From Cerrena zonata (Eukaryota > Basidiomycota > Agaricomycetes > Polyporales > Cerrenaceae): a stretch of 64,000 nucleotides of DNA. The stretch spans positions 1,674,001 to 1,738,000 of the forward strand of contig JASBNA010000004.1 of assembly GCA_038087015.1 (NCBI GenBank). Direction: 5' to 3'. Below, piece after piece: positions 1 to 64,000 of the stretch; the first letter of the stretch is position 1, and every line of letters begins with the position of its first letter. The notes beneath the pieces are model-generated. The model searched no databases, was not told the origin of the DNA, and saw only the letters and a list, made by a program, of their open reading frames with translations. The translations under genes and the position numbers were made by a program.

Positions 1-1153
1 TCTCATGATTAAAGGCGCCCTAAGGTCCGGCGGTGCTGCAGTATGTGTCCGACGATGACCTATTTCATTCGTCATCTGAAGAAGTTGTAGCTTTATGAAC
101 CGTATACAGATAACCCTGAGACTCGCGGATTTATGCGGATAGAACCAGAGCTGCTCAATAAGGTTGTTCCCCGTTTCCTCCGCGATGGTTGGCAAGTTGT
201 GAGTGCGAGTCCTCCGCCGGTGCTCTTCTGGAACTAATTTCGGTATAATTATCGAGAATGTACACGCTATTGGAGATCGGGCAAATGGCATCGTTCTTGA
301 CGCCTTTGAAGCAGCACTAAAAGATGTCGACGTTAGTGCGCTGCGTCCCAGGCTAGAGCATGCTCAGATCTTATCCGACAAGGACATGGCACGGTTTGGA
401 GACCTTGGAGGTAGGTGTACCTGTACCTTAACTAACTTTTATCCAAACAACTCATCTAATCCTTCCCTACTAGTGATCGCAAGTATTCAGCCTACCCATG
501 CGTAAGTGAAGCATAGTATGTGCTTCCATTCTTCATTGACAAAATAGAACACAGCATCAGCGACATGTGGTTCGGTGAAGATCGTCTTGTAAGTCCCAGC
601 TTGTGTGTTCGGTCCGACATATAGTTTCCCTAATCTAGTTGTACAGGGTCCTGAACGTGTGAAGGGCCTCTACGCATTCCGGAGTATCCTTGACCACGGA
701 GCACGGATTACTCTAGGATCAGACTTCCCCGTTGAAACGATGAATCCTCTCTCTGGATTTTATGCTGCGGTCACTAGGCTTTCACCAGATGGGAAGTCTC
801 CTCATGGACCTAACGGATGGTGAGTAGAAGATCGTACACTTTGCCTAACAGAAGTTGAGATGGCGGCTTAGGTTCCCTGAACAACGGATAACACGCGAGA
901 TAGCGCTGAAAGGTGAGCTTCCTACATATGCTCTACGAAGGTCGGAAGCTAACAAGCATTCTCTTCAGGCATGACCCTCGACCCTGCCTATGCTTCTTTC
1001 TCCGAAAATGATCTCGGGAGTATCACGCCTGGCAAGCGTGCCGACTATGTCGTCTTTTCCAGGGACATTATGACGATTCCTGCTAACCAAATCCTTGAAG
1101 TGAAGGTCCTGGCGACTGTAATCGACGGCCGTCCTGTCTTCGGGCATATCTAA
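1..1153 (+). CDS. Amidohydrolase family 3 (YtcJ-like), 3' part
   Basis: The C-terminal part of a metal-dependent amidohydrolase of the YtcJ type; the start lies before the window. Reading from base 2, the exon gives [10 protein letters not shown], then splices to [10 protein letters not shown] later exon starts at 257 with the family hallmark H-A-I-G-D-R-A-N. It is followed by R-L-E-H-A-Q (metal-ligand region), a G-S-D-F-P-V-E block (catalytic Asp region) and the C-terminal [14 protein letters not shown] strand that closes the small beta domain. Introns of about 50 bp interrupt it, for example 199-256. The stop is TAA at 1151-1153. The family hydrolyses C-N bonds in small amides and ureas, but the substrate of fungal members is generally unknown. 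Family assignment is secure; substrate is not inferred. Confidence 0.85.
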
Positions 1154-1536
1154 CGCACGCATACAAACCATAAAATAGCCATGTTTCGATTATAGCGACA
1201 CCTACCAACGACCGATATATATTACATCTTAAACATCTCATCTCGACCTTCACGTTTGATAATAAATCTCTCGTATGTAAAGCGGATACTATCTATGCTT
1301 TGTGGTCTATATTAAGTTCAGATAATATATATCAACATTGAGCAATAACGTTTGCCATTTTGTTGGATCGAATGGACGCGCTTTGGCGCGGTGTCGTGAT
1401 TCATTTACACGCGACGCGTCTAATATTGCGATCGCATTACCTCTTGCCTACCACAACGACCAGACCATACAAATTGCGGAATATCTTATTAATTGTTCCA
1501 TTTCTTCTTCATAGAGACACTAATCGTTCTCCCAGT
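1154..1536. other. Intergenic: 3' flank and promoter
   Basis: An AT-rich spacer of about 380 bp between the amidohydrolase stop and the RDH54 start on the same strand. I see no gene, repeat or RNA in it. Confidence 0.6.
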
Positions 1537-4500
1537 ATGCCTCCCTTCTCAAATCCGGTGTCAGCAAACTCCAAAAAACGGAGAATCGATGACGACAGTA
1601 ATGATACACCGCACAAGCGACAATCAACAGGGTCTGGATTCGCACCTTCTACCCCAAATGCTGAGAACCAACCCGGAGATCGGTATTGGTATGTACAATG
1701 GTAAGCTTACTTACTCGACTCCGGTAGAAACAACCCCACCTGAATGAAATAGGCGCAATCCGCAACAGAAGAAACACAAGACTTGGGATGGTGATGGGAT
1801 TCTCCTGCAAACTCGATCGGGTCAATGTGTTTTGCTAGACATGGAAAGCAAAAGGTGTGTGTAGAGTTATCGTTCACCCTACCTCATGTGAAACATTATT
1901 TAGAATCGCGAACGGCAAGCCGGCAGGCATGTCCGACATTGTTGTAGATGTCGAGTTCACTGTAGGCAGTAAAGATGTGTGCATCGAGCGTGAAGTAAAA
2001 CGGGAAGATTATTTCTCGGGGAAATGCTTTCAGGGAGATGTCGCGCCAGAGCCGGTAAAGCAACATTCTGCTGCGCTCACGAAACCTTACGTTCCTCTGC
2101 GACCCAAGACCATTAATGGATTCAAGCCACCTTCATTTGTAACACATTCATCTGCTGCGAAGCCTAGTTCAACTACACACAAATCGCCAGTCGTCCCTTC
2201 CACGACACCAGATACTGTCCACCACACAGTAAACTATCCTGGTAGATCGTATTGGAGCGCCAATTGGTAAGCCTTGATAGTTCGGCACGTAAAGCTTTCG
2301 TTCAACATGATATCTTTCCGCAGGCGCAAAGCTCAGATGAAGAAGAATAAGACTTGGGATGGCGATGGATATGTGCTCCAGAAAGCCGACAAGCTTACAC
2401 TTGTTTCTGAGAAGGGGATCTTGTAAGGTCATGTTTATCCACCTTCATTTCTCACTTACAATTTAATTGACCTGGAAGGTATGGGTCTACTAAGTGGAGT
2501 GGACAGCCTCTTTGTAATGGGTATTCTGGCCGTGTAGGACATCGAGAGTTCGAACTCGATTGTGAAGTTTCCCAAGGAGACCTTCCAATGATCAAGGGAT
2601 CCTCGAGAGAAGAGACCTCTGACACCGAACTTGAAATTGGTGGTCCCTCTACACCTCAGGTGTATGCTGCCTCAAACAGACCCACTACACCGACCGTGGT
2701 TCGGGACGAAACACCTTCGAAACCCTCTGCAATTCCGGCTAAAAGTTTCTACGCTCATGTCAAGCCACAAGCGAAACTGAATGGTCCATTGTAAGATTTG
2801 CACAATATGCTATCTGTGTGTCAGTGACATATTATTACATTCCAGACATGATCCCGATGTAGATGGTGCTATCGTCATGAAGTCACCGAACGCAGAACAA
2901 GCCAAGAAGTATAATAAGAAGTAAGTACCCGAGTTTAAGGCTATTCAACGCCACTAATCGTAAATATGATAGGAATGCCCCAATCGTTCCTGTAGTTATC
3001 GACCCTCTTCTCGCGCGAAAATTGCGCCCACATCAGGTGGAAGGTAAACATCTTCGTTATATGTTTGCTCTTTTACTCACCTTAATGTCTAGGTGTGGAG
3101 TTCATGTACGAGTGCGTAATGGGTTTGACACACGAAGGACAGGGATGTATCCTTGCAGATGAGATGTACGAAGTCCTGGGTACTGTTGTATTAGGACATG
3201 AAGCTAACCTAGTTTTCTCCAATCAGGGGTATGGGCAAGACACTTCAGGTAAGCCTTGTGACTTCAACATGTTTTCCATGCATTCATGTGGCATATGCAG
3301 ACCATCGCATTGGTGTGGACACTCTTGAGTAAGTTGTTCTTCCGATTAAGCCTCGGAGATAACTTGTAATCATCTCTTCGTTATCCGTTATCAGAGCAAA
3401 ACCCATATGCAGGGATTGGACCTGTAGTAGGGAAAGTTCTCATTGTTTGTCCAGTGTCACTGATCAATGTACGTCTCCAAAACGGCTTCTCCTACCCCTT
3501 CTTCGTAGTCCCTGACTGCCAGCTTATTCCCAAAGAACTGGAAACATGAATTTCACAAATGGTATGTGGCGACTGCCTAGGCTGTTAATTTAACTAAACC
3601 TTCGTGTCATAGGCTTGGACGAGACCGAGTTGGCGTCTTCGTCGTTGACAAGGACAAAAGCGCTGTCAATCAATTTCTCAATTCGTAAATAAAGGAATTT
3701 CGCTCTAGATCTCACATGCACTGACCGAATCATCGTCGTAGACGCGTTCACAAGGTTCTAATCATGGGTTATGAGCGATTGAGGACAGTGATGTGCGTAT
3801 GCTCCATCTACCTGTGTAACATCACTGATTCAACTGACATTGTGTGCAGTAAAGATCTTGCATACTGCATGTGAGTGTCATCCGACCTTTCGCTATTACA
3901 TAAAAGACAAACCCCCACGAACAGACCTCCGATCGGTTTGATAATTTGCGATGAAGGTATGGTCAATGACCATAGTTCCGTCAAGTAGATTGACATTAAC
4001 TTGACATTTTAGGACACCGGTTGAAGTCTGCCAATAATAAGACTTCGAAAATGTTTGAGCATCTCAAAACGCCACGGCGCATTATTCTCTCAGGCACGCC
4101 CATCCAGAATGACCTTAGCGAGTTCCATGCTATGGTACCAGCTCCCTTTATCTTCCATCATCTGTTGCTAATCGAAATTCCAGGCTGACTTCTGCAATCC
4201 TGGAATCTTGGGTGTGTATTTCCTCCATTCTTGCTGAGTTCAAACTCACGTATCTTCAGATGACTACCAATCTTTCCGCAAGAAATATGAGGCACCTATC
4301 ATGAAAAGTCGCACACCAGAATGTTCCTCGAAAGAAAAGGAACTTGGTGATGGACGCCTAGCAGGTGTATGTAAACCTGTCTCCGTTGAATGGACAGAAG
4401 GTTAATATCATTATCCTCTAGCTAATGGATCTAGCGCGACTTTTTGTACTGAGGCGGGATGCTGGCATTCTAAAGAAATATCTGCCGCCGAAATGTAGGT

Positions 4501-6369
4501 TTACCGTTCTTTAGTCTTGCCTCTCGATTCGCTAATCCACTCGAAAAAGATGAATACGTGGTCTTCATAACCCCGACGAAACTGCAGCGTGATATCTTCC
4601 AGAGAATATTAACAAGAGACAACATCGATAATATTTCCAGTAATCATACAGCAGAGTCTCTGGCACTGATTAACCTTCTCACCAAGATCAGCAATAGCCC
4701 CATACTTCTCAAAGCGACTGTAGACCAAGCTCGGAGTAAAGGGGCCTCCGGTGACATGATAAAAAAGGTTGCGTTGGAAGACGCTGTACGGTTCATTCCC
4801 GAAAGAGCTCAAGTAGAAGATGTGTCTCTCAGTGGTGCGTGTCAGTGCGAATGCTGTAGCATGGAATGCTGACAATCATACAGGGAAGCTTGTTGCGCTC
4901 GCGAACCTTCTCCGAGCTATTTACAAGGTACGCATGACTTCACTTGTGCCAGTCCATCTGCTGATACCTGCCCGATAGACTACGGAGGAGAAATGCATTA
5001 TTGTATCACATTACACGTCAACACTAAACATTATCGAAGCTTTCTGCAAGAAGAAATTGTACACGTACCTTCGACTGGATGGGTATGTGAAATGCTACTA
5101 TACATGTGACTAGCTAACGTCTTTCCAGTCAAACTCCAGCCAATAAACGTCAGGACTATGTTAACGAGTTTAACAGGTCATCGCAGAACCAACGCTGTAT
5201 GTACCATCGCAAAAATATAATTCGCCGATATACTGAGCCTTTTCTAGTTATATTCCTTTTGAGTTCGAAGGCGGGCGGTGTTGGACTCAACCTTATTGGC
5301 GCATCTAGGTTATGTCTAATTGACTCTGATTGGAACCCAAGGTATGATTGTTCCGCACCATATTCCACACTTAGCTCAAATTATGTTAGTCATGATCTTC
5401 AGTCAATGGCTCGCATCCATCGGTAAGAAGTTAGGTGTCGAAAGCTTGAAAATTTCTGACCTCTATTCTCAGAGACGGACAGAAACAGGCTGTTTTTATT
5501 TACCGTTTCCTGACCGCTGGTACTATCGATGGTAAGTACACGCTATGTGAGAACGTCACTCCCATATTAAAGATGGTCATACAGAAAAGATATTCCAGCG
5601 ACAAGTGACAAAACTGGGATTGAGTAATTGTAAGTATGGTTCACTACTCACCCTTTATGTACTCATTCGACATGTCGTGTTCGAACAGCACTTATCGGCG
5701 ACGGAAAGTCAAGCTCGACGTCAGATTCGTTCTCTAGTAAAGACGTGAGTAGTTCCTCGGTTCGGAACCTTTTAATGTCTAAAAATAAATCCGTAGCTGA
5801 GAGACATCTTCACAATTCATCCTAATGCTGCATGTCACACGCACGACCTCTTAGAATGTCCTTGCAATGGGGATTACCCAGACATCCCCGATCTTGGCTC
5901 TGACGATGAGAGCGAAGGACCAGAAGAGATGGGCTTTGTCACCGCCTCCCAGGTAAAACCTGAGCATATCGAGAAAATGGACAAAGCGGTAAATAGTTTA
6001 CACGTACTCGTTCCCCCTAACTAACGCACAAGTTGTCAGTATCTGAAGCAAAAGAAAGCGCAATTGGCATCCTTGGGAGAATGGAAACATATTGACTGCC
6101 TCCGTCTCTACGCACGAGATCATGTCCACGACCCTATTCTTCAGAAGTTGCTTTACACAGGACAAACCCCGCGAGCCCGCCCTCCGGCAACCGGCAACCA
6201 AAGTCGAGCTCAAGCTATTCTGGATGCCACGGACCTAGACTTGATGACGGAAGAACAGACCGTTTGGAAGGTCGCAGATGTTCCTGGAGGGTCTATCTCG
6301 TTCTTGTTTGAACGAGGAATTAAGTCAGTTACTGAGAACGATGAAGTCGCTCAGGAGGAGGATATATAG
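1537..6369 (+). CDS. RDH54: RDH54/RAD54B-type SNF2 recombination translocase
   Basis: A Swi2/Snf2 dsDNA translocase that works with Rad51/Dmc1 in homologous recombination. It has about 20 short introns. Start chosen at ATG 1537 (M-P-P-F-S-N-P), the first ATG of a basic N-terminus in frame with the rest. The N-terminus carries the RAD54B hallmark W-R-x4-K-K-x-K-T-W-D-G-D-G twice, once from the first exons (about 1680-1800) and again at 2255-2370. Motor motifs in order after splicing: I, D-E-M-G-M-G-K-T (the Walker A is split by an intron at about 3168-3228); II, D-E-G-H (about 3950); III, L-S-G-T-P-I-Q-N-D (about 4090); V, S-K-A-G-G-V-G-L-N-L (about 5265); VI, Q-S-M-A-R-I-H-R-D-G-Q (5400-5480). 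The tail has D-L-L-E-C-P-C. The stop is TAG at 6367-6369. RAD54 itself is the alternative, but the K-T-W-D-G-D-G element favours RDH54/RAD54B. Confidence 0.9.
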
Positions 6370-7213
6370 ACCTAGATAGTATGCGCTAGAGCCCAGTATG
6401 GTTATACTGGTAATCCGTTGTATGATAGTACTTCAACTACTGCATATACAGTACGTAATTTCGCAAAGGCAATCATTCGATTGAACTTCGGGTTCTTGTC
6501 TGACTTCGAACCTTCACACTTGCCGTAATGGTTTGAGTAGGCTCTAAGACTTAGACTAGTACAGCCACTTCGGTAACTCATTGAGTCGAAGACCACAACA
6601 AACTAGTTCTTTGCGATATTCGGTTGCGTCCATATCTGCCAGTGGTCGTACTACGTCTCGAAGCAGTAGGCCATTCAATAGTCAACTTCATACCTGTGAA
6701 CATCCCAATACACGGCGCCACCTCGCAATTCCGTACCATTGTCATGTGTGCCCCAAGGCCCATTCTGAACTTCTTCATCACTCAGCAGGTCCACGGAGGT
6801 TTTAGCAGATCTACAAACTGTCTTCATAAAGGGAAATCACCGAGTCCTGCTCATCCACAGCTATTCATTCAAGCAACACAACTACACCCGTGTGATAACA
6901 ATGTGTACCTGCTGGTGCATACGTTTCCCTGACGAAGACATGTTTCGGAACTGTCGTGACTATCCATTCTCAGGATACGTGTAAAGAGCCTGGGATAAAC
7001 GACAGAAGAACAAACCACGATTGAATTCCGTTTTCTCTGTGCGATACAGTGTGGACACGGATGTCCTCTTTCCAGTACACGACTTTGACAGAACCATTTA
7101 TCCGAATGGTATTTGGGTTTGGCTTAATGTGGGCGATTTGTTCCTCCTTGTTCCTACCAAACTATATCTAGTCGCTACTTCCCCAATCAACCATGTAGCA
7201 CCTCTCTCCCGCA
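6370..7213. other. Intergenic spacer
   Basis: 844 bp between RDH54 and the methyltransferase. Several 60-100 codon open frames occur on both strands, but none shows splice-linked continuation or a recognisable family. It probably holds a 3' UTR and the next promoter. Confidence 0.5.
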
Positions 7214-9215
7214 ATGGACTCCTTCGCCGAGCTCGACAACCTCGTCTCGTTGATTACGAACTCGGCACAACAGGTGAAGACAGGATTCCAGAAGCTAGGA
7301 CTTCCCTTCCCGAGTCTGGACGATTTAGAACCGCATGCTCTCGACACGGCTCATGTCCCTGCAGAGCTCCAGTATGCCATCCGTTGCATTCAGGGAGCAT
7401 GTACGCAACTCTCTACCTTGGTTACAACGCCTCAACAGGCTTTAACGATCGTGAGCTATATCATCGATCCTATCCTCCTTTACTAATTCTTGAACCAGCG
7501 CGGGATGAGTGTAAGTTGTAGGCAACCTCTCTACTAAGAAATATATTCATCTCGAAATAGCATTATAACTCGTCCTGTCTTGGTGTCGTCACACAAGCTA
7601 AGATCCCCGATCTTCTCAAAGGGCACCCAGATGGCGTCCATATCTCTAAATTGGCAGAAGCTACAAAGATAGATCAGGGGAAACTAGGCCGAGTGCTTCG
7701 CTTCCTAGTTACTAAACATGTTTTCAAGGAAGGTAAATTGTGTCTCGCGACTTCTTTGTTTGTATTTTCTCAGGACTAGAATATCTCACCATAGTTAAGA
7801 ACGATGTCTTTGCCAACAATCGTTTGAGTATCATGCTCCTGGCCGATTCTCCTCTTTGGGCTCTTACGGGTGTTTCGTGAGCATATTCATTTTTACCAGT
7901 ATTTCTATATTAACGTTATACCATCAGGTCTGACGAGAATCTTCGTGCATCCACCGCCCTCTACGACCACTTAGCAGACCCGACGACTACCTCATCCACA
8001 GCTAGTCAGTTCGCTCCATGGAGTCGTGCCATGGGATACGACGGTAACCTCTGGGACTTCTATCAGAAGGTTGATCCAGCCAGGGGTAAACGATTCGGAG
8101 TTGCCATGATTGGTTTCAGTAGTTTGTCCAAGTTCGATTCAATGTTGCACGGTAAACACTTCTCTTCTTCTCGGGGATAGCAAGCTCAATCTCTTCCGAT
8201 AGGTTTTCCGTGGAAATCGCTTCCAGAGGGGACTACTGTCTGTGATGTTGGCGGTGGAATAGGTCATATTACCATGCACTTTGCCAAGGCTTGCCCGCAA
8301 ATCCGTGTTGTCCTTCAAGATTTACCTCCCACAGTGGAACAGGCTAAAGGCTTCTGGAAGGAAAGTGCACCAGAGATTGTCGAACAAGGCCGTGTTTCCT
8401 TCGTTTCAATGGACTTCATCAAGGAGTCTCCTGTTCCTGAGCAAGACATATACTACGTGGGTTCTCGCTAATTTCGCATTGATTATACTCAAGTATACAT
8501 TTTTAAACCCATTTTCAGCTCAAACATATCATGTAAGCCCCCCTGTTTCTATTCAGCTAATCTCGCTTCCTCATCGCGTCTTTAGCCATGATTGGGCCGA
8601 TCCTGACAGCATCACAATCCTCACCAACATCAAGAAGGTGATGAAACCTACTTCACGAATCATCGTTCGTACGTCCTCGCATCAGCTCGTGCAGTCGGGT
8701 CGGCTCTGAATTCATGTTTAGAGGAATTTGTTTTGCAGTCGGCTGCTAGAGAAACTGAGGGCGAAGGAAGTCTCATAACTCAGGTCAATTATTTCAAACT
8801 CCAATATTGTTATTTGCTAAATCAAGGGTTTATTACAGGCCCCGGAACCTCTCTTGCCAAACTTCGGCGAGGGCAAGATCCTACACTACACGACCGATTT
8901 GGCGGTACGTTAGCATGGTTGATCAGTGAACGAATCGATTGCTCACTTGTATCTCTACTTCTAGATGCTTGTAAGTGGATAATTTAATTGAGTTCCATTT
9001 ACCCAGCCATGTATCTTATTGGTGCTCTTAAGAACTTGGTCAATGCCAAGGAACGCACATTACAGGAATTCGCTACTCTCGGGTATGTCCTTCGCTTTCC
9101 GCAAGTAAAGAATAACACTGACTCGTTATGTAACAGTAAACAATGCGGCCTCGAGCTTGCTCATGTTTGGGATTGCGGAGAGTCCAGTGCTCTAGAATTC
9201 AGAAAGAAAGAGTAG
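7214..9215 (+). CDS. SAM-dependent O-methyltransferase (family 2, COMT-like)
   Basis: A fungal small-molecule O-methyltransferase with an N-terminal winged-helix dimerisation domain and a C-terminal Rossmann domain. It starts at ATG 7214 (M-D-S-F-A-E-L). The dimerisation part includes I-P-D-L-L-K-G-H-P-D-G-V-H-I-S-K-L-A-E (about 7600-7660). SAM-binding motif I is V-C-D-V-G-G-G-I-G-H (about 8240-8270), followed by L-Q-D-L-P-P. The catalytic base is the His in H-D-W-A-D (about 8590). The C-terminus has N-A-K-E-R-T-L-Q-E-F and ends V-W-D-C-G-E-S-S-A-L-E-F-R with TAG at 9213-9215. The junction between D-L-A (about 8904) and M-Y-L-I-G (about 9009) could not be made to stay in frame with ordinary introns, so this exon may be wrong or the allele damaged. 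No neighbouring biosynthetic genes hint at a substrate. Confidence 0.8.
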
Positions 9216-9494
9216 ATGTCATAAACGATACTCACGCTCTTAGATTGTGCTAGTTGCTTCGCAAGCTTACGGAAGTGTCAACCACTGACATGTTTGTGGG
9301 ATCCGCCGAATGCCTCCGTATTTGGCTAGCTTTCCCGGATGTGTAACTGTAATCTATAGACGAAATCCTACACAAATGTATTCTGAACGAGTAGGCGAAC
9401 TATTGCTGCTTAAAATGCAAGACGCAAGAAGGAGTATCATTACGGCGGGTGGTATCATAGAATCCTAATCCTGGTGACAATAAAATTAGGAGCA

Positions 9495-10897
9495 TTATTG
9501 TTTATACGGCGGTGCCAATATTATGGACATATCTGAAGTTTGAAGTGATGCATTCTTGACTTCCATGAGTCGTTCTCGAAGGGCTGTAAATAGCACGATC
9601 TTATCATTGAGCTAGGTAACAGATGAGTGAGCAGAGCGAATTGTATGACAAGGGAGAACTGTACTTGATGACTGACGACTCTTCCTGACGTGCTAGGCAT
9701 AACAAAGAAAAGAGTCTGTTTGACTGAGAAAAGTTCACATATTAGTATCGAGTTTATGGAGGTTAATAACATAAAAACCTTGATCAGAGTCTTCGTGGAG
9801 CACCTTGAACGGCTGAATTCCCCATTCGAAAGTTGTTTTCGTTTTTCTTTTGGCTTTCCCCTTAGATTTGCTCGTCAGCTTACTAGATGATTTATTGACG
9901 TCTGGTAGAGGTGCGTCGAACCCCGAAGACAATGTAGCAGGTTCCACTGTCTGCACAAGTTTAGGGCTCTCCTTGATGAATATTTCCCATATACCTTTCC
10001 CGACAAAAGTCACAATGCAGGGACGAAAACGTCGAATTTTGTTTAGGAGTATGGGAACACCAGAAATCATGTCTTGTTTAGATAGTTCCGCTTGCTGGTA
10101 TTCAAACACGTAAATATCGGTGTGGGATGAGAGGTAAATTCGCAACCTACTTCGGCGGAAGGTCTGTCAACCAAGTTGGTCTAAAGGAATATTATAAATG
10201 AAGTTATACGCGTCTACATTCATTTTCACCTACCAGTCCGAGGTTGTAAGCTTCAGGGAGAGTAAGATCCTCGGAAGGCGCGAGAAGTCTATCCGTGAGT
10301 CCTGAAAATGATCATTAGATTCCGAGTTATATGAACAGATCAACACAGAGTCTATACACCTGATCTGTGAAGACATTTCCAGAAGTGGTTTGTAGGACTT
10401 GCAAAATGATGTCCAACTTCGGCAGACATACAACCAGGGCTGTTTGTATCAACGTGAATTTGGTACGTGATGATACAGAGTGTCATAGCATACTTTACTC
10501 CACAGAACATGACTAACAATAGCTCTCAGGTTTTGATGACAGCGGTGAAAGAGATGGGACACTTACTATCTAAGTGCTCCTGAAGATGATCCTGAAGGAG
10601 GTTCAGATGAGCATATTGCTCAGGAGGTGCATATCCACGCTTGGACTTCTTTGCACTTCTCGGTGAGCCAATATCCAATTCTTGCTTGAACTTTCTTTTA
10701 CGAGGTGTGCTGGGAGTATTCAAAAGTGAAGCGGGCTCAATTTCTTTCTGTGCCACCAAGTTTAAGACTGGTGAGGTGTCGGGGTCCTGTTTGACAATGG
10801 GCTTGGGAGACCTTGGAGGACGTTTGACTGGGGAGACAAACTTGAAACCCGAAAGTATCTCTTTCAATTTAGCTGGGGATGATATGTCGTCCGTCAT
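9495..10897 (-). CDS. Thymine/uracil mismatch DNA glycosylase (TDG/MUG family)
   Basis: A base-excision repair enzyme that removes T or U from G mismatches in the nucleus. It starts at complement of 10895-10897 (M-T-D-D-I-S-S). The N-terminus is lysine/proline-rich and probably non-specifically DNA binding. The catalytic motif appears only after splicing: C-G-V-N-P-G, with the Asn codon split by an intron whose donor follows GTAAA. It is followed by G-H-H-F-A-S-P-T-N-H-F-W. Then come L-P-E-A-Y-N-L-G-L, T-N-L-V-D-R-P-S-A-E-V-G, and the second active-site motif V-M-P-S-T-S-G-R (TDG/MUG M-P-x-x-S-G/x). The stop is complement of 9495-9497. The G-V-N-P-G variant replaces the more usual G-I-N-P-G, a conservative change. 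Family identity is strong; mismatch specificity is inferred from the family. Confidence 0.87.
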
Positions 10898-11356
10898 CGG
10901 AATTTTTATGAATGCTCAGTGGAAGTGAAACTAAACGAAGTTCAAGTTACCTGTCATTGAATTTCAAAGTACGACGGCAATGATCCCGCAGCCCGATCAT
11001 TACAACCGCAATGAGTACGTACTACGTAGTACAATATAGCAGCAAGGGTTCTCATTGAGGTAGAATATACACCAACCAAGTGGCGTTTGACATATGTCAA
11101 GACCTTTACTTATTCTAAGTCGATGTCATCTACTGATGAATTGTATCTTAAGAACCATCAATCATCTCAAGCCGAGGCACGTAGCGCGTTGAAAGGCCCA
11201 AACTTTGCAGATATGTAGTCTATAACGAGCTTCATATTGATATTGTCGTGCTTATTCATAAAGAAAAAAGAGAATCAACTGAAGGTACGAACACATTCCA
11301 AATAGGACCTAGGTACATGTTGAAAGGAACAGCAGAGGTAAACGTTTTGTTAGGTG
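10898..11356. other. Intergenic spacer
   Basis: 459 bp between two minus-strand genes: the promoter side of the glycosylase gene and the 3' flank of QRI7. No feature seen. Confidence 0.5.
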
Positions 11357-12962
11357 CTACTCAGGATTTTCCACCGCAAGGGTGGGAACATTAAGAGCAC
11401 GACTTCGTCTTCCATGCCATGGCTTGTCGACGGAATCAGGTTGCGTGAGATCTGCTATCTTCCAAGTAGGACGGAGTGAAATGGCGAAATCATCATAGTC
11501 ATGTGTCTGAAAGCGGTCCATTGATGCCCAAGCAATCATAGCAGCGTTGTCTATGAAGTGATTGCAAGAGTAAGAAGCAAATGTGAAAGGCCGTGAACGA
11601 ATAGGAACGGACCTGTACAAAATTCGCGAGGGGGACAGATCAACTTTATCGGCGGAGATTGCTCCACGCTAGCAGTTTCGAGGCACTCCTTTAGACTGTA
11701 ATTAGAACGCATGTTAGAAGGATAATCAAAGTGATACCTTGGAAGTCACACAAACCGATTTCTGATGAACATATTACTTGCTACACCACCACTTACAACT
11801 AAGTGTTTGACATGAATGTGTCCTTGCAGGCAATATGAAAGCGCCTTAAGCAGTCTGTCTGTTAGATGCCGCGCAGCCGCATCCTGGAACGCGCGTGCAA
11901 AGGCTAACTTCGTGCGCTCATCTGGGTTATGACCGAGTCTTTGGATAGGAATAATGACTTGAGATAAAACGCCGCTAAAGGAGAAGGCCATCTCATTCCG
12001 CATTGGGGTGACGAATGGCTTAACAATATCACCCAGTTCCGAATCGGGGATAGGGCGAGTACAGAAGACCTCTAACGCAGCACCAGCACCTTTGGGATGA
12101 GGCGGAAGGGACAAAGCACGAGAAGCGAGGTCATAGGCAGCTCCAATGCTGCTATCGATGGTATCAGCTAGAACTCGAAATGTTCGAGAATCCTCAGCCA
12201 GAAGCAATAGCGTATGACCACCCGTGAGAAGGTAAGTGAGGAAGGGATATTCTGGTAATTCATCTACAGGTTGCGTCAGAAATGGTGTGAGAGCATGAGC
12301 ATGCTACGAGAACTGGGTTCAGTTTCTATACTATTCTCCGTCCTCATTTCGGATACGCACCATGTGGTGTACCCCAACCAGAGGTTTTCCAAGGGCAGCA
12401 GCGATTCCTTTCGCAGTACCTGCCGCAACGGAAAGGCATCCTGGCATACCTGAAACGATTGTCACTTGAACAACGCACGTGGGGTGTGATGTGTTGAGGA
12501 ATGGCTTACCAGGCCCACGAGTGAATGCGATACCGTCAATATCGCTCATAGTACATCCTGCTTGTGACAGTGCTCGCTGTACAGCTAGAGGCTGAAAGAA
12601 GCAACAATTTGAATAAGCATACATGTTCTTCAACTAACACGATTTACATACCACATTACTTTGATGAGATTTTATAGCTACGTATGGGTGTATACCACCA
12701 TACTGTCGATGCCTTTGTGGGGTTAATGGACCGGGAACGAACGAGAGAAATCTGCCCACTCGTCATCCTGTCTTATGACAACATTTGCCTTGATTTCTCG
12801 TGAGTCTGTGACAATGGCAGCACAACTATCATCCGCCGAGGATTCTAGCCCGAGCACTGTAAAAGATCTCCGGGATATGTTATGGATTGCACCTTTGGCA
12901 ATGTGGCCTGGGAGTGTTGCAGACCTCAGCAAAGTAGATATTCTATTACCAAGAACTAACAT
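11357..12962 (-). CDS. QRI7: Mitochondrial tRNA N6-adenosine threonylcarbamoyltransferase (Qri7/OSGEPL1)
   Basis: Transfers the threonylcarbamoyl group to A37 of ANN-decoding mitochondrial tRNAs. The first in-frame ATG is complement of 12960-12962 and gives an Arg-rich leader (M-L-V-L-G-N-R-I-S-T-L-L-R) suited to mitochondrial import. It is followed by the ASKHA-fold start V-L-G-L-E-S-S-A-D-D-S. Other TsaD motifs: F-T-R-G-P-G; the metal-ligand region V-H-H-M plus H-A-L-T-P; L-L-T-G-G-H-T; D-T-I-D-S-S-I-G-A-A-Y-D; L-V-V-S-G-G-V-A-S-N; and N-A-A-M-I-A-W-A near the C-terminus. The stop is complement of 11357-11359. Cytosolic Kae1 is the alternative, but it lacks such a leader. An intronic tRNA-Lys(UUU), a cytosolic tRNA of the class that carries t6A, lies just upstream, presumably by chance. 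Confidence 0.9.
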
Positions 12963-13136
12963 GTGTAAGGTAGAATAAGCACCAAGCAAGACGTTGCGTC
13001 TCGAAACGGTTCGAATTCGAAGTAAACCTTGACAGACTATCCGGGGTTTGAAGACTCGGGGTCCGAGTCCTGGGGAGAATAGAATAAAATCTTCTCAGCT
13101 TGGGGTCCTATTGGCTATGTATATAAAGAAAGATAT

Positions 13137-13231
13137 GCCCGCCTAGCTCAATCGGATAGAGCGTCAGACTTTTACAGACTAGGCGATGTTATGTAATCTG
13201 AAGGCTGCGGGTTCGACCCCCGCGGTGGGCT
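13137..13231 (+). tRNA. tRNA-Lys-TTT: tRNA-Lys(UUU) with a 21-nt intron
   Basis: A full cloverleaf can be folded. The acceptor arm is GCCCGCC pairing with GGTGGGC (one G-T). The D arm is GCTC...GAGC. The anticodon stem TCAGA/TCTGA encloses the loop CTTTTAA with anticodon TTT at 13171-13173. The T arm is GCGGG-TTCGACC-CCCGC. A 21-nt intron at 13175-13195 sits at the canonical position between nucleotides 37 and 38. The discriminator base is T at 13231, with no encoded CCA. A pol III T-run follows. Confidence 0.93.
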
Positions 13232-13244
13232 AAGGTAACAATTC

Positions 13245-13249
13245 TTTTT
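13245..13249 (+). terminator. RNA polymerase III terminator of tRNA-Lys
   Basis: A run of five T residues starting 13 nt after the mature tRNA 3' end, the expected pol III stop signal. Confidence 0.7.
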
Positions 13250-14480
13250 GCCCGTACTCATTCAGCACTTTCTCAAGTTTGCGAATACGTTTGCTCTTGG
13301 CCGAAAAGGTATCTGTGATCTTCAAGAAGCTCTCTTACTTATTCTTGTCACTGTATCTGTGCGAGTGATATAGTACGTTTGATCATGATAGTGTGGGGAA
13401 TTTGAATGTTCCCTTGCTTGCAAGGGCTCTCTGCTGGGGCTTATTGCATGTAACCCGGTTCAATCCGACTTCCGTAACTCTCCGGGCCCCGTGCGGGCCG
13501 CAGGGGCGCTTGCTCCGTGCTCACTTCGAGCAAAGTATATGTTTTGTACTACCTTGGATAATACATACATGGGCTCAAGGACAGCTTAGCAAAATATTTT
13601 GGAGCGACAGTGTGTCCATGAACCTAGCTTTGATGCCATAAACTACGCCATGGAACACCAGGACACAGTGCAAATGTTCTACCCCTCTTTGACGGTCCCT
13701 CCAGCTGCGAACCGACTTGTGTGAACTTGAAGAAATGATAGCGGGAGGTTCTGGAGACTATCTTCCAAATAATAGAGGCTGGAACCGAGCTTAGGTTCTT
13801 TTTGACCTGCATTGGCATTACAACATCGTCAAAGAGCATCACCAATGCTGTAGATACTCAGGAAAAGAGGTATTTGTAAAAATATGAAGCATAAGTAAAC
13901 ATGGTAATGATCTGATTGAACCTGAAATGGACTGGATATGTATCTCTCATAATGTATTGGGGGACAGTAGCTAATATCTGGAATGGGTAGGGGACAAGAT
14001 AATATAAATATTGGTGCATTGAAAACTTTCAAGAGAGAACACTACTCCAATCCTCACGCATTTCAAGGTAACAACATTCAAATTATCTTCAGCCTTATCC
14101 CTTTGGCACAAGCAAGGGATCTAGCCGACGTCCCCGGCGGCATTTCCTCTAGTAATGAGAACCTCGTGGTCTTCGTGTCCGACTCCGTTCTACCGTTTCA
14201 CAGATGAGTGTGCTTTCGTGACATAATAGTACCAAACCGGCTTTAGAAGTCCTTCATAGTATTAGTATCATACTGCATCGATGCATCACTTGTTCCTTCA
14301 CCTCCAAATCTGGTGATCCACGCTAAACGCCCATAGATCAGATTCGGAACTTGAATAAATTACTTTGCATGGCTCTACTACAGCTGTCACCAGTGCTAGA
14401 ATTCTATACTGAGCCTTCAGACGTGGTATTTACGTCTGGGTCCCTGTCTCTCCTTGACAGGGTCAACTGCCACCGTTGGA
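13250..14480. other. Intergenic spacer
   Basis: About 1.2 kb with only short open frames lacking splice-linked continuation, such as 13393-13641 (+). No gene or repeat recognised. Confidence 0.5.
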
Positions 14481-14485
14481 AAATC

Positions 14486-14493
14486 TATAAATA
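14486..14493 (+). promoter_or_regulatory. TATA-like box for the dioxygenase gene
   Basis: TATAAATA lies about 100 bp upstream of a spliced 5' leader. The leader intron runs from 14584 (GTGAGT donor) to 14644 (TTAG acceptor), and the coding ATG is at 14654. Confidence 0.45.
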
Positions 14494-14653
14494 ACCTCAA
14501 TCGAGTACTAAAGACTCGATACCGTTCTGAAGTTCTCCCCCGCCTCAGATTGTGCCGATTGCAACAAAAGACCACAACACTATGTGAGTTTCAAAAATGA
14601 TTTCTCTGCTAATCAGTTATCGTATGTTAATGTCTTTTCTTTAGCGTCTAGTA

Positions 14654-15942
14654 ATGCTCAGCCTCCTACATCGCAAACTTTACACGGGGTTTTATATTGG
14701 ACGACGGACTCTCGCCTCTGTCGCGCCAGGGAGTTCTTCTAGCCTGCTCTACAACGGTACAACGTATCCTTTCAGATGGCTTCGTGACTCATGTCAGTGC
14801 CCTGAATGCATACATCCGTCTACTCGACAAAAGCTGCACCGGTCTTCTGACATCACTGCCAACATTCATCCCGCTCCGGATGGCATCCAGGTTCGAGAGG
14901 ACGGGGTCGAGATTCAGTGGGACACTGGACATCGCTCATTCTACCCGAGTGAAATTCTTCACAATCACGGCTCTCCGCAGAACTTGCGGAAGTTTCACAA
15001 GGACGTCGATCCGGTCACTTGGAATGCCGAGCGCATTCGGGATTCGAAAACACTCTTCGTACCTTACGAAGAGATGCAAGAGAAACCCGGGAAGCTCAAA
15101 GCCCTCGAGCAGTTAGCTAAATATGGGCTACTTTTAGTCACCAATGTCCCTACTTCCGAAACGTCTCATGAGAGTTGTGAGGTTCGCACGCTAGCTCAAA
15201 TGTTCGGCGAAATTAGAACCACTTTTTACGGTGAATTGTGGGACGTGAAGAACATTCGAAACAGTACAAACATTGCCTACACTAACCTTGATCTAGGATA
15301 CCACATCGATCTACAGTGAGTTGTTCTACGAGACTGTAGTCGCTATCCCCATTACTGATATTTACATATGCATGTAGATACTTTAACCACCCACCACGGT
15401 ATCAATTCCTCCATTGCCTACGCAACAGAGTTCAAGGAGGGGTCTCCCTCTTTGTCGACGCCATTTACGCCGCTCAAGAACTTCGGGAAAAATACCCTGA
15501 AGACTTCAACCTGCTGACTACGATTCCAGTCACCTTCCATTATATCAATGATGGGCATCATCTTCACAATGCACATCCTACTATAGAGCTTGCGGCCGTT
15601 TCCGGAAACCCTGCAGAGCTCAGACCTATCCGCCACATCAACTACTCCCCGCCGTTTCAGGCTCCCCTTCCATTATCCACGCCCTCAGAATTCTACTCTG
15701 CACTGAAACGATTCGCATCTCTCCTTGACCGACCTACGTCTCGTTTCGAGTATTTACTACGTGAAGGTGATGCGGTCATCTTCGATAATCGACGTGTTCT
15801 ACATGCTAGGACGGCCTTCACAGATAATGACGGGGAAGGTCAGATGGAGGTCAATAGATGGTTAAAAGGGTGCTACGTGGAAGCTGACAGTGTCTTCGAC
15901 CGCTTGCGAGTTTTGAGGTCATCCTTTGGAAAGGACGTATGA
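14654..15942 (+). CDS. 2-oxoglutarate/Fe(II) dioxygenase, gamma-butyrobetaine/trimethyllysine hydroxylase family
   Basis: A 408-residue member of the carnitine-biosynthesis hydroxylase family, encoded in two exons (14654-15315 and 15378-15942). An N-terminal R-R-T-L-A segment could be a weak mitochondrial signal. The N-terminal zinc-binding module is W-L-R-D-S-C-Q-C-P-E-C-I-H-P-S-T, matching the C-x-C-x2-C pattern. The TauD-like core has the iron ligands H-I-D (exon junction near 15310), then F-L-H-C-L-R-N. The distal His is in R-R-V-L-H-A-R-T (about 15800), followed by N-R-W-L-K-G-C-Y. Members hydroxylate gamma-butyrobetaine or trimethyllysine; sequence alone does not separate the two here. 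The stop is TGA at 15940-15942. Confidence 0.87.
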
Positions 15943-16309
15943 GGTCTCACGATCTAGACGTGGATAAACCATGTACTATGGAATTTGGAAAGCTCGTTGT
16001 TCGAGACTGTTGACTTGTACATTACTACCTTCTCTTGTATCCTCTTGTATGAACTTGAATATACAAACATCGCGGGACAAACATATATGATTTCCGTAAA
16101 AGGATACGATATAATTATAGCACGGAGAGACGGCAAAGCGATCGGACCGCTTTTCGACCGCTCCTCCATCATCATTATTGTGCTTCCACTTGTGTTGTCA
16201 AACTATTGTTAACTCCAACACTGACAGGATCATTTCAATCTACTCAAGCCGAGAACTAGAAACAGGACAAATCTGATACTGATTCGCAATTGAGGGACTC
16301 AGCTACCTC
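15943..16309. other. Intergenic spacer
   Basis: 367 bp tandem spacer containing a 3' flank and a promoter. No distinct feature seen. Confidence 0.5.
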
Positions 16310-18858
16310 ATGGCAGCCAGATCTGCACAAGGTCGTCGGGCGTCGCAAGACGTGGGCCTGCTCGTTCGTACACCAGACCAGGGTAGACGTTCTCATAGTA
16401 TTGGAGATGATACGCCACGTCCGACAGGGCTCCTCTATAGCACTAGCTCCGGTACCAGCGCAAGCACACCAGGCGAGTCCAGTGGAAGCCCCCCCAATCT
16501 GTACCCTCTCAACGATCTTCTGCCACCAAAGAAGCTAGGCTTCTTCGGCGAAAAGCTGTTATCCTCGAGTAGTGGCTCGTCTAATTCCACGCTGCGCCCA
16601 AATCCTAATATCGCCCTACAGCTACTTCCTACTCGGAGTCAATCGAGAGCTGATACACTTGCTTCCGTCTCTAGAGACACGGCAGTTTCTCCGACACCTG
16701 GGATATCAAACTCATCTAATCAAACCAACAAGGGACATACATCACCTTCTAAGGTAAGCTGATTGCTTGTCAGTGCCCACAGCCTCGATGGAAGCACTAT
16801 TGAATATGGTTCCCTCGAGACCATTCTTGCAGAGGCTGTCCGTGGAAAGTTGTCAATCACACTAATTTGACTGCTTTCGTGTCCACAGTCCTCCGGTACA
16901 CGAACTTACGACTCCACATTCATCTCCCGCGAGATGCACCGTCTAGGGAGTCTCGCTCACTTGCCAGGGTCGTTATCCTCGGCTTCTAGTACAACAAATC
17001 TACCTGCCACCGCCTCCGGCATTTCTTCGCACTCTAACTCTGACAGTCCATGGATGAAACTACATGTCTACGTACTTCCTCTATTCAATAGAGATGCTCT
17101 GAAAGTGCCAATGTTTGTCGCACATAATAGGCATGCTTAATATGTTGACTGACGTCATTCCGTTGTAGCGAAGACCTTAATGGCTTGGTTAGACGTCATA
17201 TCCAGAGCGTCGTTTCTGCGGCTCCAGCCAAAGCTATTGCAACACTCGAGAACGACGCTCACGAACTTATCTCCGCAGGGATGGTCAATCTTACTGCGGA
17301 GCTCTCCGGCATTGAAGAAGAAAAGCTCGTCAGCAAGGTAGTGGAAGTTTGGGCGTTTTTCTGGGATCGAGTCCTGCCATATGTCGAAGGTGTAAGGAAT
17401 ACACATCCCATTCGTTTCATAACTTATTCGTGTTATTGAACCAATCCCTAGGCTCTGCTACCTCTGCAAACTGATCCCATCCTTTCAGCCTTATACCGTA
17501 CCCCGAAGGGTCACAAACCAACGTCGCCAGTAGCACAATCCGGTAAAGGTTCGATGTCAGGGTTGCTTCATCAATCAACGCCACAGATAGACGTCAGAAC
17601 GATTGCTTTGCAGTCTTTCCGGGACGGCATAATTGTCCCCTATTTCCCAATTCTTAATGCTCGCCTATTAGCCCAACGAGAACATCTTGACAGTACAAAT
17701 TATCAACAGCCTCGGTTACAACAGATGTACGTTCTAAACGTCATGTAACGTGGTTATATACTTATCATCTGGTTATCCCGTGTAGGCTTCTTGTGCTAGT
17801 CTCACAACGGACACTTCCATCTGTATTGTCTCTCACAGAAGCAGCGCCACAGCCGACACCGGGCGAGGCAGCTATCCAAAACCTTCTCAGAGCTATCCAT
17901 ACGCCGCTGAGCAAGGACACACCGAATATGTATCATCGTTTCTCTACTCGTGCACCGTCTTTCCTGTCTGCTGGTTTGCCCAGAGACCGACGCGGGCGTA
18001 TTGATATGAAGGGCTACCAGAAGATGGTCAAGGAGGAGGAAGAGGGCGATGACGGAGGAGACACACCACGGATGGTGGCCTTTGGAGACGGAAGGGAGAA
18101 GGGAAGAGAGTTCCTCGAGAGCTTACGGTAGGTCCCCTTTATTGATTACTTGTATCTTATTCACACCAGATTAAGCCATGTTTCCATTTTCAGGAGCCCA
18201 GATCTCGAGAATGCAAGTACAGGTATGGGTGGGTGGGGTTTAGCAGTTGGTCAAGATGATAGGAAGGTTAGCGATGAGCAAGATGATGATAATGATAGTT
18301 TGGATTGGGAATCAACACAGGTATGTCGTTATGTCTTGGGATTGACATTGGACGATATGAATGAAGCAATCACCCCTTTTCCCAGGCCGTTGTGGAGCGT
18401 ATGGTCGGCATGAAAGGTGATAATGGACGGGCGAGGACAGGTATTTGATCCTCGTTGTTCTTTATCGCATTTGGTCTACCGGTCAGTGTCAACAGATCGG
18501 GTTGGTTCGAGGAGAACAGCACTATTTATGCTTTATCTATGCACTCACATCTCATACCTCGCATTTACTTGTATTCAATGACAATCTTCATAAGGTCTGC
18601 TCTGGAATCTTCTGGGTCCTGCAACATCAGTGATGTTAGCTCATGGCCGTGAAGAAATGGGCTATGAAAAGGCCGATAAAGGTCGGTTGTCCTAGTTCAT
18701 GCTCAAATAAATTTGACTAAGCTGACAGATACTATTGTGCGGTTAAGGTATACGTTCCCAAGTGCCCGATATACAATCAAGACTCACGACTTATTATTGT
18801 ATGGTTTTGTCATCTCAAGCTACCCGTCTGTGATAGCCGTCTACTCTGCGTCAACTGA
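16310..18858 (+). CDS. HbrB-domain protein, TORC2 subunit (Bit61/Bit2/PROTOR-like)
   Basis: A protein of roughly 600 residues with a long Ser/Thr/Pro-rich disordered N-terminus (M-A-A-R-S-A-Q-G-R-R). The HbrB core follows: M-K-L-H-V-Y-V-L-P-L-F-N-R-D, then I-E-D-L-N-G-L-V-R-R-H-I (joined at 17112/17169), W-A-F-F-W-D-R-V-L-P-Y-V-E-G, and the block V-R-T-I-A-L-Q-S-F-R-D-G-I-I-V-P-Y. HbrB proteins are peripheral subunits of TOR complex 2, acting in actin and plasma-membrane control. The C-terminus is acidic and disordered. The last exons read G-P-A-T-S-V-M-L-A-H-G-R-E-E-M-G and probably end at TGA 18856-18858. The final short exon is the least certain part of the model. Confidence 0.82.
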
Positions 18859-19042
18859 GAATCTGCTTACAACGTAGGCTTCGAATAGCCGACCTGTACG
18901 TTGAATGACGTTAAACGGCGCAGTAGTATTGGAACTTGAAGTGAATCACTGCTGGTATCCATAAGTATAAAATGCTGAAGAATCATAGAGGAATGCATTC
19001 CAACATATTCCACTGTATTTTCTCGACTGCTAGTGACTGAAT

Positions 19043-20495
19043 ATGCCCGCTGTACAGCCGGGAAGCAAAGTTCTCGTCACTGGTGCAAACGGTTTTGTGG
19101 CCGTATGGGTTATCCGAAAACTACTGGAAGCAGGATATCTTGTTCGAGGGACCATTCGGTCTTCCGCTAAAGGAGACCATTTGAGAGAGGTATTCAAGGA
19201 CTTCATCGATAGGCTGGAGCTCGTCGTTGTGCCCGATATCATCAAGGTAGTGTCAACTTATTATATTGAAGTAAACGCTAATGATTTTGATTACAGGATG
19301 GTGCTTTCGACGAAGCCGTTGTGGGCATCGATGCCATTGAACACGTAGCTTCTCCTTTCCACTTCCACGCTAATGATCCGGCTGAACTCATCGAACCCGC
19401 CGTCAAAGGGACAATCGGTTTACTGACGAGCGCGATGAAGGCTGGGTAAGTAGAGTCTGGAACGTTCTCCGGGCGGGACTTACTCGTTGGGTAATAGCCC
19501 GAGGATCCAACGGGTTGTTATAACGTCTTCAACAGCAGCTGTTGCCCGTTTTACAGATAAACCCATATTGTTTAACGAGGATGATTGGAATGATCCTTCG
19601 ATTCAAGAGGTACAAGACAAAGGTAGAGATGCTCCTAACATTATCAAATACTTCGCATCCAAGACCCTGGCCGAGCGCGGTATGTCCTTGACATCCGTTT
19701 CTATCTTTCCGAGTCTCGGATATTGATTCAGGACCCTATAGCTGCTTGGCAATTCATGAAGGAACACCAGAGTTCAATTCAATGGGATTTGGTCACTATT
19801 GCTCCTCCCTACGTAAGTTTCGCTCTCTCGCATCATGCACCCTGTGTTAAATCTTATGGTCCCGCAACCCACAGATATTAGGGGTTCGTAATATTCACTT
19901 CATATTTGAGGGTGTAGCGCTTACTGTTTTTCTTTGCAAACTAGCCGAGTCTGAACGAAATCGCGGACCCATCCTCGGCGAATACGTCTGTTAACGAGTG
20001 GTACCAGACAGTCCTTCGATCCTCTAAAACACAGGATGAATTGAAGTTTGGGAACGCTTGGGTCGATGTCCGAGATGTTGCTTTAGCCCATGTTAGGTCC
20101 ATACAGCGATCTGAAGCCGTAGGGAGGATTATCGTTTGTGCAGGTATGTATTTATTTGACTTCTTACGTTCTCTTTGGAGCTCACATGTTCTCAAAAAAA
20201 GGTTCATTCGTGTGGTATGAGTGGGGTATATACATTTTATCCCTCCTACAATCATAACTTGCTCATTTATATCTTCTACACAGTGAACGCCGTCCATTCT
20301 CTAACTCCGTCGATTTACCCCTCAACTTCGTACCCTCAAATTGATCTTGCCTGGGTCTCCTCAAGTGCCATACACATCTTCAAGTTCGATACTTCGAGGG
20401 CTGTGAACCTCCTCGGCATTACTCAGGTCGATTACATACCTATTGAAGAATGTGCGAGAGACATGTTGGTGGATTTCAAGAGTCGAGGGTGGTAG
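19043..20495 (+). CDS. NAD(P)-dependent ketoreductase (extended SDR, GRE2/dihydroflavonol reductase-like)
   Basis: An extended short-chain dehydrogenase of the methylglyoxal reductase/DFR/CCR type. It starts at ATG 19043. The nucleotide-binding loop is V-T-G-A-N-G-F-V-A-V-W-V-I at the N-terminus, followed by R-G-T-I-R-S, whose Arg suggests NADPH. The active site has T-S-S-T-A-A-V-A and the catalytic pair Y-F-A-S-K (Tyr-x3-Lys, about 19650). Downstream are A-P-P-Y-I-L-G-P-S-L-N (across two introns) and W-V-D-V-R-D-V-A-L-A-H-V. It has six or seven introns; the stop is TAG at 20493-20495. The family reduces aldehydes and ketones; the physiological substrate is not evident. Confidence 0.87.
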
Positions 20496-21143
20496 TGACA
20501 CAAAATATCCATGACGATACCTATGTGACGTCCTCGCCAGTATCACATCACTAGAACATACAAGTTACGTGTTATGGAGAATCCAATCATGGTATGCCTG
20601 AGCTACGAATGGGGAAAGTGTGACCCTCATGGCTCAGTGTATTGAGTGGTCGACTGATCAGATGTACTTACATACTTACTTCTCTTCACCTCGAATGTGT
20701 AAAACCCGTCGCTTCTCCCGCGTCCATACATTCACGATTACTATATAGAGTTAGCTACTGACAGGCAGAAAAACTGCACGTAAAGAAGCATTCCGTGAAC
20801 TTGAACCAACCCAATATCCGGGAAAGGGATATACTAATACTCGGACCATTACATATACCACTGCGAAGGAAAATGTCAGGAAGCCTATGGGGGAGCAGAG
20901 TGAATGGTAGTGTACACAACAACGTGATACAGTAGTGGTATTATTGGTGCTAGGTATAGGCCGTGTTCTAAGTATGCAACATAGTGTGAAAAGTATCAGT
21001 ACTTCGGCGGGATCCACATAGATCATGGGCAATCGTGACATGATGACATGGGTTTTGAGTCTTCTTCCCCATCTCCCGTATCTCTAAAAACGTACAAATG
21101 ACGCGCGCGATATCCTTAGGATAGAGTGACAAGCTGTTAGACA
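20496..21143. other. Intergenic spacer between convergent genes
   Basis: 648 bp holding the 3' ends of two convergent genes. No additional feature supported. Confidence 0.5.
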
Positions 21144-23131
21144 TTAGTCGCTTTCTTCATGGTGAGCGTGTTCAATAGGAACCTTTAGCCCTGGAGTGAT
21201 ATTTTTGAACGTGGCGCGTTCAAGGAGACTTCCCCAGCTTTGCCACCATTCGTTAGCTTCGTCTTCGGCATCGTACCCAAAGGATTCCTTTACGGACTAG
21301 CATATTTGCGGGATTAATAAGACACATATGGAGCAACAACGGTGGGAGAACTCACCTCCCATTGATTTAAAGCGGCATTGCCATCCGGAACTTCGTCGTC
21401 GAATGCGTTCAATCCAGCCGCAAGTTTTCTGTGGAATTCTTCGTTTCGTGCCGTTTGTTCTTCTCCCTTCGACATCATGCACATATACAGTTGGTCCCAT
21501 TCCTTCTGAGCCATGTATGTCACCCGTTTCTGACGAACGTCTTCGAACCCCCTTAGTAGAGGCTCAATTTCCTTGACATGGTGTAGATGATGGAATAGTT
21601 GGCTGAGAGCACCAGCGTCGCAAACGCACATGCCCGTCGATTGCATCGAACTTGGCTGTAGAAAAGGACATTCGTAACCAGTTTTTTGCGATGGGAAAAG
21701 CAAGTAGACTTACGTATATTGGATGCGCTGCATCGCCGACAACGACCATTCTACCGTTGGGATCTACCCACTGTGCGAGCGGGTCACGATGGTGCATAGG
21801 GACGAGAGCTGAGAAGTCGGCGAATTTAATGAGTTGCTTGAGTCTAGGATTGCTGATGGTTAGATTAAAATAGAAGCAAACAAACGAAGTTTCTGACCTC
21901 GGTTCGCAGTCTCCTACCAGACGCATGATCGACTCCATGGAAATATTATCAGTCCAGCCAATTTCAGGTTTTTCGTCCTCCTCCATTGGCAAAAAGACTT
22001 GGACGGCCAGATAATAACCTTTCCTCTTCGACTTTACTGCGAACGCCACTACCCATTTTTTGTCGCCGAGCCACATCAATATCGAACCCTAAGGGAAAAC
22101 GCAGGGGCGTGGGCATGTGTTATGATAAGGAGGAAATAGTGACGTACGTCTTCAGTCATTTTCATCACTTCTTCGCATTGCTTTGCTTGCTCTTCCAATA
22201 CCCATCCGCTAATCATGGCCTCATCAGCGAATATTGTGTAAGCACGGACCTAATTAGGATTTACCTGTACAGCCCTCTCCATGTGGGGACAGGCTGCTCG
22301 ACTTGACCATACAGGCTTTTGCGGCATTGACCAGAGAAACCATCCGCTCCAACGATGACATCGCAAGGGATGACTTCGCCGGTACTGAGTGTGACCGATG
22401 GTCGCGGGCTGGGCTTGGTCGATATGGTGGCCACTTCGGTATCAGATCGCACGGTTACCCCCACTTCTACCGCAAGCTCCTTCAAAACGGTCAGAAGGTC
22501 TCCATACTACGAACAATAGTCAGATAAGGATCAGGAGAGGTGAGGGAATGATTTACATGCAAAGTAACAAAGTCGCCGTTCAGTTCCTGTAGAACCTCCT
22601 CTTCCCATACATGTTTACCGATCGTATTTCCTGACTCCCCTGGAAGAGGTCACACGAGGTGCCACTAAAATATCACATAAAACATTAACTCACAGTCGAA
22701 GAGATGAATTTGTGGATTTGGCATCGACCACTCGCGCAGTCTATCGACTACACCCCACCGTCTAAAAAGTCTAGTCATATTCGGCGCAAGCCTCACTCCT
22801 GACGCGCCCTGCATTGTTCCATCAGCGTTGCGACGACCTGGGCGGGGTCTGTCAGTTACTCACCGCGTCTACATCACTACCCCGCTCTAGAACTGTGACT
22901 GTGTGCCCAACTCTTGCGAGAGAGACGGCCGAGCAAAGCCCAGCAGTACCCCCGCCGATGATGATGAATTCAACGGGAAGCAACGTTTGGTGGAGGCTCT
23001 TCTCTGAAGACGCTGGGGAGTCCTGTTCATAGTAAAGGGTCAGGCACAGATGCACAGTAAAGTTAATGAAAGGTTATGATCTGTCGACAACAGAGGCAAA
23101 AAGGAGGGGCGGAAGGGGGAGAACATACCAT
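21144..23131 (-). CDS. FAD-dependent aromatic monooxygenase (salicylate hydroxylase-like)
   Basis: A group A flavin hydroxylase. No ATG precedes the dinucleotide fold in its own exon. The best start is the ATG at complement of 23129-23131, which splices straight to D-S-P-A-S-S-E-K across an intron of about 100 bp. The FAD fold is F-I-I-I-G-G-G-T-A-G-L, then V-L-E-R-G-S-D. Middle motif: C-D-V-I-V-G-A-D-G-F (D-G motif, about 22340). The C-terminal FAD ribityl motif is M-V-V-V-G-D-A-A-H-P-I-Y (about 21720-21760), followed by D-A-G-A-L-S-Q-L-F. The last exon ends at complement of 21144-21146. Substrate unknown; the ketoreductase next door is convergent, so a shared pathway is not implied. Confidence 0.84.
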
Positions 23132-24790
23132 GGTTAAAAATGAAGATGAAGAGTGGACTCTGGTGTGATCACTTCACTGTAAAGTGTATGGGACCAAGTT
23201 TGGGCAGGAGGGGCTTCAAGATTGTAAATGGGAATATTGGTGGCGGACCGGACGCATGGCAGGCGTAGGAAATATCAGTTTATGCGTTCCTCCCACCCCT
23301 TCCAGGGTGTCGATTGGGTGTCGAGGCCTGCGGGATTGCCTCCTTGATACCATCGCGATCTGTGCGAACACCCCCGTTTCGGTGATGTTCATGCCTATGT
23401 ATGGGACACTCTCCGCCTTGGACCCGATACAGACCACCACCACCCACAGGGCGAATTGACGGACCGCTGATTGGCTTGTTGTGGCGGGCAGAAGGAGTCC
23501 ATTCTACCCTTCTACTCTGGGAGAATCCCTTCTAGCTTTCGATGTTGGAGGCCCATCTGCACCATGACAGCTTCTGTCAGACCGATTTACAAACCTCCTC
23601 AACATTCAGCATCTGTCTCACCATATCCAGAGCCCGAACACCCAAAATAAGCAGAACATCATGACGCACAGTCCGGACACTCGCCTGCATGCTTGTTCGG
23701 CTTCTATACCCGAATTCGCCGGCGGCGCCCCTTGCGAGTCCCCCTTGCGCCAATACGGATTACAAGGGGCAACCACAAGCAACATGCCGTCGCCAAGCGT
23801 TCACCCTGCCTTGTTCAGAATTTGGTTCCTTCCTAAATGTTTCTTGTCCCTAAAGCCTGAAATGTTAAATAAAATGGCCGTACAAGAAACCGGACTTCTC
23901 AATGGAGTCCGCATGTAAGTCTAGCCTTTCTTTAGTGGCAAGAAGCATCGGTTCCCTGCGCTGTGATGGGGACATCGCGAATATCAGGCGAGTATTGCTG
24001 AAATCATTATCATCTCCCAGGCTGTAGTCCGCGGAGACTTCTCCATGTTAGTATGCGGTCAGGTCAGGAAAGACTACATAGAACATCAGAAAATTTGTCA
24101 CGCTTACGAACTGCTCATTGCGGAGGATACCCAAAACAAAACGGCATACGAAGCGGCCCCTTGATACGGTGATGTATAGGATTAGTTCATCATCTATAGC
24201 GGCAGTACACGGACTCAGGCATCACAGAAAGGTGTCTCTAGAAACGAAGCAAATCTCCCGAAACGTAATACCTACTGTGACGTGGTGGGGTAACATGCCA
24301 ATATTGACAACTTTGTCTCGTAACCTTGGAGCGGACTCAGTGGAGAGCTATGGTACACCACTAACCAACGCAGTATGGATGGTCATCATGACTGGATGGT
24401 TAGTACGACTACTAAGCACGATCTCCACTGACGACATACATTGTGACCTCCGGTTTTTCATAGCAATGCGTACGAATATCCTCTATTCTAAAATGATGAA
24501 AGGCAATAAAATAAAACATACCTGAGAGACACCCATTGCATGATTCGGAGATATGTATGACGACAACAGTGTTTGGACAGGAAACGATAAGAGATCATGC
24601 TTTCGTAGGTAGACGATCTCAAGGTCAATCTTCGGAGTGGTTCATCTTTTGGCGCCACTGTACTGACTATTGGTGCTATTGAGTTGGCTAGAACTGACCT
24701 ACTGTCGTACTTGCTCCATAACAGGTCATTGTAGTTTGTGGAAACTGTGGCGCCATGTACCCAACATCATATCGTATTCACATACGCGAA
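23132..24790. other. Gene-poor spacer
   Basis: About 1.7 kb with scattered open frames of 60-135 codons on both strands. None shows a family signature, codon-level conservation or splice-linked continuation. Nothing supported. Confidence 0.5.
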
Positions 24791-24793
24791 AAA

Positions 24794-24802
24794 TATATAA
24801 AT
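24794..24802 (+). promoter_or_regulatory. TATA box of the Con-6 gene
   Basis: TATATAAAT, about 110 bp before the Con-6 ATG, in an AT-rich setting followed by a pyrimidine-rich leader. Consistent with a strongly induced gene. Confidence 0.5.
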
Positions 24803-24914
24803 CTTCGTCCCCCTCTCCTCTGAGATGTTCAGCACAAAAACTATACGACTTCTCACTTCACATTACCCCATTTACTCACAACTGTATTGAACCAACCACT
24901 TTACATTTACCACA

Positions 24915-25483
24915 ATGGCATCAGGTACGTTGGATGATCTTCTCCAGGCGACTTCGGCTGAAACCTCTTTCCAAGGCAAAGATCAAATTCGTGTTGCTGC
25001 AGGCTTGAAGGCTACAATCAACAACCCCAACGTCTCTGAAGGGGCAAAAGAGAACGCTGCTGAACGTTTGGAGCACATGGGTGGTGCACACACCGAAACA
25101 GGAGGGAACGGAGGCGACCATTCAAACAGAAGCCTCGCTGGCTACAAAGCAACTTTGTCAAGTAAGTGATTGTGTTTTCACATACCTTATAGCTCACTCA
25201 TCAGTACGCATCCTTGCAGACCAAAATACCTCTGAAGCGGCAAAAGCTCATGCTCGCGAGGTTCTTGAAGCCGCCGGTTACACCATGGAACGTGCAGCAG
25301 ATGTACCTGAAGACGAACACGAGAAGCGTGTTCTGGTAGGTTACAAGGCAGCATTGCACAGTGAGTTAAATCATCTGTAGGTCTGTTACTCGTTCTAATT
25401 GAGGGAACTCGCTAGACCCTCGCGTCTCACTTGAGGCTAAGCAACATGCTGAAGAGTTCCTTCAACAACATGGTGCCTTGTAA
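24915..25483 (+). CDS. Conidiation-specific protein 6-like (Con-6) with three repeats
   Basis: A 151-residue hydrophilic protein in three exons (24915-25161, 25220-25360, 25416-25483). It contains three copies of the Con-6 repeat G-x-K-A-x-(I/L)-x-N-P/Q-x-(V/T)-S-x-x-A-K-x-x-A. These begin G-L-K-A-T-I-N-N-P, G-Y-K-A-T-L-S-N-Q and G-Y-K-A-A-L-H-N-P. Both introns fall in phase inside the Asn codon of repeats two and three, so each repeat boundary is at an exon edge. This fits growth by exon duplication. The Neurospora founder is induced during conidiation; in mushrooms the role is unknown, possibly stress or desiccation. Confidence 0.88.
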
Positions 25484-25519
25484 ACAATGTTATGAATTTC
25501 TAGCTAGACAACAATAATG

Positions 25520-26317
25520 TACTATAAATCATGCGACATACCTAGTTGTACAACAACAGAGTTCTTGGGACCTTTTTGGTTTGGCCCAGAAAACCGTCGC
25601 TGGTTATCGAAAGAAGACCAATGTCTAACAATGCGACAAGTGCCTAGAAAAGTCTCGTATCTTGTTACAATTTTTCTGAATGCACTTCGGGCCGCAGCAT
25701 TCCAAATGTTTTCACCTTCCGTCTCTTCCAAACAATTGAGGTCGATGTTGTGTCCTGTCATACGAAGAAGAGCTATACGAACCTTCCGAGGTTCCCCCGG
25801 TCTGTCAGCAATTTCAAGTTGGCCCCAACCTTCCTCGAGAAGATGTCTGAATTTAGACCTAGCTATAACCCCCTCTGTGGCTAATCATACTTACGCTAAT
25901 GAAAGTAGGATGTCAGTCAATCCCAACCTTATCCTTTTCAACAAGTTTCGATATATCAACTTGTGCCAGTGTTTGTAGTAGGGATAAAGCGTAGTCCGAC
26001 TGAGCCGATCAAGCTCAAGGCCGAGTCTGCCAGCGCTACAACGTCCGCACACGTATTCCAAGCCCAGCGTGCAAATGTTAACCCGAGAGCCTCTTGACAG
26101 TCATTTCCCACTTGATTTATGGTGTTGTACAACCAGTCAGATGATGTACACACGTATCGTATGCTATCGTATGGCATGCTCTCCCTTGAGCTGAACATAC
26201 TTTTCGCATGTCAATACAGGTCAATACAGCCTCAGACTCATGATAGACTAGCTTCTGGATGACCTCTCTGCTGATCAGCTTCGCGTGTACGAGTCTCGAG
26301 CCAAATAGACGTTTCAA
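25520..26317 (-). pseudogene. Candidate decayed protein-coding gene of unknown family
   Basis: On the minus strand, protein-like segments occur in the same order but do not join in frame. The first (about 26310-26190) reads K-R-L-F-G-S-R-L-V-H-A-K. The second (about 26130-25990) reads L-G-L-T-F-A-R-W-A-W-N-T-C-A-D-V-V. A +1 shift near 25980 leads into L-L-Q-T-L-A-Q-V-D-I-S-K. After an intron-like gap comes a long segment with G-W-G-Q-L-E-I-A-D-R-P-G and R-M-T-G-H-N-I-D-L-N (25880-25520). The composition looks like real protein, but I do not recognise the family. It could equally be a chance assembly of open frames. Confidence 0.3.
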
Positions 26318-26319
26318 TA

Positions 26320-27400
26320 CAGTGGACTTTTACCTCTTCTAGGTTGCACCACTCGAGCTTTTTTACTTCAGATCCACTTCCAGCAATCTTGATGACGCTG
26401 GCGTGTCATGTTGCGGGTCCAATTCCCCTCCCGAGGCATCCGAGACAGTATGTCACCCAAGACGATCTCAGCAGCTTGATTGTAGGCGTATACATTGGAA
26501 TACGGGACCACCACCCATGCGCTGACCGACACTTGACCGATCCTCTCGATCCTACATGTGAACAGCCCGGCATAAGCAACCTATTTACGACTATGAACTT
26601 CCTGTTGGATACCGCTTGAAATCGCGTGCGAGGCACGGGAAAAGCCAGCTTGTTTATTGATTTGGGATGATTCTCCCCGCCTTCTTCGAACCGCGAAGTG
26701 TCGCCCGAGATTTGCTTTCCCAATATATATGGGATGCTCAGCTATGATCATCACATGTCTGTGGGCATTCCCTCACGAGCCCTTCATCTGACTGCATCGC
26801 GTCAACGAACACGGAAATGGTCTTGTGCTCTGTGCTATCTTTATATGAGAAAGCGAAACATACAGTACGTACTCAATCCGTTTTACTCAGTCGCTTGAAG
26901 CAGCAACATATTTGACGACTGTGTTTAGGTTGCATATTGATTCAATGTACCTGGTAGTAGTACATCATCGCTTCGCTGATCTACCGAATTCCCTCCAGAA
27001 AGTACTAAATTCGCGATGTACCCATCAACTAAAGCCCTGAAATATGGATGTATCGTTCATGCGTTCTTTATGACAGACCATACTGAAGCATGCTTCATAT
27101 TTGATGGCATAGAAAACCGGCTATCTTCTCCTGCAAGTTATTGCAAGTGGACACCACAGGGTCGAGATCACGCTTTGGTTCATACACTCACGGCTACTCT
27201 TGCGACCTGCTGGCGGGATCTCATCGATTCTTCTTCTGCTTCCAGGGCTTCGGACCCCGGTAGAGGTGCACGTTGGCATTTCTCCGTTCATCATCACGAG
27301 TTTGGTGTGTTGAAAATTTGGTGGCTTGGGTTCACGTTCTCGAGTACCAATGCAATGCGAAACAAATGAAGCCACCCCTGACTCGGTCCTTGCTAAGAGG
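26320..27400. other. Gene-poor spacer
   Basis: About 1.1 kb upstream of the GH55 gene. Short open frames only; no recognisable gene, RNA or repeat. Confidence 0.5.
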
Positions 27401-27408
27401 TATATAAG
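27401..27408 (+). promoter_or_regulatory. TATA box of the GH55 gene
   Basis: TATATAAG lies 94 bp before the GH55 start codon, the usual spacing for a TATA-driven secreted-enzyme gene. Confidence 0.55.
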
Positions 27409-27494
27409 TCTGGTGGTTCCATGCGTTTCGTGCTCTTCAGCGCACCTTGTGAGTCTGCTCATTTCATAGCTCACTCGTCTCAAGCACGTACAAT

Positions 27495-30400
27495 ATGTTC
27501 GCGGGAACATTGTACAAGTCTCTTCTCGCCGTCAACGTGCTCCTGGGCTTGTTGGCTGTGACTGTCTCTGGTTTGGGCACATCTTGTTCTGCTCCTGTTA
27601 CCCAAGGTACTGCAAAGCCAGGCGACCCTTTTTGGCAACAGAACATTCAACGGCAAGGTGAGTCTGGGGTCGCCATATGCTTTTTGCGCCTCCAACTGAA
27701 ACATGTAATAGGGACTGCCGCATTCAACTCTAACCCTAGCGGATACCAGGTGTTTAGAAATGTCAAGGTAGCAGAGCCGTTAGATCTATAGCAGGATGCA
27801 CAAGACTCAGTGCTATCGTTGATCTAGAACTTTGGAGCTAAGGGTGATGGTAACACCGACGATACTGCAGCCATCAAGTATGCTTTTGGTATTTCTGTAA
27901 ACTACGGAAATCGACTCACCACCTATTTGTATAGCAACGCCATTACTTCGGGAGGACGGTGTGGACAAGGATGCGATTCGACCACGTAAGTTGTCACCAG
28001 TGACCACAGACGGTATGAAATTGAGCTCTTGCGTCATAGAACTCAACCTGCCATTATTTACTTCCCACCTGGGTAAGCGTTTCATACATCTATAATTGAC
28101 CGTCACGTTGCACTTGAGCTGAGGATAATCGAATAGAACATACAAAGTCTCCTCACCTATTGTTTCTCTTTACCAAACTCATATCATCGGTGATGCGAGA
28201 AATTTGCCTACTTTGCTGGCTGCTCCAAACTTTGCTGGTATTGCTGTGATTGGTCAGTCTATTTCAAAGTTCGCATTGCTTCCAAAGCTCCAAAGAAGAG
28301 TGCTCATTCGAAACGGTCTACTTTTGCACAGATGGTAATCCCTTCTATGTCAATCAGAACAACTTGTGAGTGGTCCTAAAATAAGACGATAGCCAGACTT
28401 GACTAATTCTCCCTACCAGCCTCCGGTCTGTCAGGAACTTTGTTATCGATGTTCGTCAAGTCACTGGTGGAGCGACGGGTCTACATTGGCAAGTCTCGCA
28501 GGCTACGTCACTCACGAACGTTGTATTTGAAATGTCCACTGCTCCCGGTAATCAACACCAAGGCATCTTCATGGAGAACGGAAGGTGAGCCAAGGCAAAT
28601 GAATACTTGCCTGAGATCCGCTGACAAAATGAATCTTCCTGTTAAGTGGTGGCATGATGGGAGGTCAGTTGGATTTCACATGTCCAAACTTTAAGTTTTC
28701 TCGGTCTCATGGCAAATTCTAGACCTTGTATTCAATGGAGGCAAAATTGGTGCATGGTTTGGAAACCAACAGTGCGTCCGGAGATCAACCTAAACCTTAA
28801 TCTCAATTGACAGTATCGCTCCGGTCGCAGGTTCACTGTCCGCAACGTGACCTTTAATAATGCTCAAACTGGTAGGTCTATTCAAGTTCATGGTTTAATT
28901 GCTCTGTCATGACTTAAACTGACCAATCTGCTTGTGTTTTTAGCTGTGAGTTGTGTTGTAACATCTGTACTACATCCGAATTTTACACGAAAGGGCAGAT
29001 CGCCGCCGGATGGAACTGGGGCTGGACATTCCAAGGTATGACGAAACGGCACTCTTCTCATGATTGATTACTCAATTATAGTTATCCAGGAATCACTATC
29101 AACAACGCCCAGGTCGGTGATAAGAGTTGATCGTATACTCCTTCGTATTCACAACTCGAATAGATCGGATTTGATATCTCTGTCTCTACCAATACTGTCG
29201 ATCAAGCTGTCGGTGGCGAGGCAATTGTCGATGCTGTCATCACCAACACGCCGACCTTCATCCAGTTCTCTAACCCAAGCAATGGCAATCTTCCAACTTC
29301 CCTTGTTCTTAACAATATTCGGTTGAACAATGTCCCGAAGGCTGTTGCCTGTGGCCAATGGTGCGACCCTGGTACGTCATGATCAATAACGATTCGTTCG
29401 CGAGTTCTTATGGGATCCCCTTTAGCTTAATGGTGGTACCTTGACTATCGACTCTTGGGCACAAGGTAACGCCTATAGCGGAACCAACGGCGCCAGGACG
29501 TGGACCCAGGGCAATATCGCCTCCATCCAGAAGGCTTCGCCCCTTCTCGATAGCTCTGGTAGGGTATTTGGCAGGACCCAACCTCAATATACAGATTACG
29601 CCGTGGATCAATTTATCAGTGTCAAATCACAGGGTGCAAAGGGTGATGGACATACTGATGATACCCAGGCTATCAAGAACGTTCTCAACCAGGTATAACT
29701 CCTGAACTATACCATATACGCGAGAATACTGAGACAGGTAATTTATAGTTCTCTGGGTGCAAGGTCATTTTCTTCGATGCTGGTGTCTATGTGGTGACAT
29801 CGACCATAACCATCCCCGCTGGTACTCAAATCGTCGGTGAAGGATGGTCAGTCATCCAAGGGTCAGGCAACGCATTTACAGATTTCAATAATCCCCAAGT
29901 TGTTGTCCGAGTCGGCGACCCTGGTTCCACAGGCTCTGTCGAAATATCGGACATGGTTTTCAGCACCAAGGGTCCTGGTAAGTCGTCTTTTCCCTCACTT
30001 ATTACAGAATGTATTTATAACGCACTATTCACTGTTTAGCTGCCGGTGCCATTGTCGTTGAATGGAATATTCACGATCCCGCCGGAAAGCAGGGTGCTGC
30101 AGGTGCCTGGAATTCTCATATCATGTACGCATGTCCATTGAATTCTAGCTTTCAACTCTTTCTAATATTTACTTAATAGTCTCGGCGGATGTATGTGTAT
30201 CACACCCATCTTTTACTGGTTTCACTGATCATCTTACTATATATATTCAGATTCTGGATCCAACCTGCTCAATGCCCAATGCGCTAAATTGGTCAACTCA
30301 GGAAACGCATGCTTCGCAGCTTTCCTAGCTCTTCATCTTACTTCTCAATCGAGCGCATACATCGAAGGTCTCTGGGCATGGCTCGCAGATCATGACCTTG

Positions 30401-31027
30401 ACTCCGGAGGAAGTCCGCAGATCTCCCTCTACAGTGGTCGTGGAATTTATTCAGAGTCACAAGGCCCGGTCTGGCTGGTTGGAACAGGAAGTGAACATCA
30501 CGTCCAATATCAATACTATCTGAACGGCGCAAAGAACCATTACATTGGACTGGCTCAGACGGAGTCGGTGAGTTTATCCATTCTCGTAATTGTCTGACAT
30601 TCTTCATAACTTGTCACAATAGCCATATTTCCAACCCGCCCCAGTCCCACCAGCTCCATTTATCACCAATACTCAGTTCAAGGACCCCTCACCCGGCCCT
30701 GGTACAGCTTGGGCTTTCAACGTTGCAAACTCCCAGAGCATTCTACTATTCGGTATGTCGCCTAGTTCACTCATAACTCCGACTCTTCTTATTATCGATA
30801 CAGGTGCTGGTTTCTACAATTTCTTCCAAAATTATGGGCAAGATTGTATTGCGTCGCACAGCTGCGGTCAAGCAGTGGTTAACATTGACTCGGGCTCTAC
30901 CGTCGGCATATATTCTCTTGCTACAGTTGCGACCACTTCGCAATTGAACATTAACGGTCAGGGTGTAATAGACCGTGGTGCCAATGCCAACGGGTTTGCG
31001 GATACTGTCACCCTCTGGACCCGCTGA
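27495..31027 (+). CDS. Secreted exo-beta-1,3-glucanase, glycoside hydrolase family 55
   Basis: A GH55 enzyme that hydrolyses beta-1,3-glucan (laminarin or fungal wall glucan), built from two parallel beta-helix (pectate-lyase-like) halves. It starts at ATG 27495 with a hydrophobic signal peptide (L-L-A-V-N-V-L-L-G-L-L-A-V). The first helix begins V-K-N-F-G-A-K-G-D-G-N-T-D-D-T-A-A-I and the second repeats the signature as V-K-S-Q-G-A-K-G-D-G-H-T-D-D-T-Q-A-I (about 29620). This paired signature defines GH55. Later blocks include I-E-G-L-W-A-W-L-A-D-H-D-L and G-P-V-W-L-V-G-T-G-S-E-H-H (30360-30510). About 18 introns; the stop is TGA at 31025-31027. Likely used in wall remodelling or glucan recycling. 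Confidence 0.92.
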
Positions 31028-31293
31028 GAGAAACTCGACAGCTTTCAAAATAATTTTTAACGACAGGGCCCATGTATCCGCGATCGCACTTGTATTTGTA
31101 TCACGATGATGTATTACGATAGTATATAGTAGCCATGACTGGAATGATCAGAATAAAGATATACACGTCCCAACTCAGACAGCACCTCGCAACAAACAAC
31201 AGCGACATTGGTGATAATGTTTGATCCATGTACTCGGGGCCCAGTTATGCCATAAGACTATTGTAAGGGTATCGCATTGGAGTAAAAGTAAAC

Positions 31294-32817
31294 TCAATCT
31301 CGAACTATGGCAAGGTCGCCAAGCTTCCGCTGGACATCTTCAACTCTCTCTTCAAGCACCTGTACATTCTTCTTCACAACGTTCTCATTCTCCTCCCAGC
31401 TCTTCTCTACGCCGTCAACCGCACGCTGCAACTCTTCCAGGGCAGCTCTTCCTTTCCTTTGCTCCTCTTCCAACGTCTCGAGTGTACTTTGGAATGAGGC
31501 AGCCTGGGTATGTAAAGTAGACAAAGTACGTAGTCGAGAAAGGATGTGGGGTATATGGGGTAACACGGGAGATAGTCGAGTCAATATCGGTGTAAGCTGT
31601 TCTTGAAGAGTGGAAGTTGCAACGGGGCTTGGTGCGGATGTCGATGCACTTTGGGAGGTAGAATTTTGTGCCTGATGTGTCCCAGTACCTTGACGACGTT
31701 GAGAGGCATTGAGGTGTTGAGCGTTGGCGTTCGACACGCGCTCTAGGTCTGACAACAAGATCTTAAGACGTCTAGAGATAGAATCAATATGACGAGGTTG
31801 AGTGAGGAGAGTTAATTGGGTATTTAGTCGCGTCAATAGTGGAAGAATTGGTGGTGGTAGAGGTGAAAGCTGAAAAAAACATAAATACTATGATAGTAAC
31901 GAGTATCATTTCGAGTTCATACCTCATCGAGAGCAGTGCTTGAAGACCCAATGACTTTTTCTAACTCCCCGACACGTTTGTCCATCTCCGCGATATCCCT
32001 AACTTCGGTGTGTGGTTTCGTGTCCTTCTCCTTCTCCTGTTGCTGTTGCTTGACTGCACCGTTCTCCGATGTAACATCAATCTTCGGTGGCTGTGTCACA
32101 TCTACCTCCCCAAGAACGGCACTGACGAGTTTCCCTCTGCCTTCTTTCACTTTACTGATCTTCTCTAGTCGGCCTTTGACATCTACCATTCCTCGAATGA
32201 GTTCTCCAGCCTCAACATGACCCTCTTCTCGTTCCTTGTGCAACAAAGGGTTGGAAGGATCAGCGAGCTCTGTCTCAAGCACGGCAAGTTCTGCTTGGAG
32301 ACGTTTCAAACGTTGGGATAGTGGCAAGGCAGGCGCAGATGCAGTGGGTGATACTCGCCCCGATTCCTCTTCAGTCGGAGAGGGAGGATAGACATATTGT
32401 ATCCGGGGTCGATGTTGTCCTGGTAGCAGTGTTAAACAATATAAACGCATGAATGTCTGTGAGACATACTTTTCTCTAACTTCCTAAATTTCCTGCCTGC
32501 TTCATCAGGCTCCATTAGATTGCTCACGTCCAATTCGTCCTTTGAAGGACCTTCACCCTTCCTTCCACGGGACCCGGATGGTGCAGACTCATCATCGCTA
32601 GAATCTGCTTTCTGTCCATGTTTAAGGAGGTCAGAAACGCGTTTGAGATTCCAAGGGAACCACACTAACGTTATCCTGAGTGGTTAGAAACACATCCTCA
32701 GTCTCGTAGACATCTGGGGCCGTGTCCTATTCAGATAACGTATTAACCATCATAAAGAGTTATGTAGAAGGTGAACTCAACAATATCAGGGAGACCTGCA
32801 TACTTGTTCGCACTCAT
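31294..32817 (-). CDS. Dynamitin (dynactin p50 subunit)
   Basis: Dynactin subunit 2, which links the p150 shoulder to the Arp1 filament and so supports dynein motility and nuclear migration. It starts at complement of 32815-32817 with the diagnostic N-terminus M-S-A-N-K-Y-A-G-L-P-D-I, spliced to D-T-A-P-D-V-Y-E-T-E-D. Then come an acidic S-S-D-D-E-S-A-P region, P-R-I-Q-Y-V-Y-P-P-S-P-T-E-E-E, and several coiled-coil stretches rich in Leu/Glu/Gln (32330-31300). It ends K-L-G-D-L-A-I-V-R-D. Four or five introns. The yeast counterpart is Jnm1. Confidence 0.88.
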
Positions 32818-33784
32818 CGTGGCTTGACGTACTATGTAGGCAACATTAATGCCAGTGAACGAATGCCATATGGGCGCTTGGTGAATATCTAAAACATGAT
32901 CTGAGAGGACAAAAAAGTCGTCACCTGTGCGATTCGAACACACGCGGGCAAAGCCCAACCGCTGACAGCTGTAATAGCAGGCGATCCCGTTAATCACTCC
33001 GGCAAAGTGACCTAACTAAAGTTTTACGGAGGCCATTATATTTCTGTGACCTACTCTTCATACCCACTTAGCCTACGGTGGCATTACTTACTCAGTTCGT
33101 TTTCCTATTACCACATTCACATCGAGCGTTGAAACGTTGTCGGTTGAGCGTTTTAATTCCAAAACCGACCAGAAGGTACGAGAGACCCACATCCTTTAAT
33201 CTTGAAGGTCTCATACGTTCAGTTCTCGTTCTTGCAAAACTTAATTAACTTTACTCCCAGAACCTGGACTTTGGCCTAGACATAACTACCCCCATCCTGC
33301 TTCGGGATGGTGGAAGAGTCAAGACCCAAATGGCTCGTGAGCATGGCATCTTTTAATTATAGTGCACGAGTACCAGTCCAAGATACCCCATTATCATTCG
33401 GTCCAGATTGTCTCGGCTGCAGTTCACTAGGCTTGCAAGAGACAATTGTTCATCGCAGTTCACCGCCTCTAGTCTTTATTTGTAGATCCATTTACTAGCA
33501 CCTGGCGTCCGTTGTCCCTGCCTTGGACAGCCAACATTCGCCGAGTACATGCTGCGGAGTCTCGGTGCGGCATAGGGGCAAGGAGGCTGGACAATGCTTC
33601 GCGGTAACTAGTCAATTGCATATTGTCTAGGCAAAGTTTGCCAAAGAGTGGCATTGGCCACACATCACGTAACGGATAAATACGCTGCTAGTATAAGTAC
33701 TCAAACCACAGGTCCTTACCTCTCTCACAGACCCACCAATCGACACATACACTCTCTATCTTGATACTACTCAGCTTCGAAACT
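32818..33784. other. Intergenic spacer (divergent promoters)
   Basis: 967 bp between dynamitin (minus) and the unknown gene at 33785 (plus). It should contain both promoters. No repeat or RNA recognised. Confidence 0.5.
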
Positions 33785-35058
33785 ATGCCAACCCACCCGT
33801 GTGAGGACCAGAGCGAGGGTGAGCATCACTATCCTATAGATATGCTTTCTGAACTCAAATGTAACTCTGTTATAAGACGTGGAGATTGAATATTGCGGTG
33901 CCTCGTTAAAGGGGTTAGGGTACTTTGAACTACCGAAGGATCTGAAGAGTGTGCAACAGCTCGCTAATCAGTACAAGACCTCAAGTTCCCCAATCAAGTT
34001 ACATACCTTCTCGCTCACCATTGATCCCCATTGCTATCCCCAGGCACAAGAGACAATGTTGCCACAGTTGCAACAATCTGTCTTGACTTCCGTCTTCGAA
34101 TATACGAAAGTCGCTCAAATTCAAGAATATGACATCAGGTTTACCAACTTCGTCTTCCGCGATAAGATGGATGACCTCGACCGGGCGTGTTACAAGTCTG
34201 TGGCCAAGAAATCAAAATTAAAGTTGTATGACTGTGTTGTCAATTCGCTCCAGGGACTCTACTCTATACTCAATTCCTTAACCCCCGTTGAGCACCTCCT
34301 CTTGGTAGATACATCATGGGGCCCAGACATCCTTCGCGTCGGTCAAGAGCCATCTATTAATGGCAACGCTGGTAAAACCGCCACCGATCCTCGAGAACGT
34401 TTCCGGGAATTAGTCTATTTGGAACTCTCGATTACCGACCCAATCGAACTGCAAGTTCTCCGTCACCTCAAAGTCATCAACCCTAGTCTGAAGCAATTGG
34501 ACATCACCTGGAGTGCCCCTTGGAATGACGAAATTGCCACAGGTACCTTCCAACTCTTCTTTCTATCACCAGTTCTAACATGTTTGCCATTAATTGCCAG
34601 AGTTTGTCAAAACATTCAACATAGCGCTGCTCCCCAAGCTGAAGACACTTCGGCTCAAGTTGTCCAAGATGTACCAGAACTTGGAATGGATCAACTGTAT
34701 TCTTCCTGATGTCGAGACACTCAAGTTGATTACGGACCTGAATACTATTCCACTCAGCGATACCGGACTCAAAGGCCTCCGGTTGGAAGTTGACTGCAAG
34801 GCATTACGGGATTCCACACAACTTGAATCGGATGTCTGGCGTGATATCAACGAGAAGGTTCGGGTGCTGTTGCCTTTGAATCGGGAGCGGGAAATTTCCG
34901 CCAGGGAAGATAGGATCCTGATTATCTTCCAATTCCTCGAAACTCGAGAAAACAACCTAACGAAGACCAAATTCGAATCCTGGAAGCAACAGTTCGACGC
35001 CTTGAGCCAACTTGAAATAGTCATGATGGGATTCCGTGGTATTCGCAGGCATGGCTAA
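33785..35058 (+). CDS. Unknown protein with leucine-rich, LRR-like C-terminal half
   Basis: A 385-residue protein in three exons (33785-33818, 33877-34542, 34601-35058) with clean phase at each junction. It has no signal peptide and no membrane segment. The middle and C-terminal parts contain periodic leucine blocks such as L-V-Y-L-E-L-S-I-T-D, L-K-Q-L-D-I-T-W, L-K-T-L-R-L-K-L and V-E-T-L-K-L-I-T, resembling irregular LRRs found behind fungal F-boxes. No F-box is apparent. This pattern is common among expanded, lineage-specific Agaricomycete genes. Function not assigned. Confidence 0.7.
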
Positions 35059-35271
35059 TATGCGCAACCTGCCCCCGTTTGCGATTATCCAACAACCCTT
35101 GCGATATCTGGTTACCAATTTTCTGTGATACGTCTTTATTTTGTCTCTGCCCGAATTGTATCATACGTTCCGTAATCCGTCAATTGTTATTAGCTCTAGT
35201 GCCACATTCTATCAAAAAATATGTCTTTCATTTGAACATATGCGGGAAGGTCAGGTGTTAGTCACAACAAT

Positions 35272-36663
35272 CTAATCGAGTTCGTCATCATCAAAAATCG
35301 CTGTCAACGGCTGTCCGTCTTCTCTGATCAAACCACGATACATCCCAGAACAATTCAAAGACATCGCAACTAACAAACAGAGGTCAGAATTATGCAGGGA
35401 ATAACAATGGCGTCCAATCACTGACCATGTCCCTGATCGTCCAACGCGATTACACCACCAACGCCCCCGTCCACGCGTAATGCGTCAACACAGCTTATAG
35501 CAGCATCTTCTACAGGTTCATTGTTGTTCTTCATAAGGCTGGCAAGAGTTGAAGCCGTATTGAGGCGAATGAAGTACTGTCCGAAGGATAGCATATTTAG
35601 ATGCTGTAGTCGAAAGATAGAGATAGCACTTACATCTCCGTCCCCTGTCCCACTCACTCCCATAGCCACCTTGGTGCTCTTACCTCTGACTTTCCTCCAG
35701 AGTTGTCTAAACTTTCCTTGAACAGACCATTCTTCCGCCCAGAATCCAGATCCCATACTAGGTGTATCACCAATCCGCCCGACCAATTTATTAGTCCTAC
35801 CCCCAGTAGAAGTGACCGCAGCAATACAACCGCGGACGTCAAGTGCGACAGCACCCACTGTACCTGTAGGTAATTGATCTAGTGGCAAGGTGTCATCTGT
35901 GTCCCCGGGATATGGGAATGGCTCTTCGGGCAAACCCAGACCTCGTCTATGTTCGCGCCATCGGGCTGCTGTGAAGAAATAGCTTTCGTCTACGGGTTCT
36001 AAACCGTAGTCCTTGCCAATGTCTTCTGCGGTCGCGCCAGAGAGGAAGGTGTGAGGGGCTGCTTTGGGATCAAGATAGAGTGCGCGAGCTAGTTGCGATG
36101 GGTTACGGGTATGAGTCAGAAGCGTGAGCCCGAAACCTCGTCTGCTGGAAGGTATTTCAGGATGCGTTGAAGGTGGTTTGGAAAGCATTATGGATGATTC
36201 CAATTCATTCTTTGAAAGTCGTTCATTATGTGCATTATACGCATCAAGAAGTATAAACGGGACATCTTACCTTCCCTCCTGTATTAAAGACGGCACCTTT
36301 TCCCGAGTTGAATAAGGGACAATCTGAGGATAGAACGTTAACATAGAATTCAAGCTCGTCTAAATGTCATTATTTACCTTCCATATATGATACAGCAGCC
36401 ACAGCGGCGTCCATGGCTTCTCCGCCATCCTTCAACACAGCATATCCGGCCTGTAGGGCACCGCTAAGAGCAGTTTTATATTTAATCCTCAGTTCTGGTG
36501 TCGATCTGAACCTCGACATAGTACCAGCACCGCCATGGATAACAAGAACATAATGTTCTTCTTGAGTCGACTTCCTCCAACCCCAACGACTCTGTCTCTT
36601 AGTCTTGGATTCTAAGAGGGGACTTTTCTCATGCAAGCTTGTTGCAGTATTGGGAGGCATCAT
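35272..36663 (-). CDS. Ntn-hydrolase asparaginase / isoaspartyl peptidase (type 2)
   Basis: A plant-type L-asparaginase that self-cleaves to expose a catalytic Thr. It starts at the ATG complement of 36661-36663. The N-terminal half shows V-L-V-I-H-G-G-A-G-T-M, G-G-E-A-M-D-A-A-V-A-A and, across an intron, C-P-L-F-N-S-G-K-G-A-V-F-N. The nucleophile motif G-T-V-G-A-V-A-L-D (about 35850) marks the start of the beta subunit. Substrate-binding R-I-G-D-T-P and G-T-G-D-G-D follow. The last exon ends L-T-A-I-F-D-D-D-E-L-D at complement of 35272-35274. An N-terminal extension of about 38 residues precedes the usual domain start. It hydrolyses Asn and/or beta-aspartyl dipeptides. Confidence 0.87.
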
Positions 36664-37865
36664 TCCAGTGAGTCTGGTTATCCGGGTTAGGATGTGGCGT
36701 TATGACAGGAAGCTGGCACGCAACCAAGGCAGGTCAAATACGTGGAACAGAACGATAGTCGTGTTGCTATACGCAGCAGGTTACTACTATCTCAAAGCAA
36801 ACACCAACAGTTGAGATAAGGATGAGTTATTTATGAATTCCATGCGAAATAACGAAATGGGTTCTTTCCACATGGTAGGATTAGGATTAGAGGTTCGGAG
36901 TTTGGATTTTACGCATGTTCAAACCCCGCGGCATGAAACCGAGATCAACGAGTGGAGTTCATGTTGATCTCGGTAGTGTTATTGAGTGTTATTGCAATTC
37001 CTATAGTTTTTGTATAACTGTTTGCAGTGCGAGGCTACAAGAGGCAGCTGTTGACGATGGAAGAGAAATGATCGCATTCTCTGTAGTAATCTCTCGCATA
37101 TATACAGTAACTTAGCGATTTACCAGACGACAGCTAGTGCTAGGATTTGCAGGCGCAATCATTTTCGAAGTTAGCCGTTGCGGATATTCTGATGTCCATT
37201 CATTCAGGCACGTACAACACCGGACTGTACGTACACGGATATGTTTTGGTCATGAGAGAGGGAGAGAAGAATATAATACATATATCAGGAACAAGCCAGC
37301 ACAGCAAGAATTCCGCCGCTTGCATGAGACGCGTAAAGACGCGTAAGCACAGGACCATCTTGACGGGAACCGGGGATCATGATGGACTGACAGATGGGGA
37401 GTGCAGGATCAAGTTGGTCAGAGCAAGGCTCCACCGAATCGGAAAAATGGTAATAGAGAGTGCTTTGGTTGCGCCTGGAGAACGACAGAGTGCTGACGAC
37501 TGTAGCAGGACTGTGGTAGCTAGGTAATAACTGGCAATAAGCCTCGTTTGTGAATGTGCGAAGAGAACGCGATGAGAAAGTGTTCCGTGTTTCAGTGGAA
37601 AGAAGAGATGGAGTTCCATAATAGCTGTCTGCGGGATGGTGGTTGCGAGGGAGTCTGGACCTGGATTGTATTATTCGGACTCCGCTTGTATATGGAGGGA
37701 GAATCTGCGCCCGACTCCACGGGCGCCTTCCCACCGCCTTGCTCGCTGTCGACGACGTTCCCGACGAACACACTCTCCCATCCTTGCCTTACTCTGGCAT
37801 CGAGACCACCGCTCTTTACATTCTAACGGCCTCCGTGCCAATTCTCTCTTTTCTGCAGTTGTAGC
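36664..37865. other. Divergent promoter region of asparaginase and chitin synthase
   Basis: 1.2 kb between head-to-head genes. It contains the 12-bp-arm inverted repeat listed separately. The last 200 bp before the chitin synthase ATG are C/T-rich, as expected of a fungal 5' leader. Confidence 0.55.
36938..36974. repeat. Inverted repeat, 12-bp perfect arms
   Basis: ACCGAGATCAAC at 36938-36949 and its exact reverse complement at 36963-36974, separated by 13 bases. It lies in the shared upstream region of asparaginase and chitin synthase. It could be a dimeric-factor binding site or a transcript hairpin. Confidence 0.8.
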
Positions 37866-40800
37866 ATGGCTTCTCGTGTCAGATACGAAACCACCGACGT
37901 TCCGATCCCTACTCCCCGACTCCCAACATCCTCTGGTACCACCGTTCGACGTGCAAAGACCCTCACACGCCCGGAGCGTAGTGTTGCTCCTATCCCGCTC
38001 ATCAACCCCAACTCCGCGCATCTACCACCTGGCTCAGTGCCCATAGCAGAAGACTCCGGTTTCGATGCTTGGAGGATCTTTTCGCGAATCGTCACCTGGT
38101 GGGCTCCTGCCGTCCTACTCGAGTCTCTCGGAGGCCTCAAGGACAAGAACACAAGACAGGCATGGCGAGAGAAGATAGCCCTTTGCTCTATCATCCTCCT
38201 CCTTTGCGGCGCGGTCGGCTTCCTCACAGTCGGCTTCCAGAAGGTGCTTTGTCCCGAGGCTGCAGCAAGTCTAAGCAAGTTCTCGAGGGCGGGCACAATA
38301 CCGAATACGCTTGGTGTACAGGGCACCCTCTATAACATTACCAAGATCCCTTCGGTCACTGGTGTCGACTTCAACCAATTACTCAAGAGTCCCGGACAAG
38401 ACATCACTACTCTCTTCCAGCGTAGTGCTGCCAGCTTTGCATCTTGCAAGAGCCTCAGCTTCCGTGCCGCTGTTGAGGAACCTTGTGCAGGTGTCGACTG
38501 TCCCCTCCCTACTCTCAGCGACAGTACCCTCTCCTCCCTCGGTTTCCTCAAGACCAACTTTATTGTTGGTTACGATTGGGACCAGGTTGCTAGCCTTCAA
38601 AACTATTTTGTTATCGATGGTGCTGTCCTGAACATGAATTCCTATATGAAACTCCACCCTTCCTCTATTCCCCAAGATAGTGTTGACGCAGCCATTCGCA
38701 CCGTATTGCAATCCACAGGCACCAGTGGAAGGGACGCTACTCGGCTATTCTATTATCGCAACGATGTTCGTCAGGCTGTTCCATGTCTTATGGAACGGTA
38801 TTTCGCTGGTAACATTGACAAGGTCACACCCGGCTGCTTCGTATCGCAGCTCGTTCTTTACGCCGGTCTCATCGTTATTCTCAGTCTCGTCATGGTTCGT
38901 TTCGTCATGGCGTGTTTCTTCAACTGGTTCCTGTCGAGAAGCTTGCTGGACCTCCCGACACGATGTCTCTCAATCGCTCAGCTATCAGCCCAGCGGTGAT
39001 GCCCGAGGGCGCGAATGTTTCTATCGATAACCCCAACGGCACCGCCCCTTGGGCAGGGCCAGGTGGATCGAAGAAGTTGGCAAAACAAAACAAAGCACGT
39101 TCGCTCGCATCATCCACATCTACACTCATTGGTACCGAGAGCGCGGCTCCGATTGTCAGTTTGGCTCAAATTGGTGCGGAGTTGTTTGCAGTTTGCCTGG
39201 TTACCTGTTACTCGGAGGGCGAGGAGAGTTTACGAACGACATTGGACTCGATTTCAACCACCACCTATGCTGACGCACGGAAATTACTCTTTGTGGTAGC
39301 TGATGGTATGATCACTGGTGCGGGCGAGAAGAGAAGCACTCCGGATATTTGCGTGAGCCTTCTGGACGCAGATCCCAGGTTTGGAAATCCAGTGCCGATG
39401 AGTTATATGGCCGTCGGAACTGGTGGGAAGGCAGAGAACCGAGCAATGGTCTATGCTGGTCACTATAGTGAGTTATTCGATATTAATGTGCTTTGCTGGG
39501 TATTTATATTTTCCCTTCAGCCGTTGCTGGTCGCCGTACACCTACTGTCATTGTCGTGAAATGTGGTACTGAGGCTGAGGCTGCGACTGACAAGAAGCCC
39601 GGTAACCGTGGTAAACGGGACAGTCAACTTATTTTGATGAACTTCTTCTCTCGTGTTACCTACAATGACCGAATGACTCCCCTCGATTTCGACTTATTCC
39701 GCAAGATTCACGTACTCATGGGAGTTACTCCAGACTTCTTCGAAGTTTGCTTGATGGTGAGCTATGATGGTCGCCTGCACAATCAGTTTCAACCCTAACA
39801 CATGTCTGAATAGGTTGACGCTGATACGAAAGTCTTCCCGGATTCCCTCAAGTACCTGGTCAACTGTATGCACCACGACCAGATGATTATGGGTGTATGC
39901 GGTGAAACTCGTATAGCGAACAAGCGTCAATCTTGGGTCACAGCCATTCAAGTTTTCGAATACTTCATTTCCCATCACCTTGCCAAAGCGTTCGAATCCG
40001 TATTTGGTGGTGTATCATGTCTTCCTGGATGTTTCTCTATGTTCCGACTTAAAGCCAGAAAGGCCACTGGTGACGATTGGGTACCTCTTATCATCAAACC
40101 GGAAATTGTAAAGGAATATAGCCAGAATGTCGTCACGACTTTGCATCAGAAGAACCTGTTATTACTCGGAGAGGATCGATTCCTAACCACCATTCTCATT
40201 CGTACCTTCCCCAACCGCAAGATGATGTTCCTTCCCCAGGCCCGTTGTAGAACCGTGGTCCCCGATACTTTCTCAGTTCTCCTTTCTCAACGCCGTCGAT
40301 GGATTAACTCGACAATTCACAATCTCATGGAACTGGTTCTCGTACAGAATCTTTGCGGTACATTCTGCTTCAGTATGCAGTTTGTCGTCTTTATGGATCT
40401 CCTTGGTACCGTCGTCCTGCCCATCGCCATCTCGCTGACCTATATGCTCATCGTTGGTATGGCGTTACAACCGCCGAAAACGTTCGAGAGGCCATCCCAC
40501 TTCTCCTGCTTATCGCGGTGTTGGGTCTTCCTGCGATTTTGATTTTGATCACAACGAGGAAAGTGGTGTATGTGTTCTGGATGTTAATTTACCTCTGGCA
40601 CTACCGATATGGAATTTCGTCCTTCCCGTATATGCATTCTGGCACTTCGATGATTTCTCATGGGGTGAAACACGGTACGTGTTTTTCATAAGTACTTTGT
40701 AATGACCGTCACTGACATCTATTTTGCCTACAGAAAAGTAGAAGGTGAAGGCAAAGGTGAAGGTCACGGTGATGGACCCGCTAAAGAGGGAGGTGTCAAC

Positions 40801-41382
40801 GTTCCGCTACGTCGATGGGAAGACTGGGAGCGATCGCGTCTTCGCAAGATTAGGCGAGAAGAACGGAGGCAACGCGAGTTGGCTCGTCTTCAAGGCAACT
40901 ACATGGGCGCCAACTCAGAACTCCTTACCCCACGACACGATGTTAACAGTCAATACGACGGCTCGGATACGTTCTCTGTTACTTCATCAGAAGACGACCA
41001 CTGGGGTGCTCAGATTGGAGGCTACAACGAGAACAGTGCGCAGTATCCTCCGATGCCTATCGGTCTTCAGCCACACGCATTCGAAAGTGCAGAGACTGTA
41101 GCTGCAGGAGACCTCGAGGCGATGCTTGAAGTTGGTTTCGATGACCGACCGTCACCGACACGGAATGTGATGGATAGTCACAGGTATCAGCTTTCTGAAA
41201 GCAGAGGGAATGGCTACACCCCATTAACACGGGCAGGCTCCCCTGTGATCTCACCAGTCACTCCTGATGGCATGAGCTCAGCTCTCCAAGCGAAAGGTCA
41301 TGCAAAGAAACGGAGTGGTGGCCGTTCCGGCACACGAGAGTATGGACCATTAGGGCCGCTTGATCCTGGGACGAAGTTCTGA
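37866..41382 (+). CDS. Chitin synthase, division II (class IV-like), with three apparent frameshifts
   Basis: A membrane GT2 enzyme making chitin for the wall. The N-terminus is basic and disordered, then a membrane helix ([13 protein letters not shown]), a Chs3-type luminal domain and a second helix near 38880. The catalytic region has [30 protein letters not shown] and the hallmark Q-R-R-R-W (about 40290). Helices and [17 protein letters not shown] follow, then a long charged C-terminus. Introns at 39468-39520, 39757-39813 and 40675-40733 are clean. However, the conserved protein changes frame by one base at about 38930-38942, 40484-40492 and 40592-40600 without plausible introns. Either the sequence has three one-base losses or this copy is decaying. 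Confidence 0.85.
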
Positions 41383-42945
41383 TTTCTCGAGATGCCTTCA
41401 TCGTTTTTTCTTTTGTTTCTTTCTTTGCAACATCGGACATCGTCTTCAACAATTAGTATTCGACCTTTTCTGCTTCCCTCCAACATTACGATACTTTTTG
41501 TCTCATCTCAACCAATCTTGGCCTCGTTTTCAGTTCTTCTAGCATTCATTCCTGTGTCTATACCCTTCAACATCAAGACGCCGTCACCAACAATACCTGT
41601 TCGTCGTTCTAGCTTCCCCCGAGTCTTCATGCCGCTATAATCATTAGCAACCGGACGTTGGGCGTTGTCCGGTCCTTCACCCTACTCCCTCCTATTAGTA
41701 CAGCCCTCCTTCGCCATCATATTCAATGCCAGTTACGAGCCTCTCTTCTGTGTCCTTTGGGCTCCCCTCGATCATTACCCCGTTTGGAACCCCCCTCCCA
41801 GTTGCACGATATCAGTCCCTCCTCCCACTCATCCGCCCTGTTATTATCCCTGTCACGTCGTTTTTTTTCTCCCCCCCTTTATTGGATCTCTTGCTGCATT
41901 GTTGAATATAGCTAGCTACAACCTCCCCTACTACCGTACTTTACTCATAGACTCGGGAAATAGAATAACGCTGGAAAAGTTTATTATATGGAGTTTTTCA
42001 AGGCACAGTTCGGCGAATAACTTGGAGAGCATATGCCTTCTCACGGCGGCGGCCAGTCGTATTTCTGTTGTCTGTAATACAGTCTTTGTGTACAACCGAC
42101 AGTAGAAGGTTAGTTACATAGGAGAGCATTTAGTCAATGGCCCTGGATTAGCGATAGTACTTGACTGCCCATATTACTCCTACTTAGAAGTTTGGCTGAA
42201 GCTTTGAAGACGAGACATAATTTATATTATATTCTCCAAAGCGTGAATTATCGATAAGGCTGCAATGACGTAAAATCCTTGGTAAATATTTGTCCGTGTG
42301 GATTCTCCAGTTCAGAAGTGATTGCCTTTTCCAGCCTTTTGTCTTCGGACTTATAGATCCCGTTACTCTCGGCGAAAACGCAGTGGACCCATTCAGATAC
42401 CAAACAATAAGGGAGATGTGAAATCATACCCGGCCTAAGCGTTTGCTTCCGTCTGAGACAAAAAGCAAAGCTTCCGCTTCGACCACACCTCGGCAGATGG
42501 CATGTGTAGCGCAGACCAAACTGGTAAGTGCATCCCGAACGAGGTGCCATTCTCTTCTCAACCCTCGCTTATTGTGTTGTTTTACAGTTTTCTCCTTCAA
42601 TACTCATCCATCATCTTAGGAATGCAGGGATAAAAGACTACTGCGACGCTCATGACTGGGACATGATCATGCATTACCGCATCTTGTCTGTCATACAGAG
42701 TTTTCTTCCGTAAGTACACTAGTGAACCCTAAGCAATGTCTAAGACAATGCAGATGTGAGGAAGTGGACTCGGAGACACTGGGTAACCAGGAACACGCCC
42801 ATCTATTTCGATCCGAGACAATTGTACACGTTCCTATCCCATCCCTCCTCGAGGTCCCAACGGAGTAGCAACGGTACTGCTGACGAGCGTGTCTATACGC
42901 CTTCGTTTCGCTATTGTCTGTGTCAGGTACATCTGGAATTCATGT
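41383..42945. other. Gene-poor spacer after chitin synthase
   Basis: About 1.6 kb starting with a T/C-rich 3' flank. Open frames up to 146 codons exist (41665-42105, +) but are pyrimidine-biased and show no family signature. No gene supported. Confidence 0.5.
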
Positions 42946-42950
42946 AGAGC

Positions 42951-42958
42951 ATAAATAC
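42951..42958 (+). promoter_or_regulatory. TATA-like box upstream of the pheromone precursor
   Basis: ATAAATAC lies about 110 bp before the pheromone precursor ATG, with a pyrimidine-rich leader between. Spacing is like that of other TATA-containing genes in this window. Confidence 0.35.
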
Positions 42959-43067
42959 TGAAGACACCTCTGGTCCAAAGTCCCCAGAAGCGTCTTACAA
43001 GCTTGCTTTTGCACCCCCGGTCCCCTTCGTTCAGGATAAATCCCTCCGTTGACACTCACTTACATCG

Positions 43068-43181
43068 ATGGATTCCTTCTTCAGCCTCGCTTCCATCATC
43101 CCATCCGAGCAACCCGAGCTCGAGTTGCCCACAGATAGCGAGACTAGTGCAAAGAAAGGCACAAGTTGTACGATCGCATAA
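43068..43181 (+). CDS. Lipopeptide mating pheromone precursor (CaaX type)
   Basis: A 37-codon uninterrupted frame. It begins M-D-S-F-F-S-L-A-S-I, the usual opening of Agaricomycete pheromone precursors, and ends S-C-T-I-A followed by TAA (43179-43181). C-T-I-A is a farnesylation/CaaX box of the kind seen in these peptides. The middle is acidic (E-Q-P-E-L-E-L-P-T-D-S-E-T), like the discarded pro-region. The predicted mature peptide is the last roughly 10-15 residues, S-A-K-K-G-T-S-C after trimming. It would be farnesylated, carboxymethylated and sensed by a STE3-type receptor of a compatible mate. No STE3 gene is visible in this window, so this could be a B mating-type gene or an orphan precursor. 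It is too short for routine gene callers. Confidence 0.75.
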   Translation: MDSFFSLASIIPSEQPELELPTDSETSAKKGTSCTIA

Positions 43182-44260
43182 ATTTCTCATGTCGGTAAGT
43201 TTTTATAAAATGTCTGCATTCAGTGACGTTACTCATACACAATTTGCTCTTATAGAACATCATATTCGACTCATAACCACAGCCTGACTTCAGAGTCAGT
43301 GCTATCGATTACATTCTAACGACACACGAGCCCTTCGTTCTGACATCGAGTGTCACCATCACGATCATGCACCTAACATGCATGTGATTAGATTCCTGCC
43401 AATAACTTATTGCTGGATTATTATTTTCTATTTCGCATACGCGCATTTTACGGAAGGATATAGAGGTGGTGTAAGATACGGGAGGGGAGGATAGTTGGGA
43501 TAGAAGATAGCAGAGGGTCGGTTTTCGCTTGCACTGTATCATATCCATTCACATCGGTGCTCCATACTCGGGGATTGTATCCCTTGTTTACGCATAAAAT
43601 CGTTTGAAACTCACAACGTCTGATTAAGAATGGTACCAGGAATTAAAAGAGACATGAGCTAAACCAACGGCTCGAGTTGCAATGAAGCGATTATTACTTT
43701 TGGCTGAGATGATGGCCGTCCACGAACGTGAAGGTAATCAGTAGTCTAGAGGCGGGCGACGGCGAGTCCCGAGATGATCTACAAATACTGTGCGAGTGAA
43801 TCAAGTTGTCGTAGTTATTATTACTTGGCCGAGGACAGCCCGCTAGTCAGAAGGCTTGTTAGAAGGCATCGTTTGTTGATCAAGAAGCACATATGCATAA
43901 CTCGGGCGCCGAACCTTGGGGTATAAGGGAGCGACGTTAATTTGCCAGTACACCTAAACTTGAGACATACTTCCAAGCACCACTGGACGGTAAGGAGGGC
44001 GTTTCATCTACAATAGTGGTTGACCTGAACTAGTAAGGGACCGCAGAAGATTAAAACATTCATGTCAGCGAGACGGGCAACTATCAACCAACCGGGCACT
44101 CCGGGCGCGCCCTTGGAGGTAAACAGTGATGCAGGATGTGAGGAGAACAGAGAAGTAAACGGATGTCAGAGTTCCCTCACGATAGCATACTCTCGTACGC
44201 CGCGTACCCCATATTTTTCAGTCCTACCAATACAACCTTAACATAGGCTTGAGAAACACC
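43182..44260. other. Gene-poor spacer
   Basis: About 1.1 kb between the pheromone precursor and the first tagged small protein. Searched on both strands for further CaaX-ending short frames; none convincing. Confidence 0.45.
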
Positions 44261-44545
44261 ATGAAGAAACTCTTCACGCACATATTCTCCCGGAAACGCA
44301 ATCGTAATATCCCTACAGACCCATGGCCAGATGCAAAACTCGAGACCAAGCGGCTTACGTTGGATCAGAAACTCGATAAGCAAGAGAGGGTTCGGGCTCG
44401 CAGGTTGATGGTTGCGAGAGCTGAACAGTTGGATGACGAGATATTTCTGCCAACACACGATGAAGGGAGGCCAGATGTAAGGATAGGTGGGGTAAAAGCA
44501 GTGAGAGGGGTCAATGTGAAGCCGAAACCAAAACCTAGTGCTTGA
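44261..44545 (+). CDS. Small basic protein with C-terminal DEGRPDVRIGGVK tag (copy 1)
   Basis: A 94-residue, intronless, strongly basic protein. It starts M-K-K-L-F-T-H-I-F-S-R-K-R-N-R-N, continues with a charged helical stretch (L-D-K-Q-E-R-V-R-A-R-R-L-M) and carries the tag at 44459-44497. A 15-residue Lys/Pro tail ending K-P-K-P-K-P-S-A follows. The tag is identical in two other small proteins in this window (45194-45496 and 48991-49455), while codons differ synonymously, showing selection on the protein. I know no named family with this tag. No signal peptide or membrane helix; the N-terminus could be an amphipathic membrane-binding or mitochondrial-like helix. Function unknown. Confidence 0.65.
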   Translation: MKKLFTHIFSRKRNRNIPTDPWPDAKLETKRLTLDQKLDKQERVRARRLMVARAEQLDDEIFLPTHDEGRPDVRIGGVKAVRGVNVKPKPKPSA

Positions 44546-45193
44546 GATCGGGGAGCCCATGACTTTATTGATTGAATAGGGTCAGTACGTCGCTCATGTA
44601 GAGTAATATTAAACGGTCGATATCACAACACCCATCAAGTTATGGGCTTGAGTAATAAGTTTCAATCGGTAATAGGAATCCCGATGCAAGCCTTTCCACA
44701 CGGTACCGCTTCCGTGTTGGAAATGCCGCAGCCACAGAAGAAAGCATGCATAGCATGTCGATCATTCTGCATAAGACGGGAGCCAACGGTGGAGCTGAAA
44801 GAGTATCCGGAAATAGACTACATAGCCATATAAGGGCAAGTATTAGGGCGTTGGAAGTATATAAGTGACTCACCGGATGGTCAAGCTGTTTAGTTTGATC
44901 CGACTAGGTTCACCCCACCGTAAGGTATGGTGCGCATTCGCATAATACTGATGGTTCTGAAAAGGTACATACAGGCATTTGACACCCCGAGCTACAGCAG
45001 TCGAGTCAAGAATACTGCGATGGACGGCACAGGAGAGAGTACAGAGAATGAACATGTGGGAGCTCCAAAGAGGTCTTCATTATGGATTCGTACGTTGAAT
45101 GGCGTCGTCACGATTTCCCCCTCTGAAGAATGAGACGAGTAGATTGTAAACGGAGGCTAGAGACTAACATCAAGGGATTGCTGTTTAGAGTTC
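44546..45193. other. Spacer between tagged copies 1 and 2
   Basis: About 650 bp. Short frames at 44642-44833 and 44927-45133 are open, but neither has the tag nor another recognisable motif. Part of the latter could be a 5' exon of copy 2 (a GTACGT donor lies near 45090), which I cannot confirm. Confidence 0.35.
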
Positions 45194-45496
45194 ATGCACT
45201 TGGGACGTACATGCCACCGCAAGTCGACTAAAGACTCAAGGACATCGGCAGAAGGCAATACAGAACCTGACTCGGAGGTCCCGACTCGCAGAAGCGACGA
45301 ATCAGTCATAGCTCCCTCCTACGACGACATGGAACATATCATGTATAGTCGTGCACGATCGAGTTCATTGGCACAGCTACCGCCAACAAAAGCTCATATC
45401 GATGCGCCAGAATCGATGTTTGACGAAGGAAGACCGGATGTCAGAATTGGAGGTGTCAAGGTCGCGATCCGACCTGGGCGCCCTTCAAAGCCATAG
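45194..45496 (+). CDS. Small protein with C-terminal DEGRPDVRIGGVK tag (copy 2)
   Basis: A 100-residue frame with a true ATG at 45194 (M-H-L-G-R-T-C-H-R-K-S-T-K-D) and the tag at 45422-45460. The tail V-A-I-R-P-G-R-P-S-K-P ends at TAG. The part between the basic N-terminus and the tag is acidic/polar and unlike copy 1, so only the two ends are conserved. Compared with copy 1, 11 of the 13 tag codons differ, all synonymously. A further 5' exon is possible. No known domain recognised. Confidence 0.6.
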   Translation: MHLGRTCHRKSTKDSRTSAEGNTEPDSEVPTRRSDESVIAPSYDDMEHIMYSRARSSSLAQLPPTKAHIDAPESMFDEGRPDVRIGGVKVAIRPGRPSKP

Positions 45497-46380
45497 GAGA
45501 GATACATGATTGCATGTGCAGACGGCTGGTTCTAGGGCTTTTGGAATATCTCGTGAATTAGCGTGGATTAGAACAGGATATAGACCACAAGATGGGCTGG
45601 AGGTTGGACAACAACGCGTCAACAACACGGTCAACTCGGTTCGGCTTTATCCGAAACCTACTAGTTCACAGCCTCCAAGTCATCATCAACTTGAATGGAC
45701 TGACAATGGTTGTTGTACCACGACCTTCAAGTTACGCAAAAGGTTACGACTAGCAGGCATGCCTTATCGTTCTGAATTGCGTATCTAGTGTTGACTCGAA
45801 ATATAGATCATGAGCATGTCTGAAATAGGTATATCCGTAGCCTGAGGTTGCTTCATTGGCAAATTATGGGAAATACTGGCAGATAGTAATACATGCATCG
45901 CTCGACATAGTATAGGCGTATAGGATATCCCTCCTCTTGCACCGCGTCTCTCCGAGATAGATCATAGATGACATACGGCCATGGTCGCTCAGGCGCATCT
46001 CATCGTGGCAAATTTCACAGCGATTGTGGACAAATCCTCCAGATATTCCAAAAAGGATGGCAAATTATCTGTGCTACGTCGGCTGCCAGGCGTATTGAAG
46101 CAGTTTGTCGCTTATTCTATCTCATCAACTTACAGCTGTCCCGGGCAACTTCTCTAGTGTTAAACTGAACCTAGGAGGATGGTCTGAAGGACCTGCTTTC
46201 AACTTGAACATGACACTACGGAGAATACTTCCTCGTGGCAAAGGGACTTTCATTCCAAGGCAAATCGAATACACTTCTCGTGCGGAGTGCATAAGCCGTA
46301 AGGTCAGGTTTTGGTCAAGACTATGCACCACATTCTCAGCTAGGTGCCTTGACCACGAGACAATTGCATTTTCAAGTCGC
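45497..46380. other. Gene-poor spacer
   Basis: About 880 bp upstream of the lectin-like gene. Open frames at 45510-45788 and 45968-46168 show nothing recognisable. Confidence 0.45.
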
Positions 46381-46388
46381 TATAAAGG
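46381..46388 (+). promoter_or_regulatory. TATA box of the lectin-like gene
   Basis: TATAAAGG, 85 bp before the ATG at 46466, followed by a C/A-rich leader. Confidence 0.55.
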
Positions 46389-46465
46389 TGTCGCTGCTAC
46401 GAGGACCTCCTTAACTGCGAGAGCAACCTCACCTCCCCAACACACCGACACATACTCTTGACACA

Positions 46466-47410
46466 ATGCTCGGAAAATTCTTCACCCCTCTGATATGGCT
46501 CAGTGCAATCTTATTGTTTGGCCTAGCTATCGCGGCTCCAGCCAGCGCATCTCAGGGTATGTTCAACGACTTCTTCATCAGGAGCTTAGACTACACACAC
46601 ATATCGAACTTACTTGGTACTGGTTCTAGCCACTCCGAAGTCAGGAAAGTACCGTATCCAGAGTGCGTCTACAGGCCTATTCATCGATGCGTTGGATTCG
46701 AACCAGGGTAAGTCGAATAGCACTAGGATAACCATTTCATGTTCTTATTACTCTCGCTGGTATCAGCCGATGGCACCCCCGTGAGTACTAGGTTCTCCAG
46801 CCCAAATATAGACTGTTAATTAAACCCCCGTAGGTTGTTGTCGCTCCCCTTAACAACCCAACGACTGCCAATCAAGAGGTGAAATAAAATCTCTTCCTCG
46901 TCAAGCAAGTTTCTAACATACAGCAGTGGACTCTGGACATCAACTCTGGCAACATAGGGACCCTTCAATCGATCAGCAGTTTCGTCAGAATTTTGAGCGG
47001 TCCCAATGTAAGTATCCCTCAACGTTGCCACTGTCTGGTTGAGATAGTAACGATGGCAATGTTTTATGTTTTATTATGCATAGCCCGACCAACTCGTTAC
47101 CAAGCTAGGCACGAAGGAGCAAGGCTTCTTCACACTAGTGGAAAGTTCTAGCGGCGTTTTGTGGGTTCTCTTCACACTCAATCACATTTTGCTTCACAAA
47201 ATGATATCCATACTCCTCGTCATAGCGTATGTGCTACGCCGTCTTCATTTGGATGTTTGACTTCGCCCACTGAGCCCGGTTCCACGGTATGCAATTTTAA
47301 TAATATCCTAGTAGTGTGCTAGCAGTCTCAATATTTTTTGTCTTCAGATTGTACTCGAGCCTTTCACCGGAGCTCGTAACCAGACTTGGAACTTCCAGAC
47401 CGTTGGATAA
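46466..47410 (+). CDS. Secreted beta-trefoil (ricin B-type fold) lectin-like protein
   Basis: A 170-residue secreted protein that only becomes visible after splicing eight small exons: 46466-46556, 46630-46707, 46767-46780 (14 nt), 46834-46878, 46924-47007, 47084-47160, 47226-47286 and 47348-47410. All phases agree and the total is 513 nt. The signal peptide is L-S-A-I-L-L-F-G-L-A-I-A-A-P-A-S-A. The mature protein opens with G-K-Y-R-I-Q-S-A-S-T-G-L-F-I-D-A, typical of the fold's first strand pair. Q-x-W-type repeats follow: N-Q-E-Q-W-T-L-D and, at the end, R-N-Q-T-W-N-F-Q-T-V-G. Such single-domain proteins are common in mushrooms and bind sugars or act in defence; sugar specificity cannot be read from sequence. 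Confidence 0.78.
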
Positions 47411-47735
47411 GAACTGGCGAATGCTACGTTCACACAGATTCGGACTACGTCTACCTGGACTTTCGTTCTATCATACATTACTTATGAACTTTGATTCCTG
47501 GTACCATCACTGGTTCTAAGGTTGATCTTTATATTTTGACTCGCTACCGTTTTCTTCTCTCGTATGGACGTTGCCGAACATGTTTACGTACCTGTTAACG
47601 AATTTGAAAACATCGTTTGGGAACGTAACGCACTATGAGTACAAATCGTCAGGTAGCTCGTCAATATTCCGACAGCATTTCATCCTGATACGAAATCGAG
47701 GCAAGAAAATTTATCGTTGAACGATATTTATTCGG
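47411..47735. other. 3' flank of the lectin-like gene
   Basis: 325 bp with no gene; leads into the palindrome at 47736. Confidence 0.45.
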
Positions 47736-47761
47736 TGATCATCCATGAACATGGATGATCA
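47736..47761. repeat. 26-bp near-perfect palindrome (12-bp arms, 2-bp spacer)
   Basis: TGATCATCCATG, spacer AA, then CATGGATGATCA. Arms are perfect reverse complements. It sits 325 bp after the lectin-like gene in noncoding DNA. Confidence 0.85.
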
Positions 47762-48130
47762 AAAAGATATACATAGGGACATTGAAAGACGCGTAACAGC
47801 ACGACAAATTGTAACAGAACAAGCACCTCCACTCTCAGCTCCATCGTGAATGGATTTGCATCATCGTCGCCTGGGATTAACCATGCTTCGAGCATTCAGG
47901 TCCTATCATGTAGCCGCTAACATCGTAGTCCCTCTGAGGGGACGTAGATGATAAACATGTCTGATAAGAATGGTAGACCTTGGCCGAATAGTGCATACCG
48001 AGGCTCAACATCTGGAGCTAGGCACATCACTAGAAGGTATGCAAAATCGTACAGCTACCTGGGGAGCCGCAAAAGACGTTAGGCACAGAGAGTGATTTGA
48101 CGGAAGTAGATCGTTCCTAATACCTATCCC

Positions 48131-48442
48131 CGCCAAGAATCTTTTCGGAACACGAGAGAATGAGATCGGAGGTACCAACAGTGCGGTTAGATCGAAGCCG
48201 TAGGCCGTCAGTGGCCATCGTGTAAGTGAGAGATATGTATGTATGCTTATTGCTTGCACGTAGACAGCCCCTGCACTGTATGAAGGGACGCCAAGGTCAA
48301 ACCGAGAGAAGGAGATCGGAGGTACCAACAATGCGTCCAAATCAAAGTGATAGACTTCATAGGCCGCCGGCGAGTGAGTGATAGATATGTATGTACGTTT
48401 GTTACATGCATGCAAACAAACAGCCCCGCACCGTACCTTGAA
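48131..48442 (+). repeat. Tandem duplication, two diverged units of about 155 bp
   Basis: Unit A (48131-48288) and unit B (48289-48442) align along their length. Shared stretches include CGCCAAG at the start, GAGATCGGAGGTACCAAC, GATATGTATGTA and a CAGCCCC(T/G) stretch near the end. On the plus strand both contain a reading frame ending E-I-G-G-T-N followed by a Ser/Lys tail and a stop (unit A ...S-K-P, unit B ...K-S-K). This echoes the R-I-G-G-V-K plus basic tail of the tagged proteins. On the minus strand both also read L-L-V-P-P-I-S-F-S-R. No complete gene is evident. Confidence 0.75.
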
Positions 48443-48990
48443 ATGATAACAAGTTCAACAACTTGTCGGTACCTTGGAAGGAAATCAAAAAGATAAAGAT
48501 GAATTGACCGAGCTCCAACTCGTTCGTACCTTAACACCGAGGGGGCAGGTCACGAGGAATGGTACGGAACTCTAAATGAAGTCTAATAAGGACAAGAACA
48601 CAGGATCGTAGGAACTAACACTTATTAAAGTTCAGGCCCACCTCCACGTGTCCCCCAGCAAGAATAAGTCGATACCAGATATAGAACTTCTCTGGAGGTT
48701 ATACCCGCTACAAGAATACGTCAAGGCTGTGTGAAATGTGTAATAAAGGCGAAATGAAAATAACTGACAGTTAGAGGCAATGTATACCAGTTCACTAGAA
48801 GCCATAAGCTGTCCGAACGTTCTTCGGGGTAAGGATATATAGCAAAGGCAGCCTAGACGGAGGAGTTAAGAAGGGGATCCTATCTTGAACTAGAACGGTG
48901 AGGGTGATTCTATGCTTTGCTAGCACTGATGCACTGAACGTCCGGTCTAACTAAAATCCTATCTAGACCAAGAAAAGGAGAGTCAGCAAG
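48443..48990. other. Spacer before tagged copy 3
   Basis: About 550 bp, noncoding as far as I can see. Confidence 0.4.
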
Positions 48991-49455
48991 ATGAACAGAG
49001 ACTTGGAAGCACGTAGGAATGATGGGGATGGTGAAGAGGCACCGGGGGCGGGTTGGTGGTCACGTAAGTCGGTGAATCATTTCTTCGTCAGATTTGGATG
49101 TTCTAAGGAGGAGATTGGTATGATAGGTCTGAAGCAGACACTGCAAGCGGGCATTGCGGCCATGAAGAAACTCATTGATCGCATCTTGGGTCGTAATCAT
49201 GAAGACCGTGACCGACAAACGACTGTAATTCAACCGATACCACCAATGGTATTTCCACCGTATATGGATGTACGCGATGCAGCAGACACGATGATGCTGC
49301 CACAACCACAACCCATGCCTATTATTCCTCCACCCGGAGGATTGCACATGATAGCCCCTGCAGGTCAGTATCTCGGAACGCCAGTAGATGAGGGAAGACC
49401 AGACGTAAGGATCGGAGGTGTCAAAAGCACGAATCGCCCATTGAGGCCCAAGTGA
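48991..49455 (+). CDS. Small protein with C-terminal DEGRPDVRIGGVK tag (copy 3)
   Basis: An open frame from ATG 48991 gives 154 residues. An internal ATG at 49162 gives 97 residues starting M-K-K-L-I-D-R-I-L-G-R-N. That closely matches the N-terminus of copy 1 (M-K-K-L-F-T-H-I-F-S-R-K) and gives the same length class, so 49162 may be the true or ancestral start. A GTAAGT at 49063 also suggests an upstream intron. The centre is Pro/Met-rich (Q-P-I-P-P-M-V-F-P-P-Y-M). The tag lies at 49387-49425, and the tail is S-T-N-R-P-L-R-P-K. Function unknown. Confidence 0.62.
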   Translation: MNRDLEARRNDGDGEEAPGAGWWSRKSVNHFFVRFGCSKEEIGMIGLKQTLQAGIAAMKKLIDRILGRNHEDRDRQTTVIQPIPPMVFPPYMDVRDAADTMMLPQPQPMPIIPPPGGLHMIAPAGQYLGTPVDEGRPDVRIGGVKSTNRPLRPK

Positions 49456-50733
49456 AGGCGACCCAATGGCCGTAACCTAGTTTGAGGCAGTAATAGATAG
49501 ATCAGAGTGTATTCATAATGGTCCAGTTTAGAACCGGGGGCCGGGGTCTGGAAGTGTGGAGGAAAGAAAAAGATGTACTTGGTAGATGAAACGTCGGTAT
49601 ATACACCGGATGGAAAACGCCAACATGTACGCATCTTACCAGGATTCCGAATGGTCGTGAGAATAAGTAGGCTGTCAAGTCGACTGTTGTGAACAACACC
49701 AAACAGTGACCAAAGAGGAATATCAACCGCACACGGGTACAGCTTCTGAAGCTGCAGTGGGAATGAGTACCCGAGCGGTCCTGAATTTCGATGTTCAGTG
49801 TCAGGGCTTGCGGCTCAAAGTAATCAAAAAGCATAGTCAGCAGCGAGCTTCCTGTCAGTATGGAAATGGAACGGACAAGTTGGTGTTGGGCAGGGATAGC
49901 ATTGGTAAGAAGTTAGAGGCACATGGATACACAGTCGTTCATACGACAATCCACCGTCCAGAACGCCGCTTCGAGTCGTCAGGCAATATCAGTCAAAGCG
50001 TTGAGAACAAGCACCCACGCAGCCAAAGCACACGGACGTGGTAGAGACTATCATATAATCATATACTGAAAAAGGAGAGCACAGGTCTAGCTTCACATCG
50101 AACGATTGCAGAAAGACCAACAATCCAGAGGAGCTGTGCAGGAGTTTGAAACTACAGCAAGGTGTTGCTCGTTCTCGTTCTTCGGTTACGGGGCCATTCG
50201 GGAGGTATTGAGCGACAGTCAAGTTCAAGACCGTCGACAGAGCGTAGGACAGGTCTGCTCCAGGCCCCGCCCAGGCCTGCGGATGTACCGTCGGGGCGCC
50301 CGGCTTGCCTAATCGGGTAGTCGCTCTCCTTTCCCAAGCAATTGCAGAAAGTGGAGTAAATGTCCTGGTTGGGCTTGTAGCGTCTTGTTAGGAAGCCCTG
50401 CTTGCCATCTAACCACATCAGCTTCTGCCTGAGCTGTATGTCGTATTTTTGAGTGAAAAAGTGGTGAACGCGAGGTGCGGATGCGGTCTCGAAAAAGCGA
50501 CAGGAGACAGGAATGGGAAGAGGAAAGTGGGAATTTGTATTTGATCTGGGCTCTAGACGGATCCAGAGCAACAATCGCTCCCTCTCAACAACCGTTCGAA
50601 TTCCCTCCAGATTCCTCCTGGCCAGGTATAAGGCCTTGCCATCTTTCCTCCTTCAGGCTCACTTACTTCCGTAAAACTCCACTTGCCTCAAACGCACACT
50701 AGTTCAAAGTATATTTCAAGTCTTCGACCGGCC
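49456..50733. other. Gene-poor spacer
   Basis: About 1.3 kb up to the SKN7-type gene. Open frames on both strands (for example 50152-50574, minus) show no family signature. The last 150 bp are a pyrimidine-rich leader with TATAAGG at 50627. Confidence 0.45.
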
Positions 50734-51916
50734 ATGGAACACTCTGGTCTATCCGCCTCAATGGCTCAAAACATCTCGCTCTCCTCCCTTCTCCGCAACG
50801 CCTCCCTCCAGAATACTCTGGCTACTTCACCTACCTCCACTGACCTCTCAGGTCTCTCTGCTAACCTCTCCAATCTGGTATCAAACACGAACACCGTCTT
50901 CCGATACCCGCAGTCTCTCCATCCTTACCCCTCGCCTACCCTTAGCGATTCGCAATTGCCCATCTCATTACAGTCATGGCAAACGAATCCTATGGTGCAG
51001 CAGCAGGCAAGTGCTTGCAATGAGATGCCATCCATGCCTCGAGGGATCGATTTGCGTCATCCCTCATCTTCACAACCACAACGTGAAGACCGTCGTCGCT
51101 CCGTCTCTCCTCCTCACCATCGTCAATCAAAGTCTGATGATTCCCCTCATGAAGATGAGGAATCGCAGTCTACGACGAGCGAGTTTGTGAAGAAGTTGTA
51201 TAAGTAAGTATCGTCGATTGCTTCAGGGTTCTCAGGCTTGTACTCATACAGAGGACCCAACCTATTTTCAGGATGCTCGAGGACAGTTCGTATTCGAATG
51301 TGGTCTCTTGGACCCCGAGAGGGGATGCATTTGTCGTGAAGGATATGAATGAGTTTTCGCTCACTATTCTTCCGCGCACGTTTAAACACTCGAACTTTGC
51401 GAGTTTCGTGCGACAACTGAACAAGTACGATTTCCACAAAATCAAGAATTCTGATGATGATCCTTTCGGTGAACATGTACGTGCCTTGATGTTTATTCTA
51501 CGTCATCTAGCGCTTTTTATTTACTTTCGTATGTTTTCCCTTTCTTTTAGAGCTGGACATTCCGTCACCCACATTTCCGTCAAAACCGAAAGGAATCTCT
51601 CGAAAAGATCAAGCGTAAAGGCCCCGTTGCACGCAAATCCACCTCTTCCTCTGGCCACCGCGTGTCAGATTCCCCCACACCCCACAGTACTGCCACAATC
51701 GAAGCACTCCAAGCGACGATTGAGACCATGGCACGCACCCAAGAAGAGATGGCCCTGCACATTCGTCACCTGGAGACGAATTACAGGAACGTGTTGAACG
51801 AGATGGTTGATTTCCAGAGGAACCAGGCAAGACAGGATGGGTTGTTGCAGAATCTGATACAGATTGTGCTCCAACCGGAGAACAACGATTTGGCGGGAGC
51901 TACCCTTTCCTCCTAA
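50734..51916 (+). CDS. SKN7: HSF-type transcription factor: DNA-binding and coiled-coil half of SKN7/Prr1
   Basis: A 346-residue nuclear protein in three exons (50734-51203, 51272-51476, 51551-51916). The Ser-rich N-terminus is followed by an HSF DNA-binding domain: F-V-K-K-L-Y-K-M-L-E-D, V-S-W-T-P-R-G-D-A-F-V-V, the recognition helix F-A-S-F-V-R-Q-L-N-K-Y-D-F-H-K, then W-T-F-R-H-P-H-F and I-K-R-K. Next is a coiled coil with L-E-T-N-Y-R-N-V-L-N-E-M-V-D-F-Q-R and Q-D-G-L-L-Q-N-L-I-Q, diagnostic of SKN7 rather than Hsf1. It then stops at TAA 51914-51916, without the receiver domain SKN7 normally carries. That domain is encoded about 1.4 kb downstream (53313-55017). SKN7 mediates osmotic, oxidative and wall stress responses. 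Confidence 0.85.
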
Positions 51917-53312
51917 TTCTATTCGGCTAACTTATTCTTGCTCGTGTTTTCGATTTTGCTTTTTTCGATTTTCGACATTGACATACTGGTTCACCTTTGC
52001 TCCCTTTTTTACCCCGTCCTTTGTTTCGAATCTCTCCTACCCCGCCGCCCGCCTGATCGTCTCCTCCTATCCTTGTCCTCTGTCCGTATCCTTCACCCCC
52101 CAACTCACATATGCCACTCTGATACGATGGCTTATTCGAACATTGGCCATTTAGCTCTTCCTTCGAAAAGTGGACCTGTTGAAGGTAGTCTATACGTTAT
52201 GTCATTAATTGTGTATTACCACGTGTGTTTTGTTGCGTGGATGTACAACGTTCTATTCATGTATTACTAGGTATATAGGATTGAGCAATCACAACTCAAA
52301 GGAAGAGACCTTTTGATAGATTCATTTTTTGTGTGCTGCTTTGGAATGACGTAATGGTGGTTGATTGGGCGGCTCTGGGCTGTCTGAAGTGTACGTTGTG
52401 CTTGGACACGTTTACATTGTTCGGTACCCTTTGCACAGAAGCGTTGTGGATGCTGGACAGGACTTTAGCTACGAGCCTCTCGCTGTATTTTGAAATGGAA
52501 AATCGGCGTTTGGAAAGGAATAAAGTGGTATGCGGTATTGCTTCAAAAGGGAGGAGCGGCAAGAGGCGAGTGTGAGCGTGTACGTGTGGGGTCGAGGGTC
52601 CAGAATGGTCGGCGGTGGTGGATGCCGAGAGAGGAATAGGCTGGAAGGAAGGGATCTAGACAGGGCCGCTTTCAGGCTCTCTCATGACCTCGAATCGAAA
52701 CCTCCCTCCTCAGCTCGGCTGGGATCTAGGCCCGCGGGATGGCCAGACTGTGTGCTGATGCTGGGGCTGATGCTCTTCATGACCGTTACCGTCTGACTAC
52801 CCTCCCTTGCTCGTAGATCTCCGTCCACTCTGTCATGCTCTCTTTCTACCCATCTCTTCAATAACAACCTCCTCTGCCTCCTCATTTGACTCTCTTTTTG
52901 CCAGATTTTTGTACTCGTCTCATGAGAGTGAGAGTCTAGATACTCCCAATCTCGAGATTTGGTCATCTCTCCGGCTCTATTTCTCCCAGCCATTTCTCCT
53001 GCGCTGACACTTATCCTCCCACTCTCTCGTACTCTTCTTTCCCGGTACGTCCTTCCGCCCTGCGCTATCCCTCCTTGACCCCGTCCCCCATCTCTGTCTT
53101 GTCGCCCGTACCTGTCAACTGACCCACGGCTTTTCATTCCCAGAGCTTCCTTCCTCTTGGTGCCTCCCATCCATTTTTGCTGCCGACAATTGTAGGGTCC
53201 GTTATTTCTGACGTCCCATCCTGCGCAGTGCCTCTACTGTGCCTTGTCTCGTCGCACTCTGGATACTCCATCTCAACTCTCTGTGAAGCTTTTATCCAGG
53301 CTTCACAAAGTT
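51917..53312. other. Spacer between the two SKN7-like genes
   Basis: 1.4 kb with two pyrimidine-rich tracts (about 51960-52110 and 52850-53160). The second looks like a promoter/leader for the downstream gene. I found no exon that would link the two coding parts. Confidence 0.5.
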
Positions 53313-55017
53313 ATGGTCACTCCATCATATCGCCAAACTGCGACCAAGAACGATAAGCAAACACAATCGACCACCACCCTCCTCGATTACTCTTCCGCCA
53401 TGGTTAACGGTTCTGCTGGAAACACGACACTACCAGGACTAAGACGTTCATCCACAACTCCCTCCTCTTCACGGCATGGTTCCCCATCACCTGCAGCACC
53501 CTTTTCGTCCTCACCTGCGAGGGACTCCCGTCGCTCCGGTTCGAACAAAATCCGAAGGTCCCTTTCCCCGCACTCTGTGGTCAAGGCGCTACCTCGTATC
53601 AGACGAACCAGTAGCACTTCCATTTCCAGCGACGATACTCTCTGCACCGAATCTTCATTTCTCACCTCATGCACTTCATCCCCGTCTTTGCCACCTTCCT
53701 CCTTGTCAGGTACACCAAGTAATTCAAATAGCTCAAGCAGCTCAAATAGCTCAATCTCACCTCAGCCTGAATCTAAACCCAAACAACCCCCAACAACAAC
53801 CACTCCGTCCATGAGGAGTAGCCGTTCAGCAAAGGTCGTCTCGCCAACTCTGAGATGGGCCGTCCCTCCTCGCGTGTTGTTGGTGGATGATGATGTGGTC
53901 TATCGGATGTTGAGTGGGAAGCTGTTGCAGGTGTTTGGCTGTATGATTGATATTGCGGTGGATGGTGCGGCTGCGGTCAGTAAGATGAATTTGGAGAAAT
54001 ACGATTTGGTGTTCATGGTACGTTTGTCGCCTCATCATTTGCGCTATCCTTTTGAGATCGCATTCATTTTTGTTATAACCTCTTCAATTTTATACGTTGA
54101 TTTCATAAGCCCTTTTTGCCTATTCCGTGAGATTGAACTAACTGACGGTCAAACTTGTTCCCTTCTTTTTGTGCTCTTTTTGTAGGATATCATGATGCCC
54201 AAGCTGGATGGTCTCAGCGCGACCTCTCTAATCCGACAATTTGACCACCTTACTCCCATCATCTCAGTGACGAGCAATTATCAGCCTGATGAAGTCGTCG
54301 CCTACTATTCTTCAGGTATGAATGATGTGCTGCCCAAACCGTTTACAAGAGATGGGGTCCATGGAATTCTTGAAGTACGTCCCCCCCTTTCCCAACCAGC
54401 CATTTTTACTGACCAAGCGCTAGAAACATCTTGTACACCTAAAAGCTATACAGACAGCTGTCGCCTCTACCTCTTCATCGCCGCATTATATAACTACACC
54501 TCCACCCACACCCGTTCCTTTCACCATCCCGCCCCTGTCACAACGACTGGCTTCGCCTCTTTCAGCTGTTGAGACACTGCAAACCCTACCGATCATGGAT
54601 GCAGTTGCAGAAAAGCCGTTGTCTGTCTCGACCGCGGAGACATTCCCGGTTTCCGTTTCCGCACATTCCCAGCCTTCTCATACAGAGGCGCGTCCCCCCT
54701 CACGTTCCCCCTCTCCTATGACTTTCGCTTACGCACCCCCACTACCATCCCCTTTACTTCTTTCTTCGTTACCTCCTTCGTCTCCTTCGGTACCTACCGG
54801 TCATGATCATGATCGAATAGCTCGCCTGTCTCGCGAGTTTGTAAACACTCAAGATGAAACAACCTCCGCAGCCGGTCTGAAGCGGTCGCGAGACTGCATA
54901 ACTCCTCCAGGCCAGCCAGAGAGGAAACGGAGTGTCAAAAAACCTAGGGGCGGTGAAAGTCTGGATGTAGTCGCTATCCGGGGTTCAATGGATTCTGCTT
55001 CGTTGGGGTCATCATAA
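53313..55017 (+). CDS. SKN7: Response-regulator receiver protein: receiver half of SKN7
   Basis: A 495-residue protein in three exons (53313-54017, 54186-54374, 54424-55017) from the first in-frame ATG. About 180 Ser/Thr/Pro-rich residues precede a receiver domain: V-L-L-V-D-D-D (acid pocket), Y-D-L-V-F-M-D-I-M-M-P with the phospho-acceptor Asp spanning the first intron, I-S-V-T-S-N-Y (switch Ser/Thr), and L-P-K-P-F-T (conserved Lys). The G-M-N-D-V-L-P-K-P-F-T and L-E-K-H-L ending is that of SKN7 receivers. It would accept phosphate from a hybrid histidine kinase through Ypd1. A disordered tail with K-R-S-R-D and K-K-P-R basic patches could be a nuclear signal. It lacks a DNA-binding domain, which is supplied by the gene upstream. 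Confidence 0.83.
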
Positions 55018-57540
55018 CTCTTACTTCTGCGCCCAAGTCGGTTTATACACCTCGACCGCTTGGCGCAAATTCCCCTCTTCTTCTCAACGTCCCAGTTTCC
55101 CGAATCCTCGGTTCACATGCATTTAGTCTGCAGACTACACACCACCCCCCTCTCACACGCTCACGTACTCATTTCTCCCCTCACGTATTCTAGTTTATTT
55201 CCATTCCTGATGACTGACACACACTAACTTCATTCCATTCACGCTTTTTACGCCCTCCAATCCAATCCCCTCACATCTATTCCTCCCCATCTTGTACCCC
55301 TCATCATCTCATAGCTCATCAACCTAGTTACGACCGTGATCTCCTCATCTCTCTGGATCCCTGCTCACAATCCTACGTTATATTCACATATTCGGGTATT
55401 TGTTCACCTTTTTCTCTTTTGGTTGGTTTTTTTGTTTGTTTATATTTTTCTTCCTCCCTCATATTTTCGTCCCTTCAAACTTCCATATTGCATTGTTTAG
55501 AAATCACACCCCTCGCCTTTGCCCTTTAGCGAAATGCTTACCCTGTGTTCTTACTTTTTTTGTGTTTTAAGCTCTCAGACTTTTTTAGCTGCGCGTTTTC
55601 TCAAAGGTTTTTTCCTGGCCCCGTATCGTAAGGTTAACATGACTACCGTATGCGGCTGATCAGTGTAGTTCTTGAAGAAGCTGTCAAGCTTGTTTTTTTT
55701 GGATGTATTTGTACTTTTGAAGTATTACTATACAAAAGTGTTGTAAAAAGTTACCATTTCTTTGGTCTCCTCTTCTCTCGTTACGAAGTCGCTCATCCTA
55801 CATTATTCGTACTTAGACTAAAGAACACAAGCAAATTAACAGAATATAGAAATATACACGATTATATAAAGTTTACGGTGATGTCATTGTGTACGCCATT
55901 TCCGGACCTGAGTCTGGTCACGACCTTATTTCTATACATATCCCTTGATCGAGCGATCGACGTCTTTTCATATCGTCTACTTGGGGACCCGGGGATCAGA
56001 TATCATAACCGAGATTTCATGGCATACATAACATTCAGGGCTTGCCAAGGTCGATTCAAGCCAAACCCAAGTGAACCTCCCATGCATGCGTTGGAGTTCT
56101 GGCTTGCAGACGTCAGCATGGTTGTTGTATGGCTTCTGTGGAATGTAATGCACTGGCAGGACCGTAGGTAGAGTTGTTAATAGTATCCATTCGAGGATCA
56201 CTTGGGGTGGTGTTTATGTTTCATCCTCCCGCATGGAGCGGGAGCAATGAGTACTCCTCACTGCGGTCAGGAAGACTCAGGAGCGAGAGATTCCGTGTTC
56301 ACCCTACACCACATGGATTACCTGCTGTGTTTTCCCACTGGATAATACTGTATCATGGCAATTGACTGAGCAATTTGATGGGTTCAAACCCGATTGTCCA
56401 GTCAAATAGTAAACGAGACGGAGTACGTGTGTTTGGCTGTGTTATGAATCAAAGTCTTTACCATATCAGGGTTTCTAGAAGGCTCTTTTACCTTGGCTTT
56501 GGGTGGTCTTGGCATCACATTTGGGTCTACGACTTCTCCCGAGAATCGGTAACAGGTCCTTTGTCTCGATCACCAGTCAAATCTTCTCTCAACAACCTAT
56601 CGATTGTCGCAAGGAGACAATCTGGGAAAAACACACATAGATATCGGTACCGCCGATTGTCTCCGGGCTCTAGACAATGCATCAAACACGTGTAGCGCAA
56701 ATATAGAACCCATCACGACGACCTCGAGCACCAACAAAAAACTTCTTTCTTCGAGACGGAAGAAAAAAGTAAGAGGACAAATTCGCAACCAAGCGGCGTT
56801 ATGTGTGTTGTTGTCATAACTTCCTTATCTTTGCCAAGGCCTTCGGACATCACGCTTCCATTTGCAGGCAGACAATCCCCTTTCGACGCTGTGTTATGAA
56901 CAATCATTGCCGCAATGACGTTGCTCCACTCTTGACTCAGTGTCAGACTTATTTATCCGAGCCTATCGCCATTAGCCCGTGCGAGAACACACAAGCCCAG
57001 TATTGGCCCAGCAAAGGCTTGTCAATCCGCCCATCAGGCAAACCCTGTACTGGGATTGGTTCGCGAACCGAGATCTTGGGCATTGTCCAGTTGAGGGGGG
57101 AGGGCTGAAACACCGCAACAGAGAAGATTCCCAGCAAATTTCGCGCAAAGATACATCTAGAGGAACTCGAAACACGGACGAAGCTCGAGGAGTTCAACAG
57201 AGTACCGGGGCCAGCCAGTTCAGGCGAGCCCCTGGTTGGAACGTTTAAATTTAAACCTGACAATCCGTGGACTCCGTGCCGACGCCACGACGGTGCTGAT
57301 GATGCTGATGATGTTCGATGTTCGATGGGGATCTTCAAGGAAGCTTGTGAGACTAAGGGCGGATACCGCACCTAATATTCGCTTAAGCCATTGGCTTACC
57401 GCCAAAGTACCCAAATCGGCTTGGCCTAATCCGTTTGACCAGCCATTCGGTCCTTCTTTTCAGGGTAACGGCTCCTTGTGCTCAGGTTGCTGCGCGTGGA
57501 AACGTGCTTTTAATTCATCTCTCCGCGAATTGTCCTTCGA
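55018..57540. other. Long spacer
   Basis: About 2.5 kb. It starts with 600 bp of C/T-rich 3' flank. A 173-codon open frame (55650-56171, +) lacks family features. A short perfect palindrome, GTTTAAATTTAAAC, is at 57243-57256 and a GATGCT-like microsatellite near 57295. No gene supported. Confidence 0.5.
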
Positions 57541-57819
57541 TTGACACCGCCTGTAGGGGTAACCCAACCGGTCTCCTCCATTCTGGTTCACTCTTGCTCC
57601 CTATCTTTCTTTTATATAGGGCTCCTCGTCGGAGAGTATCCAACTTTCCTCACATTCCTTTTTCCTCTTGGCCTGTTATCCTCGGATTCAGTGTCCTCCT
57701 TTTTCCATCTCCTCCTCCCTCCCTGGGTTCCTCTCCGTTTCCGTGGAGTCGTACCCTGTATCAACATTAACCTTTTCCGTCTCTTTTTCTCTCCTCCAGT
57801 CTCTCGACCGCACCAAAAA
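57541..57819 (+). promoter_or_regulatory. Pyrimidine-rich promoter/leader of the transporter gene
   Basis: About 280 bp dominated by C and T with few purine runs, directly before a good start context (CCAAAAAATGTCC). This is typical of highly expressed fungal genes. Confidence 0.45.
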
Positions 57820-59816
57820 ATGTCCTCATCATCTCATGAGACCCTTGTGGGCATCCCGACCATTCCTAGTACGATGACGCCCCGACTCGAGAAAGTGAAT
57901 GGCCTCTCGCGTAGAATACATGGGTGGTCTTGGCAGGCCGTACGTACTTCAGATCTCTTAGACTATCTGTGGCCCTGAAGATTTGACGCGACTTTTTTGT
58001 AGTTCCCAATTGGAATGGGTACTGGGGCGGTTTACGTTACCTTGTCTAGTCTCAAAGATCATCCCGGAAACGCGTTGACTACGGTGGAGACGATATTCTT
58101 CTTCTTGAATGTCGCCTTGTTCCTCCTCAATTCGTCGACACTGCTCCTTCAGTTGATTGGTGAGTCTGCGTTGTTCGCTTCAGATTGTTGTCGGTGTACC
58201 TGATCGTGAATTTGCCACAAGTGTATCCGCGACAAGCGAGAAGACTTATCACGGACCCTGTCAAGGGTATTTTCGTCCCTCTGATTGTGAGTCCCATTCA
58301 CGATTTCCAAAACATCTCGGCTGTGTGGCTGACCATGATGATCGTGATAGGTTCTGTCATTTGCGACGATCATTATTGGGACGATCAATTATATCCTACC
58401 CACTGGACACATCTCACCTACCTTCATTTTTTGTTTGTTTTGGTACGTCTCTCTCCACTAGTCTTCGAATCATGAGCATTCTGATTGAGGATGGCCTTGT
58501 AGGATCTATGTTTCTTTCAGCGTCTTTGTTTGTTTCCCTATGTTGATGATATGGTTCAACAAGCCTCATGACTTGACGACATTCACTCCGGCATGGGCAT
58601 TCTTGGTACGTGTATATCTAGGCTTCTATTCGCTCTCAACTAACGTTCTATATCTCTAGGTCTTCCCAATGGTACATCTCGCGTCCCATCCTCACTTTTC
58701 GCGGTTCACAACTGACGCGTTTTCTCTGTAGATGCTTGTCGGCGTCGTCGCATTCAATGTTCTGCGTGTGCTCCCAGTAGATGGTTCCCGTGCATTAGGT
58801 GTACTTCTGACGGGATACGTCTTCCAAGGTTTGTCTGTCGTGAGGTTGATCAATATGGCAGTTGACTAATCGTTTGGCGTTCCCTTAGGATTGGGTTTCT
58901 TTATGACTTTCTTCTACATTTGCATTTACATCCTTCGGTGAGTCAATTGCATCCCGGAGTGTCTTTTCCAGGAGCTGACGCGTTCTTTTTGCAGTATCAT
59001 GACTGTAAGTTTAGTCAAGCCGATCAAGTGTTTCACGTGTTGACTTCCCAAATACAGACCGGTTTCCTCGAGGGTCACCAAGCTAACGGTGCATTCGTTG
59101 CATGCGGACCTCCTGGATTCACAGCTTTGGCACTCATCAACTTGGCAGAAAGGGGACAGCCCATGTACGTATACCATTATCTCGACACACGAATAGGAGC
59201 CTTACTGAGATCATGTTACTCTTCTTCCCTCACAGCCTCAAAGCACATGGACTGGTCTCCGACCTTGCTGGAGAGATTTGGTATGCTTCTAGTGTACTTG
59301 GAGCTCTTATGCTCTTCGGTTTGGCGGTGTTCTTCTTCGTCTTTGGTGCACTTCCATACTGGTTCAAGCTCCACAAGCACCTAAGCGAAATCCTTGGCTG
59401 TACGTTTTCCTACATTTCGTCATCGATTCATTGCTCATCCAGTTTTACATTCAGGCTGGGCACTCACCTTCCCGAACGTCGGTTGGATCTTGTGTATCAA
59501 GAAGTTTGGTGACATTTTCGAACTCCGCGGGTTTTACATTTGGCACTTCACTATGGTCATCCTCATGTGCGCCACTTGGATCATCCTCTTCGTCCTCACC
59601 GTCGTCGCCTTCTGGAAAGGCAAAATCTTCATGGCCTCTGAGGAAGATGTCTTGAAGGATATTAGGGCGGCAAAGCAGAGGACCCCGAGAGATATCGAGA
59701 TGGCATTAGCACGAACGGGACATTTCGCTGTGTCCATTGTTAGCCCCGAGGTTTCGCCAAGGTCTTCCGCTGAGAAAGAACGTCCTCCGCCTCCAGCATT
59801 GATGCGATCTTTCTAA
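57820..59816 (+). CDS. TDT-family transporter (C4-dicarboxylate / malate or sulfite efflux type)
   Basis: A polytopic membrane protein starting at ATG 57820 (M-S-S-S-S-H-E-T). The family entry motif is G-W-S-W-Q-A, spliced to F-P-I-G-M-G-T-G-A-V-Y-V-T-L in helix 1. About ten hydrophobic segments follow, among them I-F-F-F-L-N-V-A-L-F-L-L, L-G-F-F-M-T-F-F-Y-I-C-I-Y-I-L-R, the conserved G-P-P-G-F-T-A-L-A-L-I-N-L-A loop, and W-A-L-T-F-P-N-V-G-W. It has about nine introns and a cytosolic tail rich in Ser/Pro/Glu, ending at TAA 59814-59816. Fungal members are Mae1-like malate permeases or Ssu1 sulfite pumps; this sequence alone does not decide between them. Confidence 0.87.
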
Positions 59817-61501
59817 CCTTTCTTATTCCGTTTCCAATCTCCTTTCTATCCGCTTTCTCCCTCCCTCACTATCGATTATCCAGTTATTTGTTCCCCATTC
59901 CGCCCCCCTTTCTCGTTACTTTCCCCCTGCATCCGTAGACCATAGATGACATACCCATCATATAGAGGCACCATACCATCACAATCATTGCATGCTGGAC
60001 ACTTCATTCCCCTAGAGCATTTTCATTTTCTCATTCATGATTAGACTTATGTCACCCCCTTGGCTCCTTACCCCCCTCCCCTCCGCGTGCGGACTGGGCA
60101 CATCGTTATCGGTTATTCTAATAGTTATATAATATACTTTCGATGTGTTTTTCAAGTTGCTTATATCCCTATTGGATCATGTTGCACTAGAGCTTGGAAA
60201 TACATATCCGGTTTTACATAACATCTGTCTGGACTCTGCAACGACCTACCCATTCTCACTGGCACCAAGACATACGACGTAAGGAACGTTCGATCAGGTC
60301 CCTATCCCAAGCAAAGCCACCCAAGTGTCTATCGACGTCTATCGCCGCATACAGCACGAGCGAGTTGACGTCTCGCAGTCGCCTGAAAGGTAAAGGAGAG
60401 TGCGAAGGCGTAGATCGGTGATGTAAATTACCTACAATAAACTTTAGGGACCAAGACCCCCGGTTCGAGTTCTTGGATGAAGGTTCAGTGAGTTGCCAAT
60501 TCAGTGGGTAACCAAGATTCGGTCAGACAGTAAGTGTAACAGATGTTATCTCAATCACGCTCGGTTATTGAGACATCACCGCATCGGCATCGATATCCAT
60601 TCCTAAGAAGCAATCTTTTCACCGAAGCAAATGAGTGTGTAATGTTCATGTACATACCTTTAGATCCAATCCGACGGTGACGTAGGTGGTTAGGGATAAG
60701 AAGGCTAGTTAGTAAATCTAGTTGCGAAATAATGTCAGCGCAACTTGGTGTTCCGGAAGTCGAAAACCTCGAGGCGAAAGAAATTCGTAACACCTGTTTA
60801 CGAAAAAAGAAACCGTGAACGGCAGACTTTATGGTCGACTTTTTCTAGTAAATGCTGTATGACTGTCTGGGTTCTGTGCTCACCGCCATGTCGCTTTTCT
60901 AATTTACCCTTCCCGTGTGAGAGAGTGAATGTTCCACCAGATTGGAGTCAAGGTTAAGGCAAGATCACCGTAAATAGGCGATTGACAAACCATCGATAGC
61001 TTCACAGACGAAAGGTAATTGGGGCAGTCGAAGAGACGTTGGCTAAGTAGTGGTATGTCAGAAATCGCCCATCGGACCAGAGTCGAGTATTTATGTTAGG
61101 CATAAATCGCCAAGATCTTTAGCTCGAATGGAAGCAAATGAACCCCTAGTCCCATCCAAGCAAATTATTATTGGAATTAATAGACCACTCGAGAATGTTC
61201 AGCCCTCGAGGGATATACTCAGCCTTTCATCGTGCCGAGAAAATGGAGCCAGGTGGTGCGCAGTCCCCGAGTCGATGGCGATGATATTTGGGGTGCTTCA
61301 CATATAACGTTGGCGTATCATTTCTTGCACACGTATCCGGAATGGTGGATTTCCAAAGATAAATTCTGCCAAGCTTTGGCGATACATAGCACAGGGTAAT
61401 CCATCGGATGGAAACAGGAAATGTGAGACTGTCCTAATAATTAATACAAGCAAAGAATCACAGCGCACTGGCACAACAAATTAATATGCAAAGCAAATAC
61501 A
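59817..61501. other. Spacer between convergent genes
   Basis: About 1.7 kb. The first 300 bp are C/T-rich 3' flank; the rest has only short frames. No gene or RNA recognised. Confidence 0.5.
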
Positions 61502-63130
61502 TTACGAGGTATGAGTTGAGCTCCCCTTCACCGCCGCCTGTAACCGCTGTCTCAATTTCGATCGCTCCTCTGTGGGGCTGCTCACCAGCGGCGAATTATC
61601 GTAAGTGGACGATAGTTCGGTTGTTGGAGTAGATTGTGATAAGCTTTTGGAATGAGTGGGCATCTTGGCTTGGGAATGAGAGTATCTTCTGCCGGGTGAG
61701 CCGTCATCTCTCCGAATTCCCACTTCGCCATCTTCGACGGTCTCAACAGTTTCGCTGAGAACAGCAATTCTGGTCCATCGTCGATAACGGGTGTACTAGA
61801 GGCGAGACCCTGTCAGTGCCAAGAGATGAAGAATCAAGAGGGGTAAATATACCTTGCCCATACCCCCCTTTCCTGAACAATTTTCCCATTTGTTGTCACC
61901 AAATACCCAACCATCGCCATCGGTGTAAACATCATCGTCATAACCGTTATCCTTTCCACCTCCCTCTGTCGATTTCTTCCCCTCCTCGCCTTCTCCTTTC
62001 TCAGTTGCATCCGAGGGTCCACTCAGACTTGCTTGCCTCATCTTCCCAGCAACTTTCATTAATCTGTTAGCACCTGACGGTGCACCAGGCTCTTCCATCG
62101 GAAGCGGCCTTTCCACTCGGGATGGGATAGTCCCCTCTTTGTGAAGGAGAACTCTCCATTCATCCTCTTCCCACGTCCAACGAGCGACACGCTTGAGACG
62201 TTTATTACCTTCTCGCATGTACACCGTAGTAGGGGCTGGTAACGAGAAGACGCTTGGAGGAGCGACGGGTTGTTGTGAAGCTGAACACCAGGACGGCCTT
62301 TCTCCAGGTAAAAGAGCAGCAGTCCAATCGAGGCCCATCCACCACCGTTGGTTTTCGTACACAGTAAATAGGAATCGAATGGTATTTACTTCTTGAGTGG
62401 AAGTCATCGTAGATATTCTGGCATTCTTGACAGTTTGTGGAGAAACGATTCGAGGAGGAAGCGGTTGTCCAGAGAGGAATGACCATGTCCTATATGTTGA
62501 CCATCGTATCCAGGCGCTGCGCCAGAAACCTCGTCGAATAGCTTTAGACCAGCGGGCTTTCCATGTTAGGAGTATTGTCCCAGCAATAGCGAGAATGACC
62601 CGCAGTCGGACAAAATAAGTGAGAGCAAGATATGGTACATATAAAATAGCCAATACTCTGACGAGCACTGCGAGATTTGGTGCACTACGCGGAGTCTTGA
62701 GTGCGGAGAGGGATGGCAGGAGAGAATGGATGGCGGTGAGATCGGCAATAGCCTGCTGTAGGTTGTCTTCCGTTATTGGGGGTACTGGTGCTTGAGGTTT
62801 AGACGTCCATTGTGCAGCGAGCAATACCAATAACATAGCTATTGGGAGTACATAGCTGAATAGTTGATTGATCGTCAATATGGCACACGATCAACATTTC
62901 ATGACCACTCACCGCAGAGCGACGTCACTTAACAAACACGCTGCCCACCATAAGGCGAGTGCAAGCCAACTTTCTTCCCATGAAGACCTCCAAGTGACGA
63001 CTTCTATTGCATGCCTAATATGAGAGGCATACGGCCGTAGACCAACGAGGACAGTCACAAGAGGGGATGGAATGCTATTTAGAAATTCGGCGAGAGGTAT
63101 TGCTGGAGTTTCTTGAGGAGGTCTCGACAT
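61502..63130 (-). CDS. Integral peroxisomal membrane peroxin, Pex30-type with dysferlin domain
   Basis: A protein of about 500 residues in three exons starting at complement of 63128-63130 (M-S-R-P-P-Q-E-T). The N-terminal reticulon-like membrane region includes W-L-A-L-A-L-W-W-A-A-C-L-L and, after the intron, Y-V-L-P-I-A-M-L-L-V-L-L, then further helices near 62650-62580. The DysF-N part reads V-Y-E-N-Q-R-W-W-M-G-L-D-W. After a long acidic insert, the DysF-C part reads G-W-V-F-G-D-N-K-W-E-N and Y-T-R-Y-R-R-W-T-R. This layout matches the Pex30/31/32 group, which shapes ER subdomains and controls peroxisome number. The C-terminus is Ser/Thr-rich, ending at complement of 61502-61504. Confidence 0.87.
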
Positions 63131-63364
63131 TGTTCGTGAGGTGCTGGAGGTTGTAGTACAGGTGTAGAGAAATTACAAGGAGAACATATTATTTGTCGTC
63201 AGATTCTGTAGCACTTGTCAGCTGTCAGAGTGACCGAGGCTAGTGCGCTTGAGTTTGAGTTTGGCCACGGATTGGCCACGGAGGTATGTAATTGGAATCG
63301 TGTAAGGTTCTGCCGTAACAATCACGGGCATTTCGCAGTTTCACCAAGCACTTCGCCACTGGAC
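63131..63364. promoter_or_regulatory. Short bidirectional promoter
   Basis: 234 bp separate the start codons of the head-to-head peroxin and GPI mannosyltransferase genes, so both promoters must overlap here. No clear TATA box. Confidence 0.5.
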
Positions 63365-64000
63365 ATGTCGACGAGCACAGAGAAGGGACCACCGAACACG
63401 TCTACAACGCATGTATCGTCCGGAACAGTAGCAAACCATTTGCGACTGATACGCGTTCTCTCGGTGTGCACCTGGCTATTGTCCACACTGCTCCTCAACC
63501 TCGCATCTTATCTTCCCCTTTTTGATTCATCACCCAGGGTCGTCCTCAACGGATCAGATTCTCCCTTCTTGCGCTGGGATGTATTCCATTTCGGACATAT
63601 CGCAACGGAAGGCTACATCTATGAATATGAATGGGCATTCTTCCCAGGTCTTCCCTTTTTCGTCATGCGTCTAGGCGCATTCGTGCTACACTCGTTGGGA
63701 ATACTGCAGTCCTCGAGTGCATTCACATGGGACAATATCCTGAAGTCCGGTGCATTAATTGTCGCCGTCACGGGTGCGAATACCACGCTGTATGAGCTTA
63801 CACTAGAGCTCACCGGCTCACCCCAAATGGCATTTTTGTCCTCATTATTATCGCTACTCCCAAGTAGTCCCGCGACTCTCCGATTAGTTCCGTATACAGA
63901 GCCGTTCTTCACATTTCTGTCCTACAAGGGTATGTTTCAGGATCACCTGCATCAACTTAGACTCATCGTTGTGTCATAGGCATGTTATACTGCGCTAGAT
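63365..64000 (+). CDS. GPI18: GPI mannosyltransferase 2 (PIG-V/Gpi18), 5' part
   Basis: The N-terminal part of the ER enzyme that adds the second mannose to the GPI anchor; it runs off the window. First ATG in frame at 63365 (M-S-T-S-T-E-K-G-P). The first membrane helix is W-L-L-S-T-L-L-L-N-L-A. Then comes the luminal catalytic signature R-W-D-V-F-H-F-G-H-I-A, with G-Y-I-Y-E-Y-E-W-A-F-F-P-G-L-P, and later P-Y-T-E-P-F-F-T-F-L-S-Y-K-G, all diagnostic of PIG-V. An intron (about 63931-63979) joins Y-K-G to M-L-Y-C-A at the window end. Confidence 0.9.

Follow-up and report, generated by a model that had tools for sequence, protein, structure and literature searches.

What keeps a short peptide unchanged in small proteins that otherwise have nothing recognizable in common? 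The question is raised by a locus of Cerrena zonata (Polyporales), where DEGRPDVRIGGVK is encoded identically near the C-termini of three same-strand frames at 44.2–49.5 kb of the window, the 64,000-nucleotide stretch analysed here. A preliminary description had placed this 13-residue tag at 44459-44497, 45422-45460 and 49387-49425 on the + strand, each copy followed by a tail of 9-15 residues. Our six-frame scan of the window reproduces these coordinates exactly: copies 1, 2 and 3 each match at 13/13, the next-best match reaches 6/13, and the open frames end 15, 11 and 9 residues past the tag. No large open frames occur around the cluster, which is flanked by a gene for chitin synthase and one of HSF type. 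The features are as follows, with slashes marking intron boundaries.

44062..44194, + strand: copy 1 exon 1 (MSARRAT...TIAYS), annotated in QCA50_004447; P0001 is the one-intron model, 1 of 7 models listed
44195..44246, + strand: copy 1 phase-1 intron, 52 nt, C/GTACGC...ACATAG/, in agreement with P0001
44247..44545, + strand: copy 1 exon 2, with basic segment MKKLFTHIFSRKRNRN, linker, tag, tail AVRGVNVKPKPKPSA and stop, from the frame and P0001
44459..44497, + strand: copy 1 tag DEGRPDVRIGGVK, 13/13 match
45020..45089, + strand: copy 2 putative exon 1 (MDGTGESTENEHVGAPKRSSLWI), 1 of 17 models listed
45090..45188, + strand: copy 2 putative phase-1 intron, 99 nt, by analogy with copies 1 and 3
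45189..45496, + strand: copy 2 exon 2, with linker, tag, tail VAIRPGRPSKP and stop, from the open frame
45422..45460, + strand: copy 2 tag DEGRPDVRIGGVK, 13/13 match
48991..49063, + strand: copy 3 exon 1 (MNRDLEARRNDGDGEEAPGAGWWS), annotated in QCA50_004450; P0003 is the one-intron model, 1 of 26 models listed
49064..49126, + strand: copy 3 phase-1 intron, 63 nt, C/GTAAGT...GATAG/, in agreement with P0003
49127..49455, + strand: copy 3 exon 2, with predicted helix RLKQTLQAGIAAMKKLIDRILGR, proline-rich linker, tag, tail STNRPLRPK and stop, from the frame, P0003 and the structure model
49387..49425, + strand: copy 3 tag DEGRPDVRIGGVK, 13/13 match

Copies 1 and 3 are annotated as hypothetical proteins (QCA50_004447 and QCA50_004450). 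The copy 2 model, which no public protein confirms, was picked for its phase-1 donor C/GTACGT, as in copies 1 and 3. The resulting layout consists of a mildly acidic exon 1, one phase-1 intron (putative in copy 2), a helix-forming start of exon 2, a disordered linker, the tag and the tail; with a net charge of +1, the second exon of copy 2 is barely basic. A donor-like GTAAGG occurs inside the tag of copies 1 and 3 and is missing from copy 2 and from a fourth copy described below.

The nucleotide sequences of the tags have diverged considerably. Copies 1 and 2 differ at 11 nucleotides, copies 1 and 3 at 8 and copies 2 and 3 at 8, all of them synonymous third-position differences, and the first and second codon positions show zero changes among the three window copies. 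Our recount of differing codons thus agrees with the earlier figures of 11/13 (copies 1 and 2) and 8/13 (copies 1 and 3) and adds 8/13 for copies 2 and 3. When an equal number of random substitutions was simulated on the tag, the peptide remained unchanged in 0 of 200,000 runs for each of the three pairs, with a mean of 5.3-6.9 changed residues expected, in support of the proposed old divergence under strong selection at the protein level.

The tag is also present outside the window. Degenerate-codon scans of the 55.5-Mb assembly found the three window copies and one further copy on contig C7 (copy 4, DSGKPDVRIGGVK); two patterns requiring most of the motif each hit the same four places, and their reversed controls gave zero hits. 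In copy 4 the tag closes a short frame, and the tail rich in R/K-P is lacking. From the ATG at L019:1176, 0 gene models with one or two introns and 63 with up to three can be drawn for it; none of them is preferable, and this copy may be decaying. Among public proteins, seven from other contigs match the tag at 12/13 or 13/13. The final protein search returned ten proteins (P0001-P0010), none of them new: two annotated in this assembly, P0004 from the window only, and these seven. Some of the seven are close to one another (P0005 and P0006; P0008-P0010 and P0007), so that about three lineages are represented. Over all tagged sequences the motif reads D-[ES]-G-[RK]-P-D-V-R-I-[GR]-G-[VI]-K, position 10 being R instead of G in 3/7 outside proteins, and a tail with R/K-P pairs follows it in 10/11 sequences. 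Annotation can readily overlook such families, as copy 2 lacks a public source and none of the proteins returned stems from the C7 copy.

Outside the tag, alignment scores of 10 pairs were compared with 2000 shuffles each. Two pairs, copy 3/P0005 and copy 1/P0002, are related beyond the tag (0/2000 shuffles each), and therefore these genes are real and old; for the remaining eight the score was reached by 106 to 1932 of 2000 shuffles. P0002 shares 69% identity over 96% of the 94-aa frame of copy 1, and the helix sequence of copy 3 is matched by P0005/P0006. Within these two related pairs the rest diverges, whereas the tag holds at 13/13 and 12/13, and across lineages the likeness is limited to the tag and the R/K-P-rich tail. 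The same shuffle test bears out that the middles of the three window copies are unrelated. The N-terminal M-K-K-L-x3-I that had been reported as common to copies 1 and 3 is literally present, but their pre-tag parts align no better than shuffled sequence (220/2000). A homology search with copy 1 recovers, besides the query, copy 2 (E 0.016) but not copy 3; with P0007, copies 2, 3 and 4 are recovered but copy 1 is not. A match of P0003 on C61 (E 0.52, residues 33-100, outside the tag) was taken as chance. The tag is frozen by strong selection while the remainder of each protein has changed beyond recognition.

Searches of existing collections accord with the earlier remark that no described family carries this tag. 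The three window frames have no Pfam match at E up to 1; in the PDB, the tail profile matched nothing and the family profile gave two matches at chance level (E 0.2 and 0.39). The string DEGRPDVRIGG was not found in the literature searched, nor did a literature search for similar families yield a relevant one. The 8-residue DEGRPDVR occurs in 5 viral-contig and 120 prokaryote stretches and is not diagnostic alone, because zero of these encode a relative at tblastn E <= 1e-3. Overall, a bracket fungus appears to possess a genuine protein family that has not been described before.

AlphaFold2, run on P0003 with ten sequences, predicts a single helix at residues 20-47 and leaves the rest, the tag included, without structure; this model is of low confidence (mean pLDDT 58, pTM 0.21), and folding on binding or self-assembly is possible. 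The copy 3 helix was considered and rejected as a membrane anchor, its helical moment being reached by 1077/5000 shuffles of the same 40 residues (of 5000, 2776 for copy 1, 211 for copy 2 and 414 for P0005). No hydrophobic stretch suitable as signal peptide or membrane span was detected in the 11 sequences, where the highest 19-residue Kyte-Doolittle mean is 1.16; from several of these the true first exon is probably missing, and the signal-peptide test therefore leans on P0001, P0003 and the copy 2 model. None of the 11 has a dibasic pair at most 6 residues from the tag or a CaaX box. The proteins seem to stay inside the cell, and the suggestion of a secreted effector or processed peptide in the preliminary description finds no support, given the missing hydrophobic stretch and dibasic pair.

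A role of the tag as recognition signal is plausible. As the likeliest of the readings considered, we propose that it serves as a docking peptide, bound in extended form by one conserved partner, and that the N-terminal part and the linker would set where and how far this partner is held; the linker evolves freely, and the motif near the C-terminus is fixed. Docking of the tag, placement of the protein by its N-terminal part and the identity of the partner are points that we infer. In favour of the proposal, the tag varies only synonymously among the window copies, the other parts diverge even in related pairs, the structure model of P0003 shows nothing but the one helix, and the motif patterns hit just the four tag copies in the assembly. 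Against it stand the R at position 10 in 3/7 outside proteins, the tail-less copy 4 with no preferable gene model, helical moments within the range of shuffles, the barely basic exon 2 of copy 2, and an N-terminal likeness between copies 1 and 3 that is not significant. In known docking motifs, fixed positions are usually fewer; the 13 almost invariant ones here could signify something beyond docking. Whether the tagged sequences belong to a previously undescribed family of fungal proteins that are short, largely disordered and intracellular, with a putative docking motif to one conserved partner, is, in our estimate, close to evenly balanced, with doubt slightly ahead. We suggest more tentatively that bracket fungi possess a hitherto unknown docking system in which fast-changing, unrelated-looking small proteins share a 13-residue C-terminal key, and the partner is re-targeted by changing all else.

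Other explanations have to be weighed against docking. The tag might be a peptide released from a variable precursor, as in the plant CLE/CEP/IDA type, where a conserved C-terminal peptide of ~13 residues is cut out. The overall plan is indeed the same (a short precursor, a variable middle, one conserved C-terminal peptide, few paralogues), and passages of one article describe nematode and fungal relatives of plant precursors that follow it, as well as a rust-fungus IDA-like protein reported without a signal domain (PMC8618561). However, although the tagged sequences do have a short conserved peptide C-terminal to a variable domain, no N-terminal signal peptide is visible in them, Pfam returned no match for the window frames, and no dibasic pair lies close to the tag, other proteases being possible; we consider such a precursor unlikely. 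To a similar degree we doubt that the tag is a self-association motif, in homotypic contact or amyloid-type signalling, joining family members and perhaps operating as fungal NLR-effector pairs. Its C-terminal position, its shortness and its being common to several unlike N-terminal parts would fit, and NLR-linked amyloid motifs do occur in basidiomycetes; in the systems described, the motif is also found at the N-terminus of an NLR, classically encoded by the adjacent gene, with non-adjacent pairs suspected (PMC9815663). Here, all four matches of the motif patterns, one on C7 and the others in the cluster, lie at ends of short frames, and the tag is charged and contains a proline. The two genome-wide patterns, which could miss diverged counterparts, found no matching motif on an NLR N-terminus, and no NLR domain appeared in the 20 window stretches scanned against Pfam (the window holds 257 frames of at least 75 codons).

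That the copies are remnants of a mobile element or virus sharing a terminal segment by chance appears very improbable. The clustering of the copies and the lack of large open frames between the flanking chitin synthase and HSF-type genes would suit an element, but the tag is under protein-level selection, and a DNA search with 43600-50400, which skips very common words and could miss a high-copy element, returned, apart from the query region, just three fragments of a single other place, all belonging to a lectin-like neighbour. Within these limits there is no sign of a transposon. Neither IMG/VR nor the phage records (queried with P0005 only) nor prokaryote genomes contain a relative, which also speaks against such an origin. 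We give almost no weight to the idea that the stretch is kept for RNA or DNA, as a splice signal or regulatory element: the GTAAGG of copies 1 and 3 could suggest it, but this is absent from copies 2 and 4, and third positions vary (11, 8, 8) whereas first and second never do among the window copies.

Returning to the docking proposal, 13 residues held almost constant in proteins that otherwise evolve freely and appear disordered suggest a single partner or machine that is unable to change. The tag offers a ready-made bait, and one pull-down with the peptide in a wood-decay fungus could reveal this partner. Among known systems, basidiomycete mating pheromone precursors are likewise encoded by small clustered fungal genes. 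Such an identity was rejected, as the 11 sequences lack a CaaX end and the tag cluster is not linked to STE3: STE3 matches lie on C13, C46, C5, C57 and at 0.49 Mb of C4, ~1.2 Mb from the tag cluster at 1.72 Mb. CLE/CEP/IDA precursors share the short variable form with a conserved C-terminal peptide and differ in their signal peptide and processing, the tagged proteins being seemingly intracellular and without a visible signal peptide or dibasic site beside the tag. HET-s and other fungal NLR amyloid motifs are likewise short and C-terminal on proteins with unlike N-termini; unlike them, the tag patterns are limited to four short frames and the tag is charged and proline-bearing. Ubiquitin-like precursors are cut after GG, and the tag with its ...V-R-I-G-G and short C-terminal extension is reminiscent of them, yet the low-confidence model predicts no beta-grasp and 3/7 outside proteins have R-G, not G-G. 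Calcineurin is docked through PxIxIT, whose pattern.P[^P]I[^P][IV][^P] is matched by 0/11 sequences; P-D-V-R-I of the tag has the same P-x-hydrophobic-x-hydrophobic spacing, whereas conservation of the tag spans 13 positions.

The family is real, old and protein-coding. Re-reading the sequence of the window bore out the preliminary description of three small proteins with one 13-residue C-terminal tag, including coordinates and tails. The tags and their surroundings are:

37827-40539: chitin synthase (Pfam matches), upstream of the tag cluster
44459-44497, + strand: tag of copy 1
45422-45460, + strand: tag of copy 2
46265-47276: gene-like stretch lying after copy 2 and before copy 3, with a weak match to a ricin-B-type lectin (E 0.058, which falls short of the curated cut-off)
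49387-49425, + strand: tag of copy 3
51204-51794: HSF-type DNA-binding frame (Pfam), downstream
53196-54182: response-regulator match (Pfam, below cut-off), downstream

Across all six frames of the 64 kb, the next-best match agrees with the tag at 6 of 13 residues. The tags differ at 11 (copies 1 and 2), 8 (1 and 3) and 8 (2 and 3) nucleotides, every one a third position that leaves the peptide unchanged. For each pair, 200,000 tags were simulated with an equal number of random substitutions, and in none did the peptide stay intact. Tag conservation in copies 1-3 is therefore the result of selection on the protein, as had been proposed from the codon differences. The pattern also argues against identity through recent gene conversion. 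A donor-like GTAAGG inside the coding sequence of the tag in copies 1 and 3 (44477 and 49405), absent in copy 2 and in a fourth copy on contig C7, is probably incidental; skipping of the tag by splicing there is conceivable.

Protein searches yielded ten proteins (P0001-P0010): two are annotated in the assembly, one is P0004, and the remaining seven come from other contigs, all without a source-given name. The NCBI hypothetical proteins QCA50_004447 (P0001, 143 aa) and QCA50_004450 (P0003, 133 aa) of the polypore Cerrena zonata contain the frames of copy 1 and copy 3, respectively; copy 2 was recovered as P0004, without a public source. P0002 aligns with 96% of the copy 1 query at 69% identity and carries the tag as DEGRPDVRIGGIK. 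The exact tag occurs in P0005 and P0006, which share L-x-x-x-LQAGIA-x-x-x-KL-x-DR-x-x-GRN with copy 3. In P0007 the tag reads DEGKPDVRIGGVK and in P0008-P0010 DEGRPDVRIRGVK; here the N-terminal part differs from that of the other relatives. None of the ten is an annotated protein from another named fungus, but this is weak evidence of rarity because annotation often misses small genes with introns.

After removal of the tag and everything C-terminal to it, ten pairs were scored against 2000 shuffles each. Relation beyond the tag is established for copy 1 with P0002 and copy 3 with P0005 (0 of 2000 shuffles reached either score). No clear relation outside the tag was detectable in the other eight: P0001/P0003 (220), P0003/copy 2 (434), P0001/copy 2 (167), P0003/P0007 (1540), P0001/P0005 (1932), P0005/P0007 (106), P0001/P0007 (1930) and copy 2/P0007 (1472). 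From this contrast we infer that at least two lineages predate the separation of these sequences, each retaining the tag.

P0001 and P0003 coincide with one-intron models of phase 1, the donor following the C that starts an arginine codon (...YS/R and ...WWS/R). Copy 2 is compatible with the same layout (exon 1 MDGTGESTENEHVGAPKRSSLWI, donor C/GTACGT, junction to a glutamine codon), but this is one of 17 models listed and is confirmed by no public sequence. Intron place and phase common to the three genes, with the tag in the last exon, suggest common descent and not exon capture, a likeness that depends on accepting the inferred copy 2 model. Net charges for copies 1, 2 and 3 are -2, -2 and -3 in the first exons and +12, +1 and +5 in the second. 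P0007, P0009 and P0010 contain FWGRTL, which resembles a translated intron start (compare WIRTL at the copy 2 donor); judged from protein letters alone, these frames may have been called on genomic DNA without splicing, the intron sitting at the same position.

In the 55.5-Mb genome, a codon-degenerate DEG[RS]PDV pattern matched three times, at the tags of copies 1-3. PDV[RS]I[GRS]G matched at four places, and D-x-G-[R, K and a few others]-P-D-V-[RS]-[I, V, L or M] at the identical four; reversed-pattern controls gave no match for any pattern. This count covers near-intact tags in the stretches of the assembly open to the scan, as diverged ones would escape such patterns; protein queries against the genome revealed no further convincing copy. 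The fourth copy (C7:965554-965673; 1489-1656 of stretch L019) was first found with P0007 as query (E 0.088). In this short frame the tag DSGKPDVRIGGVK is followed by MQTSVHSAVKTQK and a stop. It differs from copies 1, 2 and 3 at 11, 13 and 11 nucleotides, yet at just two residues. Upstream lies a frame MASKDQEPKKTVLEKDKLDDVEDTVT with a C/GTGAGT donor; gene modelling gave no model preferable to others.

ORF lists read by eye place one hydrolase-like, one sirtuin-like and two F-box-like frames beside the C7 copy. No gene common to both loci was seen, so genomic context names no partner. The ricin-B-type stretch has, by eye, a hydrophobic N-terminal segment, and three pieces of its DNA reappear on the opposite strand some 64 kb further downstream (C4, the contig of the window, 1785143-1786118; 72-85% identity). 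The same interval, from copy 2 to copy 3, also holds two diverged tandem copies of a roughly 150-bp unit (48153-48418; 45 nt at 84%, 53 nt at 75%). Elsewhere, STE3 pheromone-receptor matches cluster at C46:298453-333781, perhaps the B mating-type locus; more lie on C4 (492-496 kb), C5, C13 and C57, some with internal stops in the matched stretch.

Because a near-frozen 13-position motif sits behind a freely changing linker and a variable N-terminal part, the tag would most likely be a docking peptide presented to a putative conserved partner, and the N-terminal part would place the protein. That the proteins are precursors from which a signalling peptide is released is less likely. P0001-P0010 and the copy 2 model (11 sequences) show no hydrophobic run of the sort expected for signal peptides or membrane spans, and no CaaX end, dibasic pair near the tag or strict PxIxIT pattern. 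Self-association, the tag mediating contact between family members, is also less likely than docking to a conserved partner. One class-II SH3-type pattern occurs in these 11 sequences, confined to the copy 2 tail. Closely spaced R/K-P pairs follow the tag in all ten proteins (KPKPKP, KPRP, RPLRP, RPGRP, RPGKP, RPPTRP) and are absent in the C7 copy. For P0003, AlphaFold2 with the ten-sequence alignment predicted one helix (residues 20-47) and no other structure, an indication only, given a mean pLDDT of 58 and pTM of 0.21. In P0003, P0005 and P0006 the helical moment peaks on this helix (0.53, 0.63 and 0.64). Of 5000 shuffles of the 40 residues, 1077 (copy 3), 414 (P0005), 2776 (copy 1) and 211 (copy 2) reached the respective moment; the amphipathic-anchor reading of the copy 3 helix was therefore dropped, and anchoring by the helix is a guess.

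Pfam gave no match for the three window frames at E up to 1, precomputed Pfam domains were absent from the ten proteins, and the PDB held no meaningful match to the family profile. The string DEGRPDVRIGG was found nowhere in the literature searched, which mostly excluded subscription papers, in line with the preliminary description, to which no family with this tag was known; the C-terminal motif is apparently undescribed. Orphan families are common in fungi, which makes this one less surprising; the extreme, local conservation of its tag makes it more so.
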